Part shown: piece after piece, positions 1 through 64,000 of the stretch
Layout: each line of letters opens with the position of its first letter
How positions within the stretch are numbered: the stretch's first letter is position 1
Source: Evansella clarkii
GTDB lineage: Bacteria > Bacillota > Bacilli > Bacillales > Salisediminibacteriaceae
Assembly (NCBI RefSeq): GCF_002019695.1
Contig: NZ_KV917376.1
Span: forward strand, 340,118-404,117
DNA length: 64,000 nucleotides
Direction of reading: 5' to 3'
Translations under genes and position numbers: made by a program
Notes under the pieces: generated by a model
Databases searched by the model: none
What the model saw: the letters and a program-made list of their open reading frames with translations, nothing else
Told to the model about the DNA's origin: nothing

Positions 1-494
1 TCGTCCCTTGTCTCACCGATCACTTCAAAGGAACCGTGCTCCTTCATATAAATCAGCTCCGTATGGCCCCCTGATACGACGAGGGTAATCAACGGGAAGG
101 TCAGCTCTTCAACAATATGGTTCGCATATATATGTCCCGCTATATGATGAACCCCGACAAGTGGTTTATCCATTGCGTATGCCAGTGCCTTTGCTGAATT
201 GACACCGACGAGAAGAGCACCTACAAGCCCAGGCCCTTCTGTTACAGCAATAGCATCGATGTCTTTTAGCTCTGTTCCCGCTTCTTTCAGAGCTTCTTCA
301 AAAATATACGTTATCTGCTCCACATGATGGCGGGAAGCAATTTCAGGTACCACACCGCCAAAACGTTTATGGCTTTCTATTTGTGAAGAAACGACATTGC
401 TGAGAATATCCCGGCCGTTTTTTACAACAGCAGCAGAGGTTTCATCACAGCTCGTTTCGATTCCTAATATAAGCATATCCTGTTCATCTTTCAT
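1..494 (-). CDS. tsaD: TsaD, tRNA N6-threonylcarbamoyladenosine transferase (partial, N-terminal part)
   Basis: N-terminal ~164 residues of TsaD; the rest lies beyond the left edge. TsaD transfers the threonylcarbamoyl group to A37 of ANN-decoding tRNAs, working with TsaB and TsaE, both encoded just upstream here. Translation begins [20 protein letters not shown], the typical start of the ASKHA fold, and the metal-binding HHIAGH motif (H-x3-H) is visible around residues 115-120. The ATG overlaps the rimI stop in an ATGA arrangement, which indicates translational coupling. The gene order thiL-tsaE-tsaB-rimI-tsaD is that of B. subtilis. Confidence 0.95.
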
Positions 495-943
495 TCGAGC
501 ACCACCCACATGATTTGGGCATCTTCCTGATTATCCGTATAATAATTCTTCCGGATGCCCCCATTTTCAAATCCAAATTTACTGTACATTCTTTTTGCAG
601 GTTCATTGGAAACCCGTACCTCGAGGGTAATCTTTTTCGCTCCAAGCGTTTTCGCCAGAGCCATCGACGACTGCAGCAGCTGCTCCCCAACGCCCTGCTT
701 TCTGAAATCAGAGTGTACAGCTACATTCGTAATATGGGCTTCATCAATGATTATCCAGACACCGATATAGCCGATAATCCTTTTACCTGATAAAGCAACT
801 AAATAATATGCGAACTGGTTTGAGGCCAGTTCATTAACAAACGCACCACGGCTCCACGGAGAAGGAAAACAATTATGCTCTACCTCCATCACCTGGTCTA
901 AATCCTCCAGGTCCATAAACCGGATTTCTACCTCTTCTCCCAT
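491..943 (-). CDS. rimI: RimI, ribosomal protein S18-alanine N-acetyltransferase
   Basis: GNAT-family acetyltransferase of about 150 residues. The acetyl-CoA binding loop [10 protein letters not shown] is near residue 85, followed by the [18 protein letters not shown] stretch typical of RimI. It is expected to acetylate the N-terminal alanine of ribosomal protein S18, although many RimI proteins have broader substrates. The frame is open from a GTG at 952, but the ATG at 943 is better placed behind AAAGGTGAG, so I start there. It sits between tsaB and tsaD in one minus-strand operon. Confidence 0.92.
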
Positions 944-944
944 A

Positions 945-1664
945 TTACTCACCTTTACTCTTTGTTTGTTGTCCCTTGTTTGCTGCCAGCCAGTTAGACT
1001 CAGCCTCTGCCATTCTTATATAATTTGGCGTGAAATCATGAACAGCCCCATCCGCTTCCTTTTCCATTCCAAGCATCGCCAGCTCTCCTGGCCGCAGGAT
1101 ATTTTCTGTGAGCCGGGCAAAAACAGCCTGTTTTCCTAACAGTTCCGTGATCTGCTCTTTATGTTTTTCCGCATCCGGGCTTGTGAAAAGCACGTTTTCA
1201 CCGCTGTCCTTTAGCTTTTTCAGCCAGTCTTCATGCATGATGATTCTGTCCTTTTCCAGCTGTTTCATCTGTCCGTCTTCATAACGGTACAGCCCCGTGT
1301 ACACCTGCCCTCTTCTGGCATCAATAAACGGAGAGACTACTCCGTTAAAATAGCGGCCATTCTGGGCCATCAGTTCGAGGCTTGATACCCCGGCAACCGG
1401 AATTCCAAGTGCCCAGGCCATCGTTTTAGCAGTGGTCACTCCAATCCTTACTCCAGTATAGGATCCTGGCCCCTGGGCAACTACTATTCTGTCCAGCTCC
1501 TCTGCCTTCATTTCCGCTTCTTCCATGAGTGTACGGATCGCTGGCATAAGTCTCAGAGAGTGATTTTTCTTAAGATGGGTCATCATCTCTCCAGCAAGCT
1601 TATTTTCTTTAATTAATCCTACACCCAGGACATATGTTGTTGTATCTATCGCCAAAACGTTCAT
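945..1664 (-). CDS. tsaB: TsaB, t6A-complex scaffold protein
   Basis: About 239 residues, ASKHA-fold paralogue of TsaD that lacks catalysis and dimerises with it in t6A synthesis. The N terminus MNVLAIDTTTYVLGVGL and the internal GPGSYTGVRIGVTTAKTMAW motif are diagnostic. A TTG lies one codon further upstream (1667), but the ATG at 1664 is preceded by AAGGAG at good spacing and overlaps the tsaE stop by one base (TGATG), so it is the likely start. Confidence 0.95.
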   Translation of the reverse strand: MNVLAIDTTTYVLGVGLIKENKLAGEMMTHLKKNHSLRLMPAIRTLMEEAEMKAEELDRIVVAQGPGSYTGVRIGVTTAKTMAWALGIPVAGVSSLELMAQNGRYFNGVVSPFIDARRGQVYTGLYRYEDGQMKQLEKDRIIMHEDWLKKLKDSGENVLFTSPDAEKHKEQITELLGKQAVFARLTENILRPGELAMLGMEKEADGAVHDFTPNYIRMAEAESNWLAANKGQQTKSKGE

Positions 1665-2119
1665 CAAAAGATCTCCTTACAAATTGTTATATACCTGTCT
1701 CCGGAAGGTTTGAAGTAAAGCACTCTGTCAGATTCTCCAGTATGCCTGATTTCTATATCGAGCCTCTCTTCAGGCAGCTGTTCTTCCACCATAGTGGGCC
1801 ATTCCACAACGGTTACACCCTCTCCTTCAAAGTATTCATCAAGACCCAGTTCCTCTCCTTCGTCTTCCACACGGTATGCATCCATATGATAAAAGGGAAG
1901 CCTGCCTTCGTATTCTTTTATAATCGTAAATGTAGGACTGTTTACGTTTGCCGTTACTCCAAGCCCTTTTGCAAGACCTTTAGTAAAACTTGTTTTTCCA
2001 GCCCCTAAATCACCTGATAAAGTGATCAGATCACCAGGCTGCAGTTCAGCTGCCAGCCTCTCCGCGAGCCGCTGTGTTTCCTCAGGAGAACCGGAACTAT
2101 ATTCGTAAGTGCTTTCCAT
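1664..2119 (-). CDS. tsaE: TsaE, t6A-complex ATPase
   Basis: 151-residue P-loop ATPase of the TsaE/YjeE family. The Walker A motif GDLGAGKTSFTK is near residue 38 and the segment VNSPTFTIIKEYEG that follows is characteristic. It drives turnover of the TsaB-TsaD-TsaE complex making threonylcarbamoyl-adenosine in tRNA. The ATG is preceded by GGAGG eight bases upstream. It overlaps tsaB by one base and lies 53 bp after thiL. Confidence 0.95.
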   Translation of the reverse strand: MESTYEYSSGSPEETQRLAERLAAELQPGDLITLSGDLGAGKTSFTKGLAKGLGVTANVNSPTFTIIKEYEGRLPFYHMDAYRVEDEGEELGLDEYFEGEGVTVVEWPTMVEEQLPEERLDIEIRHTGESDRVLYFKPSGDRYITICKEIF

Positions 2120-2172
2120 CTAAATAACCTCCGCCTTCCGTCGTTTACCAATTACCTGTTTTTATATAAAAA

Positions 2173-3156
2173 CTATAAATGGCCGTAGCCTGTCTTTGTC
2201 AGAGGGGAAGACTTCCCACCTTTTTTTAAATAGACATCGCCTTGACCTTCGGTTACAAAGCCTATCTTATAAATTTGCAGTGACTGTTTCTCAAACTCTG
2301 CTTTAAGGAAATCCCAGTTTTCCGGGCCCACTGTCCCTGCAAGTTGGTAATCCTCTCCGCCATAAAGCACCCACTCTTCCTGTCGATCCTGAGGGGCCGC
2401 CTTCAGCAGCTGTGCCCGAGGGATCTCATCCCAGTCAATAGTCACATTTACCTTGCTTGCTTCGGCAATTTCCTTCGCTTCACTGGCAAGGCCATCACTG
2501 ATATCATTGAGTGCAATTCTTGCTTCTGTGCCAGATAAGACCCTTCCGCCTTTCACTTGCGGCGCTGGATACTGATGCGCCTGAATAAATGGGAGGTGTT
2601 CTTCTTGTTCTGCTGCAGAAAGACCTTGTTCCAGAAGCTTTTCCAGCCCAAATGCTGAATTACCGAGAGGGCCTGTTGTAAAAAAAATATCCCCAGGCTC
2701 CGCTGCAGAGCGGAGAAGCCTTCTCCCTTTTTCCAGTTTTCCGATCACTGTAACTGTCAGAACAAGATTTTCATTAATTGAAACAGTATCTCCGCCGATC
2801 AGGTCCATTTTATGCTGATCCCCAAGCTGCTTCATTCCTTCGTATATGGAGTTAAGCTCCTGTACACTCCAGCCTTTTTTTGGCACTGCCACGGAGACTA
2901 AATAATAGAGCGGGACTGCCCCCATTGCAGCAAGATCACTAATATTGGCCGCAAGTGCTTTATGGCCAATCGCCTTCATCGGCATCGTCGTTTTCTTAAA
3001 ATGTATTCCCTCAACCATCGTATCCACACATACAACCGTTTCATAGGATTCCTGCAGGTGGTATATCGCCGCGTCGTCGCCGATTCCTGCCTTCAGTCCT
3101 TCCTGATGATGGCACTCTGGAGCTATCTGACGTATCCAGTTTATTTCATTATTCAT
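2173..3156 (-). CDS. thiL: ThiL, thiamine-monophosphate kinase
   Basis: 327-residue kinase that phosphorylates thiamine monophosphate to thiamine diphosphate using ATP. The PurM-like N-terminal motif GIGDDAAI and the DTMVEGIHF and NISDLAAMGA segments match the family; GGDTVS and NDISDGLASEAKEI are further conserved metal/nucleotide-binding parts. The length is normal. It is the first gene of the minus-strand tsa cluster, and upstream of it lies the 52-bp tandem array. Confidence 0.95.
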   Translation of the reverse strand: MNNEINWIRQIAPECHHQEGLKAGIGDDAAIYHLQESYETVVCVDTMVEGIHFKKTTMPMKAIGHKALAANISDLAAMGAVPLYYLVSVAVPKKGWSVQELNSIYEGMKQLGDQHKMDLIGGDTVSINENLVLTVTVIGKLEKGRRLLRSAAEPGDIFFTTGPLGNSAFGLEKLLEQGLSAAEQEEHLPFIQAHQYPAPQVKGGRVLSGTEARIALNDISDGLASEAKEIAEASKVNVTIDWDEIPRAQLLKAAPQDRQEEWVLYGGEDYQLAGTVGPENWDFLKAEFEKQSLQIYKIGFVTEGQGDVYLKKGGKSSPLTKTGYGHL

Positions 3157-3308
3157 TACGTCACCTGCTTGTTTCTTTCTATATTGTTAACAGCGTCTCC
3201 CTGCAAGTAATAAGTGAAACGTCATTTACTTGATTTATCTACGATTTCCGCTCTTCATTATACCAAAAATAACCTGGATAAGGAAAAGGGCTGTATAATA
3301 AAGAAAAG
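3157..3308. other. thiL upstream region
   Basis: Short AT-rich stretch between the thiL start and the first repeat unit. It must hold the promoter of the thiL-tsa cluster, but I see no unambiguous -35/-10 pair. Confidence 0.3.
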
Positions 3309-4052
3309 TGAAGAGCTTCTTGCACCCCTTGAGCGAAAGGATTGTTCCTTCTCATGTCATGCAAGAGCTTCTTGTATCCCTTGAGTGAAAGGGTTGGTCC
3401 TTCTCATGTCATGCAAGAGATTCTTGCATCCCTTGAGCGAAAGGTTTGCTCCTTCTCATGTCCCGCAAGAGCTTCTTGCATCCCTTGAGTGAACCTATTA
3501 CTCCTTCTCATGTCACGCAAGAGCTTCTTGCATCCCTTGAGCGAAAGGATTGTTCCTTCTCATGTCATGCAAGAGCCTCTTGCATCCCTTGAGTCAGAGG
3601 TTTGCTCCTTCTCATGTCCGGCAAGAGCTTCTTGCATCCCTTGAGTGAAAGGTTTGCTCCTTCTCATGTCACGCAAGAGCTTCTTGCATCCCTTGAGTCA
3701 GAGGTTTGCTCCTTCTCATGTCATGCAAGAGCTTCTTGCATCCCTTGAGTGAACCTATTACTCCTTCTCATGTCCGGCAAGAGCTTCTTGCATCCCTTGA
3801 GTGAACCTATTACTCCTTCTCATGTCCCGCAAGAGCTTCTTGCACCCCTTGAGCGAAAGGATTGTTCCTTCTCATGTCATGCAAGAGCTTCTTGCATCCC
3901 TTGAGTGAAAGGATTGGTCCTTCTCATGTCATGCAAGAGATTCTTGCATCCCTTGAGTGAACTTATTACTCCTTCTCATGTCATACAAGAGCTTCTTGCA
4001 TCCCTTGAGCGAATGCATTACTCCCTCTCAAATCACGCAAGAACTATCTTGT
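3309..4052. repeat. 52-bp tandem array A1 (about 14 units plus an end fragment)
   Basis: The motif GCAAGAGCTTCTTGC recurs at 3361, 3413, 3465, 3517, 3569, 3621, 3673, 3725, 3777, 3829, 3881, 3933 and 3985, exactly 52 bp apart, with degenerate units at 3309 and 4037. Each unit has a palindrome (GCAAGA-N3-TCTTGC), then ATCCCTTGAG, a variable middle (for example GTGAAAGGTTTGC, GTGAACCTATTAC or GCGAAAGGATTGTT) and CTTCTCATGTC. The variants recur in mixed order, which suggests unequal exchange. It lies between the 3' end of the PLP-enzyme gene and the 5' end of thiL. No protein is implied. Confidence 0.95.
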
Positions 4053-4062
4053 AAATACACAA

Positions 4063-4089
4063 GCCGCCTGCACATTACATGCAGACGGC
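4063..4089 (-). terminator. Hairpin downstream of the PLP-enzyme gene
   Basis: GCCGCCTGCA and TGCAGACGGC pair around a seven-base loop. On the minus strand the tract after the stem (TTGTGTATTT) is only moderately U-rich, so termination strength is uncertain. Confidence 0.5.
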
Positions 4090-4122
4090 CAGTTTTTCCA
4101 TCACTATTAAGCAAAAAATGTT

Positions 4123-5250
4123 TTACCCTTCAAGCGCCTGTTTAAACACTTCGATGATGTCTTCTTTATCCTCAATTCCCACAGAGATGCGGACCATGGA
4201 ATAAGTAACACCGAGCTTTTCCCGTGTTTTTTCAGGAACAGGCCGGTGGGAGGTCCCCACCGGATGAGTTACTGAGGTTTCCACTCCCGCTAATGTAGGA
4301 ACGACTTTCACCCAGCTTAACTTCCTGAAAAACTCGTGAACATCCACATTTTCTGCAAGAACTATCGTCACTATTGCCCCGTTGCCGCGTGCAGATACGT
4401 TTTTCGGATAATACACTTTTTCAATATTTTTATCCTCTGCCAGTGAAGCGGCTAAAGCAGCAGCGTTAGCGCTCTGACGCTCCATTCTGAGACTCAGTGT
4501 TTTGAGCCCCCGGCTTCCAAGCCATCCGTCGAACGGTCCAAGATTGCTCCCGAGGTTTGTGATGCGTCCCCGCACTTTTTTCATTAAGGTTGTATTTCCA
4601 GTAACAACTCCGGCTGAAAGATCACTGTGCCCTCCGATATATTTCGTGGCACTATGTACTACAAGATCCACGCCAGCTTCGTGGGGCCTGATCAGATAAG
4701 GCGTTGCGAATGTATTGTCCACCATTGTTTTCAGACTGTGTTTCTTCGCAAGATTTACAACTTCCTCAAGATCTTCAATCCGAAGCAGCGGATTTGTGAT
4801 TGATTCTGTGTAAATTAAAACAGTATTATCTTTTATATTATTTTCTACATCCTGCAAATCAGAAAAATCGGCAAAACTTACTTCGATTCCGAAATCCGGG
4901 AGTTCTTTTGCGAAAAGCTGATATGTACCGCCATACAAATCCTCTGTCGCAATAATATGATCACCTGCTTTAGCAACAGCAAGAACGCCGGCCAGTATCG
5001 CCGATATACCGGACGAAGACGCCGCTCCCATTTCCGCTCCTTCCAGATCTGCAACACCTTTACTGAGATCATCAGTATTCGGATTTCCTACCCGGGTATA
5101 CATATAGGATTTTTCCCCGCTGAAGAAGCTTTCCATATCGTCTAAATCATTAAATGCAAACGCCGATGTCTGATAAATCGGTTTGGCTTTACTGATTTCC
5201 TTTGAATCCAGCTTTTCCTGAAAATGTACATTTTTTGTCTCAAAACGCAT
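4123..5250 (-). CDS. Cys/Met-metabolism PLP-dependent enzyme (cystathionine gamma-synthase/lyase family)
   Basis: About 375 residues of the trans-sulfuration fold-type I PLP family. The Schiff-base lysine is in VVHSATKYIGGHSD, the active-site segment SYMYTRVGNPNTD is near residue 50, and SSSGISAILAG and DNTFATPYL are also typical. Members act as cystathionine gamma-synthase, cystathionine gamma-lyase or methionine gamma-lyase; sequence alone does not tell which. The frame can begin at 5299-5301, but family alignment and AAGGGG upstream favour the ATG at 5250. It diverges from the gamma-glutamyltransferase operon, so a link to gamma-glutamyl-thiol metabolism is possible (inference). Confidence 0.85.
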   Translation of the reverse strand: MRFETKNVHFQEKLDSKEISKAKPIYQTSAFAFNDLDDMESFFSGEKSYMYTRVGNPNTDDLSKGVADLEGAEMGAASSSGISAILAGVLAVAKAGDHIIATEDLYGGTYQLFAKELPDFGIEVSFADFSDLQDVENNIKDNTVLIYTESITNPLLRIEDLEEVVNLAKKHSLKTMVDNTFATPYLIRPHEAGVDLVVHSATKYIGGHSDLSAGVVTGNTTLMKKVRGRITNLGSNLGPFDGWLGSRGLKTLSLRMERQSANAAALAASLAEDKNIEKVYYPKNVSARGNGAIVTIVLAENVDVHEFFRKLSWVKVVPTLAGVETSVTHPVGTSHRPVPEKTREKLGVTYSMVRISVGIEDKEDIIEVFKQALEG

Positions 5251-5471
5251 CGTCCAACACCCCTTGCCACAATTTTTTTCCCTCTCAAAATACTTTTTCA
5301 TTATTGTATCATTCCTCCAACATAATTACTTAAACCGCGATTCCATGAAAATTTTTTAATATTAACTTTTTTCTGAAAAATCTTACAATATTCTGCTCCA
5401 ACCAGACCTTCTATGTGATAAAATATTCGAAACAGTTGCATTTTTACTTCATATATGAATGGAGATCAACG

Positions 5472-7136
5472 ATGAAAACTTCAAAGAAGAAGATATCCTC
5501 GGATAAAAATATTTTCGGTATGGTTTCTACCGCTTCCGGCCCAGCCACAGAAGCAGGGGTTCGCATGCTTGAAAAAGGAGGAAATGCTGTCGATGCCGCT
5601 GTAGCTGCTGCTCTTTGTTTAGGAGTAACAGAGCCTCAGGCCTCAGGTCTCGGCGGACAGACGATGGCCCTTGTTTACTTAAAAGAAGAGGGACGTGTTT
5701 TCGCACTGGATGGATCTTCACGTGCTCCTTTTAATGTCCAGCCCATGAAGACGCCAGAAAAACCTATAAAATTCGGCCTGAAATCTTCAACCGTCCCTTC
5801 CACTCCGGCCACATTGGGGTATCTTCAGGAGAAGTATGGTAAACTTTCTTTCGCTGAAGCAGCTGAACCTGCAATACAAGCTGCAAGAGAAGGAATTATT
5901 GTTTCACCGCTCATACACAGGTTATTAAAGAAAGAAGAAGAACATTTAAGAAAAGATGCTTCCATAGTTAAAAACTTTTTCAAAAATAACAAGCCTATGC
6001 CGACACGGGCGACAATTTTTCAGCCGGAGCTGGCAAACACCCTGGAGACAATGGTTAAAAACGGATGGCAGGATTTTTATATCGGTACGATAGGAAAAAA
6101 GATCGTAAAAGATATGAAAAAAAGAGATGGGCTCATCACCGATGCAGACCTCTGTCAAATCCCGATCCCGGTGGAGCGTGATGTTCTAACAGGAAGTTAC
6201 AGAGACTATGATATTTATACTTTTCCTCCCCCCGGTGCCGGAAGAGTATTAGTGCAGATTCTGAACACTCTTGAAGGATTCCCTCCTGAAATGCTGCACA
6301 CGGAGGAAGCCCCAGGTGCAGTAATTTCTGCGCTTGCGTTTCAATTTGCTTTAACCGACAGGCAAAGGGTGCCAATCCACCCTGACTATTTCCTGCAGAC
6401 AGTAAATAAATTTATGCTCGATAAGGACTATGCGAAAGAGCTCACAGACCTGATTACTAAAATAGGCAGGACTTCATTGCAGGAAAAGTTTGCTCCGCCT
6501 ATTACATCCGGGGAAACAACACATTTATCAGTGGCTGATATAGACGGCAACGCTGTGGGAATTACCCAGTCTATTGAACTTGTTTTCGGCAGTAAAACGA
6601 TGGCCGAGGGACTTGGCTTTTTCTATAACAATTATATGAGTGCTTTTGATTACAAAAACATGGCACATCCATATCATCTTCTCCCGGGAGGCAAGCCCTG
6701 GAGCAGTGTAGCTCCAGTCCTTTTATTTAAAGGCGGCAGACCGAAATTCCTCCTGGGAAGCCCGGGAAGCAGCCGTATTTCCACCTCTCTCGCCCAGGTG
6801 ATTACCAGGATTGCTGACAGAAATGAAACACTGGACCATGCGATCTCCGCACCAAGATTTCATTCCTCTGATACAGGAAAGCTGTTAATTGAGAAAAGCA
6901 GATTTAACGAAGAAGTATTGAACGCATTAAATATTACCGGCTTTGAATTAAAGAAACGGGGAGCCTACAGCTTTTACTTAGGCTGTGTTCAGGGTGTTGA
7001 ATTCCCGGATATCGAAGGCGGAGAATTTTTTGGCGTAGCCGACCCACGAAGAGATGGTACAGCCAGAGGACCTGCATCATTAAAGATAATGGAGGGTTTT
7101 ATCAAAAATGAAGATAGCGATCGTCTACAACCGTGA
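5472..7136 (+). CDS. ggt: Gamma-glutamyltransferase-like Ntn hydrolase, cytoplasmic type
   Basis: 554 residues from the ATG at 5472 (GGAGATCAACG upstream). The family's autocleavage site is visible: GETTHLSVAD, where the first Thr (about residue 349) would become the N-terminal nucleophile of the small subunit. GGNAVDAAVA, TEPQASGLGGQ and the LGSPGSSRI loop that contacts the gamma-glutamyl group are conserved. There is no signal peptide, unlike secreted Ggt, so it resembles the B. subtilis YwrD type. The next gene starts inside its last 29 bases, implying coupled translation. Confidence 0.88.
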   Translation: MKTSKKKISSDKNIFGMVSTASGPATEAGVRMLEKGGNAVDAAVAAALCLGVTEPQASGLGGQTMALVYLKEEGRVFALDGSSRAPFNVQPMKTPEKPIKFGLKSSTVPSTPATLGYLQEKYGKLSFAEAAEPAIQAAREGIIVSPLIHRLLKKEEEHLRKDASIVKNFFKNNKPMPTRATIFQPELANTLETMVKNGWQDFYIGTIGKKIVKDMKKRDGLITDADLCQIPIPVERDVLTGSYRDYDIYTFPPPGAGRVLVQILNTLEGFPPEMLHTEEAPGAVISALAFQFALTDRQRVPIHPDYFLQTVNKFMLDKDYAKELTDLITKIGRTSLQEKFAPPITSGETTHLSVADIDGNAVGITQSIELVFGSKTMAEGLGFFYNNYMSAFDYKNMAHPYHLLPGGKPWSSVAPVLLFKGGRPKFLLGSPGSSRISTSLAQVITRIADRNETLDHAISAPRFHSSDTGKLLIEKSRFNEEVLNALNITGFELKKRGAYSFYLGCVQGVEFPDIEGGEFFGVADPRRDGTARGPASLKIMEGFIKNEDSDRLQP

Positions 7137-9255
7137 AAGCCAGGCAGTCATTAATTTATTCGGAACATTAAATCGTGAAAAATACGGTCTTGAAACGATT
7201 AAAAACATCAAGGATGCCCTCGTTTCAGGAGGTCACCAGGTCAAGACATTTGAAGGGGATAAAAATATCATTTCCAAGCTGGAGGAGTTCATGCCTTCTG
7301 TTGTTTCCGGCGAAAGACCAGGCCTTGTGTTTAACCTTAGCTACGGCATCCAGGGGAAAGGGCGTTATATGCATGTACCGGGCATTCTTGAAATGCTCGG
7401 TATCCCCTATGTAGGATCCGGACCGGAAACTCATGCGCTAGCTCTGGACAAAGTTGTTACAAAAATGATTTTAATCCAGAGAGGTCTTCCTACACCAAAA
7501 TTTATGGTAATGGACAAGCCTGATTCTCCGGTAACGGAAGATCTAACCTATCCACTTATCGTAAAACCGAAAGATGAGGCCGTTTCCTTCGGGCTTAGAA
7601 TTGTTCACAACGAAGATGAACTGAGAGACGGGGTTAAAACCATTTACGAGACTTTTAACGGGCCGACTCTTGTTGAAGAATATATTGAAGGCCGGGAAGT
7701 AAACGTCGGGCTGCTTGGCAATAACCCTGTAGAAGCTCTCCCTCCAGTCGAGCTCGTCTTTGGAGAAGGGGAACAGATTTTTACCTATGAAGATAAGAAA
7801 AACAAAAGTGGCAGGACGGTAGAAAAAGTCTGCCCTGCTCCTCTTTCCGAAGAAGAAACTAAAAAAATCCAGCAGCTTGCTATTGATACATTTAAGGCGC
7901 TTGGCTGCTATGACAGTGCCAGGGTAGATTTCCGGATCGATAAACAGGGGAACCCTTATATTCTTGAAGTTAACTCCATGGCAAGCCTTGGCGCTGACGG
8001 CTCATTTGTTTATGCCGCAGATAAAATGGGCCTTAATTACACTGATTTAATGAACAGGTTAATCGACATAACAAACGAACGTTATTTCGGCCCGTTCTTT
8101 CTGGATAATACCGATGGCGAGACACCGAAAGAACCGCTGGAAATCTTTAATTCTATTACTCAGAACCGGCATAAGATTGAAACCGACCTTAAATCATGGA
8201 CAAACCTTTCCAGCTGGACTCAGGATCCTGTAGGGCTGAGTACTGTTAGAAGACGGCTCGATGACCGGTGCAAGAAGCTTGGCTTAAAAGCTGTGGAAGA
8301 ATACACTAACGGACGTTCTGCCTGGACATGGGAATCGAAAGCCGGTTTAAAAGACGGCACCCTCCTTGTTCTTCCTATCGATATTCCAGGAGAACGAAAA
8401 GGGTTCCCGATACCGTTCCGTACTGAACAGGAATGGATCTACGGGGAAGGTATCGCTTCAAGCAGAGGCGGGCTCACAGTAATGCTCACTGCCCTGAATG
8501 CTCTTAAAGAACAAAAGCTTCTGGCTAAAAAGAAAGTCGGGGTTCTCTTTTATTCTGATGAAGGAAGAGGAATGCGGTACAGCAGCTCCACTTTAAGAAA
8601 AGCCGCATCGGAAGCAAAACAGGTTATTGTACTCCAGCCTGGTTTTACCGAAGGGAAGGTCGCCGACCAGCGAAGAGGTTCAAAAAAATACAGCATCACT
8701 GTTGAAGGAGATCCGCTCCGTGTAGGAGGAAAAAATTCAAAACAGGCGGATGTTCTCAGCAGCTTTCTTCTGAAAACGGAAAAGTTAAAGGAAATCAGCA
8801 GCCGTGATAAAAAACTCACTATAGCCGTTCAGGATGTACATTCAGAAAGATACAGCGTATTACTGCCTCACCGGGTAACTGCTACTATCGTTGTCACATA
8901 TATTAATGAAAAACTTGCGGAGGAAGCGGAGAAGGAGATAAGAGAAACATTTAAATCAAGCTCAGGCGGGATGAAGTCTTATGTGGAAACTATTGAAGAA
9001 AGACCTCCACTTTTAAGAAGGAAAAATAATGAAATTATCAGCCTGCTCCGTCAGATCAGCGAGGAATGGCATCTCCCATTCGGTACGGAATCAAGCCTCC
9101 TTGCCAGCGCTGCCGGGGAAGTCCAGGCTGATATTCCCGTTATCTGCGGTTTTGCTCCTGCAAGCAAAGGATTATATACGCCAAATGAAGCTATACACCG
9201 GAGCGAACTGATTCAGCGATCATTATTATTATCTCTGTATCTGCTGGAGCAATAA
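7108..9255 (+). CDS. ATP-grasp ligase (Ddl-like) fused to a degenerate M20-peptidase domain
   Basis: 715 residues in two parts. Residues 1 to about 320 are an ATP-grasp ligase close to D-Ala-D-Ala ligase: PYVGSGPETHALALDK, PLIVKPKDEAVSFG, LVEEYIEGREVNVG, then ARVDFR and ILEVNSMASLG with the Mg/ATP ligands. The usual Ddl loop after EVN (P-G-L/M-T) is replaced, so the substrate is probably not D-Ala. Residues from about 345 follow the M20 (ArgE/DapE/CPG2) pattern, but the metal ligands are changed: LPIDIPG where the family has HxD, IASSRGG for DxKGG, SDEGRG for DEE, and YTPNE for HTxNE. It overlaps the Ggt gene and is 3 bp from the next gene. A role in making or modifying a gamma-glutamyl-type peptide is inference. 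Confidence 0.75.
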   Translation: MKIAIVYNRESQAVINLFGTLNREKYGLETIKNIKDALVSGGHQVKTFEGDKNIISKLEEFMPSVVSGERPGLVFNLSYGIQGKGRYMHVPGILEMLGIPYVGSGPETHALALDKVVTKMILIQRGLPTPKFMVMDKPDSPVTEDLTYPLIVKPKDEAVSFGLRIVHNEDELRDGVKTIYETFNGPTLVEEYIEGREVNVGLLGNNPVEALPPVELVFGEGEQIFTYEDKKNKSGRTVEKVCPAPLSEEETKKIQQLAIDTFKALGCYDSARVDFRIDKQGNPYILEVNSMASLGADGSFVYAADKMGLNYTDLMNRLIDITNERYFGPFFLDNTDGETPKEPLEIFNSITQNRHKIETDLKSWTNLSSWTQDPVGLSTVRRRLDDRCKKLGLKAVEEYTNGRSAWTWESKAGLKDGTLLVLPIDIPGERKGFPIPFRTEQEWIYGEGIASSRGGLTVMLTALNALKEQKLLAKKKVGVLFYSDEGRGMRYSSSTLRKAASEAKQVIVLQPGFTEGKVADQRRGSKKYSITVEGDPLRVGGKNSKQADVLSSFLLKTEKLKEISSRDKKLTIAVQDVHSERYSVLLPHRVTATIVVTYINEKLAEEAEKEIRETFKSSSGGMKSYVETIEERPPLLRRKNNEIISLLRQISEEWHLPFGTESSLLASAAGEVQADIPVICGFAPASKGLYTPNEAIHRSELIQRSLLLSLYLLEQ

Positions 9256-9258
9256 TTA

Positions 9259-10086
9259 ATGGACGGGCAGAGGCGGAAACTTCCGCTCGTAATTTCAGTC
9301 CCCCATGGTGGTGTTTTAATCCCGGAAGGCCTTTTAAAGAAATGCCTTTTAACAAAGGAAGAAATTCTCCTTGACTGCGACACCTGGTCCCGGCATCTTT
9401 ATGATTTTAAGGACCTGGCAGAAGAATATGCTTATACAGAAATAGCCAGAATCGTATTAGATATGAACAGGTCAGTAAATGATCGTCCACCAGCCAACCC
9501 GGATGGCATAGTAAAAACTCTGTCGGTGGAAAACAAACAAGTCTGGCGCACACCTGCTGGCCTCACTGGCGGAGAAATTGATAATTTAATCAGAGAGCAT
9601 TATATCCCTTTTCACGAACGGCTGGAACAGGCAACTGCCAACCCGGCCGTTAAGCTCGGGATAGACTGCCATACCATGCTTGAAACCGGTCCAGCCCCGG
9701 ATAAAAAAAGCTGGGAGAAGCGCCCTCTTTTTTGTATCAGCAACAGAGGATCAGTTACCGGCGAATCAAACGGAGAACCTGTTACAGCTCCTCCAGAGCT
9801 GATCCAGAAATTAAAAGATATACTCGAGAAAAAATTCCGCGGCTTTGAAGGGACACAAGGGCACACTTCTCTAGTATCTATTAACACACCCTTTAGAGGC
9901 GGCTATATAACCCGGTATCACGGAACCCGAGGAACCATCCCCTGGATTCAGCTGGAAATAAACCGATCACTGTATTTAAAAAATGCAGCAAACCCTGCCT
10001 CTGTCCTTCCTGAAGAAACTGATCTTCGTCATCTGACAAAGATACGGGACATTTTATATGAAGCTTTTAGCGAGTTAACAGAATAA
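9259..10086 (+). CDS. N-formylglutamate amidohydrolase family protein
   Basis: 275-residue FGase-family hydrolase (the HutG type of N-formylglutamate deformylase). The N-terminal ISVPHGGVLIP, DMNRSVNDRP, the metal-site GIDCHTM, and GGYITRYHGTRG with the following IQLEINRSLY all fit the family. It starts 3 bp after the ATP-grasp gene, so it is the third gene of that operon. No other histidine-degradation gene is present, which makes a hut role unlikely here; it more plausibly cleaves an N-acyl-glutamate or gamma-glutamyl compound (inference). A strong terminator follows. Confidence 0.85.
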   Translation: MDGQRRKLPLVISVPHGGVLIPEGLLKKCLLTKEEILLDCDTWSRHLYDFKDLAEEYAYTEIARIVLDMNRSVNDRPPANPDGIVKTLSVENKQVWRTPAGLTGGEIDNLIREHYIPFHERLEQATANPAVKLGIDCHTMLETGPAPDKKSWEKRPLFCISNRGSVTGESNGEPVTAPPELIQKLKDILEKKFRGFEGTQGHTSLVSINTPFRGGYITRYHGTRGTIPWIQLEINRSLYLKNAANPASVLPEETDLRHLTKIRDILYEAFSELTE

Positions 10087-10103
10087 ACAGGTGGGTGCAC
10101 ACA

Positions 10104-10133
10104 CTGGAGGGCTTTCTGCCCTCCAGTTTTTTT
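10104..10133 (+). terminator. Rho-independent terminator of the ggt operon
   Basis: CTGGAGGGC and GCCCTCCAG-type arms around a short loop, followed directly by seven T. Confidence 0.9.
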
Positions 10134-10179
10134 GCAAGGAAGGTGTGGGAGGGAAAAGGACCGGACCGGGTTCACTGGG

Positions 10180-10490
10180 ACCGGGTGTTTAGCGGTGCCA
10201 CCTTGATGAAATAGCCTTTTCTCCCGTTTCCTCACTCATACTCCCTCCCGCAACGTGGCACCGGCGGACCGGGTTCGGATGGACCGGGTTCATAAGTGCC
10301 ACCTTGATGAAATAGCTTTTTCTCCCGTTTCCTCACCCATACTCCTTCCCGCAACGTGGCACCGGCGGACCGGGTTCGGATGGACCGGGTTCATAAGTGC
10401 CACCTTGATGACATAGCTTTTTCTCCCGTTTCCTAACTCATACTCCTTCCCGCAACATGGCACCGGCAGACCGGGTTCATAAGTGCCACG
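10180..10490. repeat. 101-bp tandem repeat (about 3 copies) with GGTGCCAC/GTGGCACC palindromes
   Basis: GTGCCACCTTGATG recurs at 10195, 10296 and 10397, each 101 bp apart, and a truncated copy begins at 10483. Each unit contains CTTTTTCTCCCGTTTCCT, then CGCAACGTGGCACCGGC, and a duplicated GGACCGGGTTC. The outer ends of the unit, GGTGCCAC and GTGGCACC, are complementary and lie about 60 bp apart. It sits in the convergent gap between the FGase gene and the rRNA operon. I see no coding potential. Confidence 0.85.
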
Positions 10491-10652
10491 TTGAATTACC
10501 TGCCGGTTTTCAAATCCTTATCTTCCTCGCTTAGCCAAACAATCCAGCACGCCGGTCAATTTTTACTTTTTGCATTTTCCATATGTAAAAGTTGCTTTCT
10601 TCTATTTATAAATACATTATTATCTGCCTCTAACCATCTGGCATCCTCTGGA

Positions 10653-10757
10653 CTTATCGTGCGAAACAGAGGACTTATCGCGCGAAATTCATACTTTATC
10701 ACGCCAAAATACCAGGTAAACGCGCCAGACTCAGTCCTTATCACGCCAACTTCAGAA
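10653..10757. repeat. 21-bp tandem array B1 (5 units)
   Basis: CTTATCGTGCGAAACAGAGG begins a series of units at 10653, 10674, 10695, 10716 and 10737, each exactly 21 bp. The shared core is TTATC(G/A)CGC(G/C)AAA. It lies between the 101-bp array and the 5S rRNA terminator. On the minus strand each unit reads TTTCGCGCGATAAG, resembling the TTTCG start of the two other 21-bp arrays in the window. Confidence 0.8.
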
Positions 10758-10783
10758 ATCTGTTACATTTTCCATATAGGAAC

Positions 10784-10817
10784 AAAAAAAAGACACCCTC
10801 AAAAGAGAATGTCTTTC
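10784..10817 (-). terminator. Terminator of the rRNA operon
   Basis: On the minus strand AAAGACA and TGTCTTT form a stem around about 13 bases, followed by a run of eight T. It lies directly after the 5S gene. Confidence 0.8.
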
Positions 10818-10821
10818 ATTT

Positions 10822-10938
10822 GCCCAGCGGCGTCCTACTCTCACAGGGGGAGAGCCCCCAACTACCATCGGCGCTGAAGAGCTTAACTACCGTGTTCGGC
10901 ATGGGAACGGGTGTGGCCTCTTCGCTATCGTCACTGGA
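10822..10938 (-). rRNA. 5S ribosomal RNA
   Basis: About 117 nt matching Bacillus 5S, with the conserved GCGAAGAGGCCACACCCGTT, CCGAACACGG and GAGAGTAGGACGCCGC segments in minus-strand reading. Last gene of the 16S-23S-5S operon. Confidence 0.97.
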
Positions 10939-11013
10939 CTATGAAGTTGAAAGGTTGCCCTCTCAAAACTGGATAACTTTTTCTGATTGATAATCTTGCT
11001 TAGTAAGACTTAT

Positions 11014-13947
<2,934 letters not shown>

Positions 13948-14336
13948 GTTTTTGCGGCAGATAACCGTCGGATATCTTCGTCAACTGCGCCTTCTCGTTC
14001 CTGTCGCGTATTGGTATACGCTCAGTCACTCGAAAGCTTGTTTCCTCGATCTCCTTGGTTCTCCTTGCAAAAACCTTAATAAAAGGTTTTTTACGCAATT
14101 ATGGCGTCTACATTTAGCCTTATCTAAGACACTCGGTTGTACTCGTTAAAAGTTTGCACTTTTAATTAAAACAACCGGTGATCATCAATCAGTTAATCGT
14201 TATCCAGTTTTCAAAGGGCAAAAGAATAACCTTCCTCTGGAAAGAGGAAAATCATTTTTGAGAGTATGACCTCTCAAAACTAAACAAAAAGTACCAAGCG
14301 AAGCTTTAAAAAGGTATGAGCCTTTTAAGCTCCTTA
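13948..14336 (-). other. 16S-23S internal transcribed spacer without tRNA genes
   Basis: A 389-bp spacer. I find no tRNA-Ile or tRNA-Ala cloverleaf in it. Near the 16S end it has CTCTCAAAACTAAACAAAAA (plus strand), part of the leader/spacer motif that also recurs in front of 16S and is typical of Bacillus rrn processing stems. Confidence 0.75.
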
Positions 14337-15906
<1,570 letters not shown>

Positions 15907-16029
15907 TTGAAACGAGTTTGATGTCTCTGACATCATTTAATTTGAAAGATTACTCTTTCGATTGACGGGATATTTAAAATATCCCACTTCGCTTGGCTTT
16001 TTGTTTAGTTTTCAAAGGTCAGTTTTTTA

Positions 16030-16106
<77 letters not shown>

Positions 16107-16162
16107 CCTGGCTGCTTAGTTAGTGTATCCTAAAAAGCTAACTTTGAGCAAGAGGTAAATTC

Positions 16163-16236
16163 TGGAGCGGGTGATGAGAATCGAACTCACGACATCAGCT
16201 TGGAAGGCTGAGGTTTTACCACTAAACTACACCCGC
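16163..16236 (-). tRNA. tRNA-Gly (TCC)
   Basis: 74 nt with CCA; acceptor GCGGGTG, anticodon loop CTTCCAA. Confidence 0.97.
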
Positions 16237-16265
16237 ATGATTATTAAACTCTTTAAAGATAAAAA

Positions 16266-16342
16266 TGGTCGGGAAGACAGGATTTGAACCTGCGACCCCC
16301 TGGTCCCAAACCAGGTGCTCTACCAAGCTGAGCCACTTCCCG
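16266..16342 (-). tRNA. tRNA-Pro (TGG)
   Basis: 77 nt with CCA; acceptor CGGGAAG, anticodon loop TTTGGGA. Confidence 0.97.
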
Positions 16343-16350
16343 ATAATTAA

Positions 16351-16427
16351 TGGCGCGCCCGAGAGGAGTCGAACCCCTAACCTTTTGATCCGTAGTCAAA
16401 CGCTCTATCCAATTGAGCTACGGGCGC
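16351..16427 (-). tRNA. tRNA-Arg (ACG)
   Basis: 77 nt with CCA; acceptor GCGCCCG, anticodon loop CTACGGA (A34 would be edited to inosine). Confidence 0.97.
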
Positions 16428-16477
16428 AGCTATTAAGTTATTAATTATGTTGCAATAACATAATTGATAAATATACA

Positions 16478-16563
<86 letters not shown>

Positions 16564-16587
16564 TTATTGTTTTTTAACGAGGTTTAT

Positions 16588-16616
16588 ATCATATCTCGTT
16601 ACAGACTAAATGTCAA
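16588..16616 (-). promoter_or_regulatory. Sigma-A promoter inside the tRNA cluster
   Basis: On the minus strand TTGACA (16611-16616) and TATGAT (16588-16593) are separated by exactly 17 bp. It lies in the 122-bp gap between the two tRNA-Leu genes and would drive tRNA-Leu(GAG), Arg, Pro, Gly, Ile and the rRNA genes. Confidence 0.85.
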
Positions 16617-16685
16617 TGGTTTTTCACAAAAAAATATCTGGTGATTCAGATTGCGATCACTCAGCTTATCCTCTTGTTTTATATA

Positions 16686-16770
16686 TGGTGCGGGTGAAGG
16701 GAGTCGAACCCCCACGCCCGAAGGCACTAGATCCTAAGTCTAGCGCGTCTGCCAATTCCGCCACACCCGC
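16686..16770 (-). tRNA. tRNA-Leu (TAG)
   Basis: 85 nt with CCA and long variable arm; anticodon loop CTTAGGA. Confidence 0.96.
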
Positions 16771-16789
16771 ACATATTTAAATTTACAAA

Positions 16790-16865
16790 TGGCGGTCCCG
16801 ACGGGAATCGAACCCGCGATCTCCTGCGTGACAGGCAGGCATGTTAACCGCTACACCACGGGACC
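16790..16865 (-). tRNA. tRNA-Asp (GTC)
   Basis: 76 nt with CCA; acceptor GGTCCCG, anticodon loop CTGTCAC. Confidence 0.97.
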
Positions 16866-16878
16866 ACTTGAAATTTAC

Positions 16879-16954
16879 TGGTGGAGGATGACGGGCTCGA
16901 ACCGCCGACCCCCTGCTTGTAAGGCAGGTGCTCTCCCAACTGAGCTAATCCTCC
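16879..16954 (-). tRNA. tRNA-Val (TAC)
   Basis: 76 nt with CCA; acceptor GGAGGAT, anticodon loop CTTACAA. Confidence 0.97.
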
Positions 16955-17022
16955 AGTTTCATATAAACTGGCAATCTGTCTATAGTACTTTAACCGCCTG
17001 TTACTTACATGTAAAAAATAAT

Positions 17023-17097
17023 TGGTGACCCGTACGGGATTCGAACCCGTGTTACCGCCGTGAAAGGGCGGTGTCTTAACCACTTGACCAACGGGCC
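17023..17097 (-). tRNA. tRNA-Glu (TTC)
   Basis: 75 nt with CCA; acceptor GGCCCGT, anticodon loop CTTTCAC. Confidence 0.97.
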
Positions 17098-17112
17098 AGC
17101 CTGAAAATAAAC

Positions 17113-17203
17113 TGGCGGAGAAGGAGGGATTTGAACCCTCGCGCCGCTTACGCGACCTACACCCTTAGCAGGGGCGCCTCTTCAGCCACTTGAGTACTTC
17201 TCC
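17113..17203 (-). tRNA. tRNA-Ser (GCT)
   Basis: 91 nt with CCA and a long variable arm; anticodon loop CTGCTAA. Confidence 0.97.
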
Positions 17204-17206
17204 GTC

Positions 17207-17282
17207 TGGCTCCACAGGCAGGACTCGAACCTGCGACCGATCGGTTAACAGCCGATTGCTCTACCAACTGAGCTACTGTGGA
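17207..17282 (-). tRNA. tRNA-Asn (GTT)
   Basis: 76 nt with CCA; acceptor TCCACAG, anticodon loop CTGTTAA. First tRNA of the cluster. Confidence 0.97.
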
Positions 17283-17308
17283 ATAATGTTTCGTTAGCGA
17301 CTTTTTAC

Positions 17309-17337
17309 ATTTTACATAAACACAGTCGCAAAGTCAA
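17309..17337 (-). promoter_or_regulatory. Promoter P2 of the tRNA-rRNA operon
   Basis: TTGACT (17332-17337) and TAAAAT (17309-17314) with a 17-bp spacer on the minus strand. The initial transcribed region reads AAAAAGTCGCTAACGAAAC. Confidence 0.85.
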
Positions 17338-17397
17338 TAAGTTTTTTTAGTTTTTAACTTCAATCTTGTCTGTGCTGTTTTTGTCAGCGACTTTTAT

Positions 17398-17426
17398 AAT
17401 ATAACACAACACCGACAGCTCGTCAA
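17398..17426 (-). promoter_or_regulatory. Promoter P1 of the tRNA-rRNA operon
   Basis: TTGACG (17421-17426) and TATATT (17398-17403) with a 17-bp spacer on the minus strand. It lies 89 bp upstream of P2 and is followed by AAAAGTCGCTGACAAAAAC, nearly the same start as P2: a duplicated promoter. Confidence 0.85.
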
Positions 17427-17433
17427 TGTTTTC

Positions 17434-17895
17434 TCAGGAAAATGTTTTAACCTTAGTAATTATCCCTTTACACCGGCCGCACACATACTTTTTCGTATCA
17501 AACTGCCGCTTACGCTGAAACTGGGCACTGCATTTTGTGCATTTATATATATGAACCTTTGTGGATTTTTTCTTCATCTCAGGTATCGTCTGACAGAACC
17601 TGGATCCACCAACCTTCTTTAATAGAAGTTTAAAATCCCGATCCTTGTGCTGGTAACCACGTCCCGCCAGATGAAGGTGGTAATGGCAGAGTTCGTGTTT
17701 CACTATTTTGATTAGCTCTTCTTCGCCAAAGTACTCTAAATGTTTTGGGTTGATATCAATATTATGTGTGGAAAGAGAATACCTCCCTCCAGTAGTTCTC
17801 AGGCGGCTGTTAAAAAACGCTTTATGTCTGAATGGCAGCCCAAAAGACTCCAGTGAGACAGTTTCTGTAAGTATCTGCAATTCCTCGTCATTCAT
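17434..17895 (-). CDS. sprT: SprT-like zinc metalloprotease-fold protein
   Basis: 153 residues. The zincin motif HELCHYHLH is near residue 67, and a C-terminal zinc ribbon has a CTKC pair followed by CGRC. This is the SprT/YdcK family whose cellular role in bacteria is unsettled. In B. subtilis ydcK lies near ydcI (tex), as here. The promoters of the tRNA operon begin directly downstream of its stop. Confidence 0.9.
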   Translation of the reverse strand: MNDEELQILTETVSLESFGLPFRHKAFFNSRLRTTGGRYSLSTHNIDINPKHLEYFGEEELIKIVKHELCHYHLHLAGRGYQHKDRDFKLLLKKVGGSRFCQTIPEMKKKSTKVHIYKCTKCSAQFQRKRQFDTKKYVCGRCKGIITKVKTFS

Positions 17896-18146
17896 TCGTT
17901 ACTCCCCCGATCAATAACAATTCAATTAAACAAAATAAAAACATTCTCCATTTTTTTGAAAAATAGTGTGATAGCAGAAAAAAATGGGGTATACAAAATA
18001 TAATAATTTTATCACATGGTACATAGGCAAACCTGGCGTTCCAATCTTTTTGTATAAAGGAATAACAAAGACAGCCATATCGTCATATATTTATTAATAA
18101 TTATATGAGGATATTTTCTCACCACACCAGGAAAGGAGGAGGTTTT

Positions 18147-18296
18147 ATGCCTTCGTGGCTTCAGAGACAATTAGAGGAAGCCTATCAGCGAAAAGATTTA
18201 AAAAGGGTCCGGCTGTTAAACCAATGCTGGTTTTATTATAGAGAAACTATCCCTCACTCATCCGGGGACAATGATTCTGCTTACCAAAAAAGATAA
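18147..18296 (+). CDS. cmpA: CmpA, cortex morphogenetic protein
   Basis: 49 residues from the ATG at 18147, which is preceded by AAAGGAGGAGG; the frame is open further upstream, but that part lacks family similarity. The pattern WLQRQLEEAYQRKDLKRVRL followed by LNQCWFYYR matches B. subtilis CmpA, a small spore protein that acts with SpoIVA and ClpXP in the quality control of coat and cortex assembly. It is somewhat longer at the C terminus than the 37-residue B. subtilis protein. Its presence implies a spore former. Confidence 0.88.
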   Translation: MPSWLQRQLEEAYQRKDLKRVRLLNQCWFYYRETIPHSSGDNDSAYQKR

Positions 18297-18482
18297 GAAA
18301 ACCTGAATATCCCCCTATCGTCCTTAAATACATACATTTGAGGGCGGGGTTTTCATTTTCCATCTGTATACTTAGGTTAATAAGTTGACTCTGTTTAATC
18401 CTGTTGCTGATTTTTATATCAGGCCATTCCCGTGCACGGGCATCGCGTCAGTTACTTAGGGAAAGTCCAACAAGGTGAATAA
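18297..18482. other. Intergenic segment after cmpA
   Basis: Contains CCCC/GGGG arms followed by TTTTCATTTT near 18311-18358, which could end cmpA transcription weakly, and a short CCCGTGCACGGG palindrome near 18429. I see no gene. Confidence 0.35.
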
Positions 18483-18516
18483 GTTAAAAATCCCTCTGCA
18501 GCAGAGGGATTTTAAC
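18483..18516 (-). terminator. Terminator of tex (also usable from cmpA)
   Basis: GTTAAAA-TCCCTCTGC and GCAGAGGGA-TTTTAAC form a long, nearly perfect palindrome just downstream of the tex stop. The A/T-rich flanks make it bidirectional. Confidence 0.8.
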
Positions 18517-18527
18517 TTGTATAACTC

Positions 18528-20726
18528 CTATACCTGATCTGCGGGTTTAAGCATTGTTAGTGCTATTCTGCCTTTTTTCGTATCCACCGAATCGACCCAT
18601 ACAGTTACTACATCTCCCACAGAAACCACTTCCATTGGGTGTTTTACAAACCGGCTGGCAAGTTTGGAAATATGAACAAGTCCGTCCTGCTTTACTCCAA
18701 TATCAACAAATGCTCCAAAATCAACGACGTTACGAACTGTTCCTTGAAGTTCCATGCCGGAAGACAAGTCTTCCATCGTTAACACATCTGTTTTTAACAA
18801 AGGCTTCGGAACATCATCCCGCGGATCTCTTCCAGGACGTGCAAGAGCGTCAAGAATATCCTTTAAGGTAGGTTCACCAACCTCAAACTTCCGGGCAAGA
18901 TCCTGAATGGCTATCCCTTTCAGCTTTTCTTCAACGGCATCTGTGCCCAGCTCTCCCATGTTTATATTAAGGTGATCCATTATTTCCTTTGTAACTTTAT
19001 AACTTTCCGGGTGAATGCCTGTCCTGTCCAGAGGCTGATTGCCATCAATCACACGCAGGAAACCGATACACTGCTCATATGTTTTCGCACCAAGCCTCGG
19101 AACTTTTTTCAGCTGGCTGCGGTTTGCATATTTCCCTTGCTCTTCCCTGAATTTCACGATGTTGTTTGCTACAGATTTCGATAACCCGGATACATACTGC
19201 AGAAGTGATGAAGAAGCAGTGTTCACGTTTACGCCCACTTTGTTTACCACTGTTTCTACTACAAAAGTCAGAGAATCATTAAGTCTGGACTGAGTCACAT
19301 CATGCTGGTACTGACCAACACCTACAGCTTTCGGATCGATTTTTACAAGCTCAGCAAGCGGGTCCTGAATTCGCCTTGCAATAGAAACGGCACTTCGTTC
19401 TTCCACTTGTAATTCCGGAAACTCTTCTTTAGCAAGCTTGGAGGCGGAATAGACGCTGGCACCTGCCTCATTGACAATTAAGTAATATAGTTTATCGTTC
19501 AAATCTTTAATAATATCGGCGATAAACTGTTCCGTTTCCCGGGAAGCTGTACCATTTCCGATAGCTACCATCTCAATATTGAACTGCTCTATATATTCTT
19601 TTACTTTGGCAGCCGCTTCCTTCACTTGACTTTTAGGAGGCGTAGGATAAATAACATCAATAGCGAGAACTTTACCTGTTTCGTCAACCACAGCAAGCTT
19701 GCAGCCTGTCCTGTAGGCAGGGTCAACCCCAAGAACTATTCTGTCTTTTAACGGGGGCTGGAGCAGCAGGTTCCTAAGGTTTTCTGAAAAAATATGAATG
19801 GCCTGTTCTTCAGCTTTTTCTGTTACTTCGTTACGAATTTCCCTTTCGATGGAGGGTTCAATCAAACGTTTATATCCATCTTCAACAGCAGCAAGCAGCT
19901 CCTCTTTCGCGACGGTTTGTCTTCCTTTTAGTACCCTTTTCTCCAGCCAGGATAAAACTCTGTCCCTTGGGGGGATAACAGTAACTTTCAGGACGCCTTC
20001 TTTTTCTCCCCTGTTTAAAGCAAGCACCCTGTGCGGCACGATGCGCTTCACCTCTTCAGAGTACTCATAATACATTTCAAATATTTCTTTTTCATCCTCA
20101 GCCTTGGCTTTTTTCTCAGAGGAGATTTTCCCCTCAGTAAATGTCATTTGGCGGATTTGTTTACGAATATCAGCGTCATCTGACAGATACTCGCTTATAA
20201 TGTCCTGCGCTCCCTGAACTGCATCCTCTATTGTATGTACTTCTTTTTCTTCATTAATATACTTCTCCGCTTCCTTCTGTACAGACCCTTGCTGAGGCAA
20301 GGCGAATATCCACTGAGCAAGAGGCTCCAGACCTTTTTCTTTTGCAACGGTAGCCTTGGTTCTTCTCTTTTGTTTATAAGGGCGGTAAAGGTCTTCCACT
20401 TCCTGTAGTTTAGCAGCTTTTTCAATGCTTCCTTTCAGCTCATCAGTGAGTTTTCCCTGTTCGTCAATGGAGCGTATCACTTCTTCCTTTCGCTTTGAAA
20501 GGTTAGTTGCATAAGTCCAGCTTTCTAATATATTGCGGATTTGCTCCTCATCCATACCGCCTGTCAGCTCTTTTCTGTAGCGTGCGATAAACGGTACGGT
20601 ATTTCCTTCTTCAGCCAGTTCAATAACTTGCTTTATCTTATTTTCTTTTAATTGTATTTGCTTAGTTACCTGTGTAAGAATTACCTGTTGTTCTGCCGAC
20701 CATTCCATTTGTAAAACAACCTCCAT
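18528..20726 (-). CDS. tex: Tex family S1 RNA-binding transcription accessory protein
   Basis: 732 residues. In order: helical Tex N-terminal region (1-200), YqgF/RNase-H-like domain with VLGVDPAYRTGCKLAVVD (about 335-460), helix-hairpin-helix region with VNVNTASSSLLQYVSGL (about 505-570), and a C-terminal S1 domain with GTVRNVVDFGAFVDIG (about 650-720). Tex binds nucleic acid and affects transcription in several bacteria. Two starts have Shine-Dalgarno signals, the ATG at 20726 (GAGGAG) and the ATG at 20708 (GGAGG); I keep the longer one without certainty. It is conserved next to the sigma-B operon in Bacillus. Confidence 0.92.
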   Translation of the reverse strand: MEVVLQMEWSAEQQVILTQVTKQIQLKENKIKQVIELAEEGNTVPFIARYRKELTGGMDEEQIRNILESWTYATNLSKRKEEVIRSIDEQGKLTDELKGSIEKAAKLQEVEDLYRPYKQKRRTKATVAKEKGLEPLAQWIFALPQQGSVQKEAEKYINEEKEVHTIEDAVQGAQDIISEYLSDDADIRKQIRQMTFTEGKISSEKKAKAEDEKEIFEMYYEYSEEVKRIVPHRVLALNRGEKEGVLKVTVIPPRDRVLSWLEKRVLKGRQTVAKEELLAAVEDGYKRLIEPSIEREIRNEVTEKAEEQAIHIFSENLRNLLLQPPLKDRIVLGVDPAYRTGCKLAVVDETGKVLAIDVIYPTPPKSQVKEAAAKVKEYIEQFNIEMVAIGNGTASRETEQFIADIIKDLNDKLYYLIVNEAGASVYSASKLAKEEFPELQVEERSAVSIARRIQDPLAELVKIDPKAVGVGQYQHDVTQSRLNDSLTFVVETVVNKVGVNVNTASSSLLQYVSGLSKSVANNIVKFREEQGKYANRSQLKKVPRLGAKTYEQCIGFLRVIDGNQPLDRTGIHPESYKVTKEIMDHLNINMGELGTDAVEEKLKGIAIQDLARKFEVGEPTLKDILDALARPGRDPRDDVPKPLLKTDVLTMEDLSSGMELQGTVRNVVDFGAFVDIGVKQDGLVHISKLASRFVKHPMEVVSVGDVVTVWVDSVDTKKGRIALTMLKPADQV

Positions 20727-20897
20727 CCATCCTTTTCTCCTCTTAAAGAAAGAAAAGGATACATTAATCTTATCTGATTATACTCCATATCGTTTACATG
20801 TTAAACCCGGGATAACACCAGTTACAACGAGCGAGAATCTCCGCACTTGGATTTCTTTCCCTTTAGATAACCTGCCGCACTCCAGCATGAGGAAAAA

Positions 20898-20926
20898 TAA
20901 AAAACCACCGGTGTTTAGCCGGTGGT
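20898..20926 (-). terminator. Terminator of the sigma-B operon
   Basis: On the minus strand ACCACCGG and CCGGTGGT form a stem followed by TTTTTTATTTTT, 15 bp after the rsbX stop. Confidence 0.88.
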
Positions 20927-20940
20927 AAATTTAAATAGTT

Positions 20941-21546
20941 TCAGGATGCTATTTTTCCAACCATAATAGTTGTATCATCATCTGATATCTCCATCATATC
21001 CAGGAGCTGCTGGAGGATAAACTTCGGTGAACCCATTCTTGTAAAAAGAGAGTGGTAATACGGATCAAAATCCAGCCCGTCAGAATGAAGAATAAAGGAC
21101 ATACCTTTTTCAAATGGAAGCTTCTGCAGACGAAAGTTTTGTTTCCTTCCCGAGAGATATCCTCTTGAAGGCACCGGCCTGTACAATTTACCACTCGGTT
21201 TGTAAAAAATACAGCCGATGTTGCCTACATTACAATATATAATTTCCTGGGTATCCATATCGAGTTTAATAATTGTCAGCACAGCTCCACGCTTCTGCCA
21301 CATTAAATCATTGCATTCAGACATAAGTGTTTCAACATCTAAATGATGATTAGAACGGATGAAACTTATAGCAGCGTCAGAAGCCTCGTTAGCTTCCTCA
21401 CCGCTCCCAAGCCCATCGGCCATCGCACAGAGAAAATAGCCTTCTGTCCTTATAAGAAAAAACGCATCTCCTGAACACCAGTTACCCTTCTTAGCAACGT
21501 TGTAAGTACTAACTTCAATTCCTTCCAGTTGCTGATGTTCAATCAT
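20941..21546 (-). CDS. rsbX: RsbX, PP2C-type serine phosphatase
   Basis: 201-residue PP2C phosphatase; ADGLGSGEEANEASDAA is the metal-binding motif of the family, and LHSDGLDFDPYY is a further match. RsbX removes phosphate from RsbS and RsbR and so resets the stressosome after stress. It starts immediately after the sigB stop (TAA ATG), and it is the last gene of the operon. Confidence 0.93.
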   Translation of the reverse strand: MIEHQQLEGIEVSTYNVAKKGNWCSGDAFFLIRTEGYFLCAMADGLGSGEEANEASDAAISFIRSNHHLDVETLMSECNDLMWQKRGAVLTIIKLDMDTQEIIYCNVGNIGCIFYKPSGKLYRPVPSRGYLSGRKQNFRLQKLPFEKGMSFILHSDGLDFDPYYHSLFTRMGSPKFILQQLLDMMEISDDDTTIMVGKIAS

Positions 21547-22335
21547 TTATAAGCACTCCGTGGGTTCGATTCTGATTGATTCTCTCAGCTTCTGAAGTGC
21601 CCGCCTCTGAAGCCTGGACACATGCATCTGGGAAATCCCCAGCTCTTCGCCTGTTTCCTTCTGGCTCAGGTTTTCAAAATATGTGAGTTGCAGAATCTGC
21701 TTCTCCCTGTCAGTCAGTACGGTGAAAGCTTTCTCTAACAGGAGCTGCTGGTCTGTCTTTTCATAGCCGTCTTCTGTAGTCCCGACCAGATCAAGCAGCG
21801 TTACAGCACTTCCCTCATCATCCGCCTCTATAGACCGGTCTACAGAAAGTGCCTGATAGCTTTTGCCCATTTCCATTGTTTCCAGTACTTCTTCCTCCGA
21901 AACCTCAAGATAATCGGCAATTTCTTCTACCCTTGGAGAACGCTGAAGTTCTGTAGTAAGCTCTTCTACTGCGCTTTTTATCTTAGGGCCAAGTTCCTTA
22001 ATCCTTCGGGGTACATGAACACTCCATGTTTTATCTCTGATAAATCTTTTGATTTCCCCGACGATAGTTGGAACGGCAAAGGATTCAAAGCTCCGGCCGA
22101 AAGAGGGGTCAAAACGGCGAAAAGCTGCCAGAAGACCGATCATTCCAACTTGTATTAAGTCTTCGTCATGCCGCTGCCCTTTTGAGAACTTTCTTGCAAG
22201 AGCATGAACAAGACTCTCAAATTCGAGAACAAGTTTTGTCTGAATTTCTTCGTCTTCTGTTTCCTGGAATTCTTTGATCCATTCCAGTACCTGCTCTTTA
22301 TTGTTTTGGTGCTTCCGTTGAGATCCCGTTGCCAT
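21547..22335 (-). CDS. sigB: RNA polymerase sigma-B factor
   Basis: 262 residues from the ATG at 22335, which has GAGGTGG upstream; another ATG at 22350 lacks a good site. Sigma-70 region 2 (LIQVGMIGLLAAFRRFDPSF), region 3 (KTWSVHVPRRIKELGPKI) and region 4 with the helix-turn-helix SQKETGEELGISQMHVSRL are clear. EEEVLETMEMGKSYQALSVD is almost identical to B. subtilis SigB. It directs the general stress response and is held by RsbW until released by RsbV. Its start lies inside the rsbW reading frame. Confidence 0.97.
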   Translation of the reverse strand: MATGSQRKHQNNKEQVLEWIKEFQETEDEEIQTKLVLEFESLVHALARKFSKGQRHDEDLIQVGMIGLLAAFRRFDPSFGRSFESFAVPTIVGEIKRFIRDKTWSVHVPRRIKELGPKIKSAVEELTTELQRSPRVEEIADYLEVSEEEVLETMEMGKSYQALSVDRSIEADDEGSAVTLLDLVGTTEDGYEKTDQQLLLEKAFTVLTDREKQILQLTYFENLSQKETGEELGISQMHVSRLQRRALQKLRESIRIEPTECL

Positions 22336-22789
22336 TTTGTTCCACCTCATCTCTTTGAAGGAACTTTGTCATCACGATGACGACCCCTGAATCCCCACTG
22401 ATTTCTACCTTATCCATCAATGTCTCAATTAAAAAAAGACCAAGACCCCCTTCCCTCAGCTCCTCAATCGGCTGATCAGAAGTGACAGGTCCTTTTCCAT
22501 CTTTCATTGTTTCTACATCCACACCGCCGCCTTTATCAGCTACCATTAGCTCAAGACGATCTTCATACACTCCGCATGAAATCATCATCAGCGGGTCATT
22601 TTCATTTTCCTCATAAGCATGGTTTACTACATTTGTACACGCCTCAGCAACGGCGATTTTTATATCCTCTATGTCATCGTAGCTATACCCTAAACGATTG
22701 GCAATACCGGAAACAGTCAAACGGACTACACCAACATATTCAGGTTTCGCCGGCACTTTCATTTCAATAAAATCTGCTGTCCGGGACAT
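22298..22789 (-). CDS. rsbW: RsbW, anti-sigma-B factor and serine kinase
   Basis: 163-residue GHKL ATPase. The N box (VAEACTNVVNHAY) and G1-type box (DKGGGVDVE) are present, with GGLGLFLIETLMD near the C terminus. RsbW binds sigma-B and phosphorylates RsbV. It follows rsbV by one base (TAA T ATG) and overlaps sigB by 38 bases. Confidence 0.96.
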   Translation of the reverse strand: MSRTADFIEMKVPAKPEYVGVVRLTVSGIANRLGYSYDDIEDIKIAVAEACTNVVNHAYEENENDPLMMISCGVYEDRLELMVADKGGGVDVETMKDGKGPVTSDQPIEELREGGLGLFLIETLMDKVEISGDSGVVIVMTKFLQRDEVEQNGNGISTEAPKQ

Positions 22790-22790
22790 A

Positions 22791-23120
22791 TTACGCTTCC
22801 TCCCTCTGCTCCGTGTCTATCTCAATAACCTCGCTGAGGCCTGTGATTTCGAACAACCTTTTTACCCGGGCATTCGCCCCTCTGATTTTCAGTGTGCTCC
22901 CGGACTTGTCCGTGCACTTTAATGCTCCGATAAAAATCCCTAAACCAGTGCTGTCAATATAATTTACATTAGAAAGATCCACAGCGAGAGTTTTATTAGT
23001 CTCTTCTGCCAAGGGTATTAACTTTTCTTTAAGAGTGGAGGCAGTGTATACATCCACTTCTCCATTAAGATAAACTACCCTGGAATGTCCTTCTTCCTGT
23101 ACATCTACTTTTAAATTCAT
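22791..23120 (-). CDS. rsbV: RsbV, anti-anti-sigma factor
   Basis: 109-residue STAS protein starting at the ATG at 23120 (GGAGG upstream); the frame runs open to a TTG further up that has no support. The phosphorylatable serine lies in NYIDSTGLGIFIG. Unphosphorylated RsbV takes RsbW away from sigma-B. A sigma-B type promoter directly precedes it, as in B. subtilis. Confidence 0.96.
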   Translation of the reverse strand: MNLKVDVQEEGHSRVVYLNGEVDVYTASTLKEKLIPLAEETNKTLAVDLSNVNYIDSTGLGIFIGALKCTDKSGSTLKIRGANARVKRLFEITGLSEVIEIDTEQREEA

Positions 23121-23163
23121 TAAATATTCGCCTCCTGCAAACAAATCAGTACGTTCTGTTTAA

Positions 23164-23189
23164 TTACCCCTTCTGGAGTGAGTTTAAAC
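23164..23189 (-). promoter_or_regulatory. Sigma-B promoter in front of rsbV
   Basis: GTTTAA (23184-23189) and GGGTAA (23164-23169) with a 14-bp spacer on the minus strand, very close to the sigma-B consensus GTTTAA/GGGTAT. The -35 overlaps the rsbU stop codon. It would give the autoregulatory rsbV-rsbW-sigB-rsbX transcript known from B. subtilis. Confidence 0.88.
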
Positions 23190-24197
23190 ATTTCTCCGTA
23201 AAATTAAAAGTGTAAAATCATCCCTTAAATGGAAGTCCTGCATCTTTTCCAGTTCACGGAAAACCTGATTAACAATATCCTGCGCAGGCAGGTGTTTATA
23301 TTTTCTGATTAATTTGGTGATATCATCCCGTTCAATGAATTCGCCTTCTGTCCTTCCTTCTGTTACCCCGTCAGAAAGAAGCACAACGAAATCCCCCGGC
23401 TCTAAACTGAGGGAAAATTCTTCATAATGAACTTTAGGAGTAATACCAAGAACCAGACCTTTTGTTTCCAGTTCCTCAAATGTGTCCGTATCCGCATTAT
23501 AAAAGAAACCAGGTTCGTGGCCGGCACTGGCATAATAAAAATTATGTTTCTTCGGATCATAGGAGCCATATACCATTGTGATAAACATATCGTCAGCGAT
23601 ATTTCTTTCCACAACTCTGTTGAGGCTCTCAAGCAGAGCGGCAGGCTGCAGGCGCTGTTCCGGCAGGCTGTCCATCGCATACTTGATCATGGACATACAC
23701 ATGGCCGCCGGAACACCTTTCCCGATTACATCTGCTACAGCAACTCCCATATTTCCGTTCTCATCCTGTATATAATGATAATAGTCCCCGCTCATTTTTC
23801 CCGAGGGAACACTTATCACTCCGAAATCCAGTGTTTTTAAATTAATTTCTTCATGAGGGAGAAGAGACTCCTGCATTTGCGCAGCAACGTTTAACTCAGA
23901 GTCAAGCTGCCGCTGGCGGTCACGAAGACTCATAAATTCCCGGTGGGCGAGACCATAACCGATCATAACTTCCAGCAGCAGTTCAAAGGAGTCAACCACT
24001 TCTTCAGGTAAGTCCTCTACCATTTCTTTGAAAACTGAAATATGCAGACTCACCATTTCTTCCGGCGACATATCCTTTTCCAGCATTTCCTTGCTAAGCT
24101 GCTGAGCGGAATATAAAACGTGCTCACTTTTATGCTGCAGGTAATCGTTTAACATTTCTTTGTATAACTGGTACATGGAAAGTTTCGTCTCCTCCAA
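23184..24197 (-). CDS. rsbU: RsbU, PP2C phosphatase activated by RsbT
   Basis: 337 residues from a TTG at 24197 preceded by GGGAGGTG; a GTG at 24224 has no ribosome site. Residues 1-85 form the helical RsbT-binding domain, followed by a PP2C/SpoIIE domain: SGDYYHYI, VADVIGKGVPAAMCMSMIKY, LSDGVTEGRTE and RDDFTLLILRR. It dephosphorylates RsbV-P under environmental stress. It follows rsbT by 14 bp. Confidence 0.94.
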   Translation of the reverse strand: MEETKLSMYQLYKEMLNDYLQHKSEHVLYSAQQLSKEMLEKDMSPEEMVSLHISVFKEMVEDLPEEVVDSFELLLEVMIGYGLAHREFMSLRDRQRQLDSELNVAAQMQESLLPHEEINLKTLDFGVISVPSGKMSGDYYHYIQDENGNMGVAVADVIGKGVPAAMCMSMIKYAMDSLPEQRLQPAALLESLNRVVERNIADDMFITMVYGSYDPKKHNFYYASAGHEPGFFYNADTDTFEELETKGLVLGITPKVHYEEFSLSLEPGDFVVLLSDGVTEGRTEGEFIERDDITKLIRKYKHLPAQDIVNQVFRELEKMQDFHLRDDFTLLILRRNV

Positions 24198-24211
24198 ATA
24201 ATCACACCTCC

Positions 24212-24616
24212 CTATCGGAGCCACTTAACGGATGTAATCGTGGTGCCATTGTTTAATTCAGAATCAATTGTAAATTCATCCATTAACCGCTTAACGCCCG
24301 GAAGCCCTGCTCCCAGCCCGCCGGATGTTGTATACCCGTCTTCCATCACTTTCCGGATATCTTTAATGCCAGGTCCCTGGTCTTTTGCTACGATTTTAAT
24401 TCCGCGTTTTCCTGAATTGACTACTTCCTCAATATATATTTGCCCTTTATTTGCATATAAATAAATATTCCTTGCAAGTTCTGAAATCGCAGTTGTGATT
24501 CTCGCTTGGTCCACGGAACCAAACCCGATCTCACGCGCGAGCTTCCGCCCTGCCTGCCTTGCAGCAACGATTCCCCACTCGCTGTGTATATCTACATGGG
24601 TTTGGACTTGCATCAT
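24212..24616 (-). CDS. rsbT: RsbT, switch kinase of the stressosome
   Basis: 134-residue GHKL kinase with ISELARNIYLYA and DQGPGIKD boxes and GAGLPGVKRLMDEF. RsbT phosphorylates RsbS and RsbR within the stressosome, then leaves it to activate RsbU. The ATG at 24616 overlaps the rsbS stop by one base behind GGAGGG; a second ATG follows directly at 24613. Confidence 0.95.
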   Translation of the reverse strand: MMQVQTHVDIHSEWGIVAARQAGRKLAREIGFGSVDQARITTAISELARNIYLYANKGQIYIEEVVNSGKRGIKIVAKDQGPGIKDIRKVMEDGYTTSGGLGAGLPGVKRLMDEFTIDSELNNGTTITSVKWLR

Positions 24617-24972
24617 CAACCCTCCAATTCTAGCTGGAGTCTCTCCAACCCTTGCTCTAAATCCAACGCAGTAGGTACGCTGTCCAGTACAATTCCCATA
24701 TCGATCAGAGTAATTGCTACTGCTGGCTGTATGCCTGTCAAGACTACTTTAGCACCCATTAAATTCGACATATCTACCACATCACCTAATACTTTGGCGA
24801 TAAAAGAGTCTATCATCTCTACGGATGTGAGGTCGATGACAACTCCCCGCGAACCTTCTTCATGTATTTTTCCAAGTACATCTTCCTGGAACTGGAGGGC
24901 AGTCTGGTCGTCCAGTTCCACCTGGACTGAAATCAATAAATAGTCATGCAGCTTTAGTATAGGTATTCGCAA
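24616..24972 (-). CDS. rsbS: RsbS, stressosome STAS protein
   Basis: 118-residue STAS protein close to B. subtilis RsbS over its full length. The RsbT target serine is in [13 protein letters not shown]. The start is a TTG nine bases after AAAGGAGG; no ATG is available upstream. RsbS is the negative regulator that retains RsbT in the stressosome. Confidence 0.95.
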
Positions 24973-24987
24973 AACCCACTACCTCCT

Positions 24988-25821
24988 TTAATCCTCTAAG
25001 TCCACGATCTCCCGTTTAGTCAGTTCAAGTGCTGATTCCATCCCTTTCTTAAGCGAGCTTTTCGTAGGGAAATTACTCAGATCTATTCCCAAGTTAACGA
25101 TCGTCTGTGCAATTTCAGGCCTGATTCCCACCAGTATGCACTGTGCGCCGACAAGCCTTACTGCTTCAGATGCCTGTATAATATGATGGGCTACCATTGT
25201 ATCAACCACAGGTACTCCTGTAATATCGATGAGCACAACCTGAGCCCGGTGTTCAATTACTCCTTCAAGAAGATTCTCCATGATAAGCTTTGCCCTCTCG
25301 GTATCAATAGTCCCTACTAATGGCATTACACTTATCTTATCAAACACAGGAATGAGCGGGGCAGACAGTTCTTTCAATGCCATTTTCTGAAGAAAAACCG
25401 TGTTTTCCCAGGAGCCTGAATACTCATTTACAAGAACATTTACTATCCTGTCAATCCAGTCTTCAATTTCTTTGTATACCTCGATACTGTAGCTGTTATC
25501 CCCGGCCTCTTCCTGCTTAGACAGAGTATCTACAGTAATTTTCCTGAACTCCTGGAGACCCCGTGTTATGTAATTCAACGGCCATCCAAGCTGAATCAGC
25601 CTTTCTGTGAACAGCACCAGGCCTTCATCCACATTTTCCTGATGGCCATTCTGTACTGTTGTGAAAAGTTTATCCACAAATTCACGGTTTGTGTTCTCAT
25701 AAGTGGTGTCTGTAATACTTTGCAGCTGATTATCATTTTTAAATTTCGCAATCTCAGACAGCCATTTGTCAATAATCGTTTCCTTATTTTCAAGGATAGT
25801 ATTGCGTATCGCTGAGTTCAT
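24988..25821 (-). CDS. rsbR: RsbR, stressosome co-antagonist
   Basis: 277 residues: an N-terminal non-haem globin-like sensor domain (1-150) and a C-terminal STAS domain. Both threonines phosphorylated by RsbT in B. subtilis have counterparts here, in PLVGTIDTERAK and LIDITGVPVVDT. The ATG at 25821 follows a GGGGGAA site; a TTG one codon earlier is less likely. First gene of the rsbRSTUVW-sigB-rsbX operon. Confidence 0.94.
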   Translation of the reverse strand: MNSAIRNTILENKETIIDKWLSEIAKFKNDNQLQSITDTTYENTNREFVDKLFTTVQNGHQENVDEGLVLFTERLIQLGWPLNYITRGLQEFRKITVDTLSKQEEAGDNSYSIEVYKEIEDWIDRIVNVLVNEYSGSWENTVFLQKMALKELSAPLIPVFDKISVMPLVGTIDTERAKLIMENLLEGVIEHRAQVVLIDITGVPVVDTMVAHHIIQASEAVRLVGAQCILVGIRPEIAQTIVNLGIDLSNFPTKSSLKKGMESALELTKREIVDLED

Positions 25822-25979
25822 CAATCCGTTCCCCCAATTTAAAACAATATTAATCTTATTATTTCACTGATTTCTGTTTAATGCAATCAATGTGTTAAAT
25901 TACGTAAATGATTCTTTTAAAATACCCCGATTTATGTTAAATATAATGTTTTATTATGTCCCAGGGTAAGGCTTATAAG

Positions 25980-26010
25980 AAAAAAAGGAAGAGGATGTCC
26001 TCTTCCTTTT
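25980..26010 (-). terminator. Terminator of the Zn-dehydrogenase gene
   Basis: AAGGAAGAGGA and TCCTCTTCCTT arms with a two-base loop, followed on the minus strand by TTTTTTTCTT. It is separated from its gene by a miniature element (26023-26183). Confidence 0.88.
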
Positions 26011-26022
26011 CCTCAGGCTTTT

Positions 26023-26183
26023 GTTTATCCCGATGTAACCTTCCGTAAAACTCCCTCCTCAAAACAGGAGTGGAAGCGAAGATGTTCTTTATGCGTGAGA
26101 TAACGGACGCTAACATCCCGATTGGTTCACTAACAATCAGTGGGGGATGAATAAAACCCCCACTGATTGAAGGTTCACTTTAT
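26023..26183 (-). mobile_element. Miniature IS200/IS605-like element, copy A
   Basis: About 160 bp that matches, in reverse orientation, the element at 38863-39021. There are no terminal inverted repeats. One end carries a long hairpin (AATCAGTGGGGG / CCCCCACTGATT) and the other a smaller one (CTTCCACTC / GAGGGAG-type arms), the layout of IS200/IS605-derived non-autonomous elements. It begins exactly at the stop codon of the dehydrogenase gene. No open frame. Confidence 0.7.
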
Positions 26184-27310
26184 GGTTTTAGTATCGCTTT
26201 TATATTACCGTCAGATTTTTCATCAAAAATCTTATATGCTTCCGGTGCTTCGTCAAGGCTCATTCTGTGAGTAATAATGTCAGTTGGATCAAACTCCCTG
26301 TTTTCAACCATGTCATACAGCTTTGGCATGAGGTGTATTACTGGAGCCTGCCCCATTTTCAGCTGTACGTTTCTGGAAAAGAAATCCCCGAGAGGGAACA
26401 GATTCGCGGGAGCACCGTAAACACCTGTAAGCTGTACCGTTCCGAATTTCCTTACTGCCTCAGCAGCCATAATTATCGGATCGATCGTCCCTTTCTGGCC
26501 AAAGATATCTTTCACCTTTTCCTTCGGAGGAACTTTTCCGTCCATACCTACACAGTCTATTACTACATCCGCTCCGCCTTCTGTGGATTCATGGAGCATT
26601 TTACCGAGTTCATCTTCTTCTTCAAAATTATAAATCTCGACATTATTAGTTTTCTTAGCGTGATCCAGTCTGTGCGGTACGTGATCTACTGTAATTACCC
26701 TTTTGGCGCCTTTCAGCCATGCGAACTTCTGGACCATTAATCCGATTGGGCCTGAGCCAAGAACGAGTACTGTATCTCCTTTTTTCACACCGCTGTGTTC
26801 AACACTCCAGTATGCTGTAGGGATTACATCCGAGAGGAACAGTACACTTTCGTCATCGAGCTCACTGCTCTCCGGAACTACGAAAGCCATGAAATCAGCG
26901 TATGGAACTCTTAAGAACTCTGCCTGTCCTCCCGGGTAGTTCCCAAACTGCTTCGAATAGCCGAAAAGCCCGCCAGTATCAGCATGAGGATTGGAGTTAT
27001 CGCACTGGCTTTCCATCTGGTTATTACAAAAGAAACACTGGCCGCAGCTTACATTAAAAGGAATAACTACTCTGTCGCCTTTTTTGACATTTTTTACATT
27101 TGAGCCTACTTCCTCAACTATTCCCATTGGTTCGTGGCCTATGATGTAATCTTCGTCAAGCGGAATCGTCTTTTTATAAAGATGCAGGTCTGACCCGCAA
27201 ATGCCGGTAGCAGTAATCCGGACAATCATATCATCTCCGGTCTCTATCTTCGGATCATCCATATTCTTAACTTCCAGCTTTTCTTTCCCCTGGTATGTCA
27301 AAGCCTTCAT
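26180..27310 (-). CDS. Zinc-dependent medium-chain alcohol dehydrogenase
   Basis: 376-residue MDR-family protein. Catalytic zinc: C in GICGSDLHLYK and GHE in IIGHEPMGIVEEVG. Structural zinc: CGQCFFCNNQMESQC (four Cys). NAD(P) motif: VLVLGSGPIGLMVQ. The form resembles the glutathione-independent formaldehyde/alcohol dehydrogenase branch; the substrate is unknown. It sits between ndoA and rsbR, which are neighbours in B. subtilis, so it is an insertion into that order. Its stop codon coincides with the end of the miniature element. Confidence 0.88.
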   Translation of the reverse strand: MKALTYQGKEKLEVKNMDDPKIETGDDMIVRITATGICGSDLHLYKKTIPLDEDYIIGHEPMGIVEEVGSNVKNVKKGDRVVIPFNVSCGQCFFCNNQMESQCDNSNPHADTGGLFGYSKQFGNYPGGQAEFLRVPYADFMAFVVPESSELDDESVLFLSDVIPTAYWSVEHSGVKKGDTVLVLGSGPIGLMVQKFAWLKGAKRVITVDHVPHRLDHAKKTNNVEIYNFEEEDELGKMLHESTEGGADVVIDCVGMDGKVPPKEKVKDIFGQKGTIDPIIMAAEAVRKFGTVQLTGVYGAPANLFPLGDFFSRNVQLKMGQAPVIHLMPKLYDMVENREFDPTDIITHRMSLDEAPEAYKIFDEKSDGNIKAILKP

Positions 27311-27343
27311 CTAAACACTCCTTTCCATTAGTTATATGCCTCA

Positions 27344-27368
27344 TTAACCAATTTGCCGGCTTTCAAAC
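27344..27368 (-). promoter_or_regulatory. Possible sigma-B promoter of the Zn-dehydrogenase
   Basis: GTTTGA and GGTTAA with a 13-bp spacer, 34 bp upstream of the start codon. The match to the sigma-B consensus is 5/6 and 4/6, so this is only suggestive, but it would place the gene in the regulon encoded next door. Confidence 0.35.
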
Positions 27369-27432
27369 CTGAAATGTGTTTATACAGAAGGGTTTAACAG
27401 CTTCCTCCACAAGGGAAAGGTAAATAGTAAAA

Positions 27433-27462
27433 TAAAAAAAGCTGCTAGTATATAGCAACTTT
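27433..27462 (-). terminator. Terminator of ndoA
   Basis: AGTTGCTA and TAGCAGCT arms (one G-U pair) followed by seven T on the minus strand, 14 bp after the ndoA stop. Confidence 0.75.
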
Positions 27463-27475
27463 TAGTCAGACTCCT

Positions 27476-27826
27476 CTAAAAATCAATTAAACCTAAACTG
27501 ATCATTAAAGCATCATTTACTCTTGTCATCATATCGTCATCTAAATGTGTAATCTTATCTGTGAGACGCTGTTTATCGATCGTCCGCACCTGTTCGAGCA
27601 AAATCACAGAATCGCGATCAAACCCATACCGCTTAGCATTAATCTCAACATGCGTCGGGAGCTTCGCTTTCTGGATCTGGGCTGTTATTGCAGCCACAAT
27701 GACCGTTGGGCTGAAACGATTACCGATATCGTTCTGTATGATTAATACTGGCCGGATCCCGCCCTGCTCAGATCCGACAACGGGTGAAAGGTCCGCGAAA
27801 TAAACGTCACCGCGTTTTACAATCAA
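27476..27826 (-). CDS. ndoA: NdoA (EndoA/MazF-type) endoribonuclease toxin
   Basis: 116 residues, almost identical to B. subtilis Ndo[21 protein letters not shown], then [17 protein letters not shown] and LPTHVEI. NdoA is an mRNA interferase. Translation starts at a TTG (27826) behind GGGGTG; the open frame extends five codons further without support. It lies 4 bp after its antitoxin gene. Confidence 0.96.
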
Positions 27827-27830
27827 TAAC

Positions 27831-28109
27831 TTACACCCCACTAACTAAGCGATCCAACGTGTTCTCGGCTTCCTCCTCAGCTAGAAAGGCTTCCGTCGCA
27901 ATGTTCAAATTGATTTTTGCCATCTCCATGTAGCCCTGTTGCATCGTTTCACGAATTTGTTGTTTCTTCTGCTCTTTCAAGTACATCTTAGTTGCCTGGT
28001 GAATTACTTCGTTCCGATTAATGTTTTGTTGTTCTAACAAACCATCTAATTCGTTTACCAAATGTTGTGGTAAGCTCACCATTATTTTTTTTGTGTTCTC
28101 TTCAGACAC
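27831..28109 (-). CDS. ndoAI: NdoAI (MazE-type) antitoxin
   Basis: 92-residue ribbon-helix-helix antitoxin. [13 protein letters not shown] is the N-terminal DNA-binding strand and helix, and [16 protein letters not shown] near the C terminus is the conserved toxin-binding part. The GTG at 28109 behind GGAGGTG gives a protein beginning (M)SEEN, which fits the B. subtilis start; a GTG three codons upstream lies too close to the ribosome site. Confidence 0.93.
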
Positions 28110-28363
28110 AAAAAACACCTCCAGCGCAGCATCATCAACCGTTTTTTTAATAATCCTTCTTAATCATAACACCAGTTTACACTGATTGCAAAGCGTCATT
28201 TGTTAATCCCTTTTAATTTTTTCGCCAAAAACCTCAGAAATCCTCTTTATTTTTTAAAAAAATTAATAAATTTATCAGCCCCAGTCCTCTCACTGCAGCA
28301 AGGCTCCCCATCCAAAGGACTGCATGGGGAAAGCATAATGACAGAACTGCCGGTTATCTGTAT

Positions 28364-29530
28364 CTAGACTTTTATAACCCGTTTTACTTCAGCATCTTTC
28401 ATAATGACTCTCGGTACACGGGAAGTTATCATGCATGGGATTTCATAGTTAATCGTCTCAAGTCTGGCAGCGACCTCGCTTACCGGGATATATTCATGCC
28501 CCTGGTGTCCAATAAGAGTAACCTTAGTCCCGGTTTCCACAGGAGCTTTTAGTGAAACCATCATCTGATCCATGCATATTCTTCCTATAAGAGGCAACCT
28601 TTCTCCGTTTACAAGAACCTCCCCCGGGCTGTTTTTGCGAATCCATCCATCAGCATATCCTATCGGAATCGTCCCTACAATTTCGTCTTTCTTTGTTTTA
28701 TAGGTTGCGCCGTAGCTGATCCCCTCCCCTTCCGGAAGCTGTTTAACGTGAGTTATGCTGCTATGGAGGGAAAACGCTTCCTCCAGTTTAAAAGGAAGAA
28801 TAGGGGTTATTTCCTCTGATGGTGAGAGCCCGTACATGGAAATACCAAAACGCACCATATTGAAGCAACGGTCTGCAAAACGAAGAGCAGTTGCACTGTT
28901 TCCGCAATGTTTTACAGGAATTTCACTGCCCGACTCCTTTTCTAAGAAACTGAGCATCTCCTCAAATCTTCTGTGTTGCTGCTGAAAATACTCTGAATCT
29001 GTCTCGTCTGCGGTTGCAAAATGAGTATAGATTCCTTCTATATAAAAATTATCATACTTTTCCAGACTGTTTATTAAAGCTTTTCCTTCTTCCTGGGTCC
29101 TTATACCAAGCCTTCCCATTCCTGTATCAACTTTAATATGGCATTTGAGCTGACCGGTCCGGTCTTTCAGGCAGCTGGCCGCTTTTTCCACCCATTCTTT
29201 CTGGAAGACGGTCAGAGTAATATCCCTTTCTGCCGCAAGAGCTGCGTATTCAGGCTTTACATATCCCATTACAAGCAGTGGAGCATTAATACCTTTATCC
29301 CTCAGTTCCAACGCCTCATCAAGAATTGCAACACCAAGGGAACCAGCTCCTGCTTCCAGGGCTGTTTTCGCCACGTCTTCAGCCCCATGCCCATATCCAT
29401 TTGCTTTCACTATCGCCATTATATTTACTTCATCTGGCAAGTGTTTTTTTAGGTTAACTACATTATTTTCAATCGCATTTAAATTAACTTCTGCCCAGGT
29501 ATCCCTGTAAAACCCAAGGGATTCTTTCAT
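28364..29530 (-). CDS. alr: Alanine racemase
   Basis: 388 residues, fold-type III PLP enzyme that makes D-alanine for the cell wall. PLP lysine in AIVKANGYGHGAED; HIKVDTGMGRLG and SMYGLSP are typical; the second catalytic tyrosine lies in GISYGATYKT. The true start is the ATG at 29530 behind GGAGGGG; the frame stays open for 80 more codons, but those are translated repeat sequence. The alr-ndoAI-ndoA order is as in B. subtilis. Confidence 0.95.
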   Translation of the reverse strand: MKESLGFYRDTWAEVNLNAIENNVVNLKKHLPDEVNIMAIVKANGYGHGAEDVAKTALEAGAGSLGVAILDEALELRDKGINAPLLVMGYVKPEYAALAAERDITLTVFQKEWVEKAASCLKDRTGQLKCHIKVDTGMGRLGIRTQEEGKALINSLEKYDNFYIEGIYTHFATADETDSEYFQQQHRRFEEMLSFLEKESGSEIPVKHCGNSATALRFADRCFNMVRFGISMYGLSPSEEITPILPFKLEEAFSLHSSITHVKQLPEGEGISYGATYKTKKDEIVGTIPIGYADGWIRKNSPGEVLVNGERLPLIGRICMDQMMVSLKAPVETGTKVTLIGHQGHEYIPVSEVAARLETINYEIPCMITSRVPRVIMKDAEVKRVIKV

Positions 29531-29611
29531 GTTGTGCCCCTCCGTCTCTGTCTGTTCCATTTTTGCGCTGTTATTATTATCAGTTGGATTTATTGTTATG
29601 TCAATTGGCGA

Positions 29612-29990
29612 GCGAGACGCTCTTGCACTACCTGAGTTCGAATTTCCTCTCTCTCTAGGGATGTAAGACGCTCTTGCACTACTTGAGCACCTGCTTTCCT
29701 CTCTCTCAAGGGATGCAAGACCTTCTTGCATTACTTGAGCACCTGCTTTCCTCTCTCTCAAGGGATGCAAGACCTTCTTGCACTACTTGAGCACCTGCTT
29801 TCCTCTCTCTCAAGGGATGCAAGACCTTCTTGCACTACTTGAGCACCTGCTTTCCTCTCTCTCAAGGGATGTAAGACGCTCTTGCACTACTTGAGCACCT
29901 GCTTTCCTCTCTCTCAAGGGATGCAAGACCTTCTTGCATTACTTGAGCACCTGCTTTCCTCTCTCTCAAGGGATGCAAGACGCTCTTGTT
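29612..29990. repeat. 52-bp tandem array A2 (8 units), inverted relative of array A1
   Basis: The motif G(C/T)AAGAC-N2-TCTTGCA begins at about 29612 and recurs at 29663, 29715, 29767, 29819, 29871, 29923 and 29975, again 52 bp apart. Read on the minus strand each unit has GCAAGA-N3-TCTTGCATCCC followed by TTGAG, the same core as array A1 at 3.3-4.0 kb, but the rest of the unit (GAGAGGAAAGCAGGTGCTCA) differs. It also has CTTGAG/CTCAAG arms. It lies between the ydcC-like gene and alr. Confidence 0.93.
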
Positions 29991-30021
29991 TCCTCGCTGA
30001 CATTTATACTTTTCTACGTAT

Positions 30022-30064
30022 AAAAAAACAGGCTCATAACAAATCAATGTTTTCATGAGCCTGT
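30022..30064 (-). terminator. Terminator of the YdcC-like lipoprotein gene
   Basis: ACAGGCTCAT and ATGAGCCTGT pair around 17 bases; seven T follow on the minus strand. Confidence 0.85.
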
Positions 30065-30071
30065 CACTCTG

Positions 30072-31103
30072 CTACTTTTCTTCAGTTCCATAAACGCTTT
30101 TTGCTACGGCTGCCATATCTTCGTCACTTAAATGCCTGGATGCAAGGAAAAAGTCATTCCCCTCATATGTCCATGACAGGGTGGCAGTGTCCCCTTCTTT
30201 TGTAATTGCTCCGTAAGTGAAGCCAAGGTCCACCGGTTCGCCTCTTGAAATATTCATTGGAGTACTTGCTTCCACCACTTTACTTTTCTGCTGAACGAGA
30301 GTAAAAGGCTGCTCCCCTTCATAGCTGATCATTACTCTTCTGCCATTCTCTGTCTCAAGCTCTGATGTTTCCGGATACCCCGTGCCATCAGGTACATAGA
30401 GTGGATAGTAAACCGTTAAGGCATCTTCTTCACTGTCTTCTGCCAGCGCAGGTACATCCGTGTTAAGCTGGGCATGTGTCATGTTCCTGTCCATATCAAA
30501 GTCACCATCATTAAATTCCGCGTTTAATTCAAACTCTTGGAACTTTAATTCCACCAGCACTTTCAGGTCAACGTCCATAATCTTAACAGAGGCAGGAGTA
30601 AGATCCTTTTTATTCAGGAGAATCTCCTGCTGGTTTAAATTCTTATTCGTGTAGCTTGTATTTGTCTGGAATACATAATGATCCTCCGTAGCGGAGAAAG
30701 AACGTTCAGGATCCATGAGAATATCGTTTACGAGGGAATCATACAGGTAAACCTGACTGTTATTTTCCGGCCAGTCGCTTTGGAAACGGAAGCTTTTGTT
30801 CAAGGCCGGCGTTAGAACAAACACTCCTTCTTCATTTCTGAGAATGATCTGGCTGGGCTCATTGTCCTCATTGCTTAAAGCAACCCGGTAGGACGACGGA
30901 TGCTTATACCAGACTTCCACATTATATTTCTGCGGTTCTTCGCCTGTCTGCAGTGTCATTTCTGCTTCAGCCTTATAGCCAGTGAGTTCGTCAAGAGTTT
31001 TATCCAGTGCTTCAATTACATCTTCCTGGCTCTTTTCTCCACAAGCTGTAAGGAACAACGCTAACGCCGTTAAAATTACGAGTAAGGAAATTATCCTGTT
31101 CAT
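30072..31103 (-). CDS. ydcC: YdcC-like outer-surface lipoprotein
   Basis: 343 residues. Lipoprotein signal with lipobox LTAC (Cys about residue 21). The body has the LolA-like beta fold of the sporulation-associated YdcC family, with a C-terminal DUF4367-like part (YGAITKEGDTATLSWTYEGN). B. subtilis ydcC likewise lies between acpS and alr. Function unknown; the family is made in sporulating cells. Its operon terminator is downstream. Confidence 0.85.
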   Translation of the reverse strand: MNRIISLLVILTALALFLTACGEKSQEDVIEALDKTLDELTGYKAEAEMTLQTGEEPQKYNVEVWYKHPSSYRVALSNEDNEPSQIILRNEEGVFVLTPALNKSFRFQSDWPENNSQVYLYDSLVNDILMDPERSFSATEDHYVFQTNTSYTNKNLNQQEILLNKKDLTPASVKIMDVDLKVLVELKFQEFELNAEFNDGDFDMDRNMTHAQLNTDVPALAEDSEEDALTVYYPLYVPDGTGYPETSELETENGRRVMISYEGEQPFTLVQQKSKVVEASTPMNISRGEPVDLGFTYGAITKEGDTATLSWTYEGNDFFLASRHLSDEDMAAVAKSVYGTEEK

Positions 31104-31152
31104 TTACTCAACCCCTCTGTCTCATTTCGACGACAAAGGAGGGATATAATCG

Positions 31153-32679
31153 TTACTGGCGACGCAAAGAATAAAGCACCTTCGGCAGCTGTGCTGTAAT
31201 GTCTGTGGCTGTGACACTTAAAATATCATGTGTCTTTACCAGTTCATCAGCAGCTTTCCCATGAACGTACACCGCATTGCAGATCGCGTCTGCTGTGTTT
31301 TCGTGCTGAAGAAGAAACGCAAGAATAATACCAGTCAATACATCTCCCGAACCGCCTTTAGCCAGAGAAGGATTCCCCGTTGTGTTGACCCACTGCTTCC
31401 CATCAGGGGCAGACACAATTGTATGCGCTCCTTTAAGAACCACATACACCCCGAACTCCTGGGCAAAACTCCTTGATAGTTCGAAACGGCGTTTTTCCCC
31501 TTCACTGGCAGGTATCCCGGTGAGCCTGGCCATTTCTCCGGGATGGGGCGTTATTACCACCGGGCCTTTTCTCTCAACCTTTTTCCATTCTTCTAATTCC
31601 CGGAAAAAATGAAATAACCCGTCCGCATCAATTACCACAGGCCCTTCAAAGCCTTTCAATAAAGAAAGAATCGAATGTTTATGCCTTCTGCCGAGGCCTG
31701 GCCCGATTGCCGCCCCGGCATAATCATAGCGGGAAAATTCGTCTGGGAAATTAAAAGGTTTTATTTCTCCTGTCTCACATTTTAAAGGATGAAAAGTTGC
31801 TTCTGTTACTTTTTGCGATACAACTGGCAGTATCTCCTCCGGAACCGCAAGAGTAACTAGGCCTGCTCCTGAGCGAAGGCATGCTTCCCCGGAAAGTGCA
31901 GCAGCTCCTGTCATTTCACGCGCACCTCCGATTATAAGCGCCTTGCCTGAATTTCCTTTGTGGGCGTTCCTTCGCCTCACAGGAAGTGTACTGGCCACTT
32001 TTTCGGCATCTATTATTTCCCGTTTAACATTCACATAGGAAAACGCTTTTTCCGGGAGTCCGATATCAACCACATGCATCCTGCCGAAACTTGCCGCTTC
32101 AGGGTAAATGTATGCTGCCATTTTTGCCGCCTGAACGGAATAAGTTTCATCTGCCATAATAGTAAGGCTCGACTCCATTCCTTCCTGTGCAGGTGTTCCG
32201 CTTGGCAGGTCAACCGCGATTACCCTTTTGCCGGCAGCATTTACCGCTCTGATTATCTCCCTGTAAGGATCCCGCGGAGTTCCTGCCAGCCCTGTTCCCA
32301 GCATGGCGTCAATAATAACATCATAATTATTCAGGATTAGGCTGCTGCAGCCGGAATACGGCTCCCATCTGTACCCCGCATTTTCATATACTTGTTTATG
32401 AATTTTTGATGCACCCTTTATTTTCTCTTCCGGAGGAATTACAACTGCATCAGCGTGAAACTGAGCATCCTTTAAAATTCTGGAGATAACAAAACCATCT
32501 CCCCCGTTATTCCCGATTCCGATCAATACCAGTATCCGGCTTTTCCTGTTCATTGTCGGAACAAGCTGCCGGCAGAAAGCCTGCCCGGCACTTTCCATTA
32601 GCGTTTCTTCTTTCAGCCCGATTTCATCCATGGTATAGCGGTCGATTTGGCGCATTTCTTCGCCTGTCACCACGTACAT
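31153..32679 (-). CDS. nnr: Bifunctional NAD(P)HX epimerase / ADP-dependent dehydratase
   Basis: 508 residues: N-terminal YjeF_N epimerase (1-215; GIGNNGGDGFVISRIL, DAMLGTGLAGTPR, VDLPSGTPAQEG) and C-terminal ribokinase-like NAD(P)HX dehydratase (225-505; VIDADGLF, VVITPHPGEMARL, NPSLAKGGSGDVLTGII). It repairs hydrated NADH and NADPH. The ATG at 32679 follows GGAGGGAAA. B. subtilis keeps this gene elsewhere, so its place between acpS and ydcC is specific to this lineage. Confidence 0.95.
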   Translation of the reverse strand: MYVVTGEEMRQIDRYTMDEIGLKEETLMESAGQAFCRQLVPTMNRKSRILVLIGIGNNGGDGFVISRILKDAQFHADAVVIPPEEKIKGASKIHKQVYENAGYRWEPYSGCSSLILNNYDVIIDAMLGTGLAGTPRDPYREIIRAVNAAGKRVIAVDLPSGTPAQEGMESSLTIMADETYSVQAAKMAAYIYPEAASFGRMHVVDIGLPEKAFSYVNVKREIIDAEKVASTLPVRRRNAHKGNSGKALIIGGAREMTGAAALSGEACLRSGAGLVTLAVPEEILPVVSQKVTEATFHPLKCETGEIKPFNFPDEFSRYDYAGAAIGPGLGRRHKHSILSLLKGFEGPVVIDADGLFHFFRELEEWKKVERKGPVVITPHPGEMARLTGIPASEGEKRRFELSRSFAQEFGVYVVLKGAHTIVSAPDGKQWVNTTGNPSLAKGGSGDVLTGIILAFLLQHENTADAICNAVYVHGKAADELVKTHDILSVTATDITAQLPKVLYSLRRQ

Positions 32680-32766
32680 ATAAGTTTCCCTCCTATCCGC
32701 ATTACACTATATGAGACATGCAGGCACATTATGCAGACCAGCATGACAAGCAGAAATAAAACTATT

Positions 32767-33126
32767 TTACAGAGTTTCTATTATTACTTGCGCTGCCGCG
32801 AATGTGGCCGTATGTGTGATGGATATATGCGCTTTTTCACTTCCGGCTGACTTTGTATGTATTACTGGTTTACCGTTTTTATCATTTAATATTCTTATAT
32901 CCTGAAAGGAAAGCTCACGACCAATACCCGTGCCGGTCGCTTTAGCGTAAGCTTCTTTTCCGGAAAACCTTCCTGCAAGATACTCCAGCTTTCTTTTTTC
33001 AGGAAGACTGTCAAAAATCCTGAATTCCTCTTCTGTGAGAATTCTTTTTGCAAAAGCAGGCTTCCTGCTGTAAAGCGCTTTTATCCTGGAAATTTCCACA
33101 ATATCCAAACCTGTGCCAATTATCAT
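32767..33126 (-). CDS. acpS: Holo-[acyl-carrier-protein] synthase
   Basis: 119 residues. MIIGTGLDIVEISRI contains the metal-binding Asp, and FSGKEAYAKATGTG carries the conserved WxxKEA-type element. It transfers 4'-phosphopantetheine from CoA to acyl carrier protein. It is divergent from the rhomboid gene and upstream of nnr. Confidence 0.96.
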   Translation of the reverse strand: MIIGTGLDIVEISRIKALYSRKPAFAKRILTEEEFRIFDSLPEKRKLEYLAGRFSGKEAYAKATGTGIGRELSFQDIRILNDKNGKPVIHTKSAGSEKAHISITHTATFAAAQVIIETL

Positions 33127-33298
33127 ATCAGTTACCTCCCCACTCTTAGCTTCTGATATTGTATCATTCAGAGAGTTCCGCTGCTTCTTTCCTCGCAGTA
33201 TTTGAGATTAGAATGGTAAATTAATCATATGTTAAAATATAATAGACTTTTACCCGGCAGAGTTATATGCCTGCTCTGTTTAAAAAGGAGACCAGAAA

Positions 33299-34048
33299 AT
33301 GTTTATACGTACGGAAAGTTTCGGTGAATTTGTACGAACTTATAAGGTGATTACAGGCCTTGTAACAATTCATATAATATTACATTTATGGGTATCTTTA
33401 TTCCCTGCGCTTGGGGGGCAGGAAATCAGGCTGCTCGGGATGGGGAGCAATCTTCATATAGCAATGGGAGAATACTGGCGGCTTATTACCCCGATCTTCC
33501 TCCACGCAGGGCTGATGCATATGCTGTTTAACTCTTTTTCACTCGTCCTGTTTGGTCCGGCACTGGAGCAGATGCTTGGCCCGGTGAGATTTATTATCGC
33601 TTATCTTGCAACTGGCATCCTTGCTAATGTCGCTACTTTCTTCTTCGGTTCCCCAATGATGATCCATGTAGGGGCATCAGGGGCAATCTTCGGTTTGTTC
33701 GGCATTTATTTGTACATGGTCCTTATGCGGAAAGACCTGATTGACCAGGGAAGCTCCCAGGTAATAACAACGATTTTGATCATCGCTGTAATTATGACAT
33801 TCGTTAATCCCCGGGTTAACATTCTGGCCCATCTGTTCGGTCTGATTGCAGGGGCTGGTCTTGGTCCGCTGATTCTGTACGGAGTATCCCGTTACGGACG
33901 ATATCGCAGGCCCAGCAGTCCGGATGGGCTGGCATTTGACCCGAACCGCTGGCAGAAAAAAGCTCGTAATAAGCAGCGTCTGAAAACAGTCTCTTTATTA
34001 GTAGGTGCAATACTCGTAATCCTGTTTTTCGCCCAGTATTTTATGTAG
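33299..34048 (+). CDS. Rhomboid family intramembrane serine protease
   Basis: 249 residues with about six membrane segments. Catalytic Ser in HVGASGAIFGLFG (about residue 127) and catalytic His in NILAHLFGLIAGAGLG (about 178). HAGLMHMLFNSFSLVLFG is the conserved loop and TM2. B. subtilis YdcA at the same place is the likely orthologue; its substrate is unknown. A basic cytoplasmic tail follows before the last membrane segment. AAAAAGGAG lies upstream of the ATG. Confidence 0.93.
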   Translation: MFIRTESFGEFVRTYKVITGLVTIHIILHLWVSLFPALGGQEIRLLGMGSNLHIAMGEYWRLITPIFLHAGLMHMLFNSFSLVLFGPALEQMLGPVRFIIAYLATGILANVATFFFGSPMMIHVGASGAIFGLFGIYLYMVLMRKDLIDQGSSQVITTILIIAVIMTFVNPRVNILAHLFGLIAGAGLGPLILYGVSRYGRYRRPSSPDGLAFDPNRWQKKARNKQRLKTVSLLVGAILVILFFAQYFM

Positions 34049-34126
34049 GATGTGCTAAATTTTGCTGTTGATTTTCGTTAAAAGACACTCGCTTTCCACG
34101 GGCATTGTGGGATGCATAACTCTCCC

Positions 34127-34910
34127 TCTGCAATTCCTGACTCAACTGCTTCCATACGTTGAGTCGTGGCGTTCAGCCGATTCAATTCCTGAATCACCCA
34201 CTTTTGTACGTTGAGGGGCACCGGACAGACGATTCAATTCCTGAATCAGCCGCTTTCATACGTTGAGGGGCGCCCTACAGACGATTCAATTCCTGAATCA
34301 CCCACTTTCGTACGTTGAGGGGCACCGGACAGACGATTCAATTCCTGAATCAGCCGCTTTCATACGTTGAGGGGCGTCGTCCAGGCGATTCAATTCCTGA
34401 ATCAGCCGCTTTCGTACGTTGAGGGGTGCCGTACAGGCGATTCAATTCCTGAATCAGCCGCTTTCATACGTTGAGGGGTGCCGTACAGACGATTCAATTC
34501 CTGAATCAGCCGCTTTCGTACGTTGAGGGGCGTCGTCCAGGCGATTCAATTCCTGAATCAGCCGCTTTCGTACGTTGAGGGGTGCCGTACAGGCGATTCA
34601 ATTCCTGAATCAGCCGCTTTCATACGTTGAGGGGTGCCGTACAGACGATTCAATTCCTGAATCAGCCGCTTTCGTACGTTGAGGGGCGTCGTCCAGGCGA
34701 TTCAATTCCTGAATCAGCCGCTTTCGTACGTTGAGGGGTGCCGTACAGGCGATTCAATTCCTGAATCAGCCGCTTTCATACGTTGAGGGGTGCCGTACAG
34801 ACGATTCAATTCCTGAATCAGCCGCTTTCGTACGTTGAGGGGTGCCGTACAGGCGATTCAATTCCTGAATCAGCCGCTTTCATACGTTGAGGGGTGCCGT
34901 ACAGACGATT
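34127..34910. repeat. 52-bp tandem array C1 (15 units) with a 156-bp higher-order period
   Basis: GATTCAATTCCTGAATCAGC recurs at 34179, 34231, 34283 and so on to 34855, always 52 bp apart; the first unit at 34127 is degenerate. Each unit has the palindrome GATTCA-N5-TGAATC, then CTTTC(G/A)TACGTTGAGGGG and a variable end. From 34335 three end types (GCGTCGTCCAGGC, GTGCCGTACAGGC, GTGCCGTACAGAC) repeat in fixed order, giving a 156-bp unit copied three times with almost no change. It lies between the convergent rhomboid and ABC-ATPase genes. Confidence 0.95.
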
Positions 34911-34982
34911 GTTCAGCACATAAACAGGATATTAATAACGGCACGGTGCGTTTTCGCACTGTGCCGTTTCTTAGCTTATATA

Positions 34983-36044
34983 TTAATTTTCCACTAAAGC
35001 CACTAATTCAGGTTTAATATCAAAGGAAACAATAGACCCTACTTCCACGTCCTGTTCAACAGGTGCGTAAATGAGCATCGGCTCCTTCGAGAGATTTGGT
35101 TCGTTATGAAGGCGGACGTACAGCTCCTGATATTCCCCGCCGTATGTGACCCGTTCTACCTGGCCGCAATATGCGCCGCCGTCGGTTAACCGGCATCCTT
35201 CAGGCCTGATGGAAATTTGCACGTTTTCAAGGCGCTCCTGCCATTTGTTAGGTAATGTCACTTTTCCTATATGTGTATGAATGTGCTGCAGATCATCATC
35301 CATCGTTCCTGCGAGCAGATTGGTTTTTCCAACGAACTCTGCAACGAAGCAGTTTTTCGGGCAGCGGTACATTTCTTTAGGAGCATCTATCTGCTGGATT
35401 ACCCCGTCTTTCATAACTACAACCCTGTCAGAAACAGCAAACGCGTCCTTCTGGTCATGGGTAACCATAATTGCCGTCGTATTAGCTTTCCTTAAGATAT
35501 TCGTAACATCAAAACGCATTTTTTCTCTTAAACCTGCATCCAGGTTACTGAACGGCTCATCCATCAGCACTACGTGGGGTTTAGGAGCAAGCGCCCTCGC
35601 TAACGCCACACGCTGCTGCTGTCCGCCGGATAACTGAGTTGGATAACGGTTGCCGTAATCTTCCAGACCCACAAGTTCCAGAACCTCAAGCGCTCTTCGT
35701 TTTTTCTCCCGGGTACTCCACCTGTTCAGTCCAAACATAACGTTTTTAAGAATTGTCATATGCGGGAAAAGGGCGTAGTCCTGAAAAACCATGCCAATAC
35801 CCCTTTTTTCTGGTGGCAGAGACTGAGTTCTGCTGAATATTTCTTTGCCATCAATAGTGATGCGACCTTCACTTGGATGCTCGAAGCCTGCAACCATTCT
35901 TAAGGTAGTAGTTTTACCACAGCCGCTCGGTCCCAGTAACGTAATAATTTCTCCTTGCTCAATATCTAAATTAAGCGAGCTGACCGATGGCACATTGCTT
36001 CCTGCAAAGTATTTAGTTAAGTTACTTAATTGGATGAAACTCAT
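34983..36044 (-). CDS. Iron(III)-type ABC transporter ATP-binding protein (FbpC-like)
   Basis: 353 residues. Walker A GPSGCGKTT, signature LSGGQQQRVALARA, Walker B VVLMDEPFSNLD, H loop MVTHDQKD, then a C-terminal TOBE-like domain (from about 235). It belongs to the spermidine/iron/sulfate (CysA/PotA/FbpC) group. No permease or binding protein is nearby, so its partners are elsewhere. The Fur-box-like site upstream supports iron transport. Confidence 0.85.
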   Translation of the reverse strand: MSFIQLSNLTKYFAGSNVPSVSSLNLDIEQGEIITLLGPSGCGKTTTLRMVAGFEHPSEGRITIDGKEIFSRTQSLPPEKRGIGMVFQDYALFPHMTILKNVMFGLNRWSTREKKRRALEVLELVGLEDYGNRYPTQLSGGQQQRVALARALAPKPHVVLMDEPFSNLDAGLREKMRFDVTNILRKANTTAIMVTHDQKDAFAVSDRVVVMKDGVIQQIDAPKEMYRCPKNCFVAEFVGKTNLLAGTMDDDLQHIHTHIGKVTLPNKWQERLENVQISIRPEGCRLTDGGAYCGQVERVTYGGEYQELYVRLHNEPNLSKEPMLIYAPVEQDVEVGSIVSFDIKPELVALVEN

Positions 36045-36145
36045 GTCACTTACCTCCCAGTCCTTCCCGATGATAATTCACTGTTCAGAGGAAATCCGTT
36101 TTCCATTTATTATAATTCTTACTTTAGAATAATTAAAAATTAGTT

Positions 36146-36164
36146 GAGAATGATTTTCATTACT
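36146..36164 (-). promoter_or_regulatory. Fur box
   Basis: GAGAATGATTTTCATTACT agrees with the 19-bp Fur consensus GATAATGATTATCATTATC at 15 positions. It lies about 100 bp upstream of the ABC-ATPase start; a TATAAT sits between it and the gene on the minus strand. Confidence 0.8.
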
Positions 36165-36460
36165 AAGAAAAGTATATCATATGCTATTTTTTACCGTCAA
36201 TGGAGTTCACTATCTTGCCATATGTATTATTTTTTCTTTTAAACTCTTCCGTTCATACAGCCCTCAGTTTCCTATATATATATTCCGCCGCTCTTTTCTT
36301 TTCCTGGATAGGTTAACAACATAGCCATAGTGTAAATGTAATTTTTTAACAGTATTCACGAATTTTTCACAAAATGAAACGATTCATTTCCCTTGCTTAA
36401 CTTATTATTAGGTCATGGGGGAATTCAAATACATGTTTATGAAGAAAGGGGAGGCAAGGT
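36165..36460. other. Upstream region of the cytochrome oxidase genes
   Basis: AT-rich. Near 36357-36380 it has TTCACGAATTTTTCACAAAA, which only half resembles a Rex operator. No gene is visible. Confidence 0.3.
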
Positions 36461-36613
36461 ATGAGCGAAATGAACAAGCAAAAATCAAAATCCCACACTT
36501 CGGGGGAAAATCATACATCGCTGAAAACAACTCTGATATTCACCATGACGCTGGGTGTATTGATTTTACTGTCGTGGTTTGCTGTGTTCTTTTTATTTTT
36601 AGAACGTTCTTAA
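36461..36613 (+). CDS. Cytochrome c oxidase subunit IIa (ba3 type)
   Basis: 50-residue protein from the ATG at 36461, preceded by GGGGAGG. A polar N terminus is followed by one membrane helix whose end, LILLSWFAVFFLFLERS, is the signature of CoxIIa, the small subunit of ba3 oxidases. It supplies the membrane helix that subunit II of this oxidase type lacks. It is 19 bp upstream of subunit II. Confidence 0.85.
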   Translation: MSEMNKQKSKSHTSGENHTSLKTTLIFTMTLGVLILLSWFAVFFLFLERS

Positions 36614-36632
36614 ACTTTTTGGGGGGATTATT

Positions 36633-37106
36633 ATGCACATTCATAAGTATGAAAAAATCTGGCTTATTTTTGGGGTAGGCTCTCTTGTACTGTTTTTGGG
36701 AGTCATTGGGGTTGCTGCCTTTGCTTTCGGCCACCAGCCGCCAAGCCACATGGCTACTGTAGACGCTGAGAACCTCGACCAGGATCCTGTGTTCTCCGAG
36801 CCTGGACTCACTAAAATTGATGAATCAACATACAGAGCTACACTCGTAGCCCAGGCGTTTGGCTACAATCCAAATCGTATTGAGGTGCCTGAAGGGTCAA
36901 CTGTCCTTTTTGAAGTAACAAGCGCAGATGTAGTTCACAGTTTCACTATACCTGGCACCAATGTGAATTTCATGGTGACGCCCGGCCACGTCAATATGGC
37001 TGAGCACACTTTCAATGAGCCTGGCGAGTACCTCGTTCTTTGTAATGAATATTGCGGTACCGGCCATCACTATATGTCAATGACGATTGAGGTGGTTCCA
37101 CGATGA
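36633..37106 (+). CDS. cbaB: Cytochrome ba3 oxidase subunit II (CuA subunit)
   Basis: 157 residues: one N-terminal membrane anchor and a cupredoxin domain. The binuclear CuA site is complete: VVHSF histidine and CNEYCGTGHHYM (C-x3-C-x3-H-x2-M). It accepts electrons from cytochrome c outside the membrane. It overlaps subunit I by four bases (ATGA). Confidence 0.93.
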   Translation: MHIHKYEKIWLIFGVGSLVLFLGVIGVAAFAFGHQPPSHMATVDAENLDQDPVFSEPGLTKIDESTYRATLVAQAFGYNPNRIEVPEGSTVLFEVTSADVVHSFTIPGTNVNFMVTPGHVNMAEHTFNEPGEYLVLCNEYCGTGHHYMSMTIEVVPR

Positions 37107-38800
37107 ATATTACAAATTTAGCGGTTGATATTACTCAGCAAGTAAAACCAGGTGTAGATCCGAAAGATAAAAAATTAACTATTTACCATATGTCAGTAGC
37201 CTTCGTTGCCTTCATTATCGGAGTATTCGGGGGATTGCTTCAGGGACTTGCAAGGGGTGGACTGATTCCTCTGCCAAGCTGGCTCGGCTATTATCAAATT
37301 TTAACTGCTCACGGAGTACTGCTTGCACTCGTATTTACTACTTATTTTATATTCGGTTTCTTCTTTGCAGGGATCAGTTATACACACGGCCCGTTATCCA
37401 AAGGTCTAAGAAAGCTTGGCTGGACCGGCTTTACTGTAATGTCCATTGGCGCAGTCCTGGCCACTATTATGATTTTAATGAACGAAGCCTCGGTTTTATA
37501 TACTTTTTACGCACCGCTGGCTGCTCACTGGCTGTTTTATATTGGTTTAACATTATTTGTAGTAGGTACGTGGATTTCAAGCGGCGCTATCCTGACTCAC
37601 TTTTACCGCTGGAAAAAAGAGAACCCTGGAGAAAGATCTCCTTTATTCAGCTTTATGGCAACTGCCACTCTCCTGCTCTGGATCGTGTCCAGCCTCGGGG
37701 CAGCTGTTTCTATTCTGTTCCTGATACTGCCTTGGGCCCTTGGCCTGACTGACAGTGTAAACGTCTTGCTTACACGTACGTTATTCTGGTACTTTGGCCA
37801 TCCGCTCGTATACTTCTGGATCATGCCTACGTATATGGTATGGTACTTAGTTGTACCAAAGCTGATAGGCGGAAGATTGTTCAGCAGTTCTCTTGCAAAG
37901 CTTGCTTTTGTCCTGTTCCTGCTGTTCTCCACCCCTGTCGGTTTCCACCACATGCTCATGGAGTCCGGGGTTACGGAATTCTGGAAGTTTCTGCAGACAG
38001 TCTTAACTTTTGCGGTTGTAATTCCATCTTTATTAACCGCGTTCTCGATTTTCGCAACCTTCGAGCAGACTGGCAGAGAACAAGGAGGCAAAGGTTTATT
38101 CAGCTGGCTTAAGAAGCTTCCTTGGGGAGACGTAAGGTTTTTCGCACCGTTTATGGGGATGATGTTCTTTATTCCTGCCGGGATCGGCGGTTTAATTAAC
38201 GCCAGTTTCAGCTTAAACGCAGTGGTGCATAATACACTTTGGGTGGTAGGGCATTTCCATTTAACAGTTGGAACTACAGTAATTCTCACTTTCTTCGGGA
38301 TGGCTTACTGGCTTCTGCCTATGCTTACCGGACGCCGCTTTACAAAGCATGCAAACCGGTGCGGAATAGTGCAGACCTGGCTTTGGTCAATTGGAATGTT
38401 CCTTATGTCCGGAGCGATGCATATTCTCGGTTTATTCGGGGCTCCCCGTCGTACTGCCTATGCAACATATCAGGATGCTCCACAGGCAGTCGCCTGGTTT
38501 GAAGGGATATTCGCCAGCCATATTACAGTGGCAGTCGGAGGAGTAATACTGACTGCGGCAGGAGTACTGATGTTCTATAATTTCATTTATCTGACTTTGT
38601 TAGCGCCTAAGGGAGAAACAGAGTTTCCAATGACTCCTGATCCGCATGATATGAAGGACAGCCCTAAGTTCCTGGAAAACTGGAAATTGTGGCTGCTTAT
38701 CACAGCTCTGTTAATTGTGTTTGCTTACACAATTCCGATTTACGATATGATTGTGAACTCACCTCCTGGCTCACCCCTTTTTAACAACTTAATTAAATAA
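37103..38800 (+). CDS. cbaA: Cytochrome ba3 oxidase subunit I
   Basis: 565 residues with about 13 membrane segments. Haem ligand HG in YYQILTAHGVLLALVF, CuB histidines in FWYFGHPLVYFWIMPTYMVWY and GFHHMLMESG, and WVVGHFHLTVGTTV with the high-spin haem and remaining ligands. This is B-type (ba3) haem-copper oxidase, which reduces oxygen and pumps protons through the K channel only. High-affinity B-type oxidases suit low oxygen or high pH. Confidence 0.94.
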   Translation: MNITNLAVDITQQVKPGVDPKDKKLTIYHMSVAFVAFIIGVFGGLLQGLARGGLIPLPSWLGYYQILTAHGVLLALVFTTYFIFGFFFAGISYTHGPLSKGLRKLGWTGFTVMSIGAVLATIMILMNEASVLYTFYAPLAAHWLFYIGLTLFVVGTWISSGAILTHFYRWKKENPGERSPLFSFMATATLLLWIVSSLGAAVSILFLILPWALGLTDSVNVLLTRTLFWYFGHPLVYFWIMPTYMVWYLVVPKLIGGRLFSSSLAKLAFVLFLLFSTPVGFHHMLMESGVTEFWKFLQTVLTFAVVIPSLLTAFSIFATFEQTGREQGGKGLFSWLKKLPWGDVRFFAPFMGMMFFIPAGIGGLINASFSLNAVVHNTLWVVGHFHLTVGTTVILTFFGMAYWLLPMLTGRRFTKHANRCGIVQTWLWSIGMFLMSGAMHILGLFGAPRRTAYATYQDAPQAVAWFEGIFASHITVAVGGVILTAAGVLMFYNFIYLTLLAPKGETEFPMTPDPHDMKDSPKFLENWKLWLLITALLIVFAYTIPIYDMIVNSPPGSPLFNNLIK

Positions 38801-38815
38801 ATTATCTCAAGTTGA

Positions 38816-38845
38816 AAGCGGGCAGAAAATGCCCGCTTTTTTGTT
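38816..38845 (+). terminator. Terminator of the ba3 oxidase operon
   Basis: AAGCGGGC and GCCCGCTT arms around a short loop, followed by a T-rich tract. Confidence 0.9.
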
Positions 38846-38862
38846 TTGCCTGAAGGGTAATA

Positions 38863-39021
38863 TAAAGTGAACCTTCAATCAGTGGGGGTTTTACTCATCC
38901 CCCACAGATTGTTAGTTGAACCAATCGGGATGTAAACGTCCGTTATCTCCCGCCATAAACATCATCGCTTCCACTCAGGTTTTGAGGCGGAAGTTTTATG
39001 GAGGGTTACATCGGGATAAAC
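38863..39021 (+). mobile_element. Miniature IS200/IS605-like element, copy B
   Basis: Starts ATAAAGTGAACC and ends ATCGGGATAAAC; about 85% identical to the inverse of 26023-26183. Hairpin 1: AATCAGTGGGGG / CCCCCACAGATT. Hairpin 2: CTTCCACTCA / TTGAGGCGGAAG. It is inserted between the oxidase terminator and the 21-bp array. No terminal inverted repeats, no open frame. Confidence 0.7.
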
Positions 39022-39037
39022 AGTAAGGGCATGCAGC

Positions 39038-39215
39038 TTCGAGAATTGAACACCTGATTTCGCGAATTGAACCTGTCTTTTCGAGAATTAACCTAGCGTT
39101 TTCGAGAATTGGCGGTCGCTTCTATAATTGTGCATCCGATTTCGAGAATGGGACCTGCCTTTTCGAGAATTAAGCAGTTGATTTCGAGAATGACCCTGCC
39201 TTTTCAAAAATTAAT
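39038..39215. repeat. 21-bp tandem array B2 (about 9 units)
   Basis: TTCGAGAATT-type units begin at 39038, 39059, 39080, 39101, about 39120, 39141, 39162, 39183 and 39204, 21 bp apart except for one short unit. The consensus is TTTTCGAGAATTGAACCTGC. It lies between the ba3 oxidase operon and mgtE, both on the plus strand. Related in form to the array at 60278-60405. Confidence 0.85.
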
Positions 39216-39382
39216 TCCGGAAAATACAGGTACATCTGGTCAGAATAGAACAAAACTAAAAAAATTACATTTTTTCTTAACCTTTTTACATTCCGGGTGA
39301 TAACATAGAATAGGATTATTGAAGCAAAAGAGAAATATTTGTCAGTTAACAGCAAGACTATGCGATGAAAGAGGTGCGAAAA

Positions 39383-40729
39383 ATGAATACAGACCAATTG
39401 ACGGTTTTAACAATAAAACATCTTAAAGACGGGAAACGTATTGCCCTCAGGGAAACTCTCGAGGAACTGCACCCGTACGATTTCGCAGAGCTGTACCGGG
39501 CACTTCCTGAAAAACACCATTATAAGTTTCTTTCTTTTCTTACCTCTAAGCAAATTGCAGACCTTATGATGGAGCTGGATCAGGAGATACAAATGGAGGT
39601 CCTCCAAAAGCTGGGTATTGAAAAATCCTCCAAAGTTATGGACATTATGGATAATGACGACCTTGCCGACCTGCTGAGCGAAATTTCTGAAGAAAAACTT
39701 GAAGAGTACCTCTCTGCCATGCAGAAAGAGGAATCTAAAACAGTCCAGCAGCTAATGAGTTATCCTCCTGAGACAGCAGGGGGAATTATGACAGACGAAT
39801 TTGTCTGGATCAGGGATTACTACACAGTCAGGGACGCTGTGGAAAAATTTAAAAGCTTCGCGGAATATACAAGAAATATCTATTATCTGTATGTCATTGA
39901 CGAAAATAAAAAGCTTGTAGGAGTTGTATCTTACCGGGATCTGCTTCTGGCTGACACAAATGAAAGAATTGGCGATATTATGTTCAGCAGGGTTATATCA
40001 GTCCCGCTGACAATGGACCAGGAAGAAGTAGCTCAGTTAATACAACGCTATGACTTTTTAGCGGTTCCTGTTGTGGATGAGAAAAATCATCTGAAAGGGA
40101 TCGTAACAGTCGATGATGTTATTGATGTTTTTATTGAAGAAGCTAACGAGGATATTGAAAAATTATCCGCCTCAGGTAAAGCTATTGATTTTAACACAAA
40201 AGCTGTGATCGCTTCTTACCGGCGCCTTCCATGGCTGATCCTCCTTTTATTTATCGGACTAATAACAGGAAGTATTCTTGACGGATTCGAACAGACACTG
40301 GAGCAGGTGGTTGCATTAATATTCTTTATGCCAATGATCGCCGGAATGACAGGTAACACTGGTACTCAGTCTCTCGCAGTTGTCGTAAGAGGTCTTGTAA
40401 CGACAACTATGGAAAAGAACACGGTTCTGAAACTCATATGGCGTGAGCTTAAAGTAGGAGTTATTATCGGCATCACTTGCGGCGCCCTCGTTTTTATTGT
40501 CGCTTCCCTCTGGCAGTCAGATGTCATATTTGGAACGATCGTGGGCGTCTCCCTGTTGGCTACACTTATTATTGGAACACTGGCAGGTACGATAATACCT
40601 CTCATACTATATCATTTTGGTGTGGATCCTGCCGTGGCTTCAGGTCCGCTTATCACAACTCTGAACGATATTTTTTCCTTACTGATATATTTCGGCATAG
40701 CAACAAGCCTTCTTCATTACCTGATCTAA
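39383..40729 (+). CDS. mgtE: MgtE-type magnesium transporter
   Basis: About 448 residues. N-terminal MgtE superhelical domain (1-125), two CBS domains (125-250; VWIRDYYTVRDAVEKF, VVDEKNHLKGIVTVDDVIDV), a linker helix, then five membrane segments with the pore signature NTGTQSLAVVVRGL. The gating residues that sense cytosolic Mg are in the N and CBS domains. The ATG at 39383 behind GAGGTG is preferred over one at 39365. Confidence 0.94.
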   Translation: MNTDQLTVLTIKHLKDGKRIALRETLEELHPYDFAELYRALPEKHHYKFLSFLTSKQIADLMMELDQEIQMEVLQKLGIEKSSKVMDIMDNDDLADLLSEISEEKLEEYLSAMQKEESKTVQQLMSYPPETAGGIMTDEFVWIRDYYTVRDAVEKFKSFAEYTRNIYYLYVIDENKKLVGVVSYRDLLLADTNERIGDIMFSRVISVPLTMDQEEVAQLIQRYDFLAVPVVDEKNHLKGIVTVDDVIDVFIEEANEDIEKLSASGKAIDFNTKAVIASYRRLPWLILLLFIGLITGSILDGFEQTLEQVVALIFFMPMIAGMTGNTGTQSLAVVVRGLVTTTMEKNTVLKLIWRELKVGVIIGITCGALVFIVASLWQSDVIFGTIVGVSLLATLIIGTLAGTIIPLILYHFGVDPAVASGPLITTLNDIFSLLIYFGIATSLLHYLI

Positions 40730-40734
40730 TGTGA

Positions 40735-40775
40735 AAGCCGCCATGAGCTCCTTGGAGAACATGGCGGCTGTTTTT
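40735..40775. terminator. Bidirectional terminator between mgtE and rocF
   Basis: AGCCGCCATG and CATGGCGGCT arms around 14 bases, with TGTTTTT on the plus side. Shared by convergent mgtE and rocF. Confidence 0.85.
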
Positions 40776-40802
40776 ATTAAAATTAAATTATCCTGGATCC
40801 CG

Positions 40803-41705
40803 CTACAGCAGCTTCTCGCCGAAAAGGGAGCCGATCAGCGCCACTGCTGCCTCCGCTGTCTGGTTTTTATTATCCAGGATCGGGTTGACTTCAACAAACT
40901 CTGCAGATGTAACAATGTTGCGTTCCGCCAGTATTTCCATTGCTAAATGTGCCTCACGGTAAGTTGTCCCACCAACTACCGGAGTTCCCACACCTGGCGC
41001 GTCCTGAGGATCCAGTGCATCAAGGTCAAAACTAAGATGAAGGCCATCTGTATTTCTTGATACGTGAGAAATAGCCTCTTCCATTACAGTCGTCATGCCG
41101 AGGCGGTCAATTTCATGCATCGTGAACACTTTTATCCCTTTTTCACGAATGAGCTCTTTTTCCCCTTCATCCAGTGACCGTGCCCCAACTATTGCGATAT
41201 TTTCCGGCTTAATTTTCGGGGCGTAACCGCCAATCTCAGTCAGGGAAGTATGCCCGATGCCAAGGCTTACTGCCAGCGGCATACCATGGATGTTCCCGGA
41301 TGGTGAAGTTTCTCCGGTATTTAAATCGCCATGGGCGTCATACCAGATGACACCGAGATTTTCGTATTTATTAGCTATGCCTGCCAGTGTACCGATAGCT
41401 ATACTATGGTCTCCTCCAAGCACTAACGGAAAGTCGCCTCTGTCGGAAGCATCCGAAACAGCCTCAGCAAGCCGCTGGTTCGATTTCACAACTTCCTCCA
41501 GATCTTTCAGGTTCTGTTCATTTTTAATATCGAAATTTGGCGGGCGTCCTATTTCAATATCCCCCCGGTCTTCCACTTCATGATTCAGCTGTTTCAGGCG
41601 TTCAATGACACCTGCATAGCGGATAGCACTCGGCCCCATGTCTACTCCCCGGCGGGCCTGCCCTAAATCCATAGGTACTCCAATCAGAGAAATTTTTTTC
41701 TTCAT
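40803..41705 (-). CDS. rocF: Arginase
   Basis: 300 residues, ureohydrolase family, hydrolysing arginine to ornithine and urea. Binuclear Mn ligands are visible in [22 protein letters not shown] and SFDLDALDP. The ATG at 41705 gives the usual start [16 protein letters not shown]; the frame is open to an ATG at 41726. It lies downstream of rocD, but separated from it by a hairpin terminator, so it probably has its own promoter. Confidence 0.95.
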
Positions 41706-41834
41706 ATTTCTCACCAGTCCTTCCATCTGACTTTCATAGTTTCAAATTCCAGCATTTCATATTTTTGAATAAAGAACAAAGACCAGCAGCTTTCACGAGA
41801 AACAGCGTTTACCCTTTATTTCTGACTGCTCCCT

Positions 41835-41873
41835 AAAAAGAGGAGCTCCGTTTAAGACGAAGCATCCTCTTTT
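41835..41873 (-). terminator. Terminator after rocD
   Basis: AAAGAGGA and TCCTCTTT arms followed by TTTTTAGG on the minus strand, in the 216-bp gap between rocD and rocF. Confidence 0.65.
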
Positions 41874-41921
41874 CAGCCTGATAACCGCCAGGATATTCTT
41901 CTGTTCTTTATCTCTCAGACT

Positions 41922-43115
41922 TTAATTCGAAAGAACCTTTTTCACACGCTCGATAGCCCAGTCCAGATCCTCTTCAGAGATTACAAGCGGAGGGGCAAAG
42001 CGAATTACGTTTTCGTGTGTTTCTTTACACAGAAGGCCTTCCTCTTTTAATGCTTCACAATAAGGACGCGCAGCTCCTGTCATCTCCACTCCGATAAACA
42101 GGCCTTTACCTCTTACTTCTTTAATATTGGGATTATCTATCTTCTTAAGCTCATCCATAAAATATTCTCCAAGTTTAAGAGAACGATCCACAAGATTTTC
42201 TTCCTCTAATACTTCAAGAGCAGCAACAGATACTGCACTAGCAAGAGGGTTACCGCCAAATGTAGAACCATGGGAGCCTGGCTCAAAAACTCCGAGTATA
42301 TCATCGTTAGCCGCTACAACAGAGATTGGCATCACGCCTCCCCCGAGAGCTTTACCGAGAATATACATATCAGGCTCAACATTTTCCCAGTCGCAGGCGA
42401 ACATTTTTCCGCTTCTGCCAAGGCCTGCCTGAATTTCATCAGCAACGTACAATACATTATTTTCCTTACAAATATCATAAGCTTCTTTAAGGAACCCTTC
42501 AGGCGGAATGTTGATTCCAGCCTCACCCTGAATCGGTTCAAACAGGAATGCTGCTGTATTTGGCGTAATCGCTTCTTTCAGCGCATCCGTATCCCCGAAA
42601 GGAATTACCTTAATTCCTGGAAGCATCGGGCCGAAATCCTTTTTGTACTCTTCATTGGAAGAAAGAGATACAGCAGTCATCGTTCTGCCATGGAAGTTTT
42701 CTTCACAGACAATAATTTCAGCTTTGTTTTCCTCTACACCCTTTGAACGGTAAGCCCATCGGCGAACAGCCTTAACAGCTGTTTCCACAGCCTCAGCACC
42801 GGTGTTCATAGGAAGTACCATGTTTTTCCCTGTAAGTTTGGATACTTTTTCGTAAAACAGACCTAGCTGGTCATTATGAAAAGCACGGGAAGTTAACGTA
42901 ATACGGTCTGCCTGGTCTTTAAGCGCCTGAATGATTTTAGGGTGACGATGCCCCTGGTTCATCGCTGAATAGGCGCTAAGCATATCAATATAACGGTTTC
43001 CTTCAGGATCCTCTACCCATACACCTTCCGCTTTGGAAATAACTATAGGGAGGGGATGGTAGTTTTTTGCGCCGAATTTTTCAGTCAAGTCAATAACTTC
43101 ATTAGTTTTTGTCAC
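41922..43115 (-). CDS. rocD: Ornithine aminotransferase
   Basis: 397-residue class III PLP aminotransferase. PLP lysine in [26 protein letters not shown] and [14 protein letters not shown] are typical. It converts ornithine and 2-oxoglutarate to glutamate semialdehyde. Start is GTG at 43115 behind GGGGG, 30 bp after rocA, so both are read from the rocA promoter. Confidence 0.95.
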
Positions 43116-43145
43116 GTGTGTATACCCCCTAAAAAATTTTGCTGA

Positions 43146-44696
43146 TCAGAACTGGTCTGTAACAGTCTTAGGCTGCAGGAAGTGGAGCAGGTAGTCAGGC
43201 CCTCCGGCTTTAGAATCTGTTCCTGACATATTAAAGCCGCCAAATGGCTGGTAGCCTACGATTGCCGCTGTGCATCCACGGTTAAAGTAAAGATTCCCCA
43301 CATGAAATTCCTCACGTGCTCTTTCCAGATGGTCGCGGTTATTTGATATAACAGCACCTGTCAGTCCGTATTCCGTATTATTGGCAATTGCAAGAAGCAC
43401 ATTAAAATCCTTAGCCTTTGCAAATGCTACTACCGGACCAAAAATCTCTTCCTGCATAATCCTTGCTTCCGGATCCACATCAGCGATAACTGTTGGCTGA
43501 ATAAAATATCCTTCAGAAGAATCTCCTTCGCCACCGGCAACCAATTTTCCTTCCTTTTGTCCAATTTCGATATAATTCATGACTTTGTCAAAGGCAGCCT
43601 GGTCATTTACAGGTCCCATGAAATTGGAATTATCCATATAAGTAGGGCCAACTGACAGCTCTTTCGTACGAGCTGCTACTTTTTCCAAAACTTCATTATA
43701 GACATCTTCATGGATTACCGCCCGGGAGCATGCAGAGCATTTCTGGCCGGAAAAACCAAACGCGGAATATGTTATAGATTCTGCAGCAAGATCCAGATCT
43801 GCATCATTATCTACTATTATAGTATCTTTCCCGCCCATTTCCGCAATAACACGCTTCAGCCAGATCTGGCCTTTTTGTACTTTCGCAGCACGCTCATATA
43901 TTCTCAGGCCAACTTCTTTAGATCCTGTGAAGTTAATAAAACGAGTTTTAGGATGGTCGATGAGATAGTCTCCAATTACAGAGCCGCTGCCTGGAATATA
44001 GTTTACAACTCCTTCAGGAAGACCTGATTCCATTAAAACTTCCATAAACTTATAAGCAACTACAGGGGTGGTGGATGCCGGCTTCAACAGCACCGTATTT
44101 CCGGTTACTACAGGTGCCACAGTTGTGCCTGCCATAATAGCAAAAGCAAAATTCCAAGGCGAGATAGTTACCCCAACGCCAAGAGGGATATATTTAAAGG
44201 AGTTATGCTCGATTTCACGGGAGTTGATTTCTACTCCATCTTTCATGCGGATCATCTGCCGGGCATAGTACTCCAGAAAATCAATCGCTTCCGCAGTATC
44301 TGCATCTGCTTCTTTCCACGGCTTCCCTGCTTCATAAACAAGGTATGCAGAAAACTCGTGTTTCCTGCGGCGGATGATTGCAGCAGCACGGAAAAGTATG
44401 TTCGCCCGGGCTTCAGAAGTCCACTTTTTCCATGATTCGAATGCTTTCAGAGCAGACTGCATTGCTTTCTCTGCCAGCTCCTGGTCCGCTTTAGATACGT
44501 ACCCTACGATTTCAGCCTTATTTGCAGGGTTTTCTGAAACAATTTTATTCTCTGTCATTATCTTCTCTCCGCCTATGATGAGGGGATATTCTTTACCCAG
44601 TTCACCTTTTACGAGATTTAAAGCAGCTTCAAATTCTTTCCGGTTCTCTTCGACCGTAAAGTCTGTAAATGGTTCATGTTTGTAAGGTACGACCAT
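43146..44696 (-). CDS. rocA: 1-Pyrroline-5-carboxylate dehydrogenase
   Basis: 516 residues, aldehyde dehydrogenase superfamily. Active-site Cys in [18 protein letters not shown]-binding [15 protein letters not shown], general base Glu in [14 protein letters not shown]. It oxidises glutamate semialdehyde to glutamate, closing arginine and proline degradation. The ATG at 44696 behind GGGAG matches B. subtilis RocA in length. Sigma-54 promoter upstream. Confidence 0.96.
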
Positions 44697-44741
44697 CAAA
44701 AACACTCCCTTTTCCAATTTGTTTTCACCTATAATTCATAT

Positions 44742-44757
44742 TGCAATTTTTGTGCCA
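44742..44757 (-). promoter_or_regulatory. Sigma-54 (SigL) -24/-12 promoter of rocA-rocD
   Basis: TGGCAC-N5-TTGCA on the minus strand, a perfect match to the core consensus, 45 bp upstream of the rocA start and opposite the sigma-54 activator RocR. Confidence 0.93.
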
Positions 44758-44809
44758 GATATTAGAATGCAAGGCAGCTGAATTTTACTGGTTTGCCAGA
44801 GCAAAGAAA

Positions 44810-44847
44810 TTTTGCAGCGCCAACTTTTTTTGCGCTAGTGTGCAAAA
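44810..44847. promoter_or_regulatory. Candidate RocR upstream activating site
   Basis: TTTTGCA (44810-44816) and TGCAAAA (44841-44847) form an inverted pair with GCGC/GCGC inside. It lies about 55-100 bp upstream of the -24/-12 element. RocR sites in B. subtilis have similar TTTGCA half-sites. Confidence 0.55.
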
Positions 44848-44917
44848 ACAGATTGCAGGTAATTATTCGGAACTGTAAAATACTTTTAAAGACAAAGAGT
44901 TCTGGAGGAGGCGTTAG

Positions 44918-46330
44918 ATGACAAGAGGAAAAGCTTTACCAAACATCGACTCTATTTACTTACAGCTTCTGGACGCGGTAGATGCGGGAATACATGTAGT
45001 TGATCATGAAGGGAAGTCCGTAATTTACAATAAAAAAATGTCACGAATGGAAGATATGAAGAAAGAGGATGTATTGAAGAAAAATATACTGGATATATTC
45101 AGATTCAGCGGTGAAGAGGAAAGCAGACTTCTTCAGGCCCTCCGGAAAGGCACAGTAAAAAAGAATGCTAAACAGACATACTTTAATTTTAACGGCCAGG
45201 AAATAACTACTATAAATGATACATTTCCTCTTATAAGCGACGGGAGAATTGTCGGAGCAGCAGAAATTGCAAAGGATATTACTAAACTGGAACGCCTCAC
45301 CCGGGAGAACGCATGGGAAAAAGGTGAAGCAAGGTTCACTTTCGATAAAATAATTGGTAAGAGCGACACGATAAATGATGTAATAACCAACGCAAAAAAG
45401 GCTACGAGAACTTCGTCATCTGTGCTGATCTACGGGGAAACAGGTACAGGAAAAGAGCTGTTCGCCCAGAGTATACACAACGGGAGCGCTCGTGCATCAA
45501 AACCGTTTATCAGCCAGAACTGCGCAGCTCTTCCTGATACGCTGATTGAGAGTATTTTATTCGGCACAGTAAAAGGAGCGTTTACAGGGGCTGCCGACCA
45601 CCCGGGGCTCTTCGAACAGGCTGATGGGGGCACCCTCCTGCTCGATGAAATCAATTCTCTGAATGCCGCTCTCCAGGCTAAGCTGCTCAGGGTCATTCAG
45701 GAAAAGAAGATTCGGCGTATTGGAGACACAAGAGACAGGTTCGTTGATGTGAGAATACTTGCCTCACTGAACGAGGAGCCATTAAAGGCTATTGAAAAAA
45801 ATAATCTGAGAGAAGACTTATATTACAGATTAAGTGTAGTCTCCATAGTCCTCCCTCCACTCAGGGAGCGAAAGGCAGACATTCCGCTGCTGGCAGAGCA
45901 TTTCGTCGAAAAATATAACCAGCGTTTTCAGCTAAATGTACCTGGGATTGAAGATGCTGTAGTAAGGCTTTTCCTGGATTATGAGTGGCCTGGAAATGTG
46001 AGAGAACTGGAGCATATGATTGAAGGAGCAATGAATCTAATCGATTATGAGGAGGAAATCAATTTTAACCACCTCCCTGTTCATGTAAGAAACAAATTTC
46101 CCAAGTATGAACAGTTAGCTGAGCTGCCGGTTTTGCCAGCTCCTGAAATTGTTAATCCTGCTCTCTTTGGGACGGAGGCCACCTCGTTGGGCAGCTTTAT
46201 GGAAGAGACAGAAAAGTTCTATATAAATAAAGTTTTAAGACAGAATAAAGGAAATGTAACTAAGACGGCTGATGTTTTAGGCATCAGCCGGCAGAGTCTG
46301 CAATACCGTTTACGTAAATACGGGTTATAA
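44918..46330 (+). CDS. rocR: RocR, sigma-54-dependent activator of arginine catabolism
   Basis: 470 residues. N-terminal PAS-type sensor (1-125; AGIHVVDHEGKSVIYNKKMS), AAA+ domain (145-380) with Walker A GETGTGKE, the sigma-54 contact loop GAFTGA, and ADGGTLLLDEINSLN; C-terminal Fis-type helix-turn-helix (NVTKTADVLGISRQSLQYRL). It responds to ornithine or citrulline in B. subtilis. Divergent from rocA. A GGAGGAG site precedes the ATG. Confidence 0.94.
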   Translation: MTRGKALPNIDSIYLQLLDAVDAGIHVVDHEGKSVIYNKKMSRMEDMKKEDVLKKNILDIFRFSGEEESRLLQALRKGTVKKNAKQTYFNFNGQEITTINDTFPLISDGRIVGAAEIAKDITKLERLTRENAWEKGEARFTFDKIIGKSDTINDVITNAKKATRTSSSVLIYGETGTGKELFAQSIHNGSARASKPFISQNCAALPDTLIESILFGTVKGAFTGAADHPGLFEQADGGTLLLDEINSLNAALQAKLLRVIQEKKIRRIGDTRDRFVDVRILASLNEEPLKAIEKNNLREDLYYRLSVVSIVLPPLRERKADIPLLAEHFVEKYNQRFQLNVPGIEDAVVRLFLDYEWPGNVRELEHMIEGAMNLIDYEEEINFNHLPVHVRNKFPKYEQLAELPVLPAPEIVNPALFGTEATSLGSFMEETEKFYINKVLRQNKGNVTKTADVLGISRQSLQYRLRKYGL

Positions 46331-46417
46331 CAGTGGCAGATTCTCCGGCGGGAAAGTCTTAGTTTATACGGAGGGCTGCTGTAATCGGTGGGAGGGGGCC
46401 ACTCTGCAATACAGGCT

Positions 46418-46950
46418 GGTGGGGATCCAGGACAAATCTTTCTTTCTATGCTGACATTTGTCCAGCAAATCAGTTTTTCTGGACAAATTCCTCTTTCAAC
46501 AGACAGATTTGTCCAGCAAACTCTCTTTTCTGGACAAATTTCATTGATTCCTTAAGAATTTGTCCAGGTAATTAACATAATCAGGAGCTAAAGTAAGATA
46601 TAGGTTTTTATTCTGGACAAATCTTTCCTGCTCCTCTTAAATTTGTCCTGCAAATCAGTTTTTCTGGACAAATTCCTCTTCCAACAAACAGATTTGTCCA
46701 GCAAACTCTCTTTTCTGGACAAATTTCATTGATTCCTGAAGAATTTGTCCAGCTAATTAACATAATCAGGAGCTAAAGTAAGATATAGGTTTTTATTCTG
46801 GACAAATCTTTCCTGCTCCTCTTAAATTTGTCCTGCAAATCAGTTTTTTTGGACAAATTCCTCTTCCCATAAACAAATTTGTCCAGCAAACTCTCTTTTC
46901 TGGACAAATTCCGCGTTTTGCAAACAGATTTGTCCAGCAAAATTAACAAA
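46418..46950. repeat. 51-bp inverted/direct array D with a 185-bp higher-order unit
   Basis: CTGGACAAAT-type elements start at 46428, 46479, 46530, 46613, 46664 and 46715, mostly 51 bp apart, alternating with the inverse ATTTGTCCAG. A 185-bp block (46479, 46664, 46849), including the spacer TTAACATAATCAGGAGC, is repeated almost unchanged. The result is a chain of stems able to form in either strand. It lies between convergent rocR and the YfhP-like gene, where no classic terminator is seen. Confidence 0.9.
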
Positions 46951-46979
46951 AGCCAAACAGCCCCCCGATACACCCTGCG

Positions 46980-47855
46980 CTACGACTCCCCAGCCTCAAT
47001 ATATTCGAACAGAAACGACTGCCCATCACGGTAAAATCTGGGGTCATATATGCCGATTCGCTCTTCTTCCTCCACAATAACTACAAAAGGAGCCCATTCA
47101 TACAGCGTTCTTGCCTCGGGTCGGACATCAAAAAGAACTTCAAGGTCTGCTTCTTCAGCACTCTCTAACTGGTATTCCAGGCTGTCTTCTCTAAATAAAG
47201 AAGCGTTATATATCGAAACTAAACCATCCTGCTTTCCAATCAGTGAAAAATGCCAAGGGACGAATGAAGCGGACAAAGCTCTTTCCTCATAGGCCTCTTC
47301 GTATTGGTTATAGATAATGTAACCTTGCGAAGTTTGAGCTGCCACATGAACCACTAAGAGTAACCAAGCTATTCTGAAAACATGATGACTTAAATATCTT
47401 CTGGAATAACGGCTGATCAGCCAGCTGCCCAGAAGAACAGCCCATATAACAAAATCCACAATTGGAAGAGTCCCAAAGGTTAGCCGAACAGAGGAAAAAG
47501 GCTCAAAGTAGCCTGTTCCCCAGGCGTTAAACAGATCAATTGTATTATGGATGAAAACAGCGAGAAGGCCAATCCAGAAGAATAACCAACTTTTTACTTT
47601 CCAGAACCAGCGAGCCATTCCATAAAGAAAAGCTGCAAATACAGGTACCATAAAAACAGAATGAGTGATTCCTCTGTGCCACATCTGATATTGTCCTTCT
47701 GAATCCCACAGCTGGGAAACCACATCTATATCAGGAATCTGGCTGCCTGCCACTGCCGTAAATAAAAGAGCCCTTTTTTCCCTTTTAGAAAAATTACGTT
47801 TATCTACCGCTCCATAGATTGCCAAACCTAAAAAAGTATGCGGAATCGTATCCAT
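46980..47855 (-). CDS. YfhP/YdjM-type membrane-bound metal-dependent hydrolase family protein
   Basis: 291 residues, DUF457-like. Motifs typical of the family: MDTIPHTFLGLAIY, SQIPDIDVV, WHRGITHSVF and HNTIDLFNAWGTGYFEPF, which could bind metal at the membrane surface. About five membrane segments lie in residues 60-175, followed by a soluble acidic C-terminal domain. The role is unknown; B. subtilis YfhP is the nearest family I recognise. Confidence 0.75.
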   Translation of the reverse strand: MDTIPHTFLGLAIYGAVDKRNFSKREKRALLFTAVAGSQIPDIDVVSQLWDSEGQYQMWHRGITHSVFMVPVFAAFLYGMARWFWKVKSWLFFWIGLLAVFIHNTIDLFNAWGTGYFEPFSSVRLTFGTLPIVDFVIWAVLLGSWLISRYSRRYLSHHVFRIAWLLLVVHVAAQTSQGYIIYNQYEEAYEERALSASFVPWHFSLIGKQDGLVSIYNASLFREDSLEYQLESAEEADLEVLFDVRPEARTLYEWAPFVVIVEEEERIGIYDPRFYRDGQSFLFEYIEAGES

Positions 47856-47928
47856 TCTTGCCTCCGGTATGACTGAACTTATTCATTATGTTTGTCGTCC
47901 CAAAATACTTTTTTACTTAGTTGTTTTG

Positions 47929-48888
47929 TTAACGGGACTTTTCCGGGATTAAATCCGACAGCCTGCCAAGATCCACATTTCCTCCTGACACAACTACAGC
48001 TACCTTCTTTCCTTCCAATGGAATTTTACCGAACATAGCTGCTGCAACCGCAACTGCACTTGAAGGTTCTATGAGCTGCTTAAGCCTTTCGAGAACAAAA
48101 CAAAAAGACTGCTTTATTTCATCCTCATTCACTAAAATCAGATCATCAAGATATTTCATTAATACAGGAAAAGTCATGTCCCCAGGCTGAGAAGACCTTA
48201 ATCCGTCGGCAATCGTCGGAGCGGACGGAATGGAAGTGATCTTTTGTTTCTGGAGAGATAAAAACGTATCATTCGCCAGCAATGGCTCAGCTCCGTAAAC
48301 TTTTACAGCTGGATTGGTTTCCTTGACCGCAGTCAGAATCCCGGAAAGGAGGCCACCCCCGCCTACAGGCACGATGACTGCGTCGATGTCTTCCAGCTCT
48401 TCAATAATTTCCAGCCCTGCTGTTCCCTGGCCGGCCATTATTAAAGGGTCATCGTATGGAGGAATAAAAACTCCTCCCTCTGATTCAGCCAGTTCCATGG
48501 CTTTTGGTATCCTCTCGGCAGAAGTGGTTCCGCATTTTTCAATTCCTGCCCCGTAGGAAGAAATCGCATCAACTTTACATAGTGCCGCATCTTCCGGAAC
48601 CACTACAGTGGCTGGAACATTCAGCTCTTTGGAAATATAGGCAACAGCCTGCCCATGATTGCCTGAAGAAGCAGCGGTAACTTTCCCGGCCCCTTTCCGG
48701 ACAGCAGAGATAACTTTATTGGAAGCACCGCGAATCTTAAAAGAACCTGTTTTTTGCAAATGTTCCCCTTTAAGAAAAATATTGTTGCCGCTTATCCCCG
48801 ATAACTGTCCAGACTGGATAATTGGAGTCTTATGAATAATTCCGGATATATTCTCTCTCGCCTGTTTAATATCATGTAAGCTGATCAT
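47929..48888 (-). CDS. Threonine/serine dehydratase (PLP, fold type II)
   Basis: 319 residues. PLP lysine in QKTGSFKIRGASNK, SSGNHGQAVAY, and the phosphate-binding glycine loop VPVGGGGLLSG. It deaminates threonine or serine to a 2-oxo acid. It lacks the C-terminal regulatory ACT-like domain of biosynthetic IlvA, so it is catabolic-type or a related racemase/dehydratase; the substrate is uncertain. The ATG has AGGGAGGG upstream. Confidence 0.85.
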   Translation of the reverse strand: MISLHDIKQARENISGIIHKTPIIQSGQLSGISGNNIFLKGEHLQKTGSFKIRGASNKVISAVRKGAGKVTAASSGNHGQAVAYISKELNVPATVVVPEDAALCKVDAISSYGAGIEKCGTTSAERIPKAMELAESEGGVFIPPYDDPLIMAGQGTAGLEIIEELEDIDAVIVPVGGGGLLSGILTAVKETNPAVKVYGAEPLLANDTFLSLQKQKITSIPSAPTIADGLRSSQPGDMTFPVLMKYLDDLILVNEDEIKQSFCFVLERLKQLIEPSSAVAVAAAMFGKIPLEGKKVAVVVSGGNVDLGRLSDLIPEKSR

Positions 48889-48938
48889 GTTACCCTCCCT
48901 GTATTTTCCTGTATTTAAATTAAGTTTATACTACTATG

Positions 48939-48970
48939 AAAAAAACTCCTCCCATAGATATGAGAAGAGT
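48939..48970 (-). terminator. Terminator of sigX-rsiX
   Basis: ACTCTTCTCAT and ATGGGAGGAGT arms (two G-U pairs) around four bases, then seven T on the minus strand, 9 bp after the rsiX stop. Confidence 0.85.
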
Positions 48971-48978
48971 CATGTTGA

Positions 48979-50364
48979 TTATTGGCTGGCCAGCGGAAGA
49001 TTCCTCACTTTGATTTTTTCACCATCTTCAAAACTCTCAGTACTGTCCAGAAGCACCCCTTCAAAGGTAATATACTCGAAGTTAAAGTCTGACGCGGCCA
49101 GAATTACTGATTCAAAGAGGAGATCATATTCAGCTGCTGTTTCAAACTGGCTGTTTTCATTTTCTATCGTCACAGTGATTTCGTTGTCACCCGGGGATGT
49201 TTCCAGTTCCAGCTCTTCAGGTATTGCAGGAGAATACCAGGCGCCATCATTCACACTTTTCATTTTTTCAAGAGTGTCTTCAAAGGAAAGCAGATTTCCG
49301 GAATCGTCGGTCATCTCTTCGCCTGCAGCGGCTCCCCTTATGAATAACGACTCCCCATTTTCATGCTTGTACAAATAGTATCCTCTGTTCACGGGGGTTA
49401 CATCTTCCAGTTCCTCTATTGGTCCGGCCTGCCCGAAATCAACACCTGGATCCCCGTTGACCGTAAGGATTACAGTACTGAAACCATAAAGGCCAAAAAT
49501 CTCCCGGAGCGTTTCCCTCAGTATATTTTCCTGTTCAGATGCAAGACTCATTAATCTATGGTCTTCGGAAAAATCAAGCACTGCTGTATTTTCATCAGGC
49601 ATTAAATCAATATCCTGAAGCTGCCCCTGGAGACTGTATCCCCAGTTAAATTCTTCAGATGTGAGGGAATAAAAAAGGATGTCGTCCAGTCCCGCACTTT
49701 CCGGAAATTCTCTCACTACACCCGTGAAAGCAACTTTTCCGCTCCTGTAATTCCCGGTAGCTACTTCCATGGTACGAGGGACAGGCACAGTCACGTAACT
49801 GCTCTGTTCAGCTTCTTCCTCAACAGGTAATTCCTCTTCCTCGTTCTCTTCCCGATTATTGTTGTTATAACCCTCATTAGTTTCAGCAGCTTCGTTTTCA
49901 ACTGCATAATTATTTACTTCTCCGTTATTAGCAGGCATACCGCCGTTTTCGTTTTCAGCTGTATAAACTTCTTCATTATTGTTGCTGGCGGATTCATTAA
50001 GGCTTTCTTCCATGGAATTCGCCTCATCCATTACCGCTGCGGTGTTATTTCCAGCTGGTTCCCCGTTTCCAGCCATATCCCCGGCATTATAATTCTCTGT
50101 AGTCATCTGCTGTTGTTCGTTACTGACAAGAGAAGGAAGGACAAGGATAATCAGAAAGACAGCAGCAGCCGCTGCGGCAGCCGGATAATACCAAGCTCTT
50201 TTTTTCTTTTTCCGCAGATCGTTCCTTTTATTTGTCGTGGTAGTATCTAATTGATTCTGAATAGACTGGAATAACTCATCTTTTGAACGATTGTCTTTTA
50301 CAGCCGGAAACTGCTTAAGACTCTCTTCAATTTTCCCGTCATCCCAGTTGGAACGCTTACTCAT
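48979..50364 (-). CDS. rsiX: RsiX-type anti-sigma factor with GerMN domain
   Basis: 461 residues. Cytoplasmic basic N terminus (1-58), one membrane helix (about 60-80; AAAAAAAVFLIILVLPSL), a long Asn/Glu-rich linker (85-190) and an extracytoplasmic part containing a GerMN-like domain (NTAVLDFSEDHRLMSL to VILTVNGDPG). It would hold SigX inactive at the membrane. It is about 90 residues longer than B. subtilis RsiX, mainly through the acidic linker. Overlaps sigX by four bases. Confidence 0.82.
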   Translation of the reverse strand: MSKRSNWDDGKIEESLKQFPAVKDNRSKDELFQSIQNQLDTTTTNKRNDLRKKKKRAWYYPAAAAAAAVFLIILVLPSLVSNEQQQMTTENYNAGDMAGNGEPAGNNTAAVMDEANSMEESLNESASNNNEEVYTAENENGGMPANNGEVNNYAVENEAAETNEGYNNNNREENEEEELPVEEEAEQSSYVTVPVPRTMEVATGNYRSGKVAFTGVVREFPESAGLDDILFYSLTSEEFNWGYSLQGQLQDIDLMPDENTAVLDFSEDHRLMSLASEQENILRETLREIFGLYGFSTVILTVNGDPGVDFGQAGPIEELEDVTPVNRGYYLYKHENGESLFIRGAAAGEEMTDDSGNLLSFEDTLEKMKSVNDGAWYSPAIPEELELETSPGDNEITVTIENENSQFETAAEYDLLFESVILAASDFNFEYITFEGVLLDSTESFEDGEKIKVRNLPLASQ

Positions 50365-50906
50365 TCGCTGGCCTCCTTTAGCTTTGATGTGGACTTCTCT
50401 TCCAGTCTCTTGCGCAGTGCCTTCAGTGCCCGGTGCTGGGTTGTTTTCACTTTACTCTCTGTCCAGCCAAGTACTTCTGCTGCTTCCGAAACGCTGAGAG
50501 ATTGTATATACCTCAGCAGGATAACCTGCTGCTGGTCCTCCGTACAGTCTGCAAGCGCTTTATAAACCTCCTGCACCTCATCTTTTCGCACTGCAAGTTC
50601 ATCCGGAAGGGGAGCCTGGTCCCTGAGTTCGAATTCCCTTTCGCTCCACTCGTACTGCTTCCCTTCCCATTTCCGCTTCTTTCTCCCCTGGCTTCTTATA
50701 TAATCAATTCCTACATGTTTTGCCACAGAATAGAGCCATGTTTTCTCACTGCTTTTTCCTTCGAATGATTTATAGGAATTAAGTACTTTTATATAAACTT
50801 CCTGCACTAATTCTTCCGCTACTTCGCGATTGCGAACCATGTAAAACAAATACTGGAAAAGTGTGTGATGGTAAGTATCGTACAAACGATCGAATTCCTC
50901 CCTCAC
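50361..50906 (-). CDS. sigX: ECF sigma factor SigX
   Basis: 181 residues. Region 2: RLYDTYHHTLFQYLFYMVRN and VQEVYIKVLNSYKSFEGKSS; region 4: LSVSEAAEVLGWTESKVKTT. These match B. subtilis SigX closely. SigX controls cell-envelope charge and related functions. Start is GTG at 50906 behind GGGAGGG. The predicted autoregulatory promoter is 28 bp upstream. Confidence 0.93.
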   Translation of the reverse strand: MREEFDRLYDTYHHTLFQYLFYMVRNREVAEELVQEVYIKVLNSYKSFEGKSSEKTWLYSVAKHVGIDYIRSQGRKKRKWEGKQYEWSEREFELRDQAPLPDELAVRKDEVQEVYKALADCTEDQQQVILLRYIQSLSVSEAAEVLGWTESKVKTTQHRALKALRKRLEEKSTSKLKEASE

Positions 50907-50933
50907 GCTCTTCCCTCCCTGTATATTTATTTT

Positions 50934-50959
50934 GTCGTTCTTACGTTATTAAAGTTACA
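50934..50959 (-). promoter_or_regulatory. ECF (sigma-X) autoregulatory promoter
   Basis: TGTAAC-N16-CGAC on the minus strand, the form recognised by SigX and SigW in B. subtilis, directly in front of sigX. Confidence 0.85.
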
Positions 50960-51071
50960 ATTAAATATAAACTGATAATCAATAAACAGGACAATCTGAA
51001 ACTATGCAGGCGTAATCTGAGTTCCTTTAATTACAACTTCCGCGCCTTAACTGCCTGCTGATTTTTATTAT

Positions 51072-51110
51072 ATAAAAAGGCACCAAACATGTAATTGTTG
51101 TTTGGCACCT
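51072..51110 (-). terminator. Terminator of the small membrane peptide gene
   Basis: AGGTGCCAAACA and TGTTTGGTGCC arms around about eight bases, then TTTTTATATAA on the minus strand, 16 bp after the small frame's stop. Confidence 0.85.
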
Positions 51111-51125
51111 GCTATAATCGCGTTT

Positions 51126-51218
51126 TTATTTAGTGAATACCCAGAACCAGAAAAGGGCAGCACCAGTAAAACCTAAGATTAATAAATATAGAGCCAGCAT
51201 GTAATTTTTCTTATGCAA
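51126..51218 (-). CDS. Small single-span membrane peptide (30 residues)
   Basis: A TTG start at 51218 behind AAAGGATGA opens a 30-residue frame: basic MHKKN, then a hydrophobic helix (MLALYLLILGFTGAALFWFW) and the tail VFTK. It has its own strong terminator 16 bp downstream and an extended -10 (TGTTATAAT) about 90 bp upstream. This is the architecture of the many small membrane peptides of Bacillus; I cannot name it. Confidence 0.6.
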   Translation of the reverse strand: MHKKNYMLALYLLILGFTGAALFWFWVFTK

Positions 51219-51378
51219 AATTTCTCATCCTTTATTTCATTTGCCTGCCTGTACTGCCATACTTCCATACAGCGAAGCTAGGTGTTTGTTTTTTTATGTA
51301 TCTTATTATAACAAAATTATAAGTTGATCTACTATGAAGTAATAAATTTTACATGTTTTTTCAATCTCTGAGCTGTTT

Positions 51379-51406
51379 AAAAAGAGCCCCCCTGAGGGAG
51401 CCCTTC
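51379..51406 (-). terminator. Terminator of gbsR
   Basis: AGGGCTCCC and GGGGGGCTCT pair (with G-U pairs) around a short loop, followed by TTTTTA on the minus strand. Confidence 0.7.
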
Positions 51407-51418
51407 CTGAAAGATTAA

Positions 51419-51979
51419 TTATTTATCGCCTTTCCGTTTAGGAACAATATTAAAAATTTCGCCTGTTTCAAATAAATTCACAACATCCGTGAGCCATGCA
51501 TAGTATTCCTCTGCTTTAGCCAGTTTGTCCAGATCAGCTTCTGCCTTTTCCCGGATTCCTTCATATGGAGACTCCTCTTTCAGCCTCCGTAGCTGTACCT
51601 TCGTTTCCTCAATGGCTTCCACATTTAATTTCGTAGCATTCCTCCACCGCTTTATGAATACATTGGAAAAAGACTTATACCAGTCATCTTCTGTTTTATA
51701 TAAATCTTTCCGTATTCCTTTTTCCCAGACACGTTCTACCATATCAGCATCAAGCAGAGATCTTATCCCTGTGCTCATACTCGTTTTACTCATTCCAAGC
51801 GCTTCGCTCATCTCATCAAGTGTCATTGGCTTCTCAGCAAAAAAAACGGTCCCGTACAATCGCCCTGTTGAAGCAGTTATGTTATACAAATGCATGTTTT
51901 TAGCAATTTCAGTAATGAAACAATTCCTTGCTTCTTCAAGTTTTTCCAGCTCATCTTCATAGATCGGATCATTAAGCAT
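51419..51979 (-). CDS. GbsR/OpcR-type transcriptional regulator
   Basis: 186 residues from the ATG at 51979 behind GGAGG; the frame is open 14 codons further. MarR-like winged helix: STGRLYGTVFFAEKPMTLDE and MSEALGMSKTSMSTGIRSLL. C-terminal coiled coil (about 115-165) for dimers. This family represses betaine uptake or choline oxidation genes in response to choline or osmolarity. It is divergent from opuA, its likely target. Confidence 0.88.
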   Translation of the reverse strand: MLNDPIYEDELEKLEEARNCFITEIAKNMHLYNITASTGRLYGTVFFAEKPMTLDEMSEALGMSKTSMSTGIRSLLDADMVERVWEKGIRKDLYKTEDDWYKSFSNVFIKRWRNATKLNVEAIEETKVQLRRLKEESPYEGIREKAEADLDKLAKAEEYYAWLTDVVNLFETGEIFNIVPKRKGDK

Positions 51980-52283
51980 TTTCAGAGCCTCCTCAGCAAC
52001 AACTACTACATATAGTAGCAAAGATCATATAAGATTGAAAAGTTTGGAACTCCTTACGAATAACAAGTAATGAAGAGTAATTAAAAGGATTTAAAACGTA
52101 TTTTACGTACAGTTTTTTCTGAACAAACTTTTTGAAACATACAGACTGAATATGAACTTTGTGGTTTTTATAACAAAGACGTATAGTTAAATAGGTCAAT
52201 CGATTCGGATTTGAATCTACATAACATTATTTACATATACTATGTGGGTATATGTACACAGGAAAAAAATGAGGTGGAATTAC
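51980..52283. other. gbsR-opuA divergent control region
   Basis: 304 AT-rich bases between divergent genes. It must hold both promoters and the GbsR operator. I see several near-matches (TTGAAA near 52132, TATAGTTAAAT near 52180) but none convincing enough to annotate. Confidence 0.4.
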
Positions 52284-53480
52284 TTGGCTAAAATAAAAGT
52301 TGAAAAACTCACCAAAGTTTTCGGTAAACGTCCAAAACAGGCAATGAAGATGCTGGACGGAAATATGACAAAAAAAGAAATTCTTGCCGAAACTGGAATG
52401 ACTGTCGGTGTTAATCAGGCTTCCTTTGAAGTGGAAGACGGAGAGATCTTCGTAATTATGGGGCTTTCAGGAAGTGGAAAATCCACTTTAGTGCGCCTTT
52501 TGAACAGGCTCATTGATCCAACCGCAGGGAACGTATGGGTTGATAATGAAGATCTGGCTCAGATGGATGCAAAGCAGTTACGGGATGTAAGAAGAAAGAA
52601 AATGAGCATGGTTTTCCAGAAATTTGGTTTATTTCCTTTCCGTACAATTCTCGATAATGTGGAGTACGGACTCGAAGTACAAAACATCGAGAAGGAACAA
52701 CGCCGGAAGAAAGCTATGGAATCATTAGAGCTCGTTGGCCTTAAAGGTTATGAAGATCAGTACCCTGATCAGTTGTCCGGAGGTATGCAGCAGCGTGTAG
52801 GCCTTGCCCGTGCACTCGCTAACGATCCGGAAGTACTTCTGATGGATGAAGCATTTTCGGCACTGGATCCATTAATTCGAAAAGACATGCAGGACGAACT
52901 TCTGGACCTTCAGACTACGATGAAAAAAACGATTATTTTTATTACCCATGACTTAGATGAAGCATTACGCATCGGCGACCGGATCGCTCTTATGAAGGAT
53001 GGCTCTATCGTACAGATCGGGACGCCGGAAGAAATATTAATGAATCCTGCCAATGATTATGTTGAAAAATTCGTTGAAGATGTTGACCGATCAAAAGTAC
53101 TTACTGCACAGCATATTATGAAGCGTCCGGAGACAGTAAATATTGATAAACACGGACCACGTGTCGCTCTTGAAAGAATGCGCGAAGAAGGCATATCAAG
53201 CATTTTCGCAGTGGACAGCAGCCGGAACCTTAAAGGTTATATCACTGCGGACGATGCTTCCGAAGCAAGAAAGAATCAAGTCAGTGATCTGAAAGAGATC
53301 CTGCGTAATGAAGTGCCGACCGTGGATCGGGAAACTCCAATGAATGATATTTTTAATATCATTCACGATACTCCAGTACCGGTTGCCGTAACAGAAAACG
53401 GAAAGCTTGTAGGTATTATTGTCCGAGGGGCTGTTATAGCAGCACTGGCAAATGACAGCGAGGTGAATTTAAATGTTTAA
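52284..53480 (+). CDS. opuAA: OpuAA, glycine betaine ABC transporter ATP-binding protein
   Basis: 398 residues from a TTG at 52284 behind GAGGTGG. Walker [10 protein letters not shown], signature [15 protein letters not shown], Walker [13 protein letters not shown], then two CBS domains (about 275-395) that sense ionic strength in OpuA-type transporters. The N-terminal [12 protein letters not shown] stretch is typical of OpuAA. Overlaps opuAB by eight bases. Confidence 0.95.
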
Positions 53481-54336
53481 TTCTGTACTATTAGCTTTCA
53501 TACCTACCATCCCGCTGGCAGAATGGACTGCTTCATTCACAGCTTGGTTAACAAGTACTTTTTCATTCTTATTTAACCCTATCAAAGAGCATTTCGGTAA
53601 TTTTATGAGCTTTACAGCTGACACGCTTGGCGTCATTCCTCCGATAGTTATTATGATTGCTGTGGCAGTAGCCGCCTTTTTTATCACCGGAAGAAGATTC
53701 GGTCTCGCAGCCTTTGCGTTTGTCGGCCTCTGGCTCATACAAAACCAGGGATTATGGGATCATCTGATGTACACTTTTACCCTTGTACTACTATCAAGTA
53801 TTCTCTCAGTAATTATAGGGGTACCGTTTGGAATTTTAATGTCGAAGAGCAAAACTGCCGAAGCAATTATCGCACCAATACTTGACTTCATGCAGACTAT
53901 GCCTGCCTTTGTATATTTAATCCCTGCTGTTGCCTTCTTTGGTATCGGCATGGTGCCTGGGGTCTTTGCATCATTGATCTTTGCAACCCCTCCAACTGTA
54001 AGGCTTACTAATTTAGGTATCCGCCAGGTTCCGAAAGAACTTGTTGAAGCAGCTGAAGCGTTCGGCAGTACAGGAGCTCAGAAGCTTTTTAAAGTAGAAT
54101 TACCAATGGCTAAATCAACTATTATGGCCGGCATCAACCAGACAGTCATGCTTGCTCTGTCCATGGTAGTTATCGCTTCCATGATCGGTGCACCAGGACT
54201 TGGAAGAGAAGTTCTTTCAGCATTACAGCGTGCACAGGTAGGCCCAGGGTTTGTGGCAGGTGTCGGTATCGTAATTCTCGCAATAATTATTGACCGCTTT
54301 ACTCAAAGTGCTAACGCCCAGCGAGGCAAAGCGTAA
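53473..54336 (+). CDS. opuAB: OpuAB, glycine betaine ABC transporter permease
   Basis: 287 residues with about seven or eight membrane segments. The EAA loop [22 protein letters not shown] contacts the ATPase. The N-terminal amphipathic region before the first core helix is typical of OpuAB. It works with OpuAA and OpuAC to import glycine betaine against osmotic stress. Confidence 0.94.
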
Positions 54337-54405
54337 AGTGAACGGTGGCATCTTTTCTTCATACGAAAAGTTCCATATATATTAACAAAAAAGGGGAGAG
54401 TTATT

Positions 54406-55347
54406 ATGTTAAAACTTAACTGGAAACGTTTAGGTCTGGCATCCGGGCTTTCATTATCATTACTGGCTGCCGGCTGTGGCGCGGATAATGATGGCGCTGT
54501 TAACGAAAACGGTAATACAGGAAATGAAGGAAATACTAATAATAATGCAGCAGCACCTGCAGGCGACGAAGGGGAAATTGAACTTGTTTATGTTGAATGG
54601 GATTCAGAGATCGCTTCTACGCATGTAATTGGAAAGGTTTTTGAAGACCTTGGTTATGATGTAACACTAACACCAATCGATAACGCTATTATGTGGCAGT
54701 CAGTTGCAAATGGCGAAGCTGACGGTATGGTAGCTGCATGGCTTCCTGCTACACACGGAGACTTACATGAAGAATACGAGGATCAGCTTGTAGACCTTGG
54801 TGAGAATCTTACAGGCGCAAAAATCGGTCTCGTAGTACCAGAGTATATGGACATTGACTCTATTGCGGACCTTGAAACTTATGGTGATGAGCTGAATAAT
54901 ACAATAACAGCAATTGAGCCAGGCGCAGGTGTAGTACAAGCTGCTGAAAATGCAGTTGAAGAATACGGTCTTGACGGGTGGGACGTACAGACTTCTTCAA
55001 GCGGTGCGATGGCTACTGCATTAGGGGAAGCTGTTTCCAATGAACAGCCTATCGTTGTTACTGGCTGGACACCTCACTGGAAGTTCGCTGAATACGACCT
55101 GAAATATCTTGAAGATCCAGAGGGCACTTTCGGGGAAGCAGAAATCATCGCCACAATGGTGCGCGAAGGCCTGGAAGAAGATATGCCAAATGCCTACCGT
55201 ATTCTTGACCAGTTTAACTGGTCAACAGAAGACATGGAAGAAGTAATGCTTGAAATTCAGCAAGGCGCATCAACTGAAGATGCAGCAGCTAACTGGGTTG
55301 AAGCAAACGAAGACAAAGTGAACGAATGGCTGGAAGGTGTAGAATAA
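54406..55347 (+). CDS. opuAC: OpuAC, glycine betaine-binding lipoprotein
   Basis: 313 residues. Lipobox LAAGC (Cys about 24), an Asn/Gly-rich linker, then the OpuAC binding domain. Aromatic residues likely to box the betaine are in YVEWDSE, WLPATHGD and VTGWTPHWKFAEYD. The mature protein is very acidic, as in halophilic bacteria. It ends the opuA operon. Confidence 0.94.
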   Translation: MLKLNWKRLGLASGLSLSLLAAGCGADNDGAVNENGNTGNEGNTNNNAAAPAGDEGEIELVYVEWDSEIASTHVIGKVFEDLGYDVTLTPIDNAIMWQSVANGEADGMVAAWLPATHGDLHEEYEDQLVDLGENLTGAKIGLVVPEYMDIDSIADLETYGDELNNTITAIEPGAGVVQAAENAVEEYGLDGWDVQTSSSGAMATALGEAVSNEQPIVVTGWTPHWKFAEYDLKYLEDPEGTFGEAEIIATMVREGLEEDMPNAYRILDQFNWSTEDMEEVMLEIQQGASTEDAAANWVEANEDKVNEWLEGVE

Positions 55348-55358
55348 TACTTTCCTGC

Positions 55359-55392
55359 AGGAAGCTTTCCGTAAAGGGCAGCTTCCTTTTTT
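55359..55392 (+). terminator. Terminator of the opuA operon
   Basis: AGGAAGCT and AGCTTCCT arms, followed by six T. Confidence 0.88.
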
Positions 55393-55588
55393 CTGTTCAC
55401 GACCTGCTATTTTTCCCAGCCAGAGCCTGCATTCTGAAAAGTATTTAAAACACCTACAGATAATCGCTCCTTTTCCCTACTTATTTCCCTTGTGTCTGAA
55501 ACAGCCAAAAGATATCATTAAGTCTCCTGTGACAATTGGCGGGTTTTTCCGCTAATTTACTACAATAATTTATAATTTATGCTATTCT

Positions 55589-55614
55589 TGTAACGTTCTT
55601 GAATGGTTACCGAC
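55589..55614 (+). promoter_or_regulatory. Predicted sigma-X promoter of the GerMN lipoprotein gene
   Basis: TGTAAC-N16-CGAC, the same elements and spacing as in front of sigX at 50934-50959, with a 55-bp leader to the start codon at 55670. Confidence 0.8.
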
Positions 55615-55669
55615 TAACTTATTAAGAACTACACTACATAAAGAGAGAAGAAAGGATGGGGTCATTCTT

Positions 55670-56473
55670 ATGAAGAAAAGCACATTACTAGTTAGCGGGC
55701 TTAGTGCCATGCTTATTCTGTCTGCCTGCGGCCAGGGTGACGGAGACAGTACTCCTATTGACAATACAGGCGGAAATGAATTGAACGAGGAAAACAATGG
55801 TTCTGAAGAAAATCAAGAAAATAGTGAAGAAAATAACGAAGAAGCAAATGAAGAAACAAATGATGAAGAGAACGCTGAAAATGAAGCAAATGATGAAGAG
55901 AACCCTGAAAATGACGCTTCTAACGAGGAAAGTAACGAGGAAAATGAACCAGTAAATGAGGACAACACAGAAAACGCTGGAAACAACGATGATGAAAATA
56001 ACGCAGCAGAAGAGGAAGAAAACACCGAAGAAGCTGCAGAAGATGTTGCTGTTATTGATGGAGTAGAATTATATTTTTCAGATGATCAGTTAATGGAAAT
56101 TTATCGTGTACAAACCGATGTTTCTGTAACATCCGACGAAAATGGTGCTCTGGAAGCTTACCAGCTTTGGGCATCGGGACCGGATAAAGACAGTCTTGTC
56201 AGCCTCCTTCCTGCAGGAACTCAAGTACAAAGTGTTTCATTTACAGACGGAACAGCCCATATCTCTTTCTCTGATGCTATTCTTGAAGCTAATCTTGGTT
56301 CATCCGGCGAACTCATGCTTACCGAGCAAATTGCTTTGATTGCTAAGCAGTTCGGTTATGACAGAGTACAAATTCTGATTGAAGGAAGCGTTCCGGATGT
56401 CTTCTTAGGCCATATGGAAGTAGATGAGCCTATCGAAGCAGGTAACCCTGAAAGCTATCAAACTATGGATTAA
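55670..56473 (+). CDS. GerMN-domain lipoprotein with acidic linker
   Basis: 267 residues. Lipobox LSAC (Cys about 20); residues 25-125 are almost only Glu, Asn, Asp, Ala and Gly; residues 130-260 form a GerMN domain (DGTAHISFSDAILEANLGSS, QFGYDRVQILIEG). GerMN proteins act in germination and the cell envelope. The domain is also present in RsiX, and the promoter fits SigX, so it is probably a SigX-regulon envelope protein (inference). Confidence 0.8.
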   Translation: MKKSTLLVSGLSAMLILSACGQGDGDSTPIDNTGGNELNEENNGSEENQENSEENNEEANEETNDEENAENEANDEENPENDASNEESNEENEPVNEDNTENAGNNDDENNAAEEEENTEEAAEDVAVIDGVELYFSDDQLMEIYRVQTDVSVTSDENGALEAYQLWASGPDKDSLVSLLPAGTQVQSVSFTDGTAHISFSDAILEANLGSSGELMLTEQIALIAKQFGYDRVQILIEGSVPDVFLGHMEVDEPIEAGNPESYQTMD

Positions 56474-56486
56474 TAACTTTTAACTG

Positions 56487-56521
56487 ACCACCGCTTGCGT
56501 AAAAGTATGCGGTGGTTTTTT
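56487..56521 (+). terminator. Terminator of the GerMN lipoprotein gene
   Basis: ACCACCGC and GCGGTGGT arms with a 14-base loop, followed by TTTTTT. Confidence 0.9.
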
Positions 56522-56540
56522 CATAAGTGGGTATTTAATC

Positions 56541-56880
56541 GATTGAATTTCTGAAAGAGCCTCATTCGTACGTTGAGTCGTGTTGTTCAACCAACTCAAT
56601 TCCTGAATCGGCCCCTTTCTTACGTTCAGTCACGGCATTCCACCAGCTCAATTCCTGAATCAGCCCCTTTCCTACGTTCAGTCACGGCATTCTACCTACT
56701 CAATTCCTGAATCAGCCCCTTTCTTACGTTCAGTCACGGCATTCCACCTACTCAATTCCTGAATCAGCCCCTTTCTTACGTTCAGTCACGGCATTCTACC
56801 TACTCAATTCCTGAATCAGCCCCTTTCTTACGTTCAGTACCGGCATTCCACCTACTCAATTCCTGAATCGGCCCCTGGAC
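56541..56880. repeat. 52-bp tandem array C2 (7 units), relative of array C1
   Basis: CTCAATTCCTGAATC begins units at 56595, 56647, 56699, 56751, 56803 and 56855, each 52 bp, with a degenerate first unit near 56543. The core TCAATTCCTGAATC, CTTTC-N-TACGTT and AG is shared with the array at 34127-34910. The first units of both arrays also share TACGTTGAGTCGTG. It lies between the convergent GerMN-lipoprotein and cadA genes. Confidence 0.93.
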
Positions 56881-56918
56881 CATTGTCGTGGACAGTTATA
56901 ATTACTTTTTTTCTTAAG

Positions 56919-56953
56919 AAAGTCCTTCATCGGACCAGCCAATGAAGGACTTT
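56919..56953 (-). terminator. Terminator of cadA
   Basis: AAAGTCCTTCAT and ATGAAGGACTTT are perfect 12-base arms; the minus strand then runs CTTAAGAAAAAAAG, so the T tract is weak on that side. Confidence 0.75.
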
Positions 56954-56955
56954 CG

Positions 56956-59070
56956 TTATTCTTCGTCTTTAATTTTCATTAAACGGAGGCTGTTCAAAGT
57001 AACGAGCAAAGTTGCGCCCATATCTGCAAAAATGGCTATCCACAGTGTGAGTAATCCAAACGGGACAAGCATGAGAGCAAGAGCTTTAAGAGCCAGTGAA
57101 AATATTATATTCTGCTTAATAATTTTTAAGGTGAGCCTGCTGAGTTTTATTAAATAAGGCAGTTTTTTCAGATCATCTCCCATTAAAGCTGCATCAGCTG
57201 TTTCCAGAGCAGCATCGGTGCCAATAGTTCCCATTGCAATTCCCAGATCAGCTGCCGCTAATGCAGGAGCATCATTCATACCGTCTCCTACCATTGCCAC
57301 ACGGACACCTTCCCTTTTCAAGCGATTAATTTCAGCAAGCTTCTCCTCTGGCAGAAGACCTGCTCTAATGTCTGTTACTCCTGCAGTTTTGCCGATTGCT
57401 GCGGCTGTTGCAGAGTTGTCTCCTGTCAGCATAATCGTTCTTTTTATTCCGGCATTGTTCAGCTGTCTGAGTACATGTGCAGCTTGCTTCCGCACCTCAT
57501 CCTGAAGGGCAATGATTCCGAGGAGCCTCTCCTCACTTCCAACTAAGACAACAGTTTTTCCCTGCTCCTGCAGCTGAATAATATTATCTTTCAGCTCTTT
57601 GTTAATAAGCTGGGGATAAGTGTCCGATACATAAGACGGACTTGCTGCAAACATTGTCTTTCCGTTTACTTCAGCTTTCATCCCTTTCCCTGTCAGCGAG
57701 GCTGCTTCTGAAACTTCATACTCCTGCAGATTTCCTGATTCCTCTGCCTTGCGCACAATAGCTCTCGCCAGGGGATGCTGTGAATGTTTTTCCACAGCGC
57801 AGGCTATGCTCATTATCTCTCCTTCAGTACTATTAAGCGAAACGACATCAGTGACTGCCGGTACACCTCTTGTGAGAGTACCTGTTTTATCGAAGGCAAT
57901 TGCGTTAACAGCACCCGCCTGCTCAAGATAAAGCCCGCCTTTTATAAGTACTCCGTTCCTCGCACTGTTGCTTATTGCTGTCACAATGGCAACAGGAGTA
58001 GAAATAACAAGGGCACATGGGCAGCCCACCACTAATGTGGCAAGTCCCAGATAAATCCACTGGCTCCATTCAGCTGCCAGGAAAACCGGCGGCACAATTG
58101 CTACAAATAAGGCGAATACCATAATTGCCGGTGTGTAAAATTTAGCAAACTTGTCGACAAACTGCTGTGCCGGCGCACGCTCTTCCTGTGCCTCTTCTAC
58201 GAGATGAATAATCTTAGCAAGAGTCGTGTCTTCGGCATGCCTTGTAACCCTTATTTCCAGTACACCTTCTTCGTTAAGTGTTCCAGCATACACTTCATCC
58301 TTTTCCTGTTTAGTAACAGGAACGCTTTCTCCAGTGATAGTAGCCTGATTTACCGCGGAAAATCCGGATACCACTACACCGTCCAAAGCAAGTTTCTCTC
58401 CTGGTTTTACGATTATATGGTCGCCAATTTCAATTTGATCGATAGAAAGAGTAGTTTCTTTTCCATTTCTTTTTACGAGTGCTTCCTTAGGGGCGGTGTC
58501 TATAAGAGAGCGAATTGACCTTCTTGCATTCTCCATTGAAAATGTTTCCAGAGCTTCACTTATAGCAAATAGTATAACGACTACTGCTCCTTCTCCCCAT
58601 TCTCCAATAATTGCCGCGCCAATAACTGCTACAGTCATCAGCGTCTTCATATCAAATTCTAACCTGGAGAGATTTTTAAGTCCCTGCCAGAATAAATTGT
58701 AACCGCCCACCGCCATGGAGGTAAGGAATAATATAATTGCAGCTGGATGACCTTCGCCCCAGCTTAATGAGACTGACCAGCCAGCCGCTGCGAGAATAGC
58801 AGCAATAAGTACAAGGATATTCTTCTTCTTTTTCCAAAAAGGCACTACCGGGAAAGGGTCATCTTTTTCTCTCCGGATTTTTAAATGTTCAAAAGCACCG
58901 GCTTTCTCCAGTTCCTTTATTGTGGCATCCCCTTCAACAGTCAGCTTACCTGCAGTAAAATTCACATTTGCATCCCTCACTCCGGATATCTCTTTTACAT
59001 TCCGCTCGAACCGAGCAGCACAACTGGCTCAGGTGAAGCCCTGGACAATGTAAACATGGTTCTTATCCAT
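56956..59070 (-). CDS. cadA: CadA-type Cd/Zn/Pb P-type ATPase with in-frame UGA at codon 14
   Basis: 704 codons. From the ATG at 59070 (GGGAGG upstream, overlapping the cadC end by 8 bp) the frame reads MDKNHVYIVQGFT-UGA-ASCAARFERNVKEI. Known CadA proteins have VQGFTCANCA here, so UGA (59029-59031) replaces the first Cys of the metal-binding CXXC of the HMA domain (residues 5-70). The rest is intact: TGES, CPCALVIS in the metal-binding helix, phosphorylation site DKTGTLTRG and GDGMNDAPALA. It exports Cd, Zn or Pb. If UGA is not read as selenocysteine, translation must restart further down, for example at a GTG (58980), giving a pump without its HMA site. Confidence 0.85.
59002..59018 (-). promoter_or_regulatory. 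SECIS-like hairpin after the in-frame UGA
   Basis: Ten bases after the UGA, CTGCTCG and CGAGCGG (one G-U pair) form a 7-bp stem with loop GUU. A loop beginning with G about 18 bases after the UGA fits the loose bacterial SECIS consensus. Such a small hairpin can arise by chance. Confidence 0.4.
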
Positions 59071-59428
59071 TATTTTTTTCCTCCCGCTGGTGTGTGAAAG
59101 CAATATCTATTAACTGCCTTACATGCTCATCGTCCAGACTGTAAAAAACCAGCTTCCCCTCTCTTCTTTGCTTCGCTAATCCCTGTTTTTTCAGCAGCCG
59201 CAGGTGATGGGAAGCTGTGGCTGTGGATGCCTGGATAATGTTAGCCACATCACATACACAAAGTTCTTCCTCCACTGACAGAGCGTATGCAACTTTCAGG
59301 CGCGTAGGATCAGCAAGTACCTTAAATATACCGCTTGTGTTTTTTATTTCCTCTTCATTTATCGTCTTTTGAAGTGATGTAACCTTTTCTTCATCATAAC
59401 AATACACTTCACAAGTATCTTTCGCCAT
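59063..59428 (-). CDS. cadC: CadC, ArsR-family metal-responsive repressor
   Basis: 121 residues from the ATG at 59428 behind GAGGTGG (the frame extends to 59449). The CadC metal site is present: DTCEVYCYDEE near the N terminus and ELCVCDVA in the winged helix, which coordinate Cd or Pb through four Cys. Recognition helix QASTATASHHLRLLKKQGL. It represses cadC-cadA until metal binds. Confidence 0.94.
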   Translation of the reverse strand: MAKDTCEVYCYDEEKVTSLQKTINEEEIKNTSGIFKVLADPTRLKVAYALSVEEELCVCDVANIIQASTATASHHLRLLKKQGLAKQRREGKLVFYSLDDEHVRQLIDIAFTHQREEKNNG

Positions 59429-59487
59429 TTTATCCACCTCTCCAGTCATTCAAATGATACTTTGATTGTATACTTAGTTACAGTTAT

Positions 59488-59507
59488 ATTCAAATATATA
59501 TTTGAAT
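59488..59507. promoter_or_regulatory. CadC operator
   Basis: ATTCAAATATATATTTGAAT is a perfect 20-bp palindrome in the cadC / membrane-protein divergent gap, resembling the known cad operator. A weaker half-site, TTCAAATGATACTTTGA, lies next to cadC. Confidence 0.8.
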
Positions 59508-59611
59508 GTTTTTAAGGTTATGTGTCACTCCCCCGGAAAAATACTTCTATTTATAATTCCTCAGGAATAGATTTTTAACAAATGGCTTGTCTCTAACTTC
59601 GGAGGTGCCCT

Positions 59612-60178
59612 ATGTTTGTTTATATTAGCCTGTTGATTATTCCTCTGATTTTTTATTTTGCAGGCGTCCGGAATGGACAGTCTGGTCGTTCAAAGATGGA
59701 AAAAATGATGCTTACGATGGGCGGTGCTATGCTGCTTGGTTTTACCTCAGGAATATATATTGCTGGAATAGCTTCCTCCTTCTTCACAGCGGTTGTTTTC
59801 AGTATTTTCCTGACAGCTATTGCAGGTATTCTGCTTGGGTTACCGCATGGGGGTGCTGCTGTTGCCGAAGGAATGTTCACCGGAGCGATGGCCGGGCTGA
59901 TGGGGGCTATGACTGCGGACATGCTTTCTTTGCCTGAAAAAAGAGTGCTGCTTCTTTTATTTCTTCTTCTGGCTTCTCTCGGAGGGTTTTGGGTATTAAA
60001 GTACTGGAAAATTCGGTCTGAATTTTCTAATAAAAGTAAGGCGATTATATTTAATATCTTTACTTTCTGTTATTTGTTGTTTGTGGCTTATATATTTATC
60101 ATTCACCCTCCATTCACAGAAGAAGAACCTCTTCATGAAGCTGACCATCATACAATTTTCATCTGGAGTTATTTGTGA
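59612..60178 (+). CDS. Unrecognised membrane protein, divergent from cadC
   Basis: 188 residues with about six membrane helices. Helices 2-4 are rich in Gly, Ala and Met (GGAMLLGFTSGIYIAG; GGAAVAEGMFTGAMAGLMGA). The C-terminal tail ends HEADHHTIFIWSYL and could bind metal. I do not recognise the family. The shared control region with cadC suggests a metal-related role (inference). Ribosome site GGAGGTG. Confidence 0.7.
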   Translation: MFVYISLLIIPLIFYFAGVRNGQSGRSKMEKMMLTMGGAMLLGFTSGIYIAGIASSFFTAVVFSIFLTAIAGILLGLPHGGAAVAEGMFTGAMAGLMGAMTADMLSLPEKRVLLLLFLLLASLGGFWVLKYWKIRSEFSNKSKAIIFNIFTFCYLLFVAYIFIIHPPFTEEEPLHEADHHTIFIWSYL

Positions 60179-60277
60179 AGCGTTACCTTTCCGACGCCTT
60201 GCCTGGAGGAGGCTTTTCTGCCGTCATTGGAACTAATCTCCGTTACTTGGTGTATGAAGTTGTATGTGGTTTTCGTT

Positions 60278-60405
60278 TTCGCAGGTTAGACTGTTAATTT
60301 CGCTGGTGGCACCTCCTTTTTCGCAAGTTGGACCGCTGTTTTCGCAGATTGGATTTCGTTTCGCTGGTTGAATCACTGTTTTCGCAGGCTGGATCCTCGT
60401 TCCGG
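60278..60405. repeat. 21-bp tandem array B3 (about 7 units)
   Basis: TTCGC(A/T)GGTTGGA-type units start at 60278, 60299, 60320, 60341, 60360, 60381 and 60402: 21 bp apart with one unit two bases short, as in array B2. The consensus TTTTCGCAGGTTGGACCGCT aligns with B2 (TTTTCGAGAATTGAACCTGC). It lies between the convergent membrane-protein and swrC genes. Confidence 0.82.
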
Positions 60406-60410
60406 AAACG

Positions 60411-60439
60411 AAAAAACGGGCAGCATTCCGCTGCCCGTT
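60411..60439 (-). terminator. Terminator of the swrC-type pump gene
   Basis: AACGGGCAGC and GCTGCCCGTT arms around five bases, followed by TTTTTT on the minus strand. Confidence 0.88.
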
Positions 60440-60457
60440 CGCCCGTTCTTCATTTAT

Positions 60458-63400
60458 TTACTCATCGTTTCTTTTTCTTCTGCTTCTTTCTACTACTTCC
60501 TCAAGAATGTCGATGAGTTCTTCTCTTGTAATGTTGTCAGTATTTCCATCTGCTTTTTTGTCAGGATAAACCTGAGGATTTTCTTCCTCATATATTACTT
60601 TGTCCTGATCATCAGAAGGAGTGTACTTTTCCACTTCAGGATATGATAAAGGTTCGTCATCCTCATATTCATTCACATCCCTGTAGAATTCAGCGAAGTC
60701 ATCCTCGCCTTCATTTTTTCCTTTTTCAAGCGCCTGTGTTTCCCTGCGGCTGCTTTCATCTGAAATATGGTAATTATCCCGGCCTTTATCCTGCTCATTT
60801 GTGTAGCGTTCTTCCACAAGGTATGCAGGAATTAACTGGCCATCCGGGGTTACATACTTTCTGTTCAGCCTTCTTGTTTCTTTATCCACAAAACTGTAGA
60901 TAACCGGGATAAAGAACAGAGTCAGGAAGGTGGAACTGATCAAACCGCCAATAACAGTTATTGCCATCGGCTGCTGGATTTCAGATCCTTCGCCAATTCC
61001 AAGTGATAAAGGCACGAGTCCAAGAATCGTCGTTAAAGCCGTCATCAGGATTGGACGTGCACGGTCTTTAACACCTTCTACGATCGCATCGTAGCTGCGC
61101 AGTCCTGCTTCTTTACGTTTGTTAATGTAATCTACCAGGACGATAGCATTGTTTACCACAATACCCGCGAGGACAATTAACCCGATAAAGGCCATAACGC
61201 TCACCGGTGTCAGAGTAACCGTCAGCCCGATTGCTACCCCGATAATGACAAGCGGTACGCTGAACATAATAACAAACGGATATCTGAATGATTCAAACTG
61301 CGCTGCAAGTACGAGGTACACAAAGACAAGCGCAAGGATTAAAGCCATTGTTAAATCTTCCATGGCATCAGCCATCATTTGCTGATCTCCTGTATAGCTC
61401 ACAGATGTTCCATCAGGTAAATCATAGTCATCGATTGTTGTCTGCACGAGTTCAGACATTTCACCCAGGTTGTACTGGCTACCGTACTGGAGTGTGAACT
61501 GCACTGATGCTTCCTGATTAATTCTGTTGATTGTTGCAGGGCCTTCACCAGTTTCTATGTCGACTACTTCACTAAGAGTAATATACTCTCCCCCAGGTGT
61601 CCTGAGAAGCAGATCCTCGACACTTTCAATCGTTTCAATATCTTCTTCCGCATATCTTACGTGAACTTCATAAATATCTTCATCTTCAGTGACAATCTGG
61701 GTAGCCTGGGCGCCTCGCATTTTATCATTAACAAGCTGGGCAATTTGAGCTGGCGCAAAACCATTTTCCCTGGCTGCTTCTTCATCCACGATAAACTGTA
61801 TTTCTTCTACTGTGTCAGTCAGGTCTGTAGTTACTTCGTTAAATTCACTCATATCCTCAAATTCTTCAGTGAGTTCTTCTGCTGCCTCATGAAGACGCTG
61901 AGTATTTGCATCTGTTAAATCAAAAGTAATGGTATTTGGCTGTCCGCCCATGGCCGCTGCCTGCATGTCAATAGAAATTTCCGCATCAGGAGCAGCTCTT
62001 TCGACGTCTCTGCGTATCGAGTCTGCAAATTCCTCAGTTGATATGTTCCGGTCTGCAAGAGGTACCATTGAAATATAGATAGTTGCTTCATGTGAGCCGC
62101 TGCTTCCGAAGACGGCTGCTTCAGGTCCCATGGAACCTGCCACACTCGTATAATGCTGTATATCTCCTTCATCATCGAGTACTTCTTCAATTTCTCCAAC
62201 AGCCTCGAAAGTAGTTTCCAGCGGCGTCCCCCGCTCCATTTCTACTTCTACCTGGAAGAAACCTTCATCAGTAGACGGGATAAATTCCGTTCCTACATTC
62301 GCGACACCAACGGCCCCTCCCGCTAAAAGCAAGGCGGTTATCAGCAGAACACCGACTCTGTTTTTCAGAGACCAGCGGATAGATTTGTCAAAGGTCTTAA
62401 TAAATCCGGACTTCTGACGTTTCGCCTCCACATTTTCTTTTGGCGTCTTCAAAAGCCTGCTGGCAAGCATCGGCACTACTGTAAGTGCCACAGCAAGGGA
62501 AGCAAGCAAACTGAAGGAAACCGTTAAAGCAAACTCCATAAATAAATTTCCTACAATGCCTGAAATAAATATAACTGGCAGGAAAACTGAAATCGTCGTT
62601 AATGTTGAAGCTGTAATTGCTCCTGCTACTTCTTTCGTTCCCTCCAGTGCCGCTGTCTTAGGATCTTTCTTCATGGAGAGGTGACGGTATATATTTTCAA
62701 TTACAACAATTGAGTTATCCACAAGCATACCGATACCGAGAGCAAGCCCCCCGAGTGTCATAATATTTAATGACAAGTCTGCAAAGTAGATTAGCACAAA
62801 TGTTACGATTACTGAGAAAGGTATCGCTATACCTACAATAAACGGAGTTTTAAAGCTTCTTAGAAACGCAAACAGGACAAGCATGGCAAAAACTCCGCCG
62901 GCAATCAGCGCCATTGAAACACTGGAGATTGCTTCCTGCACATATTCACCCTGGTCAAAAAGTATTGCTACTTCGAGATCTTCATATTCATCTTCGCCCA
63001 GAAGCTCATCAAGACGTTCGTTAAAAACAGTTGAGAGCTGAGCGAGGTTTGCATCTGACTGCTGCTGAACACTTATCATGATGGAAGGTTCCTGGTTGGT
63101 TCTCGTAATAGAATTCTGCTCTTGCGGTTCAAGTGTTACTTCAGCTACATCAGCTACTGTAACTTCATCCCCAGTCTCCGGGTTAACCGTAACAACCACG
63201 TTTTCAATGTCGTCAGTACTGTTCATCTCATGGATAATCCGGGTGGTGTATTCAAGGTCGCCGCTCTGTACCATTCCACCTGGTGAAGTGACATTATGGG
63301 CCTGAATCACCTGTACCACATCAGACTGTTCGAGATCATACTCTTCCAGTGCTTCCTGGTCCAGCTCCACCACAATCTGCTCGGTAGTATCTCCCATAAT

Positions 63401-63913
63401 ATCCAGGGAAGCCACTCCATCTATCTGCAGTAGTTCTATCTCCAGGTCATTTACAAGATCATTCAGTTCTTCTTCGTCGTCTGAGGACAAAGTCATCTGA
63501 ATAACCGGCATTTGTGAAGGGTCGAACTTTAAAAAGTTTGGATTGCCGGCATCTGAAGGAAGCGGCACTCCGTTCATTTGGCGAATAATATCATTTTCCA
63601 CATCATCAATACTTGTGGCCCATGAAAACTCCAGAATTGTCATAGAGGAGCCTTCCTGGGAGATAGTATAGATATTATTCAGTCCGTCAAGCGTGGCCAG
63701 CCCCCCCTCCATTGGCCTGGATACTCTGTCCAGCACTTCTTCCGGGCTTGCTTCAGGGTAACTGGTTACCACTGCCCCGATTGGCGGGTCTATATCAGGA
63801 ATCAGCTTTAATGGTATGTTTATTAAAGATACTGCTCCAAGGATTAGGAACAGCAGCATTCCTACAATAGTAAAAACCGGTCTTTTAATCGAAAATCCTG
63901 TTATACCTTTCAC
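60458..63913 (-). CDS. swrC: SwrC-type RND efflux pump
   Basis: 1151 residues, AcrB/SwrC family. Twelve membrane helices with two large extracytoplasmic loops (about 35-320 and 550-860); TM4 contains GIGMLVDNSIVVIENIYRH with the proton-relay Asp, and the start GITGFSIKRPVFTIVGML is typical. In B. subtilis SwrC exports surfactin and other amphiphiles. The last ~120 residues after the final helix form a charged, Asp/Glu-rich tail. Start GTG at 63913 behind AGGGGG, overlapping the upstream gene's stop. Confidence 0.92.
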   Translation of the reverse strand: MKGITGFSIKRPVFTIVGMLLFLILGAVSLINIPLKLIPDIDPPIGAVVTSYPEASPEEVLDRVSRPMEGGLATLDGLNNIYTISQEGSSMTILEFSWATSIDDVENDIIRQMNGVPLPSDAGNPNFLKFDPSQMPVIQMTLSSDDEEELNDLVNDLEIELLQIDGVASLDIMGDTTEQIVVELDQEALEEYDLEQSDVVQVIQAHNVTSPGGMVQSGDLEYTTRIIHEMNSTDDIENVVVTVNPETGDEVTVADVAEVTLEPQEQNSITRTNQEPSIMISVQQQSDANLAQLSTVFNERLDELLGEDEYEDLEVAILFDQGEYVQEAISSVSMALIAGGVFAMLVLFAFLRSFKTPFIVGIAIPFSVIVTFVLIYFADLSLNIMTLGGLALGIGMLVDNSIVVIENIYRHLSMKKDPKTAALEGTKEVAGAITASTLTTISVFLPVIFISGIVGNLFMEFALTVSFSLLASLAVALTVVPMLASRLLKTPKENVEAKRQKSGFIKTFDKSIRWSLKNRVGVLLITALLLAGGAVGVANVGTEFIPSTDEGFFQVEVEMERGTPLETTFEAVGEIEEVLDDEGDIQHYTSVAGSMGPEAAVFGSSGSHEATIYISMVPLADRNISTEEFADSIRRDVERAAPDAEISIDMQAAAMGGQPNTITFDLTDANTQRLHEAAEELTEEFEDMSEFNEVTTDLTDTVEEIQFIVDEEAARENGFAPAQIAQLVNDKMRGAQATQIVTEDEDIYEVHVRYAEEDIETIESVEDLLLRTPGGEYITLSEVVDIETGEGPATINRINQEASVQFTLQYGSQYNLGEMSELVQTTIDDYDLPDGTSVSYTGDQQMMADAMEDLTMALILALVFVYLVLAAQFESFRYPFVIMFSVPLVIIGVAIGLTVTLTPVSVMAFIGLIVLAGIVVNNAIVLVDYINKRKEAGLRSYDAIVEGVKDRARPILMTALTTILGLVPLSLGIGEGSEIQQPMAITVIGGLISSTFLTLFFIPVIYSFVDKETRRLNRKYVTPDGQLIPAYLVEERYTNEQDKGRDNYHISDESSRRETQALEKGKNEGEDDFAEFYRDVNEYEDDEPLSYPEVEKYTPSDDQDKVIYEEENPQVYPDKKADGNTDNITREELIDILEEVVERSRRKRNDE

Positions 63914-64000
63914 GACTTATCCCCCTCGTTTTTCTTTTCTATAATTATTTCTCTGAACTTTGTAAAGCTTTCTCTCAAACTTTGCAGATCCTTAATATCC
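63910..64000 (-). CDS. C-terminal end of a gene upstream of swrC (partial)
   Basis: The frame entering from the right edge ends DLQSLRESFTKFREIIIEKK-NEGDKS with TGA at 63910-63912, overlapping the swrC GTG. In B. subtilis a TetR-type regulator (YerO) precedes swrC; that is a guess here, as only about 29 residues are visible. Confidence 0.5.
   Translation of the reverse strand, partial: DIKDLQSLRESFTKFREIIIEKKNEGDKS

Follow-up and report, generated by a model that had tools for sequence, protein, structure and literature searches.

A predicted selenocysteine codon in the metal-binding site of a CadA-type heavy-metal ATPase gene of Evansella clarkii

The cadA frame and its in-frame UGA

We analyzed a 64,000-nucleotide stretch of an Evansella clarkii contig (hereafter, the window), in which a gene for a P1B-type heavy-metal ATPase, cadA, carries a single UGA near its start. 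The question raised by this locus is whether the UGA ends the frame or is translated, and as which residue. The gene is located on the minus strand (56956..59070) and would encode 704 residues if the UGA at codon 14 were read as selenocysteine (Sec), namely 13 residues, Sec and a further 690. It starts at an ATG (59070-59068) and reads MDKNHVYIVQGFT, UGA (59031-59029) and ASCAARFERNVKEI, with 690 codons from the UGA to the stop, confirming a preliminary description of the locus in which the frame was said to match CadA on both sides of the UGA. Direct reading and comparison with relatives both place the UGA (59029..59031, minus strand) at the first Cys of the GFTCxxCA motif. The ATG lies in an 8-nt overlap with the end of an upstream partner gene on the same strand (59063..59449; stop codon, 59065-59063), whose product matches the ArsR-family model HTH_5 (PF01022) at 47.5 bits (cut-off, 22). 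We take this gene to be cadC from its position.

The open reading frame that follows the UGA (674 residues) scored 600.7 bits against TIGR01525 (cut-off, 346.25), indicating a heavy-metal P-type ATPase, and 530 bits against TIGR01512 (cut-off, 313.5). Assignment to CadA calls for a TIGR01512 match together with an adjoining gene for an ArsR-family regulator, and both were found here. Furthermore, the first 63 residues after the UGA match 2aj0 (E = 1.2e-18), the nearest solved domain, which is from a probable cadmium-transporting ATPase. The UGA is enclosed by an HMA metal-binding domain (58903..59052, minus strand), which scored above the cut-off of PF00403 (44.3 bits) and includes a single TGA. 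This domain had been described as metal-sensing; the HMA assignment stands but the sensing does not, as we take the HMA domain to be the N-terminal metal-binding domain of the pump and CadC to be the likely sensor. None of the 20 NCBIfam models matching cadA is named as a Sec form.

A standard ORF call places the start of cadA at a GTG (58980), past the UGA, and the metal-binding motif is lost; therefore, in genomes of this kind the annotated CadA may lack the metal-binding site. This call favors an alternative reading, in which the UGA is a true stop and either translation from an internal start, such as the GTG, yields a shorter pump that lacks the CxxC, or cadA has decayed. Some P-type ATPases indeed have no HMA domain. 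However, the GTG is preceded only by a weak GAG, whereas a Shine-Dalgarno-like GGGAGG (59080..59085, minus strand, by direct sequence reading) is located 9 nt upstream of the ATG.

The codon and the hairpin among relatives

The codon at the CxxC site was then read in relatives. A first set consisted of 30 cadA loci drawn from among 60 relatives; in these, the codon was UGA in 18 and Cys in 12. A named-genome set, comprising the best 80 of at least 561 relatives of the post-codon protein stretch, was picked without regard to UGA and repeats at least three genomes of the first set; it contained 43 UGU, 25 UGA and 12 UGC codons and no other, so that all 80 loci have either UGA or a Cys codon at this site. 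In a census of the window's family (35 genomes; match threshold, E 1e-25), 21 genomes had a UGA cadA, 11 had Cys only and 3 had no match; a distant copy (L209) was left out of the codon reading. Note that the Cys codon of one locus (L041) was read by eye. Over all loci read, UGA was found in 52 of 123 (three genomes counted twice) and in many species; a predicted Sec form of cadA is, by these sequences, widespread among Bacillus relatives. Plasmid records with a related cadA numbered 221, as counted by cadA relatedness whatever the codon.

The closest pair with different codons consists of a UGA locus of the window's genome (L048) and a UGU locus of a congeneric genome (L206), with 98.3% identity across 807 nt. 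At the position of the UGA (L048:666-668), L206 has UGU, yet the letters of the hairpin described below are retained. This difference is a putative recent Sec/Cys swap.

These data bear on the alternatives. Against a true stop, the eight codons upstream of the UGA vary mostly synonymously (pN/pS of 0.40 and 0.20 in two UGA sets, by a crude pooled count); moreover, UAA or UAG was found at the codon in none of the same 123 loci, and a hairpin accompanies the UGA. Although three UGA genomes without detected Sec machinery, described below, speak for a true stop, we regard it as very unlikely. Reading of the UGA by a near-cognate or suppressor tRNA (e.g., as Trp), or a regulatory stop with occasional read-through, would agree with the some leakage of UGA by tRNA-Trp that is known in bacteria, but it is highly improbable given that the aligned residue was Cys in 55 of the 55 non-UGA loci among the best 80 of at least 561 relatives and that tRNA-Sec and SelB are present in the genome. 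A sequencing or assembly error, by which TGC or TGT was read as TGA, would agree with UGA being one base off the Cys codons, but its probability is negligible given that other species have this UGA too, among them that of L019, whose cadA is 95% identical to that of the window over the ATPase. All three alternatives were considered and rejected.

A 7-bp stem with the loop GUU, starting ten bases past the UGA, had been noted previously. We found it at 59002..59018 on the minus strand (59018-59002 as read), with 17 nt from the UGA to the apical loop and a folding energy of −9.7 kcal/mol. The bSECIS rules in the legend of Figure 2 of PMC13188914 specify a loop of 3-9 nt with a G in the first two positions, an upper stem of 4-16 bp, a UGA-to-loop spacing of 16-37 nt and a minimum free energy of −7.5 or lower. 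The window hairpin (GUU, 7 bp, 17 nt, −9.7 kcal/mol) lies within all of these limits, in line with the earlier remark that its loop position and G fit the bacterial SECIS consensus. Taken alone, the hairpin is not distinguished from chance (z = −0.55; equal or better folding in 58 of 200 dinucleotide shuffles) and was rejected as stand-alone evidence; against synonymous-codon shuffles it reached z = −1.40, with 9% as stable. It stands above chance by comparison, as many genomes have UGA at exactly this codon and the hairpin accompanies that UGA. An Rfam search of 58800-59300 returned only two chance-level matches (17.6 and 15.8 bits; gathering thresholds, 50 and 40).

Across relatives, the bSECIS rules were passed by 33 of 48 distinct UGA sequences and by 1 of 63 distinct Cys sequences; the 15 UGA sequences that fail mostly have an extra pair that closes the loop and absorbs its G. 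Hairpins with an energy of −7 kcal/mol or lower were found in 40 of 41 UGA rows versus 14 of 67 Cys rows, and their link with UGA was retained when independent pairs from the tree were compared (median p = 0.016). On the other hand, Cys relatives mostly have no hairpin, as expected of Cys forms. When compared with synonymous-codon shuffles, 40 UGA sequences had a mean z of −1.52, versus a mean of +0.19 in the 59 Cys sequences (Mann-Whitney, 3e-12).

The UGA sequences fall into two hairpin registers. Register A, that of the window (n = 11), has its stem from +11 to +27 and the loop GUU at +18, with 98.7% of cells paired; its covariation is limited to one double-changed pair in 2 cells, a level reached by 22 of 500 shuffles. 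Register B (n = 37) has an inner stem from +16 to +32 with the loop at +22, plus an outer stem, and 90.0% of its cells are paired. In register B, there were 16 double-changed cells versus 5.5 in shuffles (0 of 500 as high), and the covariation score was 0.181 versus at most 0.092 when the structure was slid. Both of the counts that kinship inflates least are weak in register B, namely double-changed pairs (4, reached by 39 of 500 shuffles) and further pair types (9, reached by 385 of 500), and RNAalifold recovered only the four inner pairs from 30 register-B sequences. The 59 Cys sequences paired in 56.3% of cells when fitted to the register B structure and in 26.2% when fitted to that of register A.

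Synonymous divergence over the 14 codons past the UGA was 0.449 in register A (10 rows) and 0.487 in register B (30 rows), versus 0.760 past the Cys codon (67 rows). Other stretches of these genes gave 0.67-0.76 (A), 0.62-0.77 (B) and 0.64-0.73 (Cys), and the drop past the UGA is visible only with them as the control; pN/pS over 20 downstream codons was alike in the three sets (0.33, 0.31 and 0.30). As for the comparison of relatives proposed in the preliminary description, the UGA is kept, and a conserved, covarying hairpin is found in UGA but not Cys homologues, clearly for register B and modestly for register A, including its compensatory changes.

Selenocysteine machinery, carriers and history

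The search for selA, selB, selD and tRNA-Sec that had been suggested for this genome found all four. By profile search, SelB scored 363.6 bits (curated cut-off, 242.25), and tRNA-Sec scored 62.2 bits in Rfam (gathering threshold, 47) and was also called by ARAGORN, with the anticodon TCA. SelA (544.3 bits) and SelD (318.7 bits) are encoded in the same cluster, and selD carries an in-frame UGA of its own (KAG-UGA-GCK). In addition, the genome has a second CadA copy with UGA at the same codon (7.3-kb contig) and a third with UGU (5.5-kb contig). Between selD and selA there is a frame MKVEFCMQ-UGA-NFAPKAAS (L016:13488-13718, plus strand), which we take to be SelW-like from recognition by eye, without a family match. 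Genes for an IS21-type transposase and its helper (L016:7337-9105) are located about 0.5 kb from the tRNA-Sec gene.

SelB was found in 22 of 24 UGA genomes versus 12 of 50 Cys-only genomes of the named set (Fisher, 2.9e-8, ignoring kinship) and in 20 of 21 versus 6 of 11 in the family census (p = 0.011, also ignoring kinship). The five near-complete genomes of the window's family without SelB all have a Cys cadA. On independent tree pairs the association was not significant (median p = 0.625), because many SelB genomes keep Cys.

In three UGA genomes (G005, G083 and G098), no SelA, SelB or tRNA-Sec scored over the cut-offs; the completeness of G005 is 76%. G083 and G098 each also have a Cys cadA. 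The UGA-cadA stretch of G083 is 95.8% identical over 6.1 kb to that of a SelB-bearing genome (L076 versus L073, 6065 bp), and that of G098 is 99.6% identical over 5.6 kb (L091, 2241-7871, versus L085, 5633 bp). These near-identical stretches also hold a cadC-like gene and a gene for a Cad-family (PF03596) transporter. We infer that the UGA cassettes of G083 and G098 were recently transferred into hosts unable to decode the gene; alternatively, the lack of a Sec system in these two genomes may reflect assembly gaps or contamination. The carriers that lack SelB point to a cassette for metal efflux that may or may not function according to whether its recipient makes selenocysteine.

The states UGA and Cys were mapped on a maximum-likelihood tree built by a quick method from 108 CadA proteins, from which the 20 post-codon residues were left out and for which a single support method was used. 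The best tree has 13 UGA/Cys changes, 9 of which are forced by well-supported branches, with gain and loss not distinguished. Registers A and B lie apart from each other on the tree, and A itself occupies two places, suggesting separate origins. A plausible but tentative wider picture is that a single mobile cadmium-pump gene of Bacilli exists as Sec and Cys alleles that are freely exchanged, that UGA arose more than once with its own hairpin register (A at +18, B at +22), that the Sec allele enters non-decoding genomes, and that the selenolate serves as a metal ligand and not as a redox catalyst.

UGA cadA genes of the Bacillaceae kind were also seen in a record labeled Chryseobacterium sp. 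ISL-80 (L117), whose place in the tree is among Bacillota, and in two Desulfoscipio metagenome-assembled genomes (L066 and L083) that have SelB. These three suggest transfer between classes, although the label of the Chryseobacterium record is perhaps an error.

A further UGA was observed in a gene for a CopZ-like HMA protein, GMSC-UGA-HC (G000:C1:912533-912742, minus strand; L135, L144), with a copy in G016 (L145). This UGA sits at a variable Gly/Asn/Asp residue, not at a Cys. A second genus has the identical DNA along some 690 bp, and no further genome among 60 showed it. The 50 nt past this UGA fold with the loop TTAA, without a loop G. It may be an unusual Sec site, or else a nonsense mutation that the two genera share through a mobile piece of DNA.

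Predicted function and relation to known systems

We consider it highly probable that cadA of the window is a selenoprotein gene in which UGA 14 is read as Sec in the HMA metal-binding site. The basis is the frame, the interchange of UGA and Cys, the hairpin that accompanies the UGA and the Sec machinery encoded in the genome. Translation would start at the ATG (59070), and the hairpin (59018-59002) would recruit SelB with Sec-tRNA(Sec) to UGA 14, so that selenocysteine is inserted. The product would be a CadA/ZntA-type pump with the HMA motif U-A-S-C in place of C-A-S-C. Its selenolate-thiolate pair may bind soft metals (Cd, Pb, Zn and perhaps Hg) more tightly, or may be redox-switchable, and the bound metal would then be handed over to the membrane channel. 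Compared with a thiolate, a selenolate is both softer and more acidic; therefore, it could plausibly capture soft metals more tightly or form a redox-gated site. Sec insertion itself and either form of metal binding are what we infer from the sequences. If Sec is present in the metal-binding site, the gene offers a direct test of selenium as a metal ligand, and the 98%-identical Cys/Sec pair L206 and L048 permits a clean comparison.

The selenoprotein candidacy put forward in the preliminary description therefore stands, but its novelty was overrated. Sec-containing (UxxC) E1-E2 cation-transporting ATPases are already tabulated as predicted selenoproteins in PMC13188914 and PMC9312934, and also in PMC5029168, whose table gives 25 organisms and 32 genes; one gene is given in PMC2398784. 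PMC13188914 credits the prediction to Zhang and Gladyshev 2007 and suggests that Sec may bind metal as a ligand in some selenoproteins, SaoB and SaoC among them. Selenoproteins of known function are mostly oxidoreductases according to PMC2398784. In a literature search that covered neither supplements nor most subscription journals, we found no description of a Bacillaceae Sec-CadA or its two hairpins, and we did not find in print the two registers, the frequent Sec/Cys exchange or the apparent cassette transfer into Sec-less genomes.

The window's cadA very probably belongs to this predicted kind: it scores over the cut-off of TIGR01525, its UGA aligns with Cys in UxxC (GFT-U-ASC), and Sec E1-E2 ATPases have the ATPase family and the UxxC motif in common with it. 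What differs is that two hairpin registers and carriers without SelB are described from the present data. Cys-form CadA/ZntA proteins, which are Cd/Zn/Pb-exporting P1B-type ATPases, are of the same protein family and have the same ArsR-family partner gene, whereas the window's cadA has UGA for the first Cys of GFTCxxCA. Predicted Sec mercuric transport proteins (MerT-like in PMC9312934 and MerP in PMC2398784, as listed there) likewise place Sec in a metal-handling transport protein, but they are of another protein family and are not P-type ATPases.
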